Source: Mya arenaria (taxonomy: Eukaryota; Mollusca; Bivalvia; Myida; Myidae). From it: a stretch of 64,000 bases of DNA. Each line of letters opens with the position of its first letter. Within the stretch, counting starts at the first letter, position 1. The stretch is from NCBI RefSeq assembly GCF_026914265.1, contig NC_069135.1:35535756-35599755 (forward strand). The letters run 5' to 3'. A model generated the notes under the pieces. The model made no database searches. It was given only the letters and a program-made list of their open reading frames with translations, and was not told the DNA's origin. This document shows positions 1-64,000 of this stretch, one piece after another. The position numbers and the translations under genes were made by a program.

Positions 1-2190
1 ATGTCGAGATGATCTTGTCAGTGGAATAAGGTAGCCAGAGATGGGGATGGCTATAAGGTTGTGTGCTATACTTATCTGTAAGAGGAGCTGTGAAAATGTC
101 GAGATGATCTTGTCAGTGGAATAAGGTACCTAGAGATGTGGATGGCTATAAGGTTGTGGGCTATACTTATCTGTAAGAGGAGCTGTGAAAATGTCGAGAT
201 GATCTTGTCAGTGGAATAAGGCACCTAGAGATCGGGATGGCTATAAGGTTGTGTGCTATACTTATCTGTAAGAGGAGCTGTGAAAATGTCGAGATGATCT
301 TGTCAGTGGGATAAGGTAGCCAGAGATGGGAATGGCTATAAGGTTGTGTGCTATACTTATCTGTAAGAGGAGCTGTGAAAATGTCGAGATGATCTTGTCA
401 GTGGAATAAGGTAGCCAGAGATGGGGATGGCTATAAGGTTGTGTGCTATACTTATCTGTAAGAGGAGCTGTGAAAATGTCGAGATGATCTTGTCAGTGGA
501 ATAAGGTACCTAGAGATGTGGATGGCTATAAGGTTGTGGGCTATACTTATCTGTAAGAGGAGCTGTGAAAATGTCGAGATGATCTTGTCAGTGGAATAAG
601 GCACCTAGAGATCGGGATGGCTATAAGGTTGTGTGCAATACTTATCTGTAAGAGGAGCTGTGAAAATGTCGAGATGATCTTGTCAGTGGGATAAGGTAGC
701 CAGAGATGGGAATGGCTATAAGGTTGTGTGCTATACTTATCTGTAAGAGGAGCTGTGAAAATGTCGAGATGATCTTGTCAGTGGAATAAGGTACCTAGAG
801 ATGGGGATGGCTATAAGGTTGTGTGCTATACTTATCTGTAAGAGGAGCTGTGGTAATGTCGAGATGATCTTGTCAGTGGAATAAGGTAGCCAGAGATGGG
901 AATGGCTTTAAGGTTGTGTGCTATAGTTATCTATAAGAGGAGCTGTGAAAATGTCGAGATGATCTTGTCAGTGGAATAAGGTAGCCAGAGATGGGAATGG
1001 CTATAAGGTTGTGTGCTATACTTATCTGTAAGAGGAGCTGTGAAAATGTCGAGATGATCTTGTCAGTGGAATAAGGTACCTAGAGATGGGGATGGCTATA
1101 AGGTTGTGTGCTATACTTATCTCTAAGAGGAGCTGTGGTAATGTTGAGATGATCTTGTCAGTGGAATAAGGTAGCCAGAGATGGGGATGGCTATAAGGTT
1201 GTGTGCTATACTTATCTGTAAGAGGAGCTGTGGTAATGTCGAGATGATCTTGTCAGTGGAATAAGGTAGCCAGAGATGGGGATGGCTATAAGGTTGTGTG
1301 CTATTCTTGTCTGTAAAAGGAGCTGTGGTAATGTCGAGATGATCTTGTCAGTGGAATAAGGTAGTCAGAGATGGGAATGGCTATAAGGTTGTGTGCTATA
1401 CTTATCTGTAAGAGGAGCAGTGAAAATGTCGAGATGATCTTGTCAGTGGAATAAGGTAGCCAGAGATGGGGATGGCTATAAGGTTGTGTGCTATGCTTAT
1501 CTGTAAGAGGAGCTGTGAAAATGTCGAGATGATCTTGTCAGTGGAATAAGGTAGCCAGAGATGGGGATGGCTATAAGGTTGTGTGCTATATTTATCTGTA
1601 AGAGGAGCTGTGGTAATGTCGAGATGATCTTGTCAGTGGAATAATGTACCTAGAGATAGGGATGGCTATAAGGCTGTGTGCTATACTTATCTGTAAGAGG
1701 AGCTGTGAAAATGTCGAGATGATCTTGTCAGTGGAATAAGGTACTAGAGATGGGGATGGCTATAAGGTTGTGTGCTATACTTATCTGTAAGAGGAGCTGT
1801 GGTAATGTCGAGATGATCTTGTCAGTGGGATAAGGTAGCCAGAGATGTGGATGGCTATAAGGTTGTGTGCTATACTTATCTGTAAGAGGAGCTGTGGTAA
1901 TGTCGAGACGATCTTGTCAGTGGAATAAGGTAGCCAGAGATGGGGATGGCTATAAGGTTGTGTGCTATACTTATCTGTAAGAGGAGCTGTGGTAATGTCG
2001 ATACTATCTTGTCAGTGGAATAAGGTAGCCAGTGATGGGGATGGCTATAAGGTTGTGTGCTATACTTATCTGTAAGAGAAGTTGTGTTCATGTCAAGCTC
2101 GTTTTGTCAGACGGATAAGGTAGACAGAGATGGGGATGGATACACTATTAGGTTATGTGTTATTTTGTACGAGGGAGCCTGTTATCTATT
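1..2190. repeat. 95-bp satellite array, about 22-23 copies
   Basis: The unit begins ATGTCGAGATGATCTTG and recurs every 95 bp from base 1, so the array probably continues beyond the left edge. Copies differ at a few fixed sites, for example GTAGCCAGAG versus GTACCTAGAG. The variants of copies 1-4 recur in the same order in copies 5-8, so bases 1-380 and 381-760 form a higher-order duplication. The last copy, after about 2075, is diverged. Because 95 is not a multiple of 3, short ORFs inside the array are accidental. Confidence 0.97.
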
Positions 2191-2510
2191 CTTCTATGAC
2201 CATGCCTACGTCACTGTAGAGACTGCATCATGTCTGTGACAATTGATGTTTGCCCATAGCCATGTTTGACCTATCTGGCAGCCCTACGTTGGTCAACGAT
2301 CAATTGACTGTAAATGTACTAAATGAGACAAAAAAAATATATATACAATTATCTTCTTTTATTTGTTTAAATATTTATCACTAACTCAAACTCCGTTTCA
2401 TAAGCAAGATAAATTTTTATACGAATAACAAAAACATTTGACGTTTTAGTAAGCCGACAGCGGTCACTATAGTGGTCACAAGCTAGCCGACTAGCAACCC
2501 TTTATTATAG

Positions 2511-3540
2511 TACAGAACAGAACAAAACAGAACAGAACAGAACATTTATTTCCAAGAAGGTCACAGACCCATCTGGCAAACATGTAAATATACAATGGCG
2601 GCAAAAGCAGCAATAACATACTAAACACAATTTATGCAAAAACGATTGTATGAATAAATCATAACAATAAATATATAATTATGCGGACATGGAGTTGCAC
2701 CAATAGTTAATACTTATCTTTGTTTTCATAAGAGCACTTGATTAAGTTACTGTGTAATTGTTAACAAACAAATAAATGACAATTACAACAAACCTGTACA
2801 AATTACATGGAATTTAACGTAGTGTTTCTTAATTCAAATGCTTTAAAAATATACACACTTACATGTTTTTTCAAAAAGCATCATTTTCGAAATTAAAGCT
2901 GCACTCTCATAGATTGAACGTTTAGACAACTTTTTTTTCCTTTTTTTTGTCTCGGAACGAGACAATGTTTGCGACAATCCATGGAAACCAGTTATATAAG
3001 ACTGCTGACAAAAAAAAAAGATTTTTATATTTAAGTTCAAATTTATTAAGTTTATGCTTTTTTCTTAAACCTTTTTTAACGGTTTAAGCCATAAAACATT
3101 AATTTTCGAACGGAAATATGAGAATCTGCGATCTGATTTTTTGTCAGCAATATTTTATCATTGGTTTGCAGATATTTACGCAAAACTTTGCTCTTTCTAA
3201 GACAAAAAAAAAGTTGTAAAAGTGGTATATCTGTGAGAGAGCAGCTTTAACAGTTCCAATAAAGTAGGCCTACTGGAACGTTTTATATAATACCTAGGTA
3301 AATATGTAAATATCTAACTAGTATACAATGTGCACTCTAAAACAAAATGATGCTCGTCTTCTAATAAATTACAAATGGTACATACACGTTCGTTTAATGG
3401 TTTTGATTGCGGTCTATTCCATCTACCTGTTTCAATGCTTAATCTGTGTAAGGATAACCGCAATTTCGAAATAGGCTTACGGAACTTTTTAACACTCAAT
3501 ATTTTGAAGTATGGCTGAAGTCTTATACTTGAAGCCTAAA
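2511..3540 (-). mobile_element. LINE 3' remnant with reverse-transcriptase C-terminal piece and TTCTG tail
   Basis: On the minus strand, bases 3536-3320 encode a stretch typical of the region after the reverse transcriptase in mollusc LINEs. It contains the phrase LSIETGRWNRP and a zinc-knuckle-like CTIC...EDEHHFVLEC segment. Further along the minus strand the sequence ends in AATAAATGTTCTG followed by a short TTCTG tandem (2511-2543), a common LINE 3' tail. A palindromic MITE at 2897-3246 sits between the coding piece and the tail. The upstream part of the element is missing. That the coding piece and the tail belong to one element is inferred from orientation and order. Confidence 0.6.
2893..3250. 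mobile_element. Palindromic MITE, family A (TTAA-flanked, AGCTGCACTCTCA ends)
   Basis: The ends read TTAA-AGCTGCACTCTCA and, inverted, TGAGAGAGCAGCT-TTAA. The interior is a long imperfect palindrome centred on TTTAACGGTTTAAGCC. TTAA target duplications are typical of piggyBac-type transposition, but no transposase is encoded, so superfamily is inference. It interrupts the LINE remnant and is therefore younger than it. Confidence 0.85.
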
Positions 3541-3775
3541 AAATGGTTTGGTTAGGGTTACATCCTTTTCAAAAACAGGTAGGGTAGGTCGGCTTTTTTA
3601 ATGGGCATTATATAAGAAAGTTATTGTCATCATTGGAGAATGGTGTAATAATTATCTTCTGTATATCTCTTCTTTTTTTAACAACTAACTATAAAAACAG
3701 TAGGATCGGCGCCTATTTCGTATGTATGGTCGGGTAACCTGAATCAAAAGCATTTTTAGGCCTAATGACAAAAAT
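3541..3775 (+). mobile_element. Short inverted-repeat element, family D (GGTTTGGTTAGGGTTAC end)
   Basis: Sequence from AAAATGGTTTGGTTAGGGTTACAT through GGCGCCTATTTCG to a TTTTTAGGCCTAA end. Related copies lie at 21766-22045, 42590-42880 and 49839-51245 (split by an insertion). The shared landmarks are the GGTTAGGGTTACATCC left part, a TATATAAGAA-like middle and a GGCGCC...GGTCGGGT right part. Non-coding. Confidence 0.6.
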
Positions 3776-3977
3776 AATTCAACCAATATTATAATTACCA
3801 ATTTCTTGATAAAACCATGCGTCAAATAAACCTAAACAAAAAAGGTCTTTAGTAAGTGAACACCAATTCGGTTTGTTTGCAGTTCGTTCCATGTCATTTT
3901 GAAGCATGAAATTAACATTCTTATGAACTTATTATCTGTTTATAGTTTTTTACGAAGTACTTCTACTGATGTGCCAG

Positions 3978-4030
3978 CCTACATCCGAGGTTGTTTTCGA
4001 TACAAATGGCCGAGGAGTTCAGAATGCAAT
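3978..4030 (+). repeat. Short interspersed repeat (CATCCGAGGTTGTTTTCGAT)
   Basis: A roughly 45-bp motif with CATCCGAGGTTGTTTTCGAT followed by AAATGGCCGAGGAGTTC. It recurs at 25003-25050, and as an inverted pair at 11518-11572 and 11805-11860. The inverted pair suggests that these are arms of one foldback element family. Confidence 0.55.
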
Positions 4031-4174
4031 CAAGCGTGATCGCTGTCACCGATAGAATTGTTATGCAACAGTGTTCAGTATGTACACAATTTAATTTGAG
4101 AACGCTGTACTCCAAAAACGTTTTTTTTCAAAACGGACGGACCCCATGTTCAAGACAGGAAACCCGACTGGTCT

Positions 4175-5041
4175 TCAGTCATTAAACTCCCGTCCATATA
4201 GCCGCCTGTACATGATCAATCTTAGCCGATAGATGCCGTAATGTAGCAATTGTAGCAGCGGAATAACGATGAACGTCAGACCTGCAACGACACCAACCGT
4301 AAGTCCAGGCTGGTTCCAATCCAAAACGTTCTTGTAGAGTACGTTATTTACCTTATCAGCGCTCCAGTAAATAATACTGAAAATAAGATAGCACAAGCCA
4401 TAAAATACTGGGTAGATCGCGTGTAAAAGCCGGACGGGGCGGGCGACCATAAAAGCGTCAATAAATACGAAAACGCTGTTGACGCCGTGTACGTTGACGT
4501 CAACGTAGTTTGTGTGACCAATGGCGGGGTAGAGGGCGCCGAAGTACACCACGGTCACCACTGGCGCAAAAACGTATACACAATCTCCAATCAGCCAAGT
4601 AATCTTCATGTACCACACTGTTGCGTCAACTTCGTTCAATGTAGAGACTGACGTTTCTACGCTTATGTTATTAATTTTTCCATTTTGAAACGAAGCACTG
4701 GAGGCAACAACGGCTCTCGACTGTTTCTCTGTATCGTTAAAGGCTGGATTTCTGTAGCCATTTTGTGTGACAGCGTTTACGTTTGCGTCCGTTTGTCTAG
4801 CGAAGCTGACCGTCTCTGATACTGACTGACGTCGTCCACGTCCGATGTACGTTCTGTATAACGTCACAAGCAACGAAGACACAAAGTAAATAGTGAGCAG
4901 AAGGTATGTCCATACGGTGAGATAAGCCATCAGCCTGTGGTTAGGGTCCTGAGCGGTGACGAAGAGCTGTGTGAAGGCGAACACGCAGTAGGCGGACACC
5001 AACACCCGGTACACCACGTAAACAGGCGCCGGGATATCCCA
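4175..5041 (-). CDS. Protein rolling stone-like multi-pass membrane protein, last exon
   Basis: The frame encodes about 288 residues with six to seven hydrophobic segments. Family hallmarks visible are PVYVVYRV near the start, VWTYLLLTIYF, then WLIGDCVY, HGVNSVFVFID, PVRLLHAIYP and FSIIYWSA before a basic C-terminus. Drosophila rolling stone acts in myoblast fusion; the role in other phyla is not established. A loop of about 70 polar residues lies between the second and third hydrophobic segments. The open frame reaches an ATG at 5056, but the sequence TGTTGTGTCTATGTTGCAG just before TGG looks like a 3' splice site. I therefore place the exon start at 5041, with the N-terminal residues on an upstream exon I could not identify. 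Stop TGA at 4177-4175. An ATTAAA-type poly(A) signal lies about 80 bp downstream (4095-4090). Confidence 0.85.
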   Translation of the reverse strand, partial: WDIPAPVYVVYRVLVSAYCVFAFTQLFVTAQDPNHRLMAYLTVWTYLLLTIYFVSSLLVTLYRTYIGRGRRQSVSETVSFARQTDANVNAVTQNGYRNPAFNDTEKQSRAVVASSASFQNGKINNISVETSVSTLNEVDATVWYMKITWLIGDCVYVFAPVVTVVYFGALYPAIGHTNYVDVNVHGVNSVFVFIDAFMVARPVRLLHAIYPVFYGLCYLIFSIIYWSADKVNNVLYKNVLDWNQPGLTVGVVAGLTFIVIPLLQLLHYGIYRLRLIMYRRLYGREFND

Positions 5042-5056
5042 CTGCAACATAGACAC

Positions 5057-6345
5057 AACAGATTAACATCAAATAGTACGATGACGCGCAGTCCTGGCGC
5101 CGACAATAAATGTAAACTTGCGAAGATTAGCATATGTTTAATAGTTCCTATTTGTTATCCAGATATATGTATTTATTCAGGAATGCAACTATGTGTTATA
5201 AAGTACAATTTTAACATCTGTTTCAGTATCTCACATACCTTTTTGTGATATCTTTATACCTACGGCAGTTAGAATATCAATAGTAAGTGCGCTGGTAAAC
5301 AAATTAAATTCGAAAATTTTGAAGAAATCAGTTATTCGAGTTCATTGGTGCTTTTGCCTTTTATAGTGAAAATATATTTTGATAATAAAATAATTGGCTG
5401 GTAATAATAAGTATCAAATGTTTAAGACGAAAACGCCTCTTGATAAAAGTGATACTTTGTTCTTAAGCATGTTTTAAATAAAAAAACAACATTAAACTAG
5501 TATATCAAATCGCTTCAATTTTGACAAATTAAGCCACAATTTTCCCCTCCATTTTCTTCAATGTTCAGTATCGCTTTATCTCTATATCAACGAAAATCAT
5601 GAATTAGCTTATCTCCTTGATATGTGTTTTTTTTTTAAAGTTTTCAGACAAGTTTTAATTTCATTACACGTAATTGGGCCTTAAAATACAATATGTAAAG
5701 AAGAATCCAACACAATGTCTTAAGGTGTGTTTTAATGCACTTCACAAGATTCAAATGTCTGGTTATAGGTATCGGTCAATTTGTCTTAACTAAACAATTG
5801 GCATTTGCTGAGCGCAGCCTCCATGTCGATATTTGATAAAGCAAAAATAAATAATAACTTGATTAGTGTTGTCGCGAATCTCTCTGTACTAGTAAGCGAT
5901 CATGAGCGTACCTCTAAAAAGGCCACAAAAGCATTACCAGTTAATGACTTTATGGATCTGAAACGTTTGTTTTATTCATAGGCTTTCTGGGTGATTAAAA
6001 ATCGAAACTTTTCTGCGTTCTCATTGGCGAACACTAAACTGAACTTAATTTTTCAAAGAAATAAACATAAAATCCAATGCATTTTTTAGCATTATTTTTC
6101 AACAAGAACATCAACCTTGAAAAACAACAACCTTGAATTTATCTGGGGTTCGCCGCTTGATTAGCTACAATTATGAGGGTTCAGGGATACTGTTTCATTA
6201 TTTTGACATTTCTGATGTTTCCCTGTCTCAAGTCTACCATTGCCATAAAATCGTCAAAAGCATTGTCATATCTGAGGAGAAAACTATAAAGCAAGGTTGT
6301 TATCTGTTTCCATGTCCATAAAGGCGTACTTAAAGGAAATAATAA
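5057..6345. other. Intergenic, no feature recognised
   Basis: AT-rich sequence upstream of the rolling stone exon. It should contain at least one upstream exon of that gene if the 3' splice site at 5042 is real, but no conserved N-terminal coding segment could be picked out by eye. Confidence 0.5.
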
Positions 6346-6348
6346 CTT

Positions 6349-7070
6349 TTAAAGTGACACTCGTATTTAAAATCAATACATACGCTTGTCCAACGAATAG
6401 TTTTGAGTGATAAACCTTTTACTTCCTCCTAAATAATGCTTTTGCGGAAAATATTAATAACTGATAACAAGCATGTAACCGTGTATTTAATAGCTGAAAA
6501 CGCAAAAATGTTCAATAATTGGTGTGTGCTAAATGATATACAGTGATCAACTCTCATCTCATAAATTAGACACACCGTGTTTTCTGCACCTTTCTTTCGA
6601 ATAAAACACAGTATCCTTCATAAGCATCACTGTTTTCGATAGTAATCCATTATTTGGGTAAATTAAAACAATCGTATTAATAGTGGTACTGTAACACCTT
6701 GTAAGGGAGTAAGAGTCGGCGCATCTTTAAAGATTTTCCACAAATAATGCAATTGTTTTAATATACCAAACAGATCGAAAACAATGTTCTTTTATGAAGG
6801 ATATAGTGTTTATTTAGAAAGAAAGGTACAGAAAACACGGCATTTCTACATTATGAGACGACAGTAGTTCACAAAAAATCTTTTAGCATTCACCAATCAT
6901 TGAATCTTTTTGCGTTTTCAGCTATTGAATACACGGTTAGTATTTTGTTATTAGTAATTAATAGTTTCCATAAATGCATTATTTAGTAAGTAGTTAAAGG
7001 TTTATCACTCAAAAATTATGTTTGTTATACAATGTGTAAGTATTGATTTTGAATAAGAGTGTCACTTTAA
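6349..7070. mobile_element. Family B foldback element, inverted dimer (TTAA-flanked)
   Basis: The left end reads TTAA-AGTGACACTC and the right end GAGTGTCACT-TTAA. The two halves (about 6349-6732 and 6733-7070) are diverged inverted copies sharing CTGCACCTTTCTTTC, ATCCTTCATAAG and AACAATTG/CAATTGTT landmarks. Monomeric relatives lie at 22540-22800 and 29482-29854. Non-coding. Confidence 0.8.
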
Positions 7071-7722
7071 CTATTTTATTTTATTATGAGTTGTCTTTCT
7101 TGTGCTGAAACATTCAATGCGGTAGCTTAGCTGAGATTCACACAAATATTTAAGTAACATTACTCAGACAGTAACTCAACTATTTTTCCCGTCAGAAGAC
7201 TCGTTGACGGCCAGTTAGGTGTGTTTTGTGAGTTCTTGATAATATATTTTCAAATAAGACAAATATTCAATTAGATAATGAAAACTAGCGATTTTAATTC
7301 ATTTCCTGGTTACAAAAATGCACATATTTTTCTTAAAATAGCTGCAATAACCACAACACTTCAAGACATTGTTGAGTAGGACTGATTATTTTGACAAAAA
7401 TCATACACATTTTCTATAAAGGAATTTCCAGAAAAATACAAATGCATTTTGATAAGGTATCTAGGTGGCACATTCACGGTGGTAGAGGGGTGACATCCGC
7501 AACAATTTATTCATATCTTCGATATCATATCTTAGATCTGATAGACAGCAGTCAGCAGTAGAAATAAAGCCATATATATACACATAAGTTATGATCTATA
7601 CACAGATGGGGGGGGGGGGGGGGGGGGACTTATGGAAGGCTTCAACACTCTTTCTGAAACCATGCGGACTATTTTATATTTTACATGTGACACTGTACCA
7701 TATATATATGACAAGTTATCCC
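7071..7722. other. Intergenic with 20-G homopolymer
   Basis: No gene seen. A run of about 20 G lies at 7608-7627; the short ORF through it is an artefact of the run. Confidence 0.6.
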
Positions 7723-7723
7723 T

Positions 7724-8029
7724 TTAAGCTGCACTCTCGCAAATTGATTCTTTTTAAAACATTTGTTTCTTAAAATGAGCCATTTTTGCGTAAATGTCTT
7801 GAAACCAAAGACAATAGTCTGCTGACTAAAGAGCAGATCGCAGTTTTCATATATATACGATTGAAATTTGATGTTTTATGAAAATGTCCAAACAATTGAG
7901 ATCTGCTTTATTGTGTGTTATCCTATATGACTGATTTACACTGATGCCAAAAGAATCAGCTGATTCTGAGACAAAAAAAAAAAAAAAAAAAAAAGTCAAA
8001 TCTGTCAATCTGTGAGAGTGCAGCTTTAA
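7724..8029. mobile_element. Palindromic MITE, family A
   Basis: Ends TTAAGCTGCACTCTCGC and GCGAGAGTGC-like GTGAGAGTGCAGCTTTAA, with a GTTTTATG centre and a poly(A) expansion at about 7973-7994. It forms the first half of a tandem duplication with the copy at 8278-8541. Confidence 0.8.
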
Positions 8030-8277
8030 TCAAAATGTCTCCGGTCATGTTCATAAGTGTTCTATTGGTGTGGGTTCTAAGTATTAACATTAAACATTTA
8101 ATGGTCGGTGACCAATTCTAACTTGTTTATCATTTGTTTATCAAGTTACACACATATCAGGGGCGGTTTCAGGATTTGTACTTGAGGGGGCAAATCTTTA
8201 GGGCTTAACCTTTTGACTTGCATCCCCCACTTTCTGAACCTAAATCTATTTGTTCTTTATTTGTACAAAGTATCCAT

Positions 8278-8541
8278 TTAAAACTGCCCTCTCACAAATT
8301 GATTCTTTTACAACATTTGTTTCTTAAAATGAGCCATTATTTGCGGTAATGTCTGGAAACCAAGGACAAAAGAGCAGATCGCAGTTTTCATGTAAGTACG
8401 TTTGAAATTTGATGTTTTATGAAAATTTCCAAACAATCCCATGTGACTGATTTGAACACACTGATGCCAAAATCAGCCGATTAAGAGACAAAAAGTGAAA
8501 AAAGTTGTCAAATCGGTCAGTCTGTGATAGTGCAGCTTTAA
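8278..8541. mobile_element. Palindromic MITE, family A (duplicate copy)
   Basis: Ends TTAAAACTGCCCTCTCAC and GTGATAGTGCAGCTTTAA. The 130-150 bp that follow (GTTTATCATTTGTTTATCAAG then CAGGGGCG) match those that follow the copy ending at 8029, so the pair arose by segmental duplication rather than by two insertions. Confidence 0.75.
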
Positions 8542-8680
8542 TTGAAATGCCTTCGGTCAAGTTCATTAGTATTCTATCAGTGTGTGTTTTAATTAATGAC
8601 ATAAAACATATAATGGCCGTAGCCTACTTCTTACTTGTTTATCATTTGTTTATCAAGTTACACACATATCAGGGGCGTTT

Positions 8681-8935
8681 TCAGGATTTGATTTAGAGGG
8701 GGCAACATGCCCCTCTACCTCCCAGAATCTATATGTATTTAGTTTAAAATGTTGGCAGGTTTTATTTTGAAAAAAAAAAAAAATAATAACAACAATTTCA
8801 AGTCCGAAATGGTGCATTTTGGGTGTACATATTACTTTTTCTCCTATATTAAATTTAAAAAAAAAAAACTTGGACGGTTTTAGGGTGTGCGCTCCGGGTG
8901 CCCCTCTCCCTCTTCCCGGATCCGCTCATGCATAT
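8681..8935. mobile_element. Family C element (GGGGCG...AGAGGGGGC ends), no nested MITE
   Basis: Begins AGGGGCGTTTTCAGGATTTG and continues through TCCGAAATGGTGCATT, TTACTTTTTCTCCTAT and CTTGGACGG to a C-rich end. It matches 28143-28412 and, with a family A MITE inside it, 17706-18333. A truncated left part is at 8161-8277. Confidence 0.65.
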
Positions 8936-9226
8936 TTATAATTTATATGAATTTACATTTGTTAATTGAGAATTCAAACAAATAAATAATAATAGGCAAT
9001 AAATACAGGCAATTAATAGAAATCGATATATTTCATAATAAGATATAAAATAACCTAGCAGAGTTATGCAATTTATTATCGGCGCCTGGCCTGGTTCACC
9101 GTGAGATCGTGTTGAAATGACAATAGTTTAACTATCCCATATTCACGATTCATCGTCTAGGTGTTCATTAAAGCAGGCTTCGGAGTACAATTATGGTACA
9201 AATGATATCAGTACAAGTGGCGTAGC

Positions 9227-9523
9227 TACATAAAATTATAGGCCCTGTAGGCCTGCGCCTACAGTATTTTTGAAAAATGACAAAATTTAAATAACCCAGA
9301 GATGCAATAAAAACTAATAGCTGCTCAAACACTTTGAACAACCCAAAAGTTTGTTTTATTTTAACTAAAGGTTGGTGTTTATTGAAACTACATACAGCGT
9401 GTATTTCTCGATTTTATTGTAATAATTGCAAATATAGTTAAGTGTGTGTAATGCACATATAAAAGTCCCCAAACTAACGTAGAACCATCGGGCCTATAAG
9501 TTTGTTAGGCCTAGCTACGCCCC
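9227..9523. mobile_element. MITE with GGCGTAGCTA / TAGCTACGCC ends
   Basis: Inverted ends GGCGTAGCTA...TAGGCC and GGCCTAGCTACGCC enclose about 275 bp of AT-rich non-coding sequence. One copy only is seen in the window. Confidence 0.6.
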
Positions 9524-10640
9524 TGAAACCTGATGCACTAATCATGTGTGGTGCATGTGGCGACCCCGTGCTGATAGCTGGAGTGCATTAGTAACATTCC
9601 GCTACCTTCATATCATACATCATGTACTGTTTAAAGCTACACCCTCAACTTTGGTCAGTCTGTTAGTAGGTCATATTCCGAAAACTAAACTTTAAACTAT
9701 CTTGAAAACTTTTACGACAGCTTTAAAAATAATGTAACACTTAGTCCATTGTACACCACGTTATTCTTATAGCCTAAAACACAGAAAATATACGCTCAGT
9801 TTTAAAGTATATGCTTTATCTTACAATATTATTTCATTTACATCGTCATCATAGTGTAACAACTTTGAGCTTCAGTATATTTAATATGTACTAATATGTA
9901 TTGCTGTATATACTGTACATATGACCGTTTGTTTGTTTGATATTCTTTAATCACTTTCGGATGAAAATAAAGAGAATAATAACAATAATTGAACAATTCT
10001 TTGTTAGCGAAGAGTCAACAAATATGGGTTCGTTCAAAAATGTGTTCTCTTTATACGTAACTTAAGCTACAATGTTGCGATTTTGCGATAGAAATACACT
10101 TTGTGTTTACGCTATTTCATAACATCGAAGTGGTTAAGCGGTGAAGGGAGGTATTCAATACTCAACGTTATGGTCATACATCATTGACTTCATCCACTCT
10201 ATTGGTCAGTTATTAATAACATGTAATCAGATTAGCTACATCGTTCTTAGATCCAATTAAAGCCAGGATTGAATACCAGCCAAGGCCTCGTTTTACAATT
10301 CAGAACCTGGGATCGAATCAAACTCTTTGTTTTCCTTTTTGTATTTGCTATTTAGCTCTTTTTTAATGTATTTTATTTCTTACTTTCAAGGTTGTAAATG
10401 TGTTTCGAAACTTTGATAATATTTTCTTTTTGAAAACTTCCATATCATATCATAGCTTAACTGGCCTTTAAAATTGTATTTGTTATCTATAATTTTACAT
10501 AATTTATTTTGCTGAATCGCGGCGACATTCCATAAAAAACAGCAAAAAATAACTGTCTCATTGTCTTAAACTTGTCTCGCGGACTGACCCATGCGTGCAT
10601 GTATTGTATAAGTGTTGCAAATACAGGTTTCATTAACTTG
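9524..10640. other. Intergenic, no feature recognised
   Basis: AT-rich sequence with no coding segment, RNA gene or repeat that I can support. Confidence 0.5.
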
Positions 10641-10648
10641 AGCAATGT

Positions 10649-10649
10649 T

Positions 10650-10714
<65 letters not shown>

Positions 10715-10798
10715 CATCATCATCATTATCATCATTACCTCCACCACCACCAAAACCACCACCACCATCACCATCATCATCATCGTTATCATCTGATC
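10649..10798 (+). repeat. ATC/CAC trinucleotide microsatellite
   Basis: ATC repeats run from about 10649 to 10737 and continue as CCA/CCACCATCA imperfect triplets to about 10798. This creates poly-Ile and poly-Met ORFs on the two strands, which are not genes. Confidence 0.95.
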
Positions 10799-10801
10799 GG
10801 T

Positions 10802-10919
10802 CGACACCAGTCTAGAATAACTGGTTTCGAGACATTTACGAAAAAAATGGTTTATTCCAAGACAAATAAAAATAAAAAGGACGTCAACAGCAGTAAAACT
10901 GTGAGAGAGCAGCTTTAAT
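10802..10919. mobile_element. Family A MITE, right-end fragment
   Basis: Contains the family A right half (TTATTCCAAGACAAATAAAA ... GTGAGAGAGCAGCTTTAA) directly after the ATC microsatellite. The left half is absent. Confidence 0.6.
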
Positions 10920-11509
10920 ATCAACATCCCTCCGCTATTTCACATTCTATTACTTCGATGCTGACAAGTCGACATACTGTCATACCAAATTGAATTTGTT
11001 GATAACAGAAATATAGCTTAAACTTTAAAACAAAAGCAACATTTACAATTTGCCCACCTGAGACAGCACCAAAGAGTCGGCGCTAAAATGCGAAAATCCA
11101 AATTTCCTCAGTCTAAATTCATCTTTAATTTTCCTTTCCATTTTTAAATTGGTGATGCAAAATTGGAACGTGTAATCGTTACATCACCTCGGCCTTGTTT
11201 TTGCCTTTAGTCTGTTCTGTTTGTCCTTTTTAACCATGTTTAATTTCCAAATATACCCTGCTATCAGTGAACGACCATGCGTCACAGGAACAACCAGGGT
11301 GCGCTTCTAAGCTTTATATGCAAATTCACACCGTAATGAACTATGTCAATGTGAATATGGTTTTGTATGGAGGTTTCCGTATTTTATGTATCGCTATGGG
11401 TTTTACACGGAAACCGCGACATGGCGGCCCCAAAGCGTCGACACGGAAAAACTGTGGTCATGGTGTTCACAGCACGTGTATTTGACCAATTTACTGATGA
11501 TTGACACAG

Positions 11510-11862
11510 CATCTACCTGATTTCGAACTCCTCGGCCATTTCCATCAAAAACAACCTCGGATGTATATGGACGGTTTACAATGTCAGAAATATATCCAGT
11601 TTAACTACGCTGCAAGTAGATCGCGTAGTAATTTCAATTTAGCAGTTAAACTTCAAGACTTTACTCTTGGGAATCTCAATTAGTTATGCAATTGTAAACT
11701 TCATTGGCAATCAATTAAAACTAAGTAATATAAAATACACGTTAAACATTTCTGTTAATCGATACTAGTATTTAAAATTACGAACTACTTCATCTGATGT
11801 ACTGGCATACATCCGTGGTTTTTTCGATGGAAAATGGCCCAGGAGTTTCGATTGCATCTACC
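11510..11862. mobile_element. Foldback element with CTCGGCCATTT...AAATGGCC arms
   Basis: The arm at 11518-11572 (GAACTCCTCGGCCATTTCC, then AACAACCTCGGATGTA) is inverted at 11805-11860 (ACATCCGTGGTTTTTTCGAT, then AAATGGCCCAGGAG). About 230 bp of unrelated AT-rich DNA lies between. The same arm occurs singly at 3978 and 25003. Confidence 0.55.
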
Positions 11863-11950
11863 ATATTCGAACAAAGTCTTATATTGTCATACAACCCTGG
11901 AAATCGTGCTCCGGAGAGCTTTAAGTACCCATGTGCATAATTGACAACAT

Positions 11951-12780
11951 GGTTTGACTCTTGTGAGCAATATTTAAGTTCTAATTAAACGGTTCGACTC
12001 TTGTTAGCAATAAATACGTTCTGACAAAATGGTTCGACTCTTGTGTGCAATATTTATGTTCTGACAAAACGGTTCGACTCTTGTGAGCAATATTTACGTT
12101 CTGGTAAACTGGTTCGATTCTTGTGTGCAATATTTACGTTCTGACTAAACGGTTCTACTTTTGGGAGCAATATTTACGTTCTAGCAAACTGGTTTGACTC
12201 TTGTGTGCAATATTTACGTTCTGGCAAAGTGGTTCGACTCTTGTGAGCAATATTTACGTTCTGGCAAACTGGTTCGACTCTTGTGTGCAATATTTACGTT
12301 CTGACAAAACGGTTCGACTCTTGTGAGCAATATATACGTTCTGGCAAACTGATTTGACTCTTGTAAGCAGTATTTACGTTCTGGCAAACTGGTTTGACTC
12401 TTGTAAGCAGTATTTACGTTCTGGCAAACTGGTTCGACTCTTGGGAGCAATATTCACGTTCTGGCAAACTGGTTCGACTCTTGGGAGCAATATTCACGTT
12501 CTGGCAAACTGGTTCGACTCTTGGGAGCAATATTCGCGTTCTGGCAAACTGGTTTGACTCTTGTGAGAAATATTCGCGTTCTGGCAAACTGGTTTGACTC
12601 TTGTGAGCAATATTTACGTTCTCGCAAACTGATTTGACTCTTGTGAGAAATATTTAGGTTCTCGCAAACTGATTTGACTCTTGGGAGCAATATTCACGTT
12701 CTGGCAAACTGGTTTGACTCTTCTGAGCAATATTTACGTTATGACAGACTGGTTTGACTCTTGTTAGAAATATTAACGTT
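11951..12780. repeat. 40-bp minisatellite, about 21 copies
   Basis: The unit is GGTTCGACTCTTGTGAGCAA followed by TATTTACGTTCTGGCAAACT, exactly 40 bp throughout, with substitutions but almost no indels. Because 40 is not a multiple of 3, every frame cycles through the unit and gives spurious 60-80 residue ORFs on both strands. Divergence increases toward both edges. Confidence 0.97.
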
Positions 12781-12785
12781 TTCTC

Positions 12786-13240
12786 TGCAAATTAAACTCG
12801 ACCTAGGGTGAAAACATATGCATGTAGTCAAAGAACTGGGAGTCCTAACAAAAGAATAGTGTAATTGGTATGATTATTCTTGTAAAAAATAATAAAGTAA
12901 CGCAGATATACAAAGGTACCTGTTTGTTATAAATTGGTGAATATAAAGGTACAAATGCCTTATTAATATAATATTTCACTTTCTTATAAGGTTCTACTTG
13001 CAGTTTCTTGTCACAAAGATTAAAGTTTAATGTAAATATCGAAAATATCGAAAATTAAGGGACTGTTTGTTTTACCTGTTTACTGCTTTGAAAACAAATC
13101 CTTATTGATATATAAATAGCGGTGTGTTTATTATGGCCTGAAAGCTTAAGAATTATTCAAAATTACCGCGTAAAAAGCGCCCGCAAAGTGGGGTAGATAC
13201 TTTGTATCCGGAATGTACCCACCGATATGTGCGGTCAAAC
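12786..13240. other. Intergenic, no feature recognised
   Basis: AT-rich sequence without coding or repeat structure that I can support. Confidence 0.5.
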
Positions 13241-13640
13241 ACTCGTTTCCGAAACAGCCCATATTAGAGTTGCAATATATTGCGCAGCAATATAAATGCT
13301 ATTGTAATCCTTATCAAGCCATAATGATGCAAATGGGGGTGGGGCGGGGCGGTGTAAGCTTTTTTATACTCACGCCCGAGCCTTGTCCAGTAGGCGAGTG
13401 CTACGATAAGATTGCATGTCATTTTAGGTTTTTGTGCATAGTGCACAGACAGAAGTTTTCGCTGGTTAGAGCTTACCTGGTTCTTTAACGTGCACATGTG
13501 TATGGATCCCCATTTACCATCCCTCCCGGAAGACAATTAGTATATTTTATTACATCGGCGGCGAATCGAGCCTGCGATCCCTGGATTGACAGTTCAGTGA
13601 GTTACCACGGATGATGCCAATGGGCGCGGCTAGACGTTAA
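13240..13640 (-). mobile_element. tRNA-derived SINE
   Basis: On the minus strand a tRNA-like head lies at about 13620-13555: a box A-like TGGTAACTCACTGAACTG, then box B-like GGCTCGATTCG. It is followed by a body containing CACATGTGCACGTTAAAGAA, a conserved-looking phrase found in many marine invertebrate repeats. The family name is not certain. A strong splice-donor lookalike (CAGGTAAGCT) occurs in the body at about 13473-13482. Confidence 0.5.
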
Positions 13641-14814
13641 ACATTAAAAGCATCATTATATTTATCCCGTCACTATACCGAGTTATTGCACCTTATGGCC
13701 ATTATCGTTAAAGTGTGAGCCAACGTTTTTTTTCTTTATTTCTACAGAAAATTAATATGTACATAATCATTTCAGGAATTGACATGGCTGCAACAGAGTG
13801 GTGTAATAAATAAATAAATGATTTTTGATATTCCACTGCCCTGGGCGTATATATTAATTTGATCCTGAAGTCCATCTTATCGATAAAGCTCGTGCTTTAA
13901 AGGTTTTAATAAAAATGGAAAGTAGAAAATGTGTCTCTCAATAAGGCCGTAATCGAACAATTTAACATCTAGCAAAATGGCATCGAATGTTGAAAATTCC
14001 TCTGTTGCTATCGAAATGTACACAAGATTCGTAAGTCGGTAACCGTGTCACATTTGTTTTTGTTAAATTGACCTATTTTGAAAAACCTTCGACACATGGT
14101 TGCGCCTTTGGCGATAACCTCTGTCTGCGTTAGGTGGTTTATTGGCTTATCTGCAAGGCTAATAGTGAAAGAAAAAACCCTATATAGATACGAATTGGTT
14201 TTCAGAACACTCGGTGCAATTTATATACAAAAGAGAGCGCCGGACGGAACGCAAACGCTCGCCGGTTGTTTAATTATAAAAGGGACATAACTCATTAATT
14301 AGTGGAGTCAGAGTTATGAGCCTTGTTATACAAGTGCATATTGTCTCATTTGAGAATCTTGAACGGTTTGCTAAGACGGTTCATGAAAGACGTCGACGAC
14401 GCCAAGGCTATGGCAATATATCGACTGTTTATCATCAGGCTAACCGGAAAAGACTCGTTTCCCTTCGTCTAAATCAATGCCAAAAAAGGAAAGAATGTCC
14501 ACCGCGCTCATACCGATACCAAAACTTCATCATCATGTCCACATAAAGATCATCTTACTCGTTTCGTTTTCGACATGCTCCTCTTTTCCTTTTTTCAACC
14601 AAACGCTTGACGACGAAAGGCATGGTGAATACGCCCAGGATAGTCCTTTTATTTCGGTTTTTAAACGGTTTATTTATAGTCAAGTTTTAATTGCACTGCC
14701 TTCTTTTTAGGACGGAAAGTCGCAGGAACAATAACAATGTGAATTCTTACATGTCAAGTATAAACAGCATTGCATGAAATCAAAGGTGTTGCTTCCGACT
14801 TCCCAGCATGTGCA
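13641..14814. other. Intergenic, no gene recognised
   Basis: Overlapping short ORFs occur at 14078-14710 but show no recognisable family, no splice context and no codon pattern that separates them from background. Nothing else seen. Confidence 0.45.
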
Positions 14815-17180
14815 AACCCAACTTTCTTCTTTCCCTACCTTCTCTCATTGTTGTGTACCCAACTTTATTTTCTCCCTTCCTTCTCCCATTGTTGTGTACC
14901 CAACTTTCTTCTCTCCCTTCCTTCTCTCATTGCTGTATACCCAAAATTCTTCTCCCCCTTCCTTCTCCCATTGCTGTATATCCAACTTTCTCCTCTCCAT
15001 TCCTTCTTCCATTGGTGTGTGCCCAACTTTCTCAAATCCCTCCTTTCTCTTGTTGTTTGTGTGTGTCCCAAACTTTCAGCTCTCCCTTCTCCCATTATTG
15101 TGTAACAACCTTCCTTATATCCCTCCGTTCTCCCATTATTGTGTAACCAACTTTCGTATATCCCTTCATTGTCTGATTTATGTGTACCCAACTTTCTGTT
15201 TCCCCTCCCTTTTCCCATTGTTGTGTACCGAGCTTTCTTCTCTTCTTCATTCTCCCATTAGTGTGTACCCAAATTTCTTCTCTCCCTCCCTACTTCCATT
15301 TTTGAGTACCCAACCTCTTTTTTTTATCTCCCTCCCTTCTCCTATTGGTATGTACCCATCATTCTTTTCTCCTTCTCTTTTACCATTTGTGTGTTCCCGA
15401 CCTTCTTTTTTCCCTCCGTTCTCCAATTGTTGTGTACCCATCTTTCTCCAATCCCTCCCTTCTCCAATTGTTGTGTACCCAACTTTCTCCAATCCATCCC
15501 TACTCCCACTGCTGTGTACCCAATTTTCTCAAATCCCTCCCTTACCCTTTTGTTGTATTCACAACTTTCTCCAATCCTTCCCTTCTCCGGATGTAATGTA
15601 TCCAACTTTATCCAATCCCTCCCTTCTACGGATGTTATGTACCCAACTTTCTCCAATACCCCCTTATCCCGTTGTTGTGTCCCAAACTTTCTTCAAACAC
15701 TCCCTTCTCTATTTGTTATGTACCCAACTTTATCCAATTCCTCCCTTCTCCGGATGTTATGTACCAAACTTTCTCCAATCCCCCCTTCTCCCGTTGCTGT
15801 GTCCCAAACTTTCCCCAAGCCCTCCCTTCTCCCATTGCCGTGTACCCAACTTTATCCAATTCCTCCCTTCTCCGAATGTTATGTACCCAACTTTCTCTAA
15901 TCCCTCTCTTCTCCGTTGGTGAGTCCCAAACTTTCTCAAATCCCTCCCTTCTCACATTGTTGTGTACCCAATGTTCTGCCCTCCCTCCCTTCTCCCATTG
16001 TTATGTACCAAACTTTCTCAAATTCCTCCCTTCTCAATTGATGTGTACCTAACTTTCTCCAATCCCTTCCTTTTCCTGTTTTTGTGTACCCAACATTCTC
16101 CAATCCCTCCCTTCTCCCATTGCTGTGTACCCAACTTTCTCCAATCCCTTCCTTCTCCTGTTTTTGTGTACCCAACATTCTCCAATCCCTCCCTTCTCCC
16201 ATTGCTGTGTACCAAACTTTCTCCAATCCCTCCCTTCTCCATTGATGTGTACCTAACTTTCTCCAATCCCTTCCTTCCCCTGTTTTTGTGTACCCAACAT
16301 TCTCCAATCCCTCCCTTCTCCATTGCTGTGTACCAAACTTTCTCCAATCCCTCCCTTCTCCATTGATGTGTACCCAACTTTCTCCAATCCCTTCCTTCTC
16401 CTGTTTTTGTGTACCCAACATTCTCCAATCCCTCCCTTCTCCGGTTGTTGTGTACCCACCATTCTCCAATCCCTCCCTTCTCCCATTGCTGTGTACCCAA
16501 CTTTCTCCAATCCCTTCCTTCTCCTGTTTTTGTGTACCCACCATTCTCCAATCCCTCCCTTCTCCCATTGCTGTGTACCAAACTTTCAACAATCCCTCCC
16601 TTCTCCCATTGTTGTGTACCCAACTTTTTTCTCTCCCTTCCTTCTCCGATTGTTGTTGACTCAACTTTCTTCTTACACTTACAGCTCCCGTTGCTGTATA
16701 CCCAACATTCTTCTCTCCCTCCCTTCTACCGTTGTTGTGTCCCAAACTTTCTTTTCTCCCTCCCTTCTCCCATTGTTGTGTACCCAACTGTCTTCTCTCC
16801 CTCCCTTCTCCCATTCCTGTGCAACGAACATTCTCCCCCCCCCCCCTTCTCCCATTGCTGTGTACCGAACATTCATCTCTCTCTTACTTCTACCATTGCT
16901 GTGTACCGAACATTCTTCTCTCCCTCACTTCTCCCATTGCTGTGTACCGAACATTCTTCTCGCCCTCCCTTCTCCCATTGCTGTGTACCGAACATTCTTC
17001 TCTCCCTCCCTTCTCCCATTGCTGTGTACCGAACATTCTTCTCTCCCTAACTTCTCCTATTGTTGTGTACCGAACATTCTTCTTCCCTCACTCCCTTCTT
17101 CCATTGTTGTGTGCCCAGCTTTCTTCTCTCCCTCCCTTCTCCCATTGTTGTGTTCCCAGCTTTCTTCTCCCCCTTCCTTC
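14815..17180 (+). repeat. 41-bp polypyrimidine minisatellite, about 57 copies, with higher-order units
   Basis: The unit is roughly CTTTCTCCAATCCCTCCC, then TTCTCCCATTGTTGTGTACCCAA, about 41 bp. The plus strand is almost wholly C/T plus TGTGTACCCAA spacers. Between about 16050 and 16640, units of three kinds (CCTGTTTTTG, CCCATTGCTG and CCATTGATG variants) recur as dimers and trimers, so this part grew by higher-order duplication. With a 41-bp period and few stop codons in the unit, ORFs of up to 382 codons appear in several frames on both strands. They are not supported as genes. Confidence 0.95.
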
Positions 17181-17185
17181 TCTTA

Positions 17186-17705
17186 TTGCGTTCGAGCGTC
17201 TTTCGGATGAGCATTTATATTGGTTGTCATAGTTGTTACGCAAATGTATGACGGGGACGTTCGGCTGAAAGTACTTAAGGAATTCGCTATCTTGTATGGT
17301 TTCAGTAATAATGACAGTTATGATAAACACATGACTAAGGATGATAAAACCATTCATGTTTTTCGAATTTTATGTATGAAACCAATTCAACAGATAACAC
17401 AAAATTGCGTTGATAGTGTACCAGTAAAATACCACCTACATTTTCAGTCAATGAAATAGCTCATCCGTATGCATTAAAAGCTCCGCCTACTCATAATCCG
17501 TGTAAGCGTTAATATATTTGGAAATGTACTTCTCCTGTGCACTTTCAAAATACGGACGTGGACGGAAACAAGGTTCGAAGTCTTCACTGTTGTTAAAGAA
17601 CTACTTTCTACGAATCGGGTCGTGTTTTTCTACGTTTGAAAAGCATTGTAATTAAAAAGGCGTTAATAGTCAATACACCACACGTTAGACCCATCAGAAC
17701 AACCA
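17186..17705. other. Intergenic, no feature recognised
   Basis: Unique-looking AT-rich sequence between the 41-bp array and a nested transposon; no gene seen. Confidence 0.5.
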
Positions 17706-18333
17706 AGGGCGGTTCAAGGAATTGACATAAGAGGGGGCGTTACTTATGGGTGCAACCCTTTAACATGCGCTCTTCCTTTAGAACCGAACGTACATGGCAT
17801 AAATTGTTTGCATGTTGATTTGGGGTTACACTCCCTTAAAGCTGCACTCTCACAGATTGACCATTTTTACAACTTTTTTTTGTCTTGGAAAGAACACACT
17901 TTTGCATAAATATCTGCAAACCAATGATATAAGATAGCTGACAAAAAATCAGATCGTAAATTTTCATATTTCCGTTCGAAAATTAATGTTTTATGGTTTA
18001 AACCATTAGTAACGGTTTAAGCAAAAAGCATAAAACATCGATTTTTTAACTTCAGTATATAAATCTGCGATGTATTTTTTTTTCTCAGCTCTCTTATATC
18101 ACTGGTGTCCATGCATTTTCGCAAAAATTGCCTCGTTCCAAGATAAAAATAAAAACGTTGTCAAAATGTTCAATCTGTGAGAGTGCAGCTTTAAGGAAAA
18201 TTTAGCAATTTGTTGAAGTCGGAAATGGTGCATTATGAGCTTATTACTTTTTTTCTCCCATATTGATATAAAGAGTAAACTTGGACGGTTTAAGAGGGTA
18301 GCACGCGCCCGATACACCCCCTCTAAAGCCGCT
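17706..18333. mobile_element. Family C element interrupted by a family A MITE
   Basis: The outer element starts GGGCGGTTCAAGGAATTG and ends CCCCCTCTAAAGCCGCTAG, matching the uninterrupted copy at 28143-28412 on both sides. The inner MITE (17840-18190) is flanked by TTAA on each side (17836-17839 and 18191-18194). The empty-site copy at 28.3 kb supports insertion of A into C. Confidence 0.85.
17836..18194. mobile_element. Palindromic MITE, family A (best preserved copy)
   Basis: 351 bp between TTAA duplications. The ends are AGCTGCACTCTCACAGATTG and its inverse, and the centre contains TAAACCATTAGTAACGGTTTAAG. The two arms pair along nearly the whole length. Confidence 0.9.
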
Positions 18334-18509
18334 AGTGTTGAGTGCAGCATGATCAATGTTGTCGCCGAATATGTAGGTTACATACAAAGCCAGTTAGTAT
18401 ACATTAGGTAAAATATTATTGGCTCGCTCACTGCGCTCTCCCCGCCAATCAATGTACTGAATATATTCTTACTATTACATAATCAAAGCGCATTGGTAAA
18501 ATTTTAGTG

Positions 18510-19255
18510 CGGCTCATACTTTGGTGTTCAAAATATATTACGGTCCGTACAGATTGGTGTACATCATAACAGTGTGATGCCTACTTTGTTATTTTTAATG
18601 CATTCGGTACTTTGGTATTTTTAATGCGTTCGGTTCGTTTTCATTCAACATTATAATGCGGTCCGTACTTTGTTATTTTTAATGCGATCGGTACTTCGGT
18701 ATTTAACATTATAATGCGGTCCGTACTTTGGTATGTTTAATGCGATCGGTACTTCGGTATTCAACATTATAATGCGGTCCGTACTTCGGTATGTTTAATG
18801 CGATCGGTACTTCGGTATTCAACATTATAGTGCGGTCCGTACTTTGGTATGTTTAATGCGATCGGTACTTCGGTATTCAACATTATAATGCGGCCCGTAC
18901 TTTGGTATGTTTAATGCGATCGGTACTTCGGTATTCAACATTATAATGCGGCCCGTACTTTGGTATGTTTAATGCGATCGGTACTTCGGTATTCAACATT
19001 ATAATGCGGCCCGTACTTTGGTATGTTTAATGCGATCGGTACTTCGGTATTCAACATTATAATACGGTCCGTACTTTGGTATGCTTAATGCGATCGGTAC
19101 TTTGGTATTTAACATTATAGTGCGTTCGGTAGGTTGTTGTTCAACATGACAGTGCGGTCCGTGCTGTGGTGTTCAACATTATATTTTGTTTCGTGCTTTG
19201 GTATTTTTGATGCAGCATGACAGTGCGACTCATTATTTGGTGATCAACAGGATAG
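18510..19255. repeat. 58-bp minisatellite, about 12 copies
   Basis: The unit combines AATGCGGTCCGTACTTTGGT, ATGTTTAATGCGATCGGTAC and TTCGGTATTCAACATTAT. Copies from about 18700 to 19080 are nearly identical; the outer copies are diverged. The unit itself holds two related halves (CGGTCCGTACTTTGGTAT and CGATCGGTACTTCGGTAT), so it arose from a shorter ancestral unit. Confidence 0.95.
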
Positions 19256-19556
19256 TGCGGTCCTTCTCCAAAGCTTGATTGACTCCAGCGTTCGTTACTA
19301 CAAAACAAAACCTGAATTTACGACGTTTTATAACCCAACACCCATGTTTGATTTACGTCTCCTTGAGCTATAAACCCACTGCCATAACCGCGGTACCTTT
19401 GAAGGTCATTCTACATGCTCGTTGACCTTGTAAAAGAATATGTACACAATGATAACCTGTTCAAATACTAAAGCAAAAACTGCTAAGGTTTACAACGCAA
19501 AATTCTGGCATGGTATGATAAGATATATATGTATGGCCATGAATAAACATTTCGAT

Positions 19557-21619
19557 TAGGCCAAAAAAAAATACCTGTGTTTCCGGTGACCCGACCGACC
19601 ATATTTTTTCCTCGCCGACACTAATCTTTTTTTTAGACATAAAAGTAAAAAAAAAAGTCTATCGTAAAACAAAATTATATCTTTTTAAAATATATCGTCA
19701 ATATTTTCGTTCTTTGTCTTTCTATGTACCCGGAGAATAAACTTTCATTCCTTATTATGTATTACCGAGACGCTATGTCAACAGGAATACAAAATGGCGG
19801 AGGGCGACGAACCCTGTCCGATATCTTCAAATTGGCAAACGCATGTTTACGGTCCAAACACGTGGTTAATCACAAGAGACATATTTTGCAGTCTTTAAAG
19901 CTCGCGGTGTTATTTATTCATGTCCAAAATAAAACTTTCTTTTTTACGATTATGCATTGCGTATATCTAGTCTAAAATAATAGACGTGTTATACGGGATT
20001 CTTCCAATCCCTAACGTCTAAACGGGAATGTGCAAAAAACGGGGGTGTTTTAAAAATATTGAAATTGTTTAAAGTGAAGTATTTTATGGTTCAAATTGAA
20101 CATAAAGAGTTAAATTCATATTTTACCATGTAAGTGAAATGTTATTTTGCACTAAACAAGCATTTAATGCATTAAAACAAGTTGTTTACCTTTCCAATAA
20201 AACGAAAGTTGACTGACACAAATAACAATTATGCGAAGGGGAACAACTCGATACAATCGTAATAACTCGGCCTCCTCCGACAAAGCTTCGAGATAGACCT
20301 TGTTATACACTCGTAACAACTCGGCCATGTCCGAAATGTTCCGAGCGATTTAAAACTGTGCCCTGAAGCCTTGCAGGTGCCCTTCATGTATATATCGTTA
20401 TGTAATGACAGAATGAAATGAAGAAAAGCCGTCAAACTCATAATTATAAGTTGGATATTTTTTGTGTGCGTACGGAACTAATATAAAATAACATTATCTG
20501 GTAATATTTCTTGTTTTTATGATATTTTATAGACGCTATATGCTTTAACCCGGAATCCTGATCGGAACAACTACCCACTTTTGATACTAAACAATTTGTA
20601 CGTGAAGGATTTGCCATATCAAAAATCTAAAAAAAAATCCGTCAACGTACAATTATTTGGACTATGCGTATATCATGCAGGCTTCTTACGATTAAGCTTT
20701 GCTCCATCTAATGCAGGCTACTTCCAAAGTTCCGATACACATTTCACTCATCGTTACATTAATTTATCCGCAATTATCAATGGTTATTTATTTCGCCTTA
20801 TTAAAAATAAGTCCCATCAACTGAAATCCAGTTAAAAACCTTCGAAAGTTAACGACACATTTGTTGGAATGTGTCGGCTGCAGATCAAACGGTACTATTT
20901 GTGACGTCAGTGCACGAGCGATGATAATATCAAAGGCGCGTTGCTATGGTTTGTATTTAATTCGGTCAGTCGGATACCGTACGATCCCATTTGATTGCCA
21001 AGATTTCGCCTAGGCTGGTAAGAAAATACCATACGATCGAAAAAATAATAATCAATAATCGTCGTCTGGGAATCTTATAACAATGACCGAAATGTTTGAA
21101 TTCACTATAAATATGAATGAAACCTTGATTGTACGAAAATAAGATAAGTAAATAAATCCATATCCGCGTTTACTTGTTCTATTTTTAACCTACCTCCACT
21201 TGAAGGCCTAGTTTAAGGAGCTCACAGTCGACAAGAAAATCGGTAATTTTCCTCATGCTAATTAACAAATTAGTTGATAATTGACTGTTTGGGTAGAACA
21301 TTATCACAGATCTGTAGAAATTGAAGTGCTGGATTTGTTTTCTAAAAACCGATCGCGACTTATAAACGAGTATTGTATACAAAAAACACCAGATTTCATC
21401 GGAAAAATTGGCGGGAAAATACGGTAGTCGAAGGTGTTTTTCTGTGACGTTTTGTAAATTATGAAACGCTTAGATATAACATAATTGTTATGATTCAACA
21501 GAAAATTGCATGATATGGAAACTGTAAAAAAAAAAAAAAAAAAAAAAAAATCCCGACCGACCGACCCTATTTTTGTTCGCCATGTCACCGGAAACACAGG
21601 TATTTTTTTTTTGGCCTTA
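19557..21619. mobile_element. Non-autonomous DNA element of about 2.06 kb with GGCCAAAAAAAAATACC ends
   Basis: The left end (AGGCCAAAAAAAAATACCTG then TGTTTCCGGTGACC) is exactly inverted at the right end (GGTCACC-type CATGTCACCGGAAACACAG then GTATTTTTTTTTTGGCCT). GACCGACC lies just inside both ends. No transposase can be seen, and ORFs inside are under 115 codons. The ends resemble those of family D elements (GGCCTAAAAAAATACATTTGG), so the two may be related. Confidence 0.75.
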
Positions 21620-21765
21620 AATTCATTTAAGGGTCTCATCGGCAATATTCTTAAAACAAATTAGAACGTTAAAACCACAGGGACAGGATACGTTGTAATG
21701 CCTGCTACGCCCCCACCCCCTATTAGCAAACACCCAAAAAGCGAAAACATTCTCATGTTTATAAG

Positions 21766-22045
21766 GCCTAAACAAAATGGTTTGGTTAGGGTTACATCCT
21801 TTTCAAAAAAAAAGGGGGGTAGGTAGGCTTTTTATTTATTTTTTATTGGGCTTTATATACGAATGCCATTTTTATCATTGCATATTCTGTATAAAGCATT
21901 CAAGAGTTTAAACTACATACTGAAAAGCAAGTTTTTCAAAAAAATTCAAACTGACTATAAAACCGGTAAGGTCGGCGCCTATTTCATAGGTAGGGTCGGG
22001 TTTAAAACTAAAATCACATTTTTACGAATATCCTGTTCTGGGATA
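21766..22045 (+). mobile_element. Short inverted-repeat element, family D
   Basis: Starts GGCCTAAACAAAATGGTTTG then GTTAGGGTTACATCC, and carries GGTCGGCGCCTATTTCATAGG near its right end. It matches 3541-3775 in the same orientation. Confidence 0.65.
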
Positions 22046-22539
22046 ATTTTTCTCGGAAAAGACAAAAGGGTGCGCAATTTCGACTAAACGTAATATGTAA
22101 ACAATACATTTATTGTTTACATTTACAAGGAATTCACCATGCATGGGAAATCCAATACAAGGACCCTCTCAGGCAAAAGGAAGACACTACGTGACCTTAC
22201 TGATAACGTGATATATAACCATTCACATGACAAGTGCTTTTGTTAAATTCTGTCTTATCTGAGCGAATTCGAAGGGAATTTCAGAAATAGTGCAAAACCT
22301 TATAAAGGACTTTATCTGCGTGATTTAGTTGTATTTCAATACCCCAAGGTGGATAAAAGGTTTGAAGGACGCATCAAATAGATAGCAGGTACGTTGATTA
22401 CGTAATGGTCTTGTTTGTCTTCATTTTTTTTATCAAATTATCAAGCATTTACCGTAACCACGGCAATAAAAGGCCGGTCTAATATATTTTCGTAAACCAA
22501 TGGAATATGACTAGACAGTCGACATCTTTTTTTATTTGT
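22046..22539. other. Intergenic, no feature recognised
   Basis: No coding or repeat structure that I can support between two transposon remnants. Confidence 0.45.
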
Positions 22540-22800
22540 AAGTAAAATATTATTCAAAATCAATACATACAGATGTAAAACAAACATAATTGTTGAGTGA
22601 TAAACTGCTTTTACTAAATACTAGTAGTTCATTTATGGAAAATATTATTTTTTAAGTGTTTTCTGCACCTTTCTTTCAAATTAAACACGGTATCCCTCAT
22701 AAGAACCATTGTTTTCGACATTGCTTCATTCTTTTCGGTAAATTACAACAATTGTATCAATTTCGGTACGCCTTATTTGAGAGTAAAAGTGCATCTTTAA
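22540..22800. mobile_element. Family B element, shortened copy upstream of the peptide ORF
   Basis: Shares AAAATCAATACATACAG, TTTTCTGCACCTTTCTTTC and TAAGAACCATTGTTTTCGAC with 29482-29854, and ends GCATCTTTAA. The middle portion present in other copies is absent. It ends 111 bp before the ATG of the cationic peptide ORF and may contribute upstream regulatory sequence. Confidence 0.7.
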
Positions 22801-22865
22801 GTTGGTAGAAATATTTCCGGCAGGAGACTAGTATACACGCGTTCCTTAGTCATGATTAACTGAAA

Positions 22866-22911
22866 TATAAATATATGACATTCAATATAAATATTCAGCA
22901 ATTCTTGCAGT
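22866..22911 (+). promoter_or_regulatory. TATA-like box and possible 3' splice site before the peptide ORF
   Basis: TATAAATATA lies at 22866-22875, 37 bp before the end of this segment. Immediately before the ATG is ATTCAGCAATTCTTGCAG, which reads equally well as a 3' splice site. The ORF may therefore start a transcript from this TATA box or be an exon following a 5' UTR intron. The sequence alone does not decide. Confidence 0.35.
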
Positions 22912-23133
22912 ATGCGGTTGTCGCTTATGTTCGTGACGTTAGCGTGCCTGCTCTTGTTGTTGAGTGCACCGGAAGGAACAGACGGACGACGGTGGCGGAT
23001 GAGAAGAACTTGCCGGGGAAAGCGCTGCCCTCCTGGTAGGCGGTGCGCGATGATGGGAGGTATTCCTAGGTGCAGGGGAGGCAATATTTATCTCAGACCG
23101 GGACAGGCATCAGGTCAGCAAGGCGGAATCTGA
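22912..23133 (+). CDS. Small secreted cationic four-cysteine peptide, FOLN-like
   Basis: The ORF encodes 73 residues. Residues 1-25 form a signal peptide: a hydrophobic core LACLLLLLSAP, then a polar cleavage region ending TDG. The predicted mature part of about 48 residues has 12 Arg, one Lys and no Asp or Glu. Its four cysteines (34, 39, 45, 54) follow CX4CX5CX8C, with PPG after the second and PRC at the end. That spacing resembles the follistatin N-terminal (FOLN/EGF-like) half-module, C..v.CppG..C......prC. A Gly/Gln-rich tail follows. Two disulfides are likely. Function is unknown; the charge suggests an antimicrobial or glycan-binding peptide, and this is inference only. No second domain or downstream exon is seen and no canonical AATAAA is close. 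It could also be the coding exon of a gene with a non-coding first exon. Confidence 0.6.
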   Translation: MRLSLMFVTLACLLLLLSAPEGTDGRRWRMRRTCRGKRCPPGRRCAMMGGIPRCRGGNIYLRPGQASGQQGGI

Positions 23134-23327
23134 CCGCTGGATGTAACGTGGTGAATTTAAACCGGCAGTGCCCGTGCTTTAAAGACAAACCAACATTGGT
23201 GTGGTATTAATAATGAGGCTCACATAATATATTTTACCTTAAAACACTATGATTGTTTTGTTCATGATACTAGGTCGTTTAAGTGTGTATCTGGTTATTT
23301 TTGCTTTATATGTTTTTAATTGAATTG

Positions 23328-23412
23328 AAAACACACACACGCACGCAAGAACGCACACACGCACGCAAGAACGCACACACACAACACACGCACGTAAGCA
23401 CACACACATACA
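23328..23412 (+). repeat. ACAC/GCAC microsatellite
   Basis: Imperfect CA and CGCACGCAAGAA repeats. The Cys/Val-rich ORF on the minus strand here is produced by the repeat. Confidence 0.9.
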
Positions 23413-23589
23413 CAACAAAAAACTGTTAACATGTTCTTGGAGGAAGTTTAATTGTAAAAAGAAAACATGATTAAACACGACTTGTTTTCCTGATCTCTTA
23501 GATATAACCAATGTCATTATGCCCTAAAATATACATTAAGTCTACAGACCAACGCCACAGGCACGTCAAAATCATGACGGTAAAGTTGG

Positions 23590-23700
23590 AAGGTAGTTGG
23601 TAGTTGGTAGTTGGGGATTCGAATATTCAACTACTTACCAGTTGCCAGTTGGGGATTCGAAAATTCAACTACCTGCTAGTTGCCAGTTGGGGATTCGACA
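23590..23700 (+). repeat. Short tandem repeat, TTGCCAGTTGGGGATTCGA, three copies
   Basis: Three roughly 45-bp units with CAGTTGGGGATTCGA and ATTCAACTAC. The unit also contains ATTCGAATATTC-like palindromes related to the hairpin just downstream. Confidence 0.7.
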
Positions 23701-23775
23701 AACACTGTTTCATTTCCAGTCGATTATTCGCGAATGTTCAATTCCAAACCAGTGTATGTCTTTATGTATGGTTTT

Positions 23776-23950
23776 AAAGGTCACATATGGGAAAATTATT
23801 CGCCAAATGTTTTTTATGCATGAACACATATGTATCTTTACGATAAACACTGTTTAAATTTACTTTTATTCGTATATTCGCCAGTCGAATATTTATCCAT
23901 GCATAAAGAAACATTTGGCGATTAATTTTCCCATATATGCATTCACTTAA
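23776..23950. mobile_element. Hairpin MITE with CATATGGGAAAATTA arms
   Basis: The arm at 23783-23822 (CATATGGGAAAATTATTCGC then CAAATG...ATGCATG) is inverted at 23898-23939 (CATGCAT...CATTTGGCG then ATTAATTTTCCCATATATG). The loop is about 75 bp and AT-rich. Confidence 0.65.
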
Positions 23951-25129
23951 AATATAAATAAACGATCGCAGAGTCTATTTCAATGTACATGCACTTTAAA
24001 ATGGTGCCTATATTACATGATTGCAACCATTTTGTAATGTGCTCGGTGTGTCCATAATGTTTTGTTGCAACTTTTTACACTCTGCGGACTTCAATCAATA
24101 TGAGAGATATACATAAGTGAACAAAATGCATTTTTACACTCTAAAACAATCGAAAAGCCAACCGGAAGAGGAAGCGAAAATGATTGTTCATGCTTTAATA
24201 GGATGACAAACAATGTTGAAAAGTTTGATATTCAGGTTGAATGAAATATATTTAACTACCGCATGACCAAAAACTTGCAATTACTGCTTCTGAAATATTA
24301 TTTAATCATAATGAATTGTTTACACACATTGATGTTGAAAACAGAAAGAAACACTATGCTCGATTATGATTCGTGGCATCCAGTTAAACAAGATCCCCAC
24401 GGGTGGTTATGCTCTAGTGGCAAGACTTTTTGACAATACTTGTATACTGAAAACTCACAGTTAAAGGGAATCGATGACAAATATGTTTCACAAAGAGAAA
24501 GGGGAAATAACTACTACAACAAAACCCAACTCTCTGTACAAAGTAGCCCCCCCCCCCCCATTGAAACTAGCTAAGCTAGGGCTTAGAAGCATTTCGGGCA
24601 GAGGGAAATAACTACTACAAAATACATAACACTGTAAAAGTTGTCATCCTTAGAGAATGCGTTTTGATAGGCTTCAACATTTCAATTCCAATAATCCCGT
24701 CGTGCAAGGGGCGGACCAGTATTCAGAAAGGTTTCGAGCTCTTATGGATAAACGAAAGACTGTAGCGCGTTCACAAGCAATTATTTACAGACGGACGCTC
24801 GCACGGACGACGGACACCGCGCCATAGCATAAGCTCTTCTGTTATTTGGCCAATAGTGCTTAAAGTCACATCATTATCGTATGTAAGGTTCGTTCCACGC
24901 ATATGTTATGTGGTAACCTATGCAATTCGATTCCACCAATAAAATTATGTACGGTACGGTTAAACTGTATAGATTTCTAACATTGTAAACCGTCCATATA
25001 AATCCGAGGTTGTTTTCGATAGAAAGTGGCCGAAGTGTTCCGAATGGTACGTATACAATACCATGATGTCATTACTGTATACATGTATGATACCGACAAT
25101 CAGACAAGATCAGCTTCAACAGTCGTCAC
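23951..25129. other. Intergenic, no gene recognised
   Basis: Contains a 13-C run at about 24548 and the single 25003-25050 copy of the CATCCGAGGTTG repeat; otherwise nothing supported. Confidence 0.45.
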
Positions 25130-26286
25130 GCTGCAGCCAATTGTATAAACAGATTTACCCAGGGTAATATTTTACCGGCGGTAATTTTCCTGGTAAATTG
25201 GCGGTAATCAATTGTATAAAACAAAATTAAGGTTTTACCAAGCTATTTACCGCGGTAATATTTACCCTCCTCCAAGAGGTGGGTAAATTGATTTACCGTC
25301 TCAGTTACCAGAATCAAGATGGCCGACCAGACATAAACAAACGCTCGATTCACAACTCATTTTGTCGATTTTAAAGACAAACTGAAACTTCGTGCTTAGA
25401 AAACTGTTCCATTACGTCCATATCAATATAAGACAGGAATACAGAGGTAAGAAATCGCCAATTACTCACTGTGTGAACAAATAAATGCATAATAAATATT
25501 CCAACGAACAAATTTCATGTACAAACACAGTGACACAAGAAATCTGAAGTTTAAGAAAGTTATTTACCTTGTTTCGCGTTTAAATAATTCCAAAATCTTT
25601 CAAAGCTCAATGCAATGGTTCGAGACCAACACTTGATTGCAGGTCTCGACCTTACTTTGTTGAAATGTATCCCACTTTGCACATATTTTGAGTATTTTGC
25701 ACATAAATATTTACAATCAAATTGAACCGCCTGTAAACATTGAACAATACTGTAAATGACAGCTATGACGTCATTTTCTATGAAATATACCTCAGTCTAT
25801 AGTCTATTTCCACAGTTTTCTTTTATATAGAGGCACACAATGGGGTGACTGCTAACCAAATACTGTGAAGTGCCTTGATAATATAAAAGTTTACTGTATA
25901 TTTGATAAAAACAACAGCTGTGGTATGACAACATACCCAAGTATGATTTTTTGAGTTTGTTAAAATGTATATAAATTATACTGTTACATATACAGTTCTG
26001 TGATTAGCACGTCTATGTTCAATTGTACACAACCATTTCATAATTGTGATAATGAATATTATAATCAGGCTTTTCATCAGCGAAAGCCAGCAGAGCCAGT
26101 GTGATGATAGAACATATAACAGGCACATGATAAAAGACACCAAGAGCAGTGAGGTAAAAATAAGGTTGTTTTTTTTCTTCTGTAAATAACTTGTTTGTTT
26201 ATTGTGAAAGCCATCATCTCTTACCGACAATCTTGTTAACTTACCTTTCAAATTTATAGAAACATTGGCCTCTAGGGAACGCCGTC

Positions 26287-26287
<1 letters not shown>

Positions 26288-26330
<43 letters not shown>

Positions 26331-26339
26331 CATCCAATA
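26288..26339 (+). repeat. C52 homopolymer
   Basis: 52 consecutive C. G-quadruplex-forming on the minus strand; its length could be an assembly or sequencing estimate rather than exact. Confidence 0.9.
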
Positions 26340-26943
26340 TTCATTAATCAGCCATTTAAGATATGAAGCTGATTTTCACAGACAACATATAATTTTAATG
26401 ATTACAAAATAATTTTACTTATCTTTAGATTGCTACCAGTGGAAGACCAAGGTTATATGACAAATGTGCCGTCAAGAAAACATCACAACATGAACTTCAT
26501 GGAGCCGCTAGTGAATTATATGCTGTTTAACATTGCTGATTCTGGTTATTGGTATATACATAAGAATCGACTTTGATTTTGAATTTAAGACCATTTATAG
26601 TTAAATGAAAATAGAAAATAAAATTAATGTTACACTCCTTGTATATTGACTTTTAATATGTTCCTGTAAAATGAAGATATGGTGACTATATGAGTAAGTA
26701 CTAATAACACTTCAATTTGACATCCACAATGGGACAGCTTAGTTTTTAAATAGTTAAAAAATATTATTAAATAGTGCTGACAATAACTGAAGAGATCATG
26801 TAACATTCTATTTTAAACAGAAACAATTATGACATAAATAAGCAGACACTAAAAATAAGTTCATTAAGTTAATTATACATGATTGCACTTTTAGTGCCAA
26901 GTTGAGGTTACTGCAAGCCTATGGGTAGGGACATAATTATACA

Positions 26944-26946
<3 letters not shown>

Positions 26947-27010
<64 letters not shown>
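26947..27010 (+). repeat. AT dinucleotide microsatellite
   Basis: About 32 AT repeats inside the 25.1-28.1 kb element. Confidence 0.97.
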
Positions 27011-27013
<3 letters not shown>

Positions 27014-28142
27014 ACAAACAAGATCAAAGAAAAAGATTCAAGATCATTTGGTCATTAATAATAAACATAACTGATATATTATACAAATGTCGCATGTAGT
27101 TTAACAATCTTATGAATTTGCAAAGTGGTTGGATGCAGCATTTAATAAATGGAATTCTTCAAGAAATGACATTTCACATAGAAGATATAGAAAATATCAA
27201 GTACATTTATAATATGTGTCTGTATTGACACATAAAAGAATCAGTGGTGTTTTCTTACATATATTCTTAATTTCAGCAATAATTCAGTTTAAAATATAAC
27301 AATGGACCCCCAGCTTTAATTAACAAATACATTGAATACTGAAACAATGGTACATATTAGATTAAAGATATGAATTATTGATCACTTTAATGAGAATCAA
27401 TTCTATGAAACTCAGTGCATCATTTCTATGACAAGTTGAAACTGACTATAAATTCCTTAGGTGTCAGCGTGAGAAAAACGGAAGATGCCATTCAAAGATA
27501 TTTTTTGAATTTTGTATTAGCAAGTATAATTTCTTGTCAGTTATTTTCTGTTTTTAAATTATTCAGATATATTGTGTCATTATGACTTGCAAATCATTGC
27601 AATAATGTTCGCATTTTTCTGCGGTATTCGTTGACCGTTTTGTATGAAGTAAAGAGTAACACCCCTGAATTCAGAATAAACCTACCCCTTGCAGTGTTGC
27701 ATACATGTGTTTTATTGATCAGCCACGGGAGTAGCTTATAATACTTTGTACTGTTTTGTTGAATATTTACCAGGTAACTTGTTGGGCCGATTTGATGAAT
27801 TTTGTCATTAACCTGCCTTTTAGATATTTTTTTTATAAAAATGGAATGTGGACATTCATTTTTTTTTATAAAAAAAGATACCTCCAATCTGACAGCTGTG
27901 CGGGAAAATGACGTCACTCTATTGCATTATGGGACATTTTGGTAAAATTTACCCTGGTAAATTTACCGCCTTGGTAATTTCTTTTATACAACGCATTTAC
28001 CGCCATGGTAATATTACCACGGAATTTACCGGTGGTTTTACTTACCGAGGTAATTATTTACCATTGTTTATACAATTGGCTGCTGCAGGAATTTTATCAG
28101 TTTTAAATAATGTGCGTTATCGGTAAAACGAGTTGGATATCC

Positions 28143-28412
28143 AGGGACGGCTCCAAGAAATGACGAGAGGGGACGTAACTTATGGGCGCAACCTTTTAAC
28201 ATTCGCCCCTCCCTCAGCACCTATATATAAATGGCATATACTGTTTGCATGGGGTTTTTGGGTTACTCCCTCAAGAATAAGTTTACAATTTAAAGTCGGA
28301 AATGGTGCGTTATGAGTGTATTTTATCACCTTTTTCTCTCATATTGATATGAAAAGTAAACATGATCGTTTTTGGAGGGGGCACGCGCCGGCTACCCCCT
28401 CTAAATATGCTT
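28143..28412. mobile_element. Family C element, uninterrupted copy
   Basis: Begins AGGGACGGCTCCAAGAAATG, passes through CTTATGGGCGCAACC, GGTTACTCCCTCAAG and AAGTCGGAAATGGTGCGTTA, and ends GCCGGCTACCCCCTCTAAAT. It lacks the MITE present at the matching point in the 17.7 kb copy, so it serves as the empty site. Confidence 0.8.
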
Positions 28413-28646
28413 GTTATATCAGCAATTAGAAAATAATGCTACGTTTTAAATAAGTGTTGCCTGAATCACTTCGTACACTTAAGACATGGAATAAACAAAT
28501 TTGCTTATACATACTCCGCAACAAAGTATGTAACTAAATAATATGTGTTGATTATCAAGTCTGATATTTTCTAATAGTATATCATACGATAATAATATTA
28601 CGACAGTCACTTTGCTACCAAATTCGCAATGACTTATTGTAAATAA

Positions 28647-28943
28647 TGCACCAGTCAATTGTAACCAATGCCCCCTAAGTTTACCGGGGATGGCGGGGGA
28701 AATTGGCCGTGTTTTTACCTTCCAGGTGGCCCCGCAGTGCGAACTGCGGTGGTTTTGTTTTCGCGACAAATAGCGGGGAATGGGCTTAACCCAGGATAAC
28801 CCTGTGGTGTGGGGGCTTTTGGCAGGGATTTAACCAGTAGTTTTAATGTCTCCGCAGGGCGGGGATTTTAACGAGGTTTGGCTGGACCGAAAGTCCCCGC
28901 TATTCCCCGGACCTGGGGGCCGTGGTTACAATTGACTGATGCA
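28647..28943. mobile_element. PIF/Harbinger-type MITE (TAA target duplication)
   Basis: Terminal inverted repeats TGCACCAGTCAATTGTAACC and, at the right end, GGTTACAATTGACTGATGCA pair with one mismatch. TAA flanks both sides (28644-28646 and 28944-28946). Three-base TWA duplications are typical of PIF/Harbinger. The interior is unusually GC-rich for this window, with GGCGGGG and CCCCGC stretches. A partial relative lies at 63726-63873. Confidence 0.75.
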
Positions 28944-28980
28944 TAACTATATTCTATAACACTTCACTATGTTAATGTCC

Positions 28981-29247
28981 GAAGTCCAATTGGAGGGGTG
29001 AAAGCGAAAAGGTTCTACCTTCTTCTTTATTTAATGTAACTTAGAACCTTTTCGCATTCACCCCTCGAATTTGAAGTACTAGTATACGTCAATCGAACCT
29101 TTTCGCATTCACCCCTCGAATTTGAAGTACTAGTAAACGTCAATCGAACCTTTTCGCATTCACCCCTCGAATTTGAAGTACTAGTATACGTCAATCGAAC
29201 CTTTTCGCATTCACCCCTCGAATTTGAAGTACTAATATACGTCAATC
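28981..29247. repeat. 51-bp minisatellite, four copies, with an inverted partial copy
   Basis: Units start GAACCTTTTCGCATTCACCC at 29044, 29095, 29146 and 29197. An inverted partial copy (GAGGGGTGAAAGCGAAAAGG) lies at 28995-29014 and can form a hairpin with the first unit. The period is 17 codons, so a 17-residue repeat appears on the minus strand. No evidence that it is translated. Confidence 0.9.
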
Positions 29248-29481
29248 AAACTAATGACCTTATAGATCCTTGTAATGTTTTACAACAACCATAACACGAT
29301 GTTAAGATTGACGCGGTACCATGCTTTGCATTCATTTTAGATGCATGACGTCAAAAAATGACGTCAACGTCAATTAGTAGTTCGTACTAGAAACGTCTAA
29401 CCTTACTTAACCAAAGTGCGGAAATTAACAAAATTACATGATATGGACCCTGTTCAAGTTCGCACAAAATGCGTGTGAATA

Positions 29482-29854
29482 TTAAAGTGACACTCTTATT
29501 CAAAGTCAATACATACACATGTATTACAAGCATAAATTTTGCGTGATGAAACTTGAACTACTTACTAAATAATGCATTTATAGAAAATAGTAATTACTGA
29601 TAAGATTGTCATTGTGTATTTAATGGCTGAAAGAGCAAAAATATTAAAGGATTGGTGAGTGCTAAAAGATTTACTGTGATCTACTAGTCTTATAAGGTAG
29701 AAATACTGTGTTTTTTGTGCACCTTTCTTTCAAATTAAACTCGGCATCCTTCATAAGAACCATTGTTTTCGACATTTATTCATCCTTTTTGGAATATTAA
29801 AACAAATGCATTTATCGTGGTTTATCTTATTTGGGAGTAATAGCGCATCTTTAA
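29482..29854. mobile_element. Family B element, monomer
   Basis: Starts TTAA-AGTGACACTCTTATTC and ends GGGAGTAATAGCGCATCT-TTAA, with the family interior TGCACCTTTCTTTCAAATTA. It matches each half of the 6349-7070 dimer. Confidence 0.8.
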
Positions 29855-30129
29855 TATTGTTTACGCTATGGCATTTGACTTCTAGCTAATCGTTTGAATC
29901 CTGAATGAAACTAGAACTGTAAGCCAAAGGCTAACGAATACCCCCCAACCCTTCCCTGTCTAGGTTGTTTGCCCTGGCCTTAGTTATGGTATCATTAGAA
30001 AGCACAAGGCAATACATTTATTTAGTTTATTTAGAATACCTATTACTGAATCAGGGACTGCCATGGCACTGCAGCAGAGATCACAAAATGGTCACTATAG
30101 TATGTTGGTACTGTGTCCACACTTATCCC

Positions 30130-31783
30130 CTCCAGGATATTCCAAAATGAAGGTGGACGGGTGAATTTGGCAGTCTGCCAACCCAATTTCTGTTTACCCC
30201 CCCCCCCCCCCCCCCCCCACACATGAGTACCAAGGAAATAATACAGGTGTAAAAAATCACATATACAAAGGTTCACATAATGGTCATGGATATCCATGGA
30301 TATCTGAAAGTTTGTTGTTTCTCTCATTTTCACAATAAAGGGGTCATGACTCCTGGCAGGATATTCCAAAATGAAGGTGGACGGGTGAATTTGGCAGTCT
30401 GCCAACCCAATTTCTGTTTACCCCCCCCCCCCCCCCACACATGAGTACCAAGGAAATAATACAGGTGTAAAAAATCACATATACAAAGGTTCACATAATG
30501 GTCATGGATATCTGAAAGTTTGAGAAAAATATATTGAAAAATGACAAAGGAGTAGGCCACCAAAGCGAATATTACCCCACTCCCACCCACCTCAGGGGAG
30601 ATAACAAACCTGTTTCTCTCATTTTCACCATAAAGGGGTCATGATGAAAAATGACAAAGGAGTAGGCCACCAAAGCGAATATTACCCCACTCCCACCCAC
30701 CTCAGGGGAGATAACAAACCTGTTTCTCTCATTTTCACCATAAAGGGGTCATGACTCCTGACAGGATATTCCAAAATGAAGGTGGACGGGTGAATTTGAC
30801 AGTCTGCCAACCCAATTTCTGTTTACCCACCCCCACCACCTCCCCCCCACACATGAGTACCAAGGAAATAATACAGGTGCACAAAATCACATATACAAAG
30901 GTTCACATCATGGTCATGGATAGCTGAAAGTTTGAGAAAAATATATTGAAAAATGACAAAGGAGTAGGCCACCAAAGCGAATATTGTAACAAATTTAAGG
31001 CCTGTATGCACCTAACTTCAGGACTTTTGATGGTCTTTTTAAGGACAAAATCAATTAAAGGTCTTTTTAAGGCCATGCAAACATTCTGATTAATACAGGT
31101 GCACCAAATCACATATTCAACAGTTCATATCATGGTCATTGACATCTGAAAGTTTGAAAAAGATTTATAGAAAAAATGAGAAAAAATGACCAAGGATTAG
31201 GCTAGACAAAGCTGTATAATTTTTGCCTATTTTAACTTATTCAGGGGCCATAATTGGAGACATGATCATGTGATTCCAACCACAATCACAGGGGCAAATG
31301 TTCTCACCATGGCTAAAAGTTTGAAAAAGATTCATTCAAAAATGACGAAGGAGTAGGACGAACAAAACTAATTTTACCCAATTTAACTCATTAAGGGGCC
31401 ACAACTCCACTCAGGATCATGTGACTCCCACCAAATTCATGGAGGCAAAGGTTTACATCATGGCCATTAATATTTGAAAGTTTGAAAAAGATTTGCTCAA
31501 TAGCTTCAAAGAAGAATCCTGGACAAAGCTAATTTTGCCCAATTTAACTCATTAAGGGGCCACAACTCCACTCAGGATCATGCGACTCTGACCAAATCCA
31601 TGGAGGCACAGGTTTACATCATGGTCATTAATATTTGAAAGTTTGAAAAAGATTTGTTCAATAACGACAAAGATGAATCCCGGACAAAAAAAACGGACGG
31701 ACAGACGGACAGACAGACAGACAGACGGACAACCCGATTCCAGTATACCCCCCCCCCCCAAACTTTGTTTTGGGGGGTATAAC
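30130..31783. mobile_element. Composite element with tandem core and GGAC microsatellite
   Basis: A block containing GATATTCCAAAATGAAGGTG, a poly-C run and ACACATGAGTACCAAGG occurs three times (about 30138, 30359, 30767). A 108-bp direct duplication lies at about 30537-30753. From 31090 to 31670 follow about four diverged units of roughly 150 bp, sharing CTCATTAAGGGGCCACAACT and GAAAGTTTGAAAAAGATT. These lead into ACGGACGGACAGACGG repeats and a CCCCCCAAACTTTGTTTTGGG hairpin-like terminus. Non-coding. The layout resembles mollusc non-autonomous elements with a tandem core. Confidence 0.55.
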
Positions 31784-32427
31784 AACAGAGAGCCAGCACC
31801 TGTGTCCCGTCTGACATCTGCTGATCGTTGTACGAGGGATGTCCGGAATGTTTTGAGATTTTGATTTGAAAAATATAATTATATAATCTCATACTAAGGA
31901 AGAAAATGGTTTTCAAGACAACCCATGTAACGCTTTACGGAGCACAAATTAGCGTTTTCTGAAGTCTTCATAATTAAATTGTACTACTCTGTCTGAATAA
32001 TAGACGCCAAAACGTCACATATATGAAGTTAGGACGGGATTGTACGTCTTTAGCAACACTGACCAGCAGGAAGTTGGCATTTTAAAGTCCTTTGATGGTA
32101 TTGAACCAGTTATAAGCCCACTTTAACATTGCGACGCATTACCATCTAACTAACATTGCATTAATTAAACATCGACGTAATTGACTAACGTCATACTTTA
32201 TTTTTAACAGTTCATTTTACTATTTAAATGTTCAAATGTACGTCAAATAAAATGAAACCTTTAAAAATTCTTCAAATCCATTAAAGAAAACTTTTAGGAC
32301 CATCTTTATATCGGAATATCATAAGCGGTGCTTTCTCACTCATCAGAGGTTCCATGGTGATAAATCTAACGTGTGGTACGCATAGCATCATCACTCTGGT
32401 GAACGAGAATGAAGGTGGTGGTGTTAG

Positions 32428-32469
<42 letters not shown>

Positions 32470-33500
32470 TCCGGGTCCCGGCGTGAGCACATTTAAGGGT
32501 CCTAGAGTGACAGTTCAACCACCGCACACCTATCCTGGGCAGACTATCAGGCGGTTAACCAGCTCTAGGTGCCTTCACCTCAGCAAGGAACTGAAAACTT
32601 CCTGTACTTGCCAGGGGCAGTGCGAATGGTCATAAAAAGGATTTCATAATCAATCACAACAGAAGTGATCGGTTCCGCCTGGGAATCCAGACCGGGTTGT
32701 CTGATTCACAGTCCAACGCTTTCAGACCGGTTGAGCTAACTGGGCGGACTTTACAAGAATGAAGTGGTGTGACATCACTTATATAGTTTGGTACATTAGT
32801 TAATATATTATAAGAATAAGATGTTTATTTGGGTAACTGATACATTTTATTTCAATAAGAGTAAAACGTTTTTAAATACAAAGATAAAATATTGACAATT
32901 TGGAGTTTCATTAAATAAAACAACCATAATTTCATAATATTAAACAAAAGATTTTTTAATTAAGTACAATACTACATGATTATTGTACATAGTAACATAT
33001 AAACAATTCAATATTGCTGGGGGCTATTCCAGTAGATCATATAGCCCACGGTGGGGAAGGCAATTATTTTTCTAGTATATGGGTGGGTTTCTTTTTTCGC
33101 GTATTTGGAACACAAAAGGGTAAATTTGTTTCTGTAGGGTGGGGAGGGGGGGGGGGGGGGTGGAGGTAGTATGATTTAAAAAGACCTTCACACCACGGGT
33201 AATTTGTTTTAATGGAATCGCCCTGGGCAAGATGGTACAAACGTATTTTAATTTCAAAATATTCACAATTTAATATCAATCCCCTGTCATGCTTTTTAAA
33301 ACATCTAATTTCCCAAACAAAAACCTGCTAATTATTGCACAAATGCTTAATCAACCAAAGTCTTTGGAACTCCAACCTTTGGAACTCCAACCTAAACACA
33401 CCTTTAAATGAATGAGGTCGAAGCATTACATTCGGATAACCTAAATTAGCTCTCGAATTTCATTGAAAAAGCATCAGATATTTTTTTTTATTCAAATACC
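31784..33500. other. Intergenic downstream of IPO9
   Basis: Holds an AT microsatellite at 32431-32467, a tRNA-like sequence at 32674-32747 and a G-rich run at about 33137-33160. An AATAAA on the minus strand (about 33491-33486) could end the IPO9 3' UTR, about 0.9 kb after its stop. No other gene seen. Confidence 0.45.
32674..32747 (-). tRNA. tRNA-like sequence (His-like anticodon GTG), probably a pseudogene or SINE head
   Basis: 74 nt reading CCGCCCAGTTAGCTCAACCG at the 5' end, with an anticodon-loop-like CTGTGAA (GTG) and a GGCGG 3' side that pairs with the first five bases. The T arm and the inner acceptor pairs are poor, so a working tRNA is unlikely. Confidence 0.35.
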
Positions 33501-34407
33501 TACTTAAAACTTACATGCATGTGTTAAAACAAACAGTGAACAGTAGCAGTTTTGAAGAAAGCTGAAGATTCCTAATGCTAATACTGTTGTGTGGAGAATG
33601 TCAGCATAATTCATTAAAACCTGAATCAGTAATGATACAGTTGGAGATTTTTCGTAATTTAAGGAAAAGATACATATGCTTTATCAGTATGACCTTGGAC
33701 TGAATTACTGCTCTAAATCCACTTACATTAAAACTACTACAATACTTAATTTAATACTAAATGATATTCAACATTATAAGGGGTTCTTATAGCTGATATT
33801 GTCAATCTTGAAGAAAAGCTTCAGGTTTATACAAATATGAGGGATTCGTGCCCAAAGCATGGTGAAGGGGCTTATACAACTTACAAAATAGGTTCCAAAG
33901 ACTGTATATTCATTTCGAGGTACTTTCTACTGTTTTTGATGCAAATGTCCACAATCTTTACAACTATTCAATAGTCTGAAGTTAATAGCTCTCAATCATA
34001 AACTTCAGAACCCTTGATTTATCCTAAACTTCAGAACCCCTGGAGCCATATTCAAAAAAACAACTTAGATCAATCTTAAATATAAGAAAAAAATCTGCGT
34101 GTTTTGATTGGACAGTAAAATCAATTGACCGATTGACTAAATGGAATCAATGAGGCGTGTCTAAGGCTAAAGATAAGAACTATATTGAATACCGCCCCAG
34201 ATTAATCCTTAACTTTAGTAGCCTTGCATTCAGATCCGATATTTTGTTTTATAAAACTGACTATGATAAAATTCAAATTAAAACACTTTTACAAGTAAAC
34301 CATACTGTAAGAAGATGTACACACAGAAGTTAAAATCAAACAGATGTCACCTGTATGCTCTAAAAACTATTCAGAAATAAATTAAAACCCAAACTAGGTG
34401 TGCAAGA

Positions 34408-37400
34408 CTACACGTTGATATTTATATTATGTAAGATCTGTTTCTCCGTGTCCGTGTGGTGTGCAGTGAAAGTTCCGTAGTACGGCTGTTGGGATAGTGA
34501 CTGGAGAAACTCTGTCAGGAAAGGCTGAAACAGAAAGAAATATACATACATTCGTACATAAATATATCAACCTTCATACAGCAAGACTCATTTCACGACT
34601 TTTCTACTTGAACCAGAAGTTTTCAAATCCAAATCAAGTTATAACACCTCAAGTCCACACACATACAAACAAAGACGAAAAGGAACACACTGAACATTCT
34701 GTATTCAATTACAAAGTTTAGATGTTTCAACTTAATAATTTGAACATAAGTGTAGAAATGTACCCTCCTCACAGCATTCCCCAACCCGCACTTGACACAT
34801 AACCACCCCACCACACCCACATACCAGCAGGTTGACACATAACCACCCCACCACATACCAGCAGGTTGACACATAACCACCCCACCACACCCACATACCA
34901 GCAGGTTGACACATAACCACCCCACCACACCCACATACCAGCAGGTTGACACATAACCACCCCACCACACCCACATACCAGCAGGTTGACACATAACCAC
35001 CCCACCACACCCACATACCAGCAGGTTGACACATAACCACCCCACCACACCCACATACCAGCAGGTTGACACATAACCACCCCACCACACCCACATACCA
35101 GCAGGTTGACATTATTGACAGGATCAAGCAGAGCGTCTGGGTCGTCTTCCTCATCCTCTGCGTCGTCTATAAAGGTAGACAACTCTCCTGCAAACTCGTC
35201 CAGCAGACTGGACAGTGTCTGACCACTCAATTGAACATCCCCTGCCCCCTCCTCCTCCTCGTCTTCCCAACCCTCCTCCTGAAATAATCACATTGCAATA
35301 CTGTGAAATAATTCTTCAACTTCTACTTGGATAACAAACATAATGGGAAATGGAAAAAAATAACTCTTGAAAGAGATCAAATTAAATGCACTTGACTTTT
35401 TGTGAATGTCATATGATTTTATTGTTCATCGCAAATTTTTGATGATAAAAAACAACAATTTCAATTTAAATGTAATCAAAATTGGCTGAAATATATATGT
35501 TCTTTTCTAATTTAAAAATGTTATTATTTCAGCTTCATTGTGAAGATCAATATCTTTTGAGTTTTGTTCCAAGGTAGAAACAAGTACTGGTTCCCTTTTT
35601 GAGAGAAAGTCTTGCTCCTGCTGGGTCTCAAGCCTTCAACCCCTTGAGTGAAAGGCTGACACCTATAATACTCTCAACCTCTACTGTGAGTGATACCTGG
35701 GCCAGTATTCAATATTGATCTTATCTTTATCCTTAGACATGCCTCAGTTATTCCATTCAGCCTATTGTTCAGCTAAATATACCGGCCAATCAAAACACTC
35801 ACTTTCTAATATTAAATTTAAGTTCAATCTAAGTTGCATAATGAATACGGCTCCTGATTTCATTTAATAACAGTGGTTTTAAGTTTATAATATCTGCTGA
35901 AGACAGCCTACCTCATCTTCCTGACTGTCATTTTGTGCAGCGGATTGGCTGCTCTCTATCTGGTTGTTCAGCTCATTAATTAGGAGTTTATAGATCTTCA
36001 CAACCACTGGCACTGTCGTCCACTCTACCTTCGCTACAAATATACATGGGAAATATCAGGATTTGTCACATTGCTTAACTTAAATTATCTTTAAAAAATT
36101 AATTGGGGTCATCCTCTGGTCAAGGCTAATCTCAAGTATGAGGACAGCGGGTCCAAGCTAGTTATCAATCAGACAAGCCTTTTGTGTTCATTGTAACCAT
36201 GGCTGTGACTATATGACTACTGACCAGGTCATCTGCTAATCAAGACCAACCTTCCTTTTTGTTCAGTCTACCAACTGACCAACAAACATGTACAAAGCAA
36301 TATTCCCCCACTTTTTTCCGTAGCAGGGCACAGTCATTGGAAAATAAAGTTAAGTTTCATTATCACAACTAGATATAAATAGCTATGAGTAAAACACAGT
36401 AAACCATTTCCTTTTATACTTAGAAGTACTTAAATCAGTATACAGTTTTATAAAACTATTTATCATGATTCATAATTCAATTAGTGTATCAATTGAGAAA
36501 AAAATCTTTGATAGAAAATAAGCAAATATTCTTCAAGATATAAGTTAGAAATCAATCAAAATGATCAAGTCAAAAACTTGAAAAGAAAAGTAAACTATCA
36601 ATTAGGCTATTCATAAAAGTCATTCCCTGTTAGTACAGAAGTGTATTTGTGTGGGTTTATATATCTTGTGCCTAATCACTCCTATTGTGGTCCGGCGATT
36701 TCTGGTTATCTCTCAGACATTCTCCAGTTATCAAACATTAGTCCACTTTTTATAGAAATTATCGCACAATTATATTACTATTATACAAATATTCAACCAG
36801 ATTATATTCAGGTATATATTATTAAAAACTTCTTTTTTTCTTGAAAGCATTAATGCACAAATTCACCATTACATATAAATAGAATATACATTTCATACAT
36901 GAATTGATATGTTAACCTTTATAAAATAAATAATAAATAGGAATGTCATATACACATACTGGTGAAATTGTATTAATTAGCGTACACTAACATAATGTAA
37001 GATAAGGAAGTTCAGATAATTTTTAATTAAGTTTGAATTTTAACTTTTGATTTCAATAAACCCCAGTTTATTTGTTTCAAAGATTAAACTATTGGAAAAA
37101 TAACTTCTGTTCATAAGTTCAACACATTGAACCTTTTAATTTTACTTCCTTAATTAATAGTAAACATGAAACTTGTCAGTAATTATATTAAATGGATTAT
37201 TCTCAAATCTTTGAATCTGTATGTATATCAACAATATGGAATCCCAAAAAGCTATAAATAGACAAACACTTCCAAAGTGGCTAGCATATAAATAATGCAG
37301 CTGCAATTTTCATAAATATTTTTAGTTTTCTCTAAAAATATATCTTTTTCATGTAGAAAGATATTTGTAATTTATAATTCATCCACAATATTGCCAATCT

Positions 37401-40400
37401 TTTAAGTACAGAAATGGATACAGTATGAATTTTCATTCATCCATTTTGTTCATTAAACTTCTATGACTCCACTAATTGGAACAAATATCCTGTTTTCACA
37501 GATATACATGTATATGCCAATATTGAAATATACCCCTCTCAGCCAGGAAGTGTTTACAATGATGATAGTTTATAAGTTACAGAATACTCCGACTGAAGTG
37601 TGGTCCGGCGGGTGCTGGTTATCAATCTTCATTACCTCCAGCATTCAACATTAGTCCACATTTTACATTGATTAATTAACATAACTATTCAATTTTTTCA
37701 CAATTAACTTTTCTGATGAAACATTTTATTAAAACAAGAGAGGATTAAAAACATCTTGCTCCGTGAGTGTCACTATCCACTGCCAAGGAACATTTGCAAC
37801 ACTGCATTCATGTGATTTAAGAAGAAATGCATTGACAATGATTGTATCCATCACCTATGACCTTTAAAATCTGACCATGAATAAGAAAGATATGGACTGG
37901 ACAAAAACAGGACAGACAGAAGGCATGAGGACGCGCAAGATTCCCATATAGCCCTAACTTCACTAATGGTCATCAACTGGTCAACTACAACCTATGGTTA
38001 ACTACTTCTGCAGTTTCATGGTCATAGGTCAAGCCATTCTCAAGTTAATTACGCAGACAAAAAATTTCTACCACATGTGAGACTGACCTACCTTACCATT
38101 AACCTACTGACCATCCAAACAAAAGAACGTCATCCATTAGTCAAGTAGAACTTACATGTGTAGTTTCATGGTCTAAAGTCAAGCTATTGTCAAGTTAGCA
38201 TGCAGAAAAAAGTTCTTCTTATGCTGGTCAAGGGCATCCTACCAGTCATATGGTCTTAGCTAATTCCATTCACTTGTTATTGTGTAGACAAGTTTTTAAC
38301 AAAATTGATGTGAATGACCTACCGAACCCCAAAATAATAGGGGTCAATTGCTGGTCAAGAGCAACCTGCCAGTGAAGTTTCAGGGTTATATGTCAAACCA
38401 TTTTCAAGTTTTTGTTTTTTCAAGACTTGGTGTGCAAACCATCAACACATTTGCGAACCTATATGCCACTTTCATATTATATATTTCATTCATATCAATA
38501 CATGGACTCAAAGTAAATTCAGCAATTCCTTAAAACAAGCATAGAATTGTCAATGCAAGCTAGAAGAGGCCGATAAGTAATGTGATACATCAGTAAGTAA
38601 GATTCAATACATTGTACTTAACAATGTCAATTTGAAGTTTTTGACAATTTTCTCTTTTTTTGCAATTGTATCATCTGGTGTCTAGCTCCTTTAAAGCTGC
38701 ACTCTCACAGATTGACCATTTTATCAACTTTTTTTATTTTTTGTCTATCTGCAAACCAATAATAAAAGAATGCTGACAAAAAAACCGATCTGAGATTTTC
38801 CATATTTCTGTTTGAAAATTAATGTTTTATGGCTTAAACCATTACTAACGGTTTAAGAAAAATGCATAAAACATCAATTTTTGAACTTATTTATAAAAAT
38901 CTGCGATCTGATATTTTGTCAGCAGTCTTATATAACTGGCTTCCATGGATTTTCTTAAAAATTGGCTCATTCTAAGACAAAAAATAAAAAAGTTGTCAAA
39001 ATGATCTATGAGAGGGCAGCTTCAAGACTTACAGTCTCATCGAAAATCTTGTTTCACCTTTTTACAAAATGTGATTGGTAATCCTCCCATGGATCAAACA
39101 AATCATGAAGCTTACACTGACCTTTTGACCTTGTCCTGATCCCATTCCCCGAGGCACTGATGATCTCGTCACCCTCGACAACGATGTCCTTGAGACGCGA
39201 GTCGTTTGTTGACACTATGTGCTGCAGCAGTTTAACCATGGCAACCACCCTGGAAACAACGAGGAAGTGAGAGTAGTGTAAAATTATGGAAATAAAAAGA
39301 AATGCTGCAACGTAACGAGCACTTCTGCACATATAAATATACAAAGAGAGGATAATGCTTGTTTCAATGAGATATGGATTATTTTTATCTGATTATTTTT
39401 AATCAAGTGGGCATAGAAAGGCAGTCTTTCATCATTTTTCACGATTGAGTCAAATGAAAAGATCGACTTGCAGTGTTCACAATCACGAAAAGTTTGTTGC
39501 CAGAATACCACAGCTAATTGTATAAGACCTTGATAAGTTAGCCACAGGTTGTCTTTCAGCTAGTTTGCACATATAAATAATTTGATTGGTCGATAGTAAT
39601 TATTCAACAAATATTGACCAATCGATGAACATTTTGGCTAACTTTGACCAAACCAAAGAGTTATCCAGTTTTATACAATTGACTGTCTATCTTTACCAAT
39701 AGTTCAAAGACTCTTACATGACTTTCCTCTCATAAGCCCCATAGAAAGAGTGTTGCCTTGCACACCACTCCTTCAAGACAAACTCGAGAGCTGGTTTTCC
39801 CATCGGGTCGGGCACGCTCGTCAGAAATTCTAGGACAGCCTCCATCTGATCATGCATCAGCCGGGCGAATATCATCAACAGGGACTGGAACATGGGAAAG
39901 ATTACAATGGAATTACAAACAGTTGTGCAAATATTTTGTAATCTATACTCCACTGGTTTCTGTATTTTAAGTCCTAAGGTTCTAAAGAAATAAAGGAAAC
40001 ACAAAACTCAATATAGCTTCATGCATTGGCTGCTTTTGAGTGGCCATCAATTGATTGTGTTTGGTCAAAACTGATCATTGATTCCAGCGACAAGTTGTCT
40101 TTCTCTTTCCTCTCGTTTTTGCATTCGGTTATATTCCGCCTTTTTTTTTTATCCTTTTGAGTTCATTTACACATTCTGAATGGTTCAATTGTTATTGGTA
40201 ACAATATGACCGAAAGGAACAACACTTAACTTAAGCATAGTTAAGGACTACAAGTACTGTACCTGAATAAAACTACAATTGAGGTATTGTCAAAAGCCAA
40301 TTGTACTATGGAAGATAGGTCACTTTTATAAAACCGATTATCGATAGTCAAATTAGAGCCCATTCCCAACACTACCTGCATCACACTGAGTGTTTCAGTC

Positions 40401-43400
40401 TGCTGCATCTTGCTGAGGACAGCCCGCAATATCAGGTCCATCTGCTCCCCGAGCTGACCTCCAACCTTTGAGAGAACCACCGTCACCAGTCGACCAACAA
40501 ATGATGCAGTAAACTGTGACGTCTTAGGGTCCAGGAGCTTGGATATCACTTGGATGATGTATGTCAGACCAGAGTTCCCTGTACAAGAAGAAGTGCAACA
40601 TGACAAGTTTTATTTATAATACAACATACATTTTTCAGCCAATGAAATTGCAGATATGTCATCATTAAGTACTAGGTGTAATCATTAAAAATCTCATCTT
40701 TTGTGCGTAATTAAAGGTCCCCCAACTTGCACTCAACCGATACACAATCCCTGCACCAGAGTTTGCGTTAATAATGTGTCAGCCATAAGTTGTGTGTAGA
40801 TGTCATTGTTAGATGACCTGAATTAAATCTTAAGCTTACCCCGCCCATTCTTAATCATTAAGATTTAAATTCATTTTATCTAACTAAAAATAATATAAAC
40901 TATGGTACTAAAATCTTTTCAATTTATAACTAAAATCTACTTTTTGAAACAGCCCCAGGATTATTGTCAAAGATTCTTCATCATAATAGCCCATTATATC
41001 TTCTTTAGTATTTAAAATGTGACATGAGATAATATGCAATACAAATGGTCTATGAAACGCAGGTAAAACATCTGTAAGCCTACCTTGTTCATCATGCCAG
41101 TGTACAATCTGGTCCATGGCAACAGAGGCGAAGGCTCGTATACATTCTCCACCACTCTAGAACAAACAGAATGGAAATAATTTGATAAATAAAATGATAC
41201 ATTATTTTGCCACACAGATTATCAAAATAGGATGCAATACCCTTCATAAAAAAGTTTTAGTTCAGTAAATGTACAGGGGTGTTGACAACGAAACACTATC
41301 CATTTCAGTCAATGAACACTGAAGAAATAAATCATCGTCGATTATAGTACATTATTGAACAAAAATGTGACATTACATAGCATGACTAATGCCACAACAT
41401 TGTTTGGCATAATTACCTACAAATTGATCTATAATTTTGATATACAGCAAGAAATATGAGGTGCTTTAAAAGTTTGTCTTATATATTATGGTTTTTCTAC
41501 CTGCATGGTGGCATTATCATCCGTGTGAAGTGTACAGTACACGGCCGCAGGAAAGGCACCGAGCAGCTGATCAGACATTGGGGCCTTGCTGGCTCTCGCT
41601 ATAGTTGTGAGGATATCCAGGGCTACCTGAAAGTATATTAAAATTTTTATTTACATGACTATTTGTTTCCCTTAAAATCTTAATAATTTCATCAGTAATC
41701 AATCAACTTGATCCCATAATATAAATACTCTAACCAAATGATCTTTAAAACATTTTTTATTAATTTAAAAAAAGTTAGAAACACTTCAAAGGAGCTACAC
41801 ATCACTTAGACAGCAGGTCAAATATATACAACAATGTTGTGTGTAATTTTTACCTAAAGTACTGATACCCCCCCCCCCAAGCCCCATCAGTACTCACAGA
41901 GGGTAATCCAAGGGCCACTTTCCCCTCCTCGGCCTGCAGTATGCTGACCAGAGTGGGCAACAGCCTCTGTTGTAGGGGCAACATACATGTGTCATTTACT
42001 GCGAGCTCCTTAAATAGATCCTGGACTATACTCGTTATAACTGGGTCTGGAATTAAAGACAATATATTTATATCAATATGTATAGACTATTGATTAAATA
42101 TGGCCCGTCATTGATGACGATGTCATTGATGGTATTAGTTTCTTTCATGTGATTATACTGCAGATGGCAAAATCAACATGTCGGCACATGCGAAAACGTT
42201 AAAAACAGTTTTTGTAGTTTTAACCAATATGCATGTTCATATTCAATTTCATAAAATCAAGCAATATTAAATAACTTTCAATTGACGTGTTGTTTCAGGT
42301 GACTCATCTTAAATCATCCTGTTATAACACTCCTCTCAGCAGAATAAAGTAGACAAATCGACATATGGAAACATTCATTTTAGATTTATTTCTATTCAAC
42401 AGCTTTACAATAAAATTAGCATTGCATTACCTAATGATCAGTATGTCAAGTATATTAACTTACCACTTGAATATTTCAGGAACACAGCTATAGTTAATGG
42501 AGTTACTTTGGATTCACAGGACGATGTGAAAGATTTATCCACCTGAAATACAAGTTTCCATAATCATCAATTTCATAGCACCTTCATAAGGCCTAAAAAA
42601 TACATTTAGATCTGGTTACCCATTACTACCTACTAAATAGGCTTCAACCGTACCATATCTATTGTCAGTTTGTTAAAAAAATCCTTGAGTTAGGCTTTCT
42701 TTAATTTCTTGTTGAAAACCTTTAAAGCTTTTTACTGAAGACTACTTTAACACCATTCTCTTATGGTAACTATTATGATCTTATATAAAGCCTATTGAAA
42801 AAAAAGCTTACCTACCCTACCTGTTTTTTGGCAAAGGTTGTAACCCTAACCAAACTGTTTTTTTAGCCTTATCATGATTTAAGTGCTTTTCATATAAAAC
42901 ATTATGAAAAGCAGATGTTTATTTTTTATTATTTTTTATTAAAAGTTCTTCGCTTAAAAACAAAACCTTCAACTGGTATTATTCACAGCAGGCAATGGTA
43001 CAAAATTTCCATTGGTGACCGAAATAAAAATAGGTAAAAAATAGTAGCTTTTATGACAAAGTATTGACAAAAAGTAGGGACTTCCTTGCAAGAAAAATTC
43101 GGAAAATAAAGTTTAAGATCATTTTACAATAATTATCTACCTGAACAAACACCTATTTCATGCTCTAATTATTCAGTATATAACAAACATTTCACTAACC
43201 GAGAGAACCATGGAGAGAGTTTCCAGACAGAGTGAGAGAACATCAGAGGAGAATTGTGTTGCCACGGCGATGAGCCCCTCGGTGATGTTGGGGAGGAAAG
43301 GGACGAGCATCTGGGAGCTGCCTGACTCCTTTAGGAACTCGCAGTAGCTGTACACCGCCCGGATTGCCGAGATACGGATCACGGGGTGCTGGCTGGGGTG

Positions 43401-46400
43401 GATACCACCTACAGTGGCCTGCAGGCACCTATGGGACAAAATTCAAAACTTTGTTTAAAGCAGCTAATTAAATACATACACAAACAAATTTAGGATCATC
43501 AGGCTGGCTGAAATTGTAACCTAGCCCCATCATCACAGAAAGTGCATGTCATCAACTATAATAGGAGCAATTTCATTTCTACAACTCTTTAAATGATCGC
43601 CTGATGAGATATGAAATAGACAGGAGAACAGTTAAAGCGATAGGACAGTGCCAAAAATTAACAAGCTGATGTTTTGAATATCATTTCTTCATTGTAAATC
43701 TTCAAGATGATTTGTTCCTTTAACTGTTATGAGTGATAATGACTACCTTTGAAGTAAGTCTTGGTTCATTCCCTCGGCATATCGACTAGCTGTCCACAAA
43801 CATCGTCCAATCAGGAATGGAGAAACTGTAAAACAACCATATTAAAGAGTTACATATAAAAATTAATGTCATAATAAAATTACATTGTTCTTAACAAAAA
43901 AATTATAAAGGAAGGTTGAGATGTTCCTATATTGTTAACAAATCACTTCAATATGCACAAAAAATATCAGGTTGGTAAATTTTTCAAGTTTTTTGAGTTG
44001 GAAGTCTGGGAGTGTTTTCATGACAAGATCTCTCCCCTAAACCCACCTGGACATCACATCTAGTATTCCTTATTTCGCTCTAGTTGCCCAATCTAAGACC
44101 AAGGTCTTTTCCAAGACTAGACCCAGCTCATACCACTAAACCCCATACATGTGACTGCACCACCTCTGTTCCATACCGATAAGATCATGGTCAGTGACGA
44201 CTTTACATTTTAAAGGAGGTGTCAATCTTTACATCTTTTTTCCACTACTAGACCCTGCTCAAACCTCCCTTCCCCGTAAATTTACCTGCCCCATCCCTAT
44301 CTCATAATCAAGACCCTGTTCAAACCTCCCAACACCATAAATTTACCTGCCCTACCCCATAATAAACCTTCCCACCCACCCCATAATAAACATCCCCACC
44401 CCAAAAAAATCTCCCCACCCCATAAATTTACCTGCCCCGTCCCCCGTCTCATCAACTAGACACTGTTCAAACCTCCCCACCTCATAATATACCTGCCACA
44501 TCCTAATATATACCTGCCCCACCTCTGTTTCTTAATGTTCTCATACCTGTAAGGTTCAGATCAGTAAGGACGACATTCTGTAAGAAGGCCGAGATGTCAA
44601 ACTGGACCGTGCCAGACTTAACGGTCTCCATGACAAGGTTACACACCGTGCCCAAGGCCAGCATACATGACTCATGAACCTTCCACCTGAAAAGTTATGT
44701 CGTCACTAAATTTCATGTTATTGTTTTTTTCCATGAAATCTCATTTCTTTCAAAAATGTTTGCATATGTACTTGATATGATATTATACAATGGACTAATT
44801 TGTTCAAAACATCACTCAAATTTATTGATTTGTCAACTGAATTATTGTTTAATATCTAGCAATTTTCAGAATAATCTTCCCAATGTGTTAATAAATATGA
44901 AATCACTGTTTTCACATTGGTGGCTACAAAAAATCAACACAATTTAAAGAAAAGTATAGGTTGCAATTGTATTCCTTACAAACTAGTAGTACCAATATAA
45001 AAGCAAATATCCTTATCTTAATTTGCTTCTTACTTACTGCTATTCTTTCAGATATTTTATCCATTTCACTGCAACTGTCTGCTCAAGAAAACTTGTGCCA
45101 CCACATCATAAAGAATTGAGGTTTAAGTTAAAAGATGATATTTGCCGAAAATTTTATACAAGTTGTATTTACCAGTTTTCGTGGTGTTGTTTCTGTGTTT
45201 CTGCCTCTTGTAGATGTCTGGTGATGGCTGCACACAGACCCAGGGCGGACTCTAGCTCGAACTCCTGACCTATTAACTATAAATACAAGGGGCCGACTTA
45301 TTTAATATTATAAAATGTACCTTTTTATAAGTTAACTGTTTCCTGAAGAAAATACAGAAACAATTTTTCCCAAAGTTGTTTTCATTAAAAAACGAGAAAT
45401 TCATAAGCATACGAACAATGATAGTTGTTGGCAAGCCTTAGAGTCCTACCATGAGAAGATCCTGTGCCGAGATTCTGACAGAGTAGGAGAAAGTATCGTC
45501 ATCTTCATCCTCCACAAACTGGTCAGGGTTGCTTGTCCACATCCGTGCCTGCAAGACCAAGTAGGAATTACCACATTATTCATCCATAATGTCATTTACA
45601 CTGCTACCAGCAATATGTGCATTGGTTTAAAACTGCCGCAAATACAAAATTTTCTTCTCCAAACTGCCAGTAACAGTTTAGCTATTTATCCATTCAATAT
45701 ATGTATTTCGAATAAAGTTGAAAGGTTCACTAGATATAAGTGCCTGCGTCTCACCCAACAGGTCTTAATTTGATATCTCATCAGGTGTGAGTCTGACCTC
45801 AAGCAAACCTTGCTTACCACTAGCACATTACCTAGACTTGATTGTGATATGTGTTGTAGAATATGGTAATTCAAACCAAGGGCAAGGCAGGCATTACTCC
45901 TGTGTATTATAAATTACGCACATCTTGCACTGAGTCTCTCGAAACATTAATCAGTATAAATTCATCGTTAGCTAGTTAAACTATCTGCATACCTGGTCTT
46001 CTGTGATCTGCATGTAGACTATGGCGTAGTACAGAATTTCATTGATAGACTTTTTCACAAGCCCCTTGAACTTGCCGATGTCCAGGAGGGCGTGGATAAA
46101 CTCAAACACTGCATACACCAGGTTCTCAAATCCCAACGTACCACCTGTGATAACAGATACAGCATTATACACAACGCTAAAGCCTGATCCCACAAATACG
46201 CTATTTCACTTAAAGCTGCACTCTCACAGATTGACCATTTTGACAACTTTTTTATTCCTTGGTTTGGAATGAACCAATCTTAGCGTTCATATCTGAAACC
46301 CAGTGAAATAAGACTGGTGACAAAATATCAGATCACAATTTTGAATCTTGATGTTCAAATCAAGAACATTTGTGGCTAAAAGAAAAATGAATTTTTCGGC

Positions 46401-49400
46401 ATAAAACATGAATTTATCAAAAGTAAAAATGAAAAACTGTGATCCTTTGTCAGCAGTCTTATATCACTGGTTCTCAGATATGTACACAGAATTGAGCTTA
46501 TTCCAAGACAAAAAAAAAAATGAAAAAAGTTGTCAAAACGGTCCATCTGAGAGGGTGAGTGAAGCTTTTACGGCTGCTTTACAATAATATTTATTAAACT
46601 ATTGACTCCATATTTTTGTATCCTTTGAAATGGTATTGTGTATTGATCACTGTCATATAAATGACCAAAAATACATTACACATAATAAGTATTACAGTTA
46701 GCATATTCTGTCTTTATTTCAATTGAAATCCAATGAAAAATGACCTATTTTGCAATACTTCAAGGCCACAAAAAGCTCGATCATTACATTATTTAAGGCA
46801 TATTTTTTTGCATCTTTTTTTTTCTTTTTATGCACATCAAACGCTCTCAAATGATACAAAAATCATACAGAGTCTTCAGGGATTTGAAATTCACATATTT
46901 CTGTACCAGGTAGCTTAACACATTTCTTTTACAAATATATGTCGACCTCCACTACAGTGTCCTGAAACGTCAGCCGACAATTTAAATTTTTGAATTTGAA
47001 TTTTTTGAATTCTATACTATTGAACAGTTTTATTTTACATTAAATCAACATTCTTCACTGGATTCTTGTCAACAATAAATTCAATACAGAAATTTACACA
47101 GTTTAGGTGAAATGGGAAAAATCTCATAACCTTGTCGTCCATAATTCCACAAGCCAACTAGAACTCGGCGAGTCGGATGTGTCGCCTGACGAATTATTTA
47201 CTGTCGACATTATAGCTGTTAGATTGGCATTTTATTCATTTATAGACAATGATGTTGCCAACTTTCAAGTGTAGGTGGCATTTGATAGTTTACGAGATAT
47301 GCCACGGACAAAACCTAAGCAAGAAAATTAACAAAGGGCAATAACTCTAAAAATATGGCAGCAAGAGTAACGGTTCTTGTGCACTGCACTTGCCCTCAAT
47401 GAGATCTATCTAGCTATGAAGTTTCAAGTTGATTCCTCTTATATTCTTCAAGATATGCCCCGGACAAAACTTTAAGCATGAAAATTAACAAAGAGCAATA
47501 ACTTTAAAACTAATAAAGCAAGAGCTACTGTTATTGTGCACTGCACTTGCCCTCCATGAGATCTATCTACATATGAAGTTTCAAGTTGATAACTTTTATA
47601 TTCTACAAGATATGCCCCGGACAAAACTTTAAGCATGAAAAATAACAAAGGGCAATAACTATGGAAGCAAGAGTAACAGTTCTTGTGCACTGCACTAGCC
47701 CTCAATTAGATCTATCTACATATGAAATTTCAAGTTGATACCACTAATAGTTTAGGAGATATACCCCGGACAAGCGAAAATGGGACCCGGACGCCGCCGC
47801 CGACACCGACAAAAGTAACCCCTATATGTCGTCTTTTCAGGCGACACAAAAACTGATCCATATACTGTTCCTATCAATATACTGTTAAATTACTGTTTAC
47901 TAGATTTGCTAATAAACTTAATCTTATATAGCAATGCTTGTTCAAGTTCCAACCAGAACCAGTAGTAATTTGGGTATTCATTCAAAAGCCTAATTTCAGA
48001 AACAATGACCTGTTTGAACGTTCAAATACGGGTAATGGCACCTGATGAAAAGAACAGTGCGAAAACAAAGCACTTCCGGAAGAAATCAACAAAAATAAAC
48101 AGGGAAAGTATGAAATACCTTTTGGTTTATCAGTTTTTTCTTCACCTGACAATGGAAAGATCAGTTTGCCTCAAATTTACCATTTCCTATATTTGATCAA
48201 AACCAGGTTATGCCAACTCTTAATGAATTTGTTTCAAAGGAATATACCTTTGTTTCACTATAGAAGGAAAAAAATATTCTCTGCTGAAGACATGAAAAAG
48301 CCCTGCCATGAACAAACTAATAAATAATTCTTCATTGTTATCAATGGAAGGTTTAATGCTTACTTATTTAGTGATCAAATTGCATAAATAAGAAGGTAAA
48401 ACCCTCCTGAAACTGTATTGAAAAGGGGAAATTAAATTTTCCTATGATTTACATAGTTGGGCAGGTTTGTTTCCATGTATATTCATTCGCCTCATAAAAA
48501 TATACCATTCAGGCTAGTGCTTGAATATCTGAATTAAAAACAATGCTTGCACAGCAAGTTCCCATGCTACTGTACCTACCATCAGAGTCCACAGGATCCT
48601 CGGCCTCCTCCACATTGTTCACAACCGTCTTCACATAGCTGCACACAGTTAAAGACAAATATACCGGACAATTTTCTCAAACACCTTATGAAAACAGTGC
48701 ATACATAGTTTTAAAGTTAGATGCACAAAACTCATGATCATAATTCTATCACGCTTGGTGATGTCCCAATGTCCTTGACACTGAGCTATCTACATGTATA
48801 TACACATGTACAAGGATACAAGTCTGAGCTATGTGTGAAGATGCTCCACACTGGCTGTAGAATCTGACCAATCCACTGCGACATCATCTTGGGGAACGAC
48901 TTCACCAGCGATGTCAAGGCCTTAAGTGGACATGTAAATGTAGCAGAGGGCTTCCGTTAAAGGAAGTATATTACTCCCTAGTAATGGGCTAAAACTTCCA
49001 AAATAATGCCTTGGAAGTACTAAAACTTCCATTGAGCCATTTCTTATGTGAATAAATGGAAACCATTGAAATGAGACAGTGGACTGCTGACAATAAATCA
49101 GATTACAGTTTTTCTTATTTACGTATTCATATTTCGCATTTATTTGCTGGTTTCCAGACATTAACGCAAAAATTGGCTCATTCCAAGACAAAAAGGTTGT
49201 CAAAACCGTCAATCTGTGAAAGTGCAGCTTTAAGGCTAATGAAAATCAGGAACCTAAGTCAAAGGCATTTTTTTAGTCATTTTAGGCAGTTCAGTTCTCA
49301 GGTGAGAATTTCTGCCCCATTCTTAATGGCAAAATTCTTTAAAATATATCAGAATTCCCAATTATGACATGTTATCCCTGAAACCTTTATTCCCAAATCA

Positions 49401-52400
49401 ATGATATTGACAAAAAATACAAAATGCACATAAAATCATCTGACCATTGAAGTGTACAACAGCTTAACAGTCATGAGTTGTCAGTTCACCTCAATACTAT
49501 TAATTTTTACCTTCATGATCTCCATCTTCAGGCCACTATCGGATGCGGGGCCATCAGGAACCAATAGGGCCTGGACGAAGGCCTCAGTGAACTGGGGCAG
49601 GACTGGGAACAGCAGCTGCTTCGCTATACCCTGTAATATATATGTACAATATCGTCACCTTAATGTTAGAACACAATATCTGCTTCTATTTATATATGTA
49701 CTTAGACTGAATTCTAGCTAGAAGGTGACAAGTCATATAGATCAACAGTGGCTCTCACATGCACTTTGGTTCACTATAAGGTCTGAATGGGAACCAGGTG
49801 CAAATACAGTTAACCCCGTTGGCTCAAACTCACTTGGGCTTAAAAAAAAAAAAATACATTTGGTTCGGGTTACCCGACCCTACCTACGGAATAGGCGCCG
49901 ACCCTACCATTTTTTATAGTCAGTTTGAAAAAAAATAATGACAAGAGGCACATCAGTGCCTGTGCTCCACTGGCCAAAAGGTTCAAGCAAAGACCACCTA
50001 ACGAACATTTTCGTCAAGTTTCATAGAAATACAATCATCAATTTTTGAGGAGAAGTTATTTAAAAAAAAAATTTACTTTAATAGCTCTGGCTGCCATGTT
50101 GTGCAGTGGACCGAAATGATTTGGGCAATTTGAGTAAAGGAGCACCAAACAAACATTTCTGTCAAGTTTTATCGAAAAAAGGTCATCGGTTTCGACGACA
50201 AGTCATATAAAGTTTTTTTTATTTTTTAGCTCTGGCAGCCATGGTGTGCAGTGGACTGGAACCATTTAACAAATTTTGGTTAATGACCACCCAAGGAACA
50301 TTTCTGTCAAGTTTCATCAAAATCTGATCATCGGTTTCTGAGGAGAAGTCGTTTAAAGGTTTTTCTATTTTTACCTCTGGGGGCCATCTTGTGCAGTGGA
50401 CCGAAACCATTGAAGCAAATTTGATAAAGGACCATCCAAGGAACATTTCTGTTAAGTTTCATCAAAATCTGATCATCGGTTTCTGAGAAGATGTTCTTTA
50501 AAGGTTTTTCTATTTTTTTGCCCTGGCAGCCATGTTGTGCAGCAGACCAGAACCATTTGAGCAATTTTGGTTAAGGACCACCCAAGGAACAATTCTGTCA
50601 AGTTTCATCAAAATCTGCCTATCCGTTTCAGAGGAGATGTCGTTTAAAGATTTTGCTATTTTTAGCTGTGGCGGCCATATTGTGCAATGGACCAGAACCA
50701 TTTGAGCAATTTTAATAAAGGACCACCCAAAGAACATTACTGTCAAGTTTCATCAAAATCTGCCGAACCGTTTCAGAGGAGATGTCGTTTAAAGATTTTG
50801 CTATTTTTAGCTCTGGCGGCCATATTGTGCAATGGACCTGAACCATTTGAGCAATTTTGGTAAAGGACCACCAAAGGAACATTCCTGTGAAGTTTTGTCA
50901 AAATCCGCTTATCAGTTTCAGAGGAGATGTCATTTAAAGTAAAAGTTTACGCACGCACGCACGCACGCACGCACGCACTCACGACGGACAATCTGTGACG
51001 ACATAAGCTCCATGGCCTTCGGCCAGTGGAGCTAAAAAACTAAAAAAAATTGCTTTTCACTTTGTAGTTGAAAACCTTAAATGCATATACAGAAGATTAC
51101 TTTAACACCATTATCCAATGATGAAAATGACGTTCTTATATAAAGCCTAATAAAAAAATAAAATAAAAAAAACCAACAAAGCCAACCTGACCTACCTATT
51201 TTTTAAAAGGATGTAACCCTAACCAAACAATTTTTTTTTGGGCCTTGGCTTGATTTCCTTGTTGGCTCCAACTGGATGTTAAGGACCGATTTTTTAATAC
51301 TGAAGGTAGCATTCCTGCTTGGATCGAATTCCCATTGAATACTCCAAGGCTAAATGAATTTTCGCCAGTCCGTGGGACTTCAAGCCAACGGGGTTTGATT
51401 GTAGTTTGATGATTCATAAATGAACCTAATTACAATGGACTGTATGTGACAGGTCAATATACATGTACATGTACATATGCTTTTATGGCCCACTGCAAAT
51501 GAACCAAAAAATAGCGATGTTCTGATGATCAATTATAATCGAAAATTGATCGGTTGGGCCTGAAATTAGCAACAATCGATTGTATCAATACTCATAACAT
51601 GTCCTGTTATAAAACATAACATGAGGCGTTATCTGCAAAAACCAGACCACAATGAAATGTAACTTCCCACCAAAATGATTCTAAATTCAGTAAATAAATG
51701 GAAACAGCAAGGCACAAGAATTTTATTTCAGTTATTAAGACAAACACTTTCAGCAAAGTAAAGAATGATAAACTACCCTTTTCAGTTCCGCCATTGTAGC
51801 AATCATGCCTGCACAGATGTTGAAAATGCTCACAGCCCTTGACCTTGTTCGGATGCTGAAAACCTTCAATGGAAGAAAAAAGAAACTCAACATCAACCAG
51901 ATTCCAGTCAGTCATCCAAACATGATCCCAACAACACCAACGTATGACAATACCCTTGGTTATTATTCATGAAATATTTTCAGTCATTTTCTAACTTAAA
52001 CCATTTTCCTAAGTTAAGTGTAGCACTGATCAAATGATACAAAAATTAATAATGTCAAAATACTTTATTTTCATAATACTCTTAAAGAAAATTCTAACTT
52101 TCTTGAAAAAAAGGAGTAAAATCTTTTTATCTCACAGTGAAAAGTTCAGGTAGGAAATGACTTAAAATGTTTTATGACCAGCCTGGACTTTTTCTTCTTA
52201 TAACAGACAAGCTAAAAATAGAAATTTCTTATAGCACTACATGGATTATTTAAGGTAATTTTTGTTGATATAGTCATTACTGTTGACCTTCTTTACCTCA
52301 TGTTGGAGGAAGATCTTGTACATTTCTGGTAGAATGACTGGAGCAACATGAACCATCTGGACATCCGTTATATCCTGGGTAAACTCTGAAAATGTAGTAA

Positions 52401-55400
52401 ACCGTAAAATCTTATAGTCATTTGAAAGCATGTTAAGGCAATTCTGCAAAAAAATGATCTGAATGATAATTTCAGATATTAATTAAGTTAATTTCCAAAA
52501 TCACTTCTTCTTTTTTTAAATGAAACAGAATACACAGTTCATGTCTTAAACATATTTTTACATTATTGTTTTCTGTTTCACTAAAATGTATTACCGTAAT
52601 ACAGACTCAATTGAAGATTTGAATATCAAAAGCCTCCCACACTTTTTTACAGTATAATATAACAATTATGAATAGAAAAACATCATTTCACTTCTATAAA
52701 GTCTACTATGGTACACGTTTAAGGGAATAAACCTAACTACATCATCAATAAAAAGATTCCATTTCTCTGGATAATGAACTCACCTGCCAGTACTCTCATG
52801 GCTCCATGTACAGCATTTGTGTCTCCACTGGTGAGAGCCTGCATCAGAATCTGGAACAAATCCGGCCATGCCTCAGGCCAGTCTGTGTTGGCAATTGCAG
52901 ATATTGCGTATGCTACACTGGATCGAACTTTGCTGATTGATTCGTTCAACCCCATTGGCAATATTTTTCTAATCTCTGCTTTTGCCTAAAAAAAATGATT
53001 AAAATTAACAAGATGACCATTGCATATGATAAATGTCACTGGATGAGAAAAATGTGAAGCCAGACTGGGGCTCGAACCAGGGATAACAGCTGGCAAGGGG
53101 AGTTTTCTACCGACTGAGCAACCAGGCCGCTTACACACCTTTTTAACACCTGTAAAGGTGAAATTACATAATCATTGAAACTATTTGGTATGGCCTAATC
53201 TCATGCAAGCCTTTGAACCAACAATGGTTTAACATACAGTATATGATAAAACAAGTGTATAAAAGTTACAAAGTCAATGGCAGATATAGTGGCATATAAT
53301 TTTACGACAATAAAGAAATAGTAATGAAATTTAATAAGTGTTTTAAATAGTTCATTAAGTAGTACTCTAACAAAGACATAGGGACAATAGCATTCAATAA
53401 AATAATCAGAAGTTAAAATCATAGTTGCCAAGATACTACTTTAACATGTTGATATAAAGGACCAAAAAGACTCTTACATGTAATTAAATAAGAGATTTAC
53501 TAAAGAATGTCGCAAACCAAGAGACGGCCCAAAACACTGAAATACTTAATTATCCTTCCTGCATTACATAAAGTTACATAAATATCTAGAAAAATGTCCC
53601 AAGTTATTTAAGTGTTTGCATACCCTGTGTAAATTATATTTAAATTGAAAAAAAAGAATACCGCTGGTGATGTTTCCGGCATGCGGAATTTTTCTGTTTG
53701 TGAGGACCAATGAGCCCCAACATACTGCTTAAGTAGGACAGAGGCAAGCTGACGGATAGCCAAAGGTCCATTTCTGTCCACTGTCAACTGAGCTAAATGC
53801 ACACCAAACTCTGAAAGATAAATATTTTATTAAGTTAAAGGGGCTGTCTCACGTATGATAAAATAGCGGGGGAAAATTTTTTGTCAAAAACTTGGCATCG
53901 ATGTGTACAATGCATTGAAACTTACTAACTGAAGTACCACATAGTTTACAATTTATTTACGTTTAGCAGTTAATTCGTATTTTTCCATTAAAAAAAATTA
54001 CTGGGTATGTCTACCAGGTAGAATTCATTCCTTATGCTTGATTGGCTAGTCGCTGTTATCACGTGATGTTACCGAGGAAGGTGTATAGCTTAAATATGTC
54101 ACCTGAATAGAATAAGCCTTTGTAGCTCAGTGAGTAAGATGCTGGACTTCAATTTTGGCGACGCCGGTTCGAACCCGGTCTCTGACACAATTTTTTTCTT
54201 CACATTTTGGTACTTTTCTTACAATTATGATATCAAAGCGTAACACATTCTATTAGATAATTGTCCTGAGATTCGTTACAGAAAAAAACTTTTTTGGTGC
54301 CAATCTGTGACACAGTCCCTTTAACAAGCAGTGATGTGCAACAAATTATCCATTACCTGATGACTAAACATTCCAAGAAAAAAATAAGCGATAGTTACTC
54401 AGGGTTCTCAATAAGTTTTGATTGAACCGTCTCAAATGGTAAAGAAAACGACCAGCTTCTACTTATTCTACTGAAAATTCATTTAGTTTTCCAAATTTGA
54501 ACCGGCCCTATTGCCATTTGAACCGTCCTTTTTGGCCGGCAGCCGGTTCTTATTGAATTCTTACTGGTTACTTGTTGTTTATTTTGGCTTCGCAAAACTA
54601 TTATATTATTTAGCATGTAAACGAGTCCTAATTCAGTAACCTTAATTGTTTGTTAAGTAAAGCAAAAGTTACTAACAAGCACAATTTCATGAACTGCTAA
54701 AAATACACTAAATAAACAAGGTAATGGTTAGATGGCAAGAAATAAAATTCTAATGATTAAGAATGAGCTGAGTGTCAGAGTGTAGCAAAACGTGCGTTTC
54801 TATATCGTTTAGATATAACTGCCAACAACCTCAATTGCTGACACATTGTAAATTCAAAATATGACGCAGGTATTTTATTTGTGGCGCCGGTGTGGGGCTC
54901 AAACCCACGACCGCCGGAACACTAGCATGTAGCTCTTACCTATTGAGTTAACCGGACGGCTGGTTATAGCCCACACACAACACTATTTTAACACTTTCCC
55001 TCATGTTAAATCAGCCATATTAGGCCTGCCACTGCATGGCCTATCAGTACATTGACAGTGTTCTCAATAAGAACCGGCTGCCGGCCAAAATGGACGGTTC
55101 AAATGGCAATAGGGCCGGTTCAAATTTGGAAAACTAAATGAATTTTCAGTAGGATAAGTAGAAGCTGGTCGTCACTTTACTATTTGAGACGGTTCAACCA
55201 AAACTTATTGAGATCCCTGCATTGATAACCAGTAGCCAATAGATAATAAGCCCATTTATAAGTACCTCTACTGCATAGGAGATTATTGGAGAATATTGAA
55301 AAACTGCCCCCTATGCATTTCAAACTTATTTTTCTAGTATTTCTTTTGGTTTAATCAATGATAGTTCAATATAAAGATTGTAGGTAAATGAATTTCCAAT

Positions 55401-58011
55401 CCAGTGGTATAACTTTTATTTTGTTGTCTAAATTATTTGGTTGAATATTTATAGAGAAACACAACTCCAGTGAAAGATTGAAGATGTTTCAATTGATTTC
55501 ATATTATACTATATTTCAATTGACACCTATGTATAACAACTTTAATATTTTGTAGTATTTCTTTGGATTAAATTAATGTTAGAAATTCAAATAATGATTA
55601 TAGTATTTGTAGTGTATTAAATTTCGAATCTAGTGATCATAGTTTAATCTAAAAAGGTTTTGACAATAAACAAATATTCAAATCACAGAAATCATGCATT
55701 ATTAAAAAATAAACACAATTTTATTAGGCAAACAACAAATGTTATTACAGATTCATTGTTCTCATAAATAAAATTTGCATGTCCGTTGTTTAAAAATGAA
55801 TTGAATAAAATAATTGTAAATATCAAAATAAAAGGCTGGGTCTGCTATTGGCAGTTTTAAAAACTTTGGGAACGTACTAGATATTGCCCTCAACAAGCCG
55901 AACAACTCAAATTTTTAATAGTCAGAATCGCTATTTAAATTAAATTTAGTGATTCCGTAATAATATTATTATTAAAATCTGTCAACACATGGCAATAAAT
56001 CAAGGTCTGAAATGCATGGACAATTACGACAACGTTCTTGTGTATTTATCGAGATCGAGAGAACACATGTTTTAACAGCTGTCAAACTGGGTCATATCAC
56101 ATATAATATTATTATTATCCGTGTATTCACAACAAAATACTAACTTTGATTAACAGACGTCAGGGGACATTTTTATTACTGGATTAACATTCCATTTTTG
56201 GAAACAGAAGTGACAAATGACATGTGTTTATTCAAGCCAGACTCTTGTTTACTACATCGTAAATCAGCCATTTTGACACATTTCTAAACCATGACAGGTG
56301 ACGTGATTAGCGCGTGATCAATAGGATATATTTATATTATATTAATTATTGGTAGTTTTAAATAGCTAGTGACGTGTTTGGGGATTTTCTATTAAAAAAA
56401 TGAGACAAGCACCCGTCAAACATGCGCTGTGAACTTTGAAGGCATGTTTGACCTCTGTCTCTTTTAGTCGCGATTTTCCGAAAATCTTGAATAGTTACAT
56501 CATCTTTTTTCATTATTTATATAATTATCGATGTTTACATTACACAAAAATGCATTTGTTGCGAAAAAAAAAGCAACAGATATGTTAATAAATGACCGTA
56601 AATCAGCATGGCACATTTTGGGGCAATCATGCGAGAATCGATAGAGGGGCATTATGGAACAATCATGCGGTAATCGATAAAGGGGCAATTTGGGACAATC
56701 CTGCGGGAATCGATAGAGGGGCATTTTGGAACAATCATGCGGGAATAGATCAAGGGGCAATTTGGCACAATCATGCGGGAAAGGGTTAATTACTGTCAAA
56801 TCATTTATATTCGTTGGCATGAAATATCGAGGTTTGCCGAAAAATACAATTTCGTGGGTACTTGAATTGGTGGTTTTTCATTTTTGAAAAAAAAAAATAA
56901 TTCGAATATGCGATCGTCCTAGATCGTCTGCATATTCTCCACGCGCTGGCCCATGATTTCCGTCCTCTACGTCACACGGTTTATGACACTCGCTTCAGTG
57001 GTACGAGATGCCAATTAGTGCATATACCCATGTCAATTATCGATTTAATTGGGAATTAAGGTCATAAAAGAAGATGTACCCTGATCATAAATACAGATAG
57101 GGGAAGCCATTGAATACCAATTAAGAATTTTGCAAACTTTGAAAACACCGAAAAGGTGCGTATATTTCAGTAAACAAGATCATTTCAATATGTATTCACA
57201 TGTTTTTGTTTAATAAATATATTGAACGCGTTGTTTTGTTCTTTTCCACGTTGGGTGCTCAGTAACCGATTAGTTATTTCATTAAATAAAAAAATCGAGT
57301 ACAGACACTCATCACGCACATCTTGTAAACCTCTATGGAGATTTTCATTGACAGCACACTTTAAACACGTGTTACTGTCATTTGGTTCATAGAAACACAT
57401 TTAATTGATTTGGTTTATTATTTGTTAAAGGCAGATATAATATATTAACAAAACCATGATAGTAAAATATACAGTGAGACATGTATTAACGCTGTATACT
57501 GCGACTTCTGTAGCGAATAAACTAGTATGTAGATAACATGGCAGTTGAAAAAGTGAATAAAGGGTCTACATTTCGTGGAATCTTAAATTCGTGGATCACC
57601 CTACCCACGAAAACCACAAACGTTAATGCCCCACGAACATTAATGATTTCACAGTATACACTTAATCAACATTGGACCGGTGAATTCATCAGAGACTTTC
57701 TGAATGTTTTATTCTGACTGCATTGTCGAGCCATGACCATAAACAATAAACTTCAATTGTAACAACGAGTTTACTAAAAACAAACTGCCATGATTGACAT
57801 ATTGTCCGAAAATGAAATTGTCCGAATTACACATATTTTTTAAAGACAAGTCAATGAGTTCAGTCAATTTACCTTCTGTAACTTCGAGTGCTTTAACTTG
57901 ATCTTCTCCGTTAACTCTAACATTATGATCTGGGGACAAAATAGCGGTGAGGCTTTCGACAAGAGCCTCTTTAAGGGACTGATGGTGGTCTGTCAGCGTG
58001 ACAGTGGCCAT
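34408..58011 (-). CDS. IPO9: Importin-9 (importin-beta family nuclear transport receptor), complete, 24 exons
   Basis: Carries histones H2A-H2B, ribosomal proteins and actin into the nucleus under RanGTP control (known for the family). Exons: 58011-57873, 53810-53662, 52985-52784, 52385-52297, 51863-51777, 49630-49511, 48920-48820, 48638-48580, 46144-45993, 45548-45450, 45276-45173, 44686-44547, 43825-43747, 43428-43200, 42542-42464, 42046-41898, 41626-41501, 41156-41084, 40578-40376, 39884-39718, 39249-39122, 36033-35912, 35278-35099, 34524-34408. All introns are GT-AG; phases agree; the joined frame is 3093 bp, 1030 residues (human 1041). Importin-beta N-terminal domain at about residues 40-115, then HEAT repeats. 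Matches to human include [50 protein letters not shown] and GIRTRSK. An acidic C-terminal stretch ([13 protein letters not shown]) lies near residues 970-986. Exon 5 starts GTTTTCAGC by homology, although a second AG lies seven bases on. The last-intron donor lies in a minisatellite. Confidence 0.95.
34791..35110 (-). repeat. 40-bp minisatellite spanning the last IPO9 5' splice site, eight units
   Basis: On the minus strand each unit reads GTCAACCTGCTG|GTATGTGG, then GTGTGGTGGGGTGGTTAT. The first unit (to 35105-35110) contains the end of exon 23 (codons V-N-L-L) and its donor at 35098. Seven more units (one of 34 bp, the rest 40 bp) follow into the intron, each with an identical CTGCTG|GTATGTGG. 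All three frames are open through the array, giving ORFs of up to 157 codons, which explains the apparent Cys/Trp/Gly/Val-rich protein here. Homology to human IPO9 places the true junction at the first donor. Confidence 0.92.
38691..39025. mobile_element. Palindromic MITE, family A, in IPO9 intron 21
   Basis: Starts TTAAAGCTGCACTCTCACAG and ends GAGAGGGCAGCTTCAAG, with a TTAAACCATTACTAACGGTT centre. It ends about 95 bp from exon 21. Confidence 0.85.
39250..45992 (-). other. IPO9 introns 9-20
   Basis: Twelve introns, mostly 0.2-1 kb and AT-rich. A family D element lies in intron 14 (42590-42880, minus orientation). Low-complexity CCCCACC-rich sequence fills about 44270-44530 in intron 12. A run of C lies just outside the exon 16 donor at about 41870. 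No further coding sequence seen. Confidence 0.6.
42590..42880 (-). mobile_element. Short inverted-repeat element, family D, in IPO9 intron 14
   Basis: Reads GGCCTAAAAAATACATTTAG at one end and GGTTGTAACCCTAACCAAAC then TTTTTTTAGCC at the other, the reverse of 3541-3775 and 21766-22045. The GGCGCC block is diverged in this copy. Confidence 0.65.
46210..46570. mobile_element. Palindromic MITE, family A, diverged right end
   Basis: TTAAAGCTGCACTCTCACAG at the left, GAGAGGGTGAGTGAAGCTTT at the right. Middle landmarks TCAGATCACAATTTTG and GTCAGCAGTCTTATATCACT match the family. Confidence 0.75.
47180..47846. mobile_element. Element with TGTCGCCTGA / TCAGGCGACA ends and a tandem core
   Basis: Exact 10-bp inverted ends enclose three roughly 180-bp units (around 47280, 47455 and 47615) sharing AACAAAGGGCAATAACT, TTGTGCACTGCACTTGCCCT and GAAGTTTCAAGTTGAT. 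They are followed by GACGCCGCCGCCGACACCGAC. Non-coding. Confidence 0.7.
49050..49233. mobile_element. Family A MITE, left end missing, in IPO9 intron 6
   Basis: Retains GACTGCTGACAATAAATCAG, GCAAAAATTGGCTCATTCC and the right end AATCTGTGAAAGTGCAGCTT-TAA. Confidence 0.7.
49839..51245 (-). mobile_element. Family D element split by a tandem-core element, IPO9 intron 5
   Basis: The family D right part (GGTTCGGGTTACCCGACCCT, then GGCGCCGACCCTACC) lies at 49839-49935. Its left part (TTCACTTTGTAGTTGAAAAC to GGATGTAACCCTAACCAAAC) lies at 51055-51240, in the same orientation. The 1.1 kb between is an unrelated element. Rejoined in order they match 42590-42880. Confidence 0.7.
49943..51035. mobile_element. 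Tandem-core element with GCTCCACTGGCC ends
   Basis: Ends GCTCCACTGGCC (49964-49975) and GGCCAGTGGAGC (51021-51032) are exact inverses. The core is about six units of roughly 145 bp with CTGTCAAGTTTCATCAAAAT, GAGGAGATGTCGTTTAAAG and GCCATGTTGTGCAGTGGACC. It is followed by a GCAC microsatellite (50949-50980). Non-coding. Confidence 0.75.
53060..53132 (-). tRNA. tRNA-like sequence (Gly-like GCC), SINE head or pseudogene, IPO9 intron 2
   Basis: The minus strand reads GGTTGCTCAGTCGGTAGAAA (box A), TTGCCAG (anticodon-like GCC) and GGTTCGAGCCCCAG (box B). Acceptor pairing is poor, so it is not a credible functional tRNA. Confidence 0.5.
53835..54324 (+). mobile_element. TTAA-flanked MITE enclosing a tRNA-like sequence
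   Basis: TTAA-AGGGGCTGTCTCAC at the left and GTGACACAGTCCCT-TTAA at the right. The interior includes a tRNA-like segment at 54116-54188 with box A TAGCTCAGTGAG, an exact box B GGTTCGAACCC (54166-54176) and a T run shortly after. The tRNA-like piece may be a nested SINE or an integral part of the element; one copy cannot decide. Confidence 0.75.
54407..55212. mobile_element. Foldback element with 150-bp inverted arms
   Basis: The left arm 54407-54557 (CTCAATAAGTTTTGATTGAA ... GCCGGTTCTTATTGAA) and right arm 55063-55212 (CTCAATAAGAACCGGCTGCC ... CAAAACTTATTGAG) are near-exact inverses. The arms also contain GGGCCGGTTCAAATTTGG. The 500-bp loop carries a minus-strand tRNA-like sequence (54882-54962). 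No ORF. Confidence 0.85.
54882..54962 (-). tRNA. tRNA-like sequence with encoded CCA-like end, inside a foldback element
   Basis: Minus strand: GCCGTCCGGTTAACTCAATA (box A), then a long variable region, GGGTTTGAGCCCC (box B) and a 3' end GGCGCCA. At about 80 nt it resembles a type II tRNA, but stems are imperfect. Most likely SINE-derived. Confidence 0.45.
56615..56790. repeat. 36-bp minisatellite, five copies, in IPO9 intron 1
   Basis: The unit includes GGGGCATTTTGGAACAATCA then TGCGGGAATCGATA. The period is 12 codons, giving a 12-residue repeat ([12 protein letters not shown]-like) on the plus strand and another on the minus. Intronic; not considered a gene. Confidence 0.9.
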
Positions 58012-58323
58012 TTTTGATGAAATCGCGGGAAATGTTTACGTTTAGTTTCGAATTATAAGTAACTTTATTTATTACAAAATGACTATAAATTGAATAAAAA
58101 TTAATGATAGATACATTTATAGATTTTATTTTTTTGGAAATAATGTAAATTTATGATATCATTATTTCTTTCAAACAGATGGCTGCACTAGCTTTACATG
58201 ACACAACACTTCCGGACAACAACTTCCGGGTTTCGCCGGCTAAGATTTTCTACAGGAAGATTTACTAGACAAATCCTAGACAAATCCTCTTCCATCGCTT
58301 GTCAGAAATAAGTATTTTCAGAT
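58012..58323. promoter_or_regulatory. Shared divergent promoter of IPO9 and RPN1
   Basis: The 312 bp separate the two start codons. Two ETS/GABPA-type sites (ACTTCCGG at about 58208-58215 and again at about 58222-58229, 14 bp apart) and a YY1-like ACAGATGGCTGC at 58175-58186 lie inside. The IPO9 start itself reads AAAAATGGCC, also YY1-like. No TATA box at a useful place for either gene. A 29-codon upstream ORF starts at 58179 and ends TAG at 58268, before the RPN1 ATG; it would be a uORF if transcription starts upstream of it. Confidence 0.7.
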
Positions 58324-61300
58324 ATGAAGCTATTTGCATACCCACTGGCGTGCCTGCTTCTTTTTGGAGCCGGTGCATTTGGAAGACAGGATGCAATCAA
58401 TGCAGATTTGGTTATTTCTGACGTTGAAAGGAAAATTGATATTTCTACCCATCTTGTCAAAATCACTAATGAAATCACCTTTGAAAACACTGGCAAGTCA
58501 TCGACAGGATATTTCCTTGTGCCAATAGACTCATCTTTGCAGAATTACCTTTCTTTCTTTGGGGCTTCTGTAAGTATTCGTTGTTGTTTTTTTCTAAATT
58601 GTTGACAGTTCAGTTATATAGTGTCAGCCGTATAGGGCACTTCCAACAGCCTTGTTGAGCTAGCTTTTATGGCAATGCGTTTGTGGTGTCGGCTGCTGGT
58701 CGAACTGTATGGGGTTCAAACCAATGTTCAGGCATACACTCTTCCACAATAATCATGTCAGAAGTGGGATTCAATGTCACGCTTGGACAATCCTATTTAC
58801 AATTTACAGCTATTTATGGCCCTCAGTTTTACTGCCTAATTGCAATAAATTTAAAAAATAAGAAATGCCACATTAATGTGCAAGATGCGATTAATCGGCA
58901 AGCAACAAATAGCTGTGTTTCTTCAAAAACTTGCACACACGGGCAATGGTTGAAATAAAACTAGCCCGCAAGGTTTTACATAGTAGAGCTTATATAGTAG
59001 AGCTTGTATAAATTTGATGCCAAGCAATAGTATAAGAATTCGAGTTCATCTTAATGTCTTAATTTTGAAGACTGCACAGGTTAATTTCTCGAATGCTGAA
59101 GCAACCTTGAAAACAGATTTATTCAATAACTTAACTTTTGCATTTATTGCAGCTAAAAGGAAGTGGGGATGAAAAGGGAGCTGCTCTTACTGTATCACAA
59201 ACTACTGTTTCCGGGCAAAGGTAAGGAGGTTTTTTAGTCTTATCAGTAATTAAGCATTGACATTCTCACTTAAAATGAATTGGGGCTTTGTCAAAAAGAA
59301 TTGAGTTCTGCTTTCAAAACATGGACTTTTAAGAAAATAATTACCAAAGAAATGGCAATCAATAGAAAACTAATTTTGTATCACACAAACATTTTTATCA
59401 CAAAACATGTTGTTTTTTAAAGTGAGAAACAGTTGTGGAGAGTGGCCCTTCCTTCTGCTCTGGAGACTGGCAAGACGATTATTGTTGTAGTAGAATCAGT
59501 CTTCTCCCACGCCCTGACGCCATTCCCCCGCCAGATCACACAGTCAGAAAAACAGTATGTTGTCTTCAATGGGAACCTGTTTGTGTTCTCCCCATACAAA
59601 GTAAAAACCCAGAAGACAACTGTGAACACAGCCAGCAGCACAATAGAGTCATACACAAAGACCAAACCAGTGTCCCAGTCAGAAAACACTATCACATACG
59701 GACCTTTTGAGAACAAAGAGGCTTTCTCAGAGGTGAGAACTTTGCTTTTAAATTTTATAAACTTAATGAAGAAATAATAGAAAACTCCATCATTATTGAA
59801 TTCATATACAGTATATGAAAATTTCTTCATACTTAACCTGCAGGCTGAGCTTAGAGTGCACTCTGAAAACAATACTCCATTCCTGACCATCACAAGTATG
59901 GAGCGTGTGATCGAGGTGTCACACTGGGGAAACATCGCAATTGAGGAGCACATTGAGGTCCGACACAGTGGTGCTGAACTGAAGGGATCTTTCTCAAGAT
60001 ACGACTACCAGAGAGCAGCTGACCAGGGGGCATCTGTTAAGGCATTCAAGGTACTATTCAGACATTTTTTGTTTTTTAAATAAAGGTTTGATTGTGTCAC
60101 TTCAGCTGTTCTATTTAAATATTCATAAAGATCTTTCAAACTCAACTTGTTGCAGAAGAAAAACAAACAGTTTTCTTTCTGAATACCAAACAGTTTTCTG
60201 ACTTATCTGGCCATGTAGAATTCCTTTATTTTGCCTTCCTGTTAGTGGAAGGTAAAGGTCGGTCGATCGATCTCAGGCATAACTATTTTTTCTAAATCTA
60301 TGCTTAGATACGGTACACTCTTTAGGAAGAAATTAAAAACAAAATGGTGGTGGAAAATTATATACATTTTAGATGTAATAAAAATAATATTGATAATTTT
60401 GCTATTATGCTTCTGTGAATTAGGTAATCTTCTAGATAGTGCCCAAGTATAGGTAGTGATAGCTAGAAATAAGATTTAAAAATATTTCCTTGTTTAGACT
60501 GTCCTGCCAGCTGCTGCCAGTGATGTATACTATCGTGACGAGATCGGCAACATCTCGACGAGTGCCCTGCGAGAGATGGATGATCTGGTTGAGGTGGAAC
60601 TCCGACCCCGTTTCCCTCTGTTTGGAGGATGGAAGACCAAGTACACCATTGGATACAATGTACCCAGCTACCAGTACCTCTTCAACTCTGGTTAGTTATT
60701 ATTTTGGTAGCCTTATAGTAATTTGATGGTTTAACATTTATGTCTGGAGTCTTAATGTTTGCATATTTTTTATATGCTGTAAATGAAAAAAGTATTTCAA
60801 ATGAACAATAGGATGAAGTACTGTATCAAGAGGTACCTTTGACTCTTGAGAACATTTGCTTGAAGAAGATCCTTTCATAAGAAAATATATCATTGTTTTT
60901 TTCTTATGCTTTTTCAGGTGACAGCTATGGTTTGAAGATGCGATTTGTTGACCATGTTTTTGATGACTTAGTTATCGACCAGCTGACAATCAAAATCATC
61001 CTGCCAGAAGGATCTTCGTAAGTGCTTTTAATACAGAGTATTCGATGAAATGGAATTTATGGGTATTAATTTTCAAATGCAACACAATAAAATTCTTCTC
61101 TGTAATTGTTACATAAGGTTTCATGCAGAAAAGGTCCTATATATATTTCCATTTGTTTTACCTAAATTTATGCAGAAGTTATTGTTTCGGTCTGCCTTTG
61201 TCTATATTACCTTTATACTCTTGCGCACAGTGGTCATACATTGGCTTAGGGAGATCAATATTTGATACATAGAGAGATGATTTTGCTACCTTCTGTACCC

Positions 61301-64000
61301 TGTGCGTAGGAATGTTTACATGCATCTGACTAGCAGTATGATTAGGACAGTGTCATGAGACAAAATTCAAAAATTAAGGTGGAATAAAAGCAAAATAATA
61401 CTGGTACTTTTAACACAGAGTACAGCCCCTTTCTCCATTCACATATTAATATCATATTAATATCATATTAATATGTGAATGGAGAAAGGGGCTGTACTCT
61501 GTGTTAAAGTACCAGTATTATTTTGCTTTTATTCCACCTTAATTTTGATATTCTGTGAATACTAGGCTTTTAACTAATTGGGAATTTAATCTTTACATTT
61601 GGGGAAAAGATATTAACTTTTCCCCAAATGTAAAGATTAAATTCCCAATTAGTTAAAAATAATATTTCATTGGACACTTAGACCTTTTTAGGTTAAATCA
61701 TATTTTATTATAGAAAGAAACATACAAAGTATGTAAGGTTATACTTATAAAATCAAAATAGAGGCTGTTACTGGAAGATGAGAAACAACTTATAAAAGCC
61801 CTTTTCCACTTTCCCTTATTCTCATTTCAGTGACGGAATGAAATCTGAATTAGAAATATTTTAAATATTCTGTTGAAATGTACAATTTCACTGCAAGATG
61901 TTGATTCTTACAGTGGTATTGAGCTGAAGACCCCGTTCAAGGTGGAGAAGGGGGAGAATGGTCTGCACTACACATACCTGGACACCGTGGGACGACCTGT
62001 CATCGTGGCGTACAAGAACAACCTCGTCGACCAGCACATCCAGGACTTTGAGGTAAGGTTTGCTGCGGTTATTCCCCATCAGATTGGCATCCATGACCTG
62101 CAGACAGTGCTAATTATAATTTCAACATAACCTCGATGGCTTTTAATGATACGATTGAATTTGTGATCATTAATTCTTGCCTTTCTGTATTTGTGTAACC
62201 GCATATAGCGGCTCGCTATAGAGCTAGCTTTTATAGCGACGCGGTAGAGTGTCCGCCTGCGGAGGGAGAGGTCGTGGGTTCGAACCCCGATAGGTGCACA
62301 TGGCAATTTGTGCAGTCTGTTACATTTGGCGCCCAACGAGGGACCTGTGTTATACGATATGCCTCAAGGTCATTGCAAATTGACCTTTGTCTCCTAAATT
62401 CGAGGACAAATTTCAAAATGGAGGGGGAATGTGTAACCTGGTATACGATGTATGTAGCGGCACTTATACTGTCTTGATATAGAGCTAGCTTTTATAGCAA
62501 CGTGGTAGAGTGTCCGCTTGCAGAGGGAGAGGTCGTGGCAATTTGTGCAGTCTGTTACACTTGTTTTGAGAAGCTTTCAGGATTTTCGGTGAATACTAGG
62601 CTTGTTTCAAGTTCATAGCCTTGTTTGCAAGGTCACCATCAGTGTCATGCAAAAATTTGATGTTAACTAGAAAACTTTTTCTGAAATTAAAATTAACTTA
62701 AAATTTGGTTTAGGTTACACAGTACTTGTCAGTAGTTGAAAACATGATGTGTTCTTTTCTTCCAGCTGTACTACAACTTCCAGAAACTGCGCCTTCTGCA
62801 GGAGCCCCTCCTGGTTGTCGGAGCCTTCTACCTGATGTTCGTGCTCGTGATTATCTACGTTAGGATGGACTTCTCCATCACGAAGGTAGTACGATAAAAG
62901 TGTTTGCAATACCAATTATCATTGCTTATTATCAGAATATGATATCTATTACTCATTCATTAGTTGAGCACAGAGTATGAATGTTGATCTGTAACTTATC
63001 TTTCTTTTAATTAAGATACTCAACCAAATCATTATGCCTATGCTTTTGTAGAAGTTCGGATTTTTACAAGTTGTTTATTTTACATTGAAGATTTATCAAA
63101 TGGAAAACTTTGAAAATATAACAACTTGCTATCAGTGTGTGTGGTCAAGTGTTTTTTTTAGTCATAGAACATATTTCTGACACCTATTATTCTCATAAGG
63201 ACGAGGCAAAGGAGAGCAAAATGCGTGTTGCCAGCCTTCTGGAGGAGGTTCAGAGTGCCCAGGACCGCCGCAGTGCCCTCTACCAGAGCTACGATGATGC
63301 CATTGACAAGTTCAAGGCCAGCAAGGACCAGTCGAGCTTTATCGCAGGTCGGAAGAAAATAGACGCGGACTATAAACAGCTGACACAGCAGATACAAGGG
63401 CTACAGTCTTCCCTAAAGCAGGAGGGCTCTGACCTCACGGAAAGGGTACGATGACTCAACCAGTATTTTGAATAGTGAATATATAAAACTAGACTTGTTT
63501 TATAATATTTAGCCAATTTATTCAAAACCTAGCGTAAATGCAGTGGTCAAGCACTAGTATGAGGATTTGGGCTTGTTCCAAAGGTCTTTATTTTGATGAC
63601 TGTAAATGTTTTCAAATGTCAGAAGTCCTTTCTTTGTCATAAATATAAATATTCTGTGTTGTATTTAATTTTAGTTGAGTATTCAATGTGTTTTTTGTCG
63701 AGCAATGATTTTAGATACATTGAAAGTAATAGCGGGGACTTACCTATGATGTCCCCGGGGTGCGGGGGTATTTGGTGGGGATTTTATCAGAGGGATTTGC
63801 TGGATCCAAAATCAAAGGCCCCTCTATTTCCCAGACGGGGTGGGGGTGGGGGGGTTTACAAATTACTGGTGCATAATAAATAACGAAAACATTTTACACA
63901 ATATTTGTAAGATGTGCTTCATAATAATCTGTTTTCCATGCAGGTTGGTGAGCTGAACCGTCAGGACCAGGCATACCGTGATCAGATCAACGCCCTAGGA
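58324..64000 (+). CDS. RPN1: Ribophorin I (oligosaccharyltransferase subunit 1), 3' end outside window
   Basis: Subunit of the ER oligosaccharyltransferase that N-glycosylates nascent proteins; binds ribosome/translocon side and substrates (known). Exons: 58324-58569, 59153-59220, 59423-59732, 59844-60050, 60498-60690, 60918-61017, 61914-62052, 62766-62885, 63200-63445, 63944 to the edge. All junctions are GT-AG with consistent phase; 562 codons are present (human about 607), so about 45 residues are missing. Signal peptide at residues 1-20. The lumenal domain shows [70 protein letters not shown] and [19 protein letters not shown], all close to human. One membrane segment lies at about residues 436-453 ([18 protein letters not shown]). 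A charged, coiled-coil-like cytosolic tail follows. The ATG is the first one followed by a signal peptide. Confidence 0.96.
58621..58760 (+). repeat. Diverged tRNA-like repeat in RPN1 intron 1
   Basis: Contains GAGCTAGCTTTTATGGCAAT then GCG, and a box B-like GGGGTTCAAACC. The first part matches the LTRs at 62192-62559 (GAGCTAGCTTTTATAGC). Probably an old relative of that LTR or of the SINE it resembles. Confidence 0.45.
61370..61549. repeat. Near-perfect palindrome, 82-bp arms, RPN1 intron 6
   Basis: The left arm (61370-61451) runs AAAATTAAGGTGGAATAAAA ... CCATTCACATATTAATAT. The right arm (61468-61549) is its inverse with only a single one-base length difference. The 16-bp centre is itself built of ATATTAAT repeats. 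Confidence 0.95.
61569..61659. repeat. Second palindrome, 42-bp perfect arms, RPN1 intron 6
   Basis: The left arm TTTTAACTAATTGGGAATTT ... ACATTTGGGGAAAAG (61569-61610) is inverted without mismatch to 61659 across a 7-bp loop ATATTAA. It starts 20 bp after the first palindrome. Confidence 0.95.
62192..62559 (+). mobile_element. Miniature LTR retrotransposon relic (TRIM-like), RPN1 intron 7
   Basis: A fossil non-coding element of 368 bp. The 5' LTR is 62192-62324 (TGTGTAACC ... CTGTTACA) and the 3' LTR 62430-62559, with the same ends. Two bases after the first LTR is TGGCGCCCAACGAGGGACC (62327-62345), a primer-binding site of tRNA-Lys type. Directly before the second LTR is the purine tract AAAATGGAGGGGGAA. 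The internal region is only about 105 bp and encodes nothing. Each LTR includes a tRNA-like promoter region (TAGCGACGCGGTAGAGTGTC; the 5' LTR also has GGTTCGAACCCC). The LTRs differ noticeably, so it is not recent. No clear target duplication seen. Confidence 0.75.
63726..63873. mobile_element. Partial PIF/Harbinger-type MITE in RPN1 intron 9
   Basis: The GC-rich interior (TAGCGGGGACTTACC, GGGTGGGGGTGGGGGGG) and right end TTTACAAATTACTGGTGCA-TAA resemble 28647-28943, whose right end is GGTTACAATTGACTGATGCA-TAA. The left terminus is not recognisable. Confidence 0.5.

Follow-up and report, generated by a model that had tools for sequence, protein, structure and literature searches.

The window, by which we mean the whole 64-kb stretch of Mya arenaria DNA analysed here, carries a compact, repeat-bounded element within an intron of the ribophorin I gene, in the same orientation as the gene. 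The upstream ribophorin I exon ends at 62052 (Pfam PF04597, E 1.2e-10), and the downstream exon, near 62766, was delimited by splice sites called by eye and has no Pfam match. In the surrounding 1-kb region, direct-repeat segments (74 nt at 88%, 28 nt at 96% and 16 nt at 81%) flank a short interior, and comparison with genome copies set the boundaries of the element at 62194-62559: two LTRs with TGTAAC...GTTACA termini enclose a tRNA-Lys primer-binding site (PBS), a non-coding interior and a polypurine tract (PPT) (Table 1). The direct repeats, the tRNA-Lys PBS and the genome copies described below bear out the LTR-PBS-interior-PPT-LTR layout without coding capacity that had been proposed in a sequence-only reading of this DNA. 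The extent given there, 368 bp at 62192..62559, contracts to 366 bp, the tttg and cttg at the two edges being the target duplication.

Table 1. Features of the window copy, and of a diverged relative, in window coordinates.
Feature	Position	Strand	Basis or remark
Left target-site duplication, tttg	62190..62193	.	3/4 bases match the right one
5′ LTR, 131 bp	62194..62324	+	lacks 23 nt towards its beginning relative to the usual family length of 154 bp
tRNA-like stretch	62227..62298	+	15.7 bits (E 0.56; cut-off 29) against positions 1-71 of Rfam model RF00005
TTTT directly before box A	62229..62232	+	only T4 in the 5′ LTR and interior of the window copy
Box A-like TAGCGACGCGG	62234..62244	+	sequence; motif as given in section 3.5 of PMC10886601
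Box B-like GGTTCGAACCCC	62277..62288	+	sequence
Internal region, 107 bp	62325..62431	+	genome-copy comparison
Primer-binding site TGGCGCCCAACGAGGGAC	62327..62344	+	18/18 complementary to the 3′ end (including CCA) of intron-containing tRNA-Lys-like genes of the same genome
Internal tail AAATTCGAGGACAAATTTC	62396..62414	+	one base off the 19-mer common to L005 and family B
Polypurine tract GGAGGGGGAA	62420..62429	+	G-rich, before the 3′ LTR
3′ LTR, 128 bp	62432..62559	+	without 26 nt including box B
Right target-site duplication	62560..62563	.	cttg
Diverged relative	58619..58765	+	fragment of a different dispersed repeat that carries the same T4/box A block and a site resembling box B

Across the 64-kb window, ARAGORN called no tRNA and no RNA family passed its own Rfam threshold, and a PBS-like 16-mer matched once (≤2 mismatches) against 0.03 expected. 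In the window copy, box B survives in the 5′ LTR alone, the 3′ LTR having lost it through the 26-nt deletion, so the proposal of box A and box B in both LTRs is right for the 5′ LTR and fails for the 3′ LTR. Because the 3′ LTR is without box B and the 5′ LTR is shortened, the window copy is probably inert. Translated, the internal tail AAATTCGAGGACAAATTTC gives NSRTNF, which we take to resemble the C terminus of Ty3/gypsy Pol.

A search of the genome (1.216 Gb in 18 contigs) with the 366-bp element returned at least 41 matches, a minimum since scoring covered 40 of the 640 first-look candidates. Thirty loci were fetched, among which seven pairs with long flanks alike at 97-99.8% were counted once, giving 23 independent insertions; one of these pairs is formed by the window copy and an inverted duplicate on the same contig, at a distance of 360 kb, with 3.4 kb alike at 98.3%. 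The usual structure across the 30 loci is 154-107-154 bp, with the same TGTAAC...GTTACA ends. Scripted end assignment gave no 3′ LTR end at 8 of the 30 loci, and target duplications were assessed in the 18 of 23 insertions with both outer ends assigned, L027 standing for its pair. An exact 4-bp duplication was present in 12 of these 18 (permuted flanks: mean 0.9, maximum 6 over 20,000 permutations), and three of four bases matched in a further four, the window copy included. The two remaining insertions, which failed this comparison, were L003, which lies in a tandem array, and L010, whose 5′ end was misplaced by the script. Genome-wide, the LTR 3′ end (21-mer, ≤2 mismatches) occurs at 488 places against 4 for the reversed control, and the junction of LTR end and PBS (23-mer, ≤3 mismatches) at 264 against 0. 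For the first 30 exact LTR ends, the LTR start could be located in 15 cases, and 5 of these 15 are solo LTRs with exact 4-bp duplications (L037, L045, L049, L051 and L053). The repeat family is far beyond chance in its own genome, and the paired structure, duplications, junctions and solo LTRs of its copies speak for an LTR element. Other searches of the genome gave 53 tyrosinase-type matches, one of them read as an ORF, and no match to Egg_lysin, for which the control genomes were equally empty, so that this negative carries no information.

The same copies refute the alternative that the locus holds two SINE copies that came to lie about 100 bp apart by chance, to which we assign almost no probability. 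The box A/box B-like sequence is SINE-like, resembling the head of tRNA-derived SINEs (SINE2). By definition, however, SINE2 elements have no LTRs and no PBS or PPT, whereas the window family has paired LTRs, a PBS, a PPT and 4-bp duplications; its copies repeat the LTR-PBS-internal-PPT-LTR order with an interior nearly always 107 bp long, the duplications lie outside the pair, and the LTR/PBS junction recurs at the 264 places counted above. The sequence-only reading had suggested counting full elements, solo LTRs and flanking 4-6 bp duplications, and had taken copies without the paired structure as the sign of two SINEs: all three were found, and a majority of copies without paired LTRs, PBS and PPT was not seen among those fetched.

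The 23 insertions carry two versions of the PBS: 10 have an exact TGGCGCCCAACGAGGGAC and 3 an exact TGGCGCCCAACGTGGGGC, so that 13 of 23 match at 18/18 positions; eight of the other ten are one base off the nearer version, L021 is two off and L029 three off. The first version fits an intron-containing tRNA-Lys type and the second fits tRNA-Lys(CTT), with both gene types present in the same genome and matching tRNA 3′ ends at 83 genome places against 0 for the control. ARAGORN calls tRNA-Lys(CTT) in L068-L070, which are of the second kind; for the first kind it calls only an odd 94-nt tRNA in L071 and L072, which we read as a probable tRNA-Lys(TTT) with an intron after the anticodon.

We then considered the tRNA-like segment of the LTR. 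Infernal aligned the full tRNA model (positions 1-71) to LTR positions 57-128, with scores below the gathering value of 29 bits throughout: 17.1 for L004 (E 0.27), 19.3 for L005 (E 0.068) and 15.7 for the window copy (E 0.56). This match is weak on its own, because an unrelated viral pseudoknot family, PK-BYV, equalled or exceeded the tRNA model by E-value in the L004 and L005 searches (two of three). When five whole loci were searched together with Rfam models, no tRNA match reached E 1 or better, and ARAGORN at default settings called no tRNA in any of the 30 loci of the window family (family A); with relaxed scoring, its many calls were spread all over the loci and so were uninformative. 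Local alignment of the L005 LTR with tRNA genes of the same genome gave a score of 38 with tRNA-Asn (0 of 2000 shuffles as high), 34 with tRNA-Lys(CTT) (1 of 2000) and 27 with the end of the intron-containing Lys type (12 of 2000). Box B of the window family is an exact GGTTC, and box A reads TAGC...CGG, with G where Y is usual (compare TRGCY and YGG, the motifs of the Helenus elements discussed below); within the family, conservation is not clearly higher in the box A and box B columns than elsewhere in the LTR. A TTTT at LTR positions 59-62, directly before box A (position 64), is found in 20 of 23 5′ LTRs and in 20 of 23 3′ LTRs, and is missing from three of each, both identical LTRs of L016 among them. 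Depletion of T4 provides no evidence, because the observed count of 1 is at chance level (shuffle mean 0.72). A tRNA origin for the window family's own LTR is supported, though not decisively.

Two further repeats bear on this segment. The first is the diverged relative upstream in the window, which had been placed at 58621-58760 and is real as a repeat but belongs to another dispersed repeat. Its similarity to loci L080 and L081 is 82-83% across some 150 bp. Both loci align with the LTR at about 74% between positions 42 and 119 (E ~1e-8), whereas direct comparison of the window segment with the LTR gives a match of just 23 bp (87%, E 7e-4). Its best block against the LTR is GAGCTAGCTTTTATGGCAATGCG (score 31; maximum of 1000 shuffles, 23), and a pattern made to fit both this block and its counterpart in the element finds 233 places at ≤1 mismatch, with 0 for the control. 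L082 carries two such segments in direct order, 82% alike, and in L080 the T4, box A and box B are retained and spaced almost as in the element LTR.

The second is another TRIM family of the same genome, family B, found through the same PBS. Its L093 copy combines 142-bp LTRs with a 130-bp interior and is flanked by an exact caat duplication. Family B interiors have the same two PBS versions and the same internal tail as the window family: the PBS and the 19-nt AAATTCGAGGACGAATTTC are common to the L093 and L005 interiors, which, minus their first 20 nt, align with a score of 38 (maximum of 2000 shuffles, 27). The family B LTR aligns to the window-family LTR over the tRNA segment (score 34; maximum of 2000 shuffles, 31), and ARAGORN calls tRNA-Ser(TGA) in the LTRs of four of six family-B-type loci, with none in L090 or L092; judged by these comparisons, family B is better support for a tRNA-like LTR than the model scores of the window family. 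Elements of this type also yield false tRNA gene calls. Match pairs of family B are spaced 271-272 bp apart, which suggests tandem arrays, and the repeat is directly visible in L088 and L091.

On this evidence, we consider it very likely that the window element is a decayed copy of a Helenus-type TRIM, that is, a non-coding miniature LTR retrotransposon with a tRNA-derived box A/box B segment in its LTR, and the proposal of a TRIM with tRNA-type LTRs is to that degree supported. Helenus elements, TRIMs with tRNA-derived LTRs, are described from fungi, six animal phyla and a lycophyte, with 51 families from pteriomorph bivalves alone (Kojima 2024, PMC10886601), and because they were named in 2024 the suggestion of a distinct class does not stand. 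In the portions of that paper compared here, they have 4-bp duplications in animals, tRNA-Lys among their bivalve primers and a proposed Gypsy link; the screen took elements of less than 1 kb in total, with one family reaching 1263 bp, and polymerase III activity is given as not validated. The window family is likewise non-coding, with two direct LTRs (usually 154-107-154 bp), a PBS complementary to a tRNA 3′ end together with a PPT, and a 4-bp target duplication (exact in 12 of 18 insertions, 3/4 bases in the window copy). Its PBS is shared with Ty3/gypsy-like candidates of the same genome, and there are several families per genome, with tandem arrays as in zebrafish LTR-11_DR. In contrast, two tRNA-Lys isoacceptor PBS versions within one family, and a tail common to two families, are not met in those portions of PMC10886601. 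The Helenus placement is made on features. Among open-licence PMC papers, as far as their accessible text goes, the only later report of Helenus-type elements is a mention in a 2026 meeting report (PMC12859917). As we read its sequence, the window family is real, well supported and already explained in kind, new only as a further example of the known Helenus kind, and it offers an independent case in which LTR elements seem to have acquired a tRNA-type promoter.

Cassandra elements of plants, according to PMC10886601 and PMC7215508, resemble the window family and its putative promoter in being TRIMs that carry a polymerase III-type promoter inside the LTR and in forming tandem arrays. The Cassandra LTR, however, carries 5S rRNA sequence, whereas LTR searches of the window family returned no Rfam 5S match up to E 10, and this assignment was rejected. 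The biv-TRIM of Satovic et al. (2019, PMC6934838) is a bivalve miniature LTR element with the same layout, solo repeats and tandem arrays. As described in the compared part of that paper, it has repeats of 202-218 bp, an inner domain of 77-80 bp and no clear PBS, unlike the 154 bp, 107 bp and exact tRNA-Lys PBS found here, and it was rejected on the sizes of repeat and interior and on the PBS.

For a Helenus-type element of this form, transcription would begin in the 5′ LTR, some 10-20 nt ahead of box A (near LTR position 50), probably by RNA polymerase III, and the RNA would end in the 3′ LTR, possibly at the T4. With these two ends, position 50 and the T4, the RNA would carry a terminal repeat (R) of about 12 nt. 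In Cassandra, according to PMC10886601, both RNA ends fall within the 5S portion of the LTRs, and 18 bp are duplicated between them. tRNA-Lys would prime reverse transcription, and a Ty3/gypsy-type element would supply reverse transcriptase and integrase in trans.

In another reading, RNA polymerase II would transcribe a Helenus-like TRIM, using the TATATA at LTR position 20, and the tRNA-like piece would be a passive fossil. The TATATA lies about 30 nt before the presumed RNA start, the tRNA fold is degraded and the boxes are without clear extra conservation inside the family, all of which favours such transcription. However, a TATA-like element at -30 is also compatible with polymerase III, the dispersed repeat represented by L080, about 74% alike, keeps T4, box A and box B with almost unchanged spacing, and a full tRNA-like unit is kept in family B; we regard polymerase II transcription as possible but rather unlikely. 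The LTR pairs within L003 and within L016 are identical, and because such copies exist, the putative polymerase III transcription of the window family is open to direct test.

A more tentative idea, to which we give only a minor chance, is that one internal module (two-version tRNA-Lys PBS, AAATTCGAGGACGAATTTC tail and PPT) is common to at least two TRIM families with differently preserved tRNA-like promoters, and that the window-family TTTT could serve as a polymerase III terminator in the 3′ LTR, giving an R of about 10-15 nt, similar to the 18 nt reported for Cassandra. If the shared-module pattern is true, LTR promoter and interior would evolve separately. The T4 of family B sits after box B, and this position, like the window-family LTRs without TTTT, both of L016 included, speaks against the generality of a TTTT terminator; the chance-level T4 count likewise speaks against an RNA end at the T4.

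Candidate Ty3/gypsy-like elements share the PBS, which lies 2.6-5.3 kb from Ty3/gypsy-like reverse transcriptase (RT) matches on the same strand at several places, for example C7:52623906 and C8:35274692. The RT reference fragment matches Ty3 RT (PDB 4ol8, E 5e-9), and the RT matches near the PBS are 44-49% identical to the fragment at the places compared. Directly before the PBS stand ...GGTAACA plus two bases at one gypsy-like place and ...GTTACA plus five bases at another, which we assume to be LTR ends. The TRIM could be an internally deleted derivative of one coding gypsy element with the same LTR; its PBS type is that of the genome's Ty3/gypsy-like elements, and in L083 a remnant of Ty3-like RT precedes a related LTR-like repeat. 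However, a genome pattern search for the same LTR/PBS end found no other elements, the internal-tail pattern returned mostly the TRIM itself, and the PBS pattern gave family B and the gypsy-like candidates and no coding element with this LTR. Moreover, the near gypsy relative of the L083 RT carries long LTRs (at least 1.3 kb) that, in the fetched pieces, do not match the element LTR, and we consider derivation by internal deletion very unlikely. L065/L066, taken up as a further TRIM, were dropped, as their two ends do not match each other.

One further insertion, L061, consists of an LTR, the 18 nt of the PBS and an inverted copy of the first 30 nt of the LTR, with agtg at both sides as an exact 4-bp duplication. 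Such an arrangement, met here as a single event, would be expected from the integration of a strong-stop cDNA that had folded back on itself.

The element, a Helenus-type TRIM in an RPN1 intron, has a counterpart in the same genome: a second TRIM family (family B; loci L088, L089, L091 and L093), whose copies lie in tandem at a spacing of ~272 bp and whose LTRs are callable as tRNA-Ser(TGA). Family B shares its PBS versions and its internal tail with the element's family; in L093 the LTR measures 142 bp and the interior 130 bp. Three further candidate loci, L065, L066 and L079, carry tRNA-like sequence that ends in ...TGTGACA and is followed by a TTGGCGCC-type PBS; they resemble family B. The Rfam tRNA model scored 27.2 bits in L065 and had no match in L079.

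At locus L061, an insertion with an exact 4-bp duplication on both sides consists of one LTR and 18 nt of PBS, joined to the first 30 nt of the LTR in inverted orientation, a layout that looks like an integrated strong-stop product.

The 3′ part of RPN1, together with the element, recurs inverted 360 kb away (98.3%), and common flanks were found in six further element pairs, each confined to one contig. Together these pairs point to segmental duplication or uncollapsed haplotypes.

Positions of repeats, duplicated segments and arrays
Feature	Location
LTR relative, diverged	window 58619-58765
Repeat at window 58657, second copy	C14:35241408
RPN1 3′ part with element	window ~60694-64000
Inverted recurrence	G000:C14:35236038-35239403
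Inverted repeat 1	window 61392-61524
Inverted repeat 2	window 61567-61659
Insertion	L061:173-374
tRNA-Lys-like array	G000:C6:74371537 onward

Locus L083 holds, in this order, a Ty3-like RT remnant, a tandem duplication, a purine-rich tract and an LTR-like repeat that is kin to the diverged LTR relative in the window; the LTRs of the nearest full gypsy relative examined are different. The window also holds two long, near-perfect inverted repeats, perhaps miniature inverted-repeat transposons, which correspond to the sub-threshold miRNA hairpins in locus L001.

Elsewhere in the genome, loci L068-L070 hold arrays of tRNA-Lys(CTT)/tRNA-Asn genes (unit ~1.25 kb), and contig C6 holds arrays of intron-containing tRNA-Lys-like genes (unit ~705 bp). 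Tyrosinase-type matches are abundant on contig C8, with 35 of the genome's 53.
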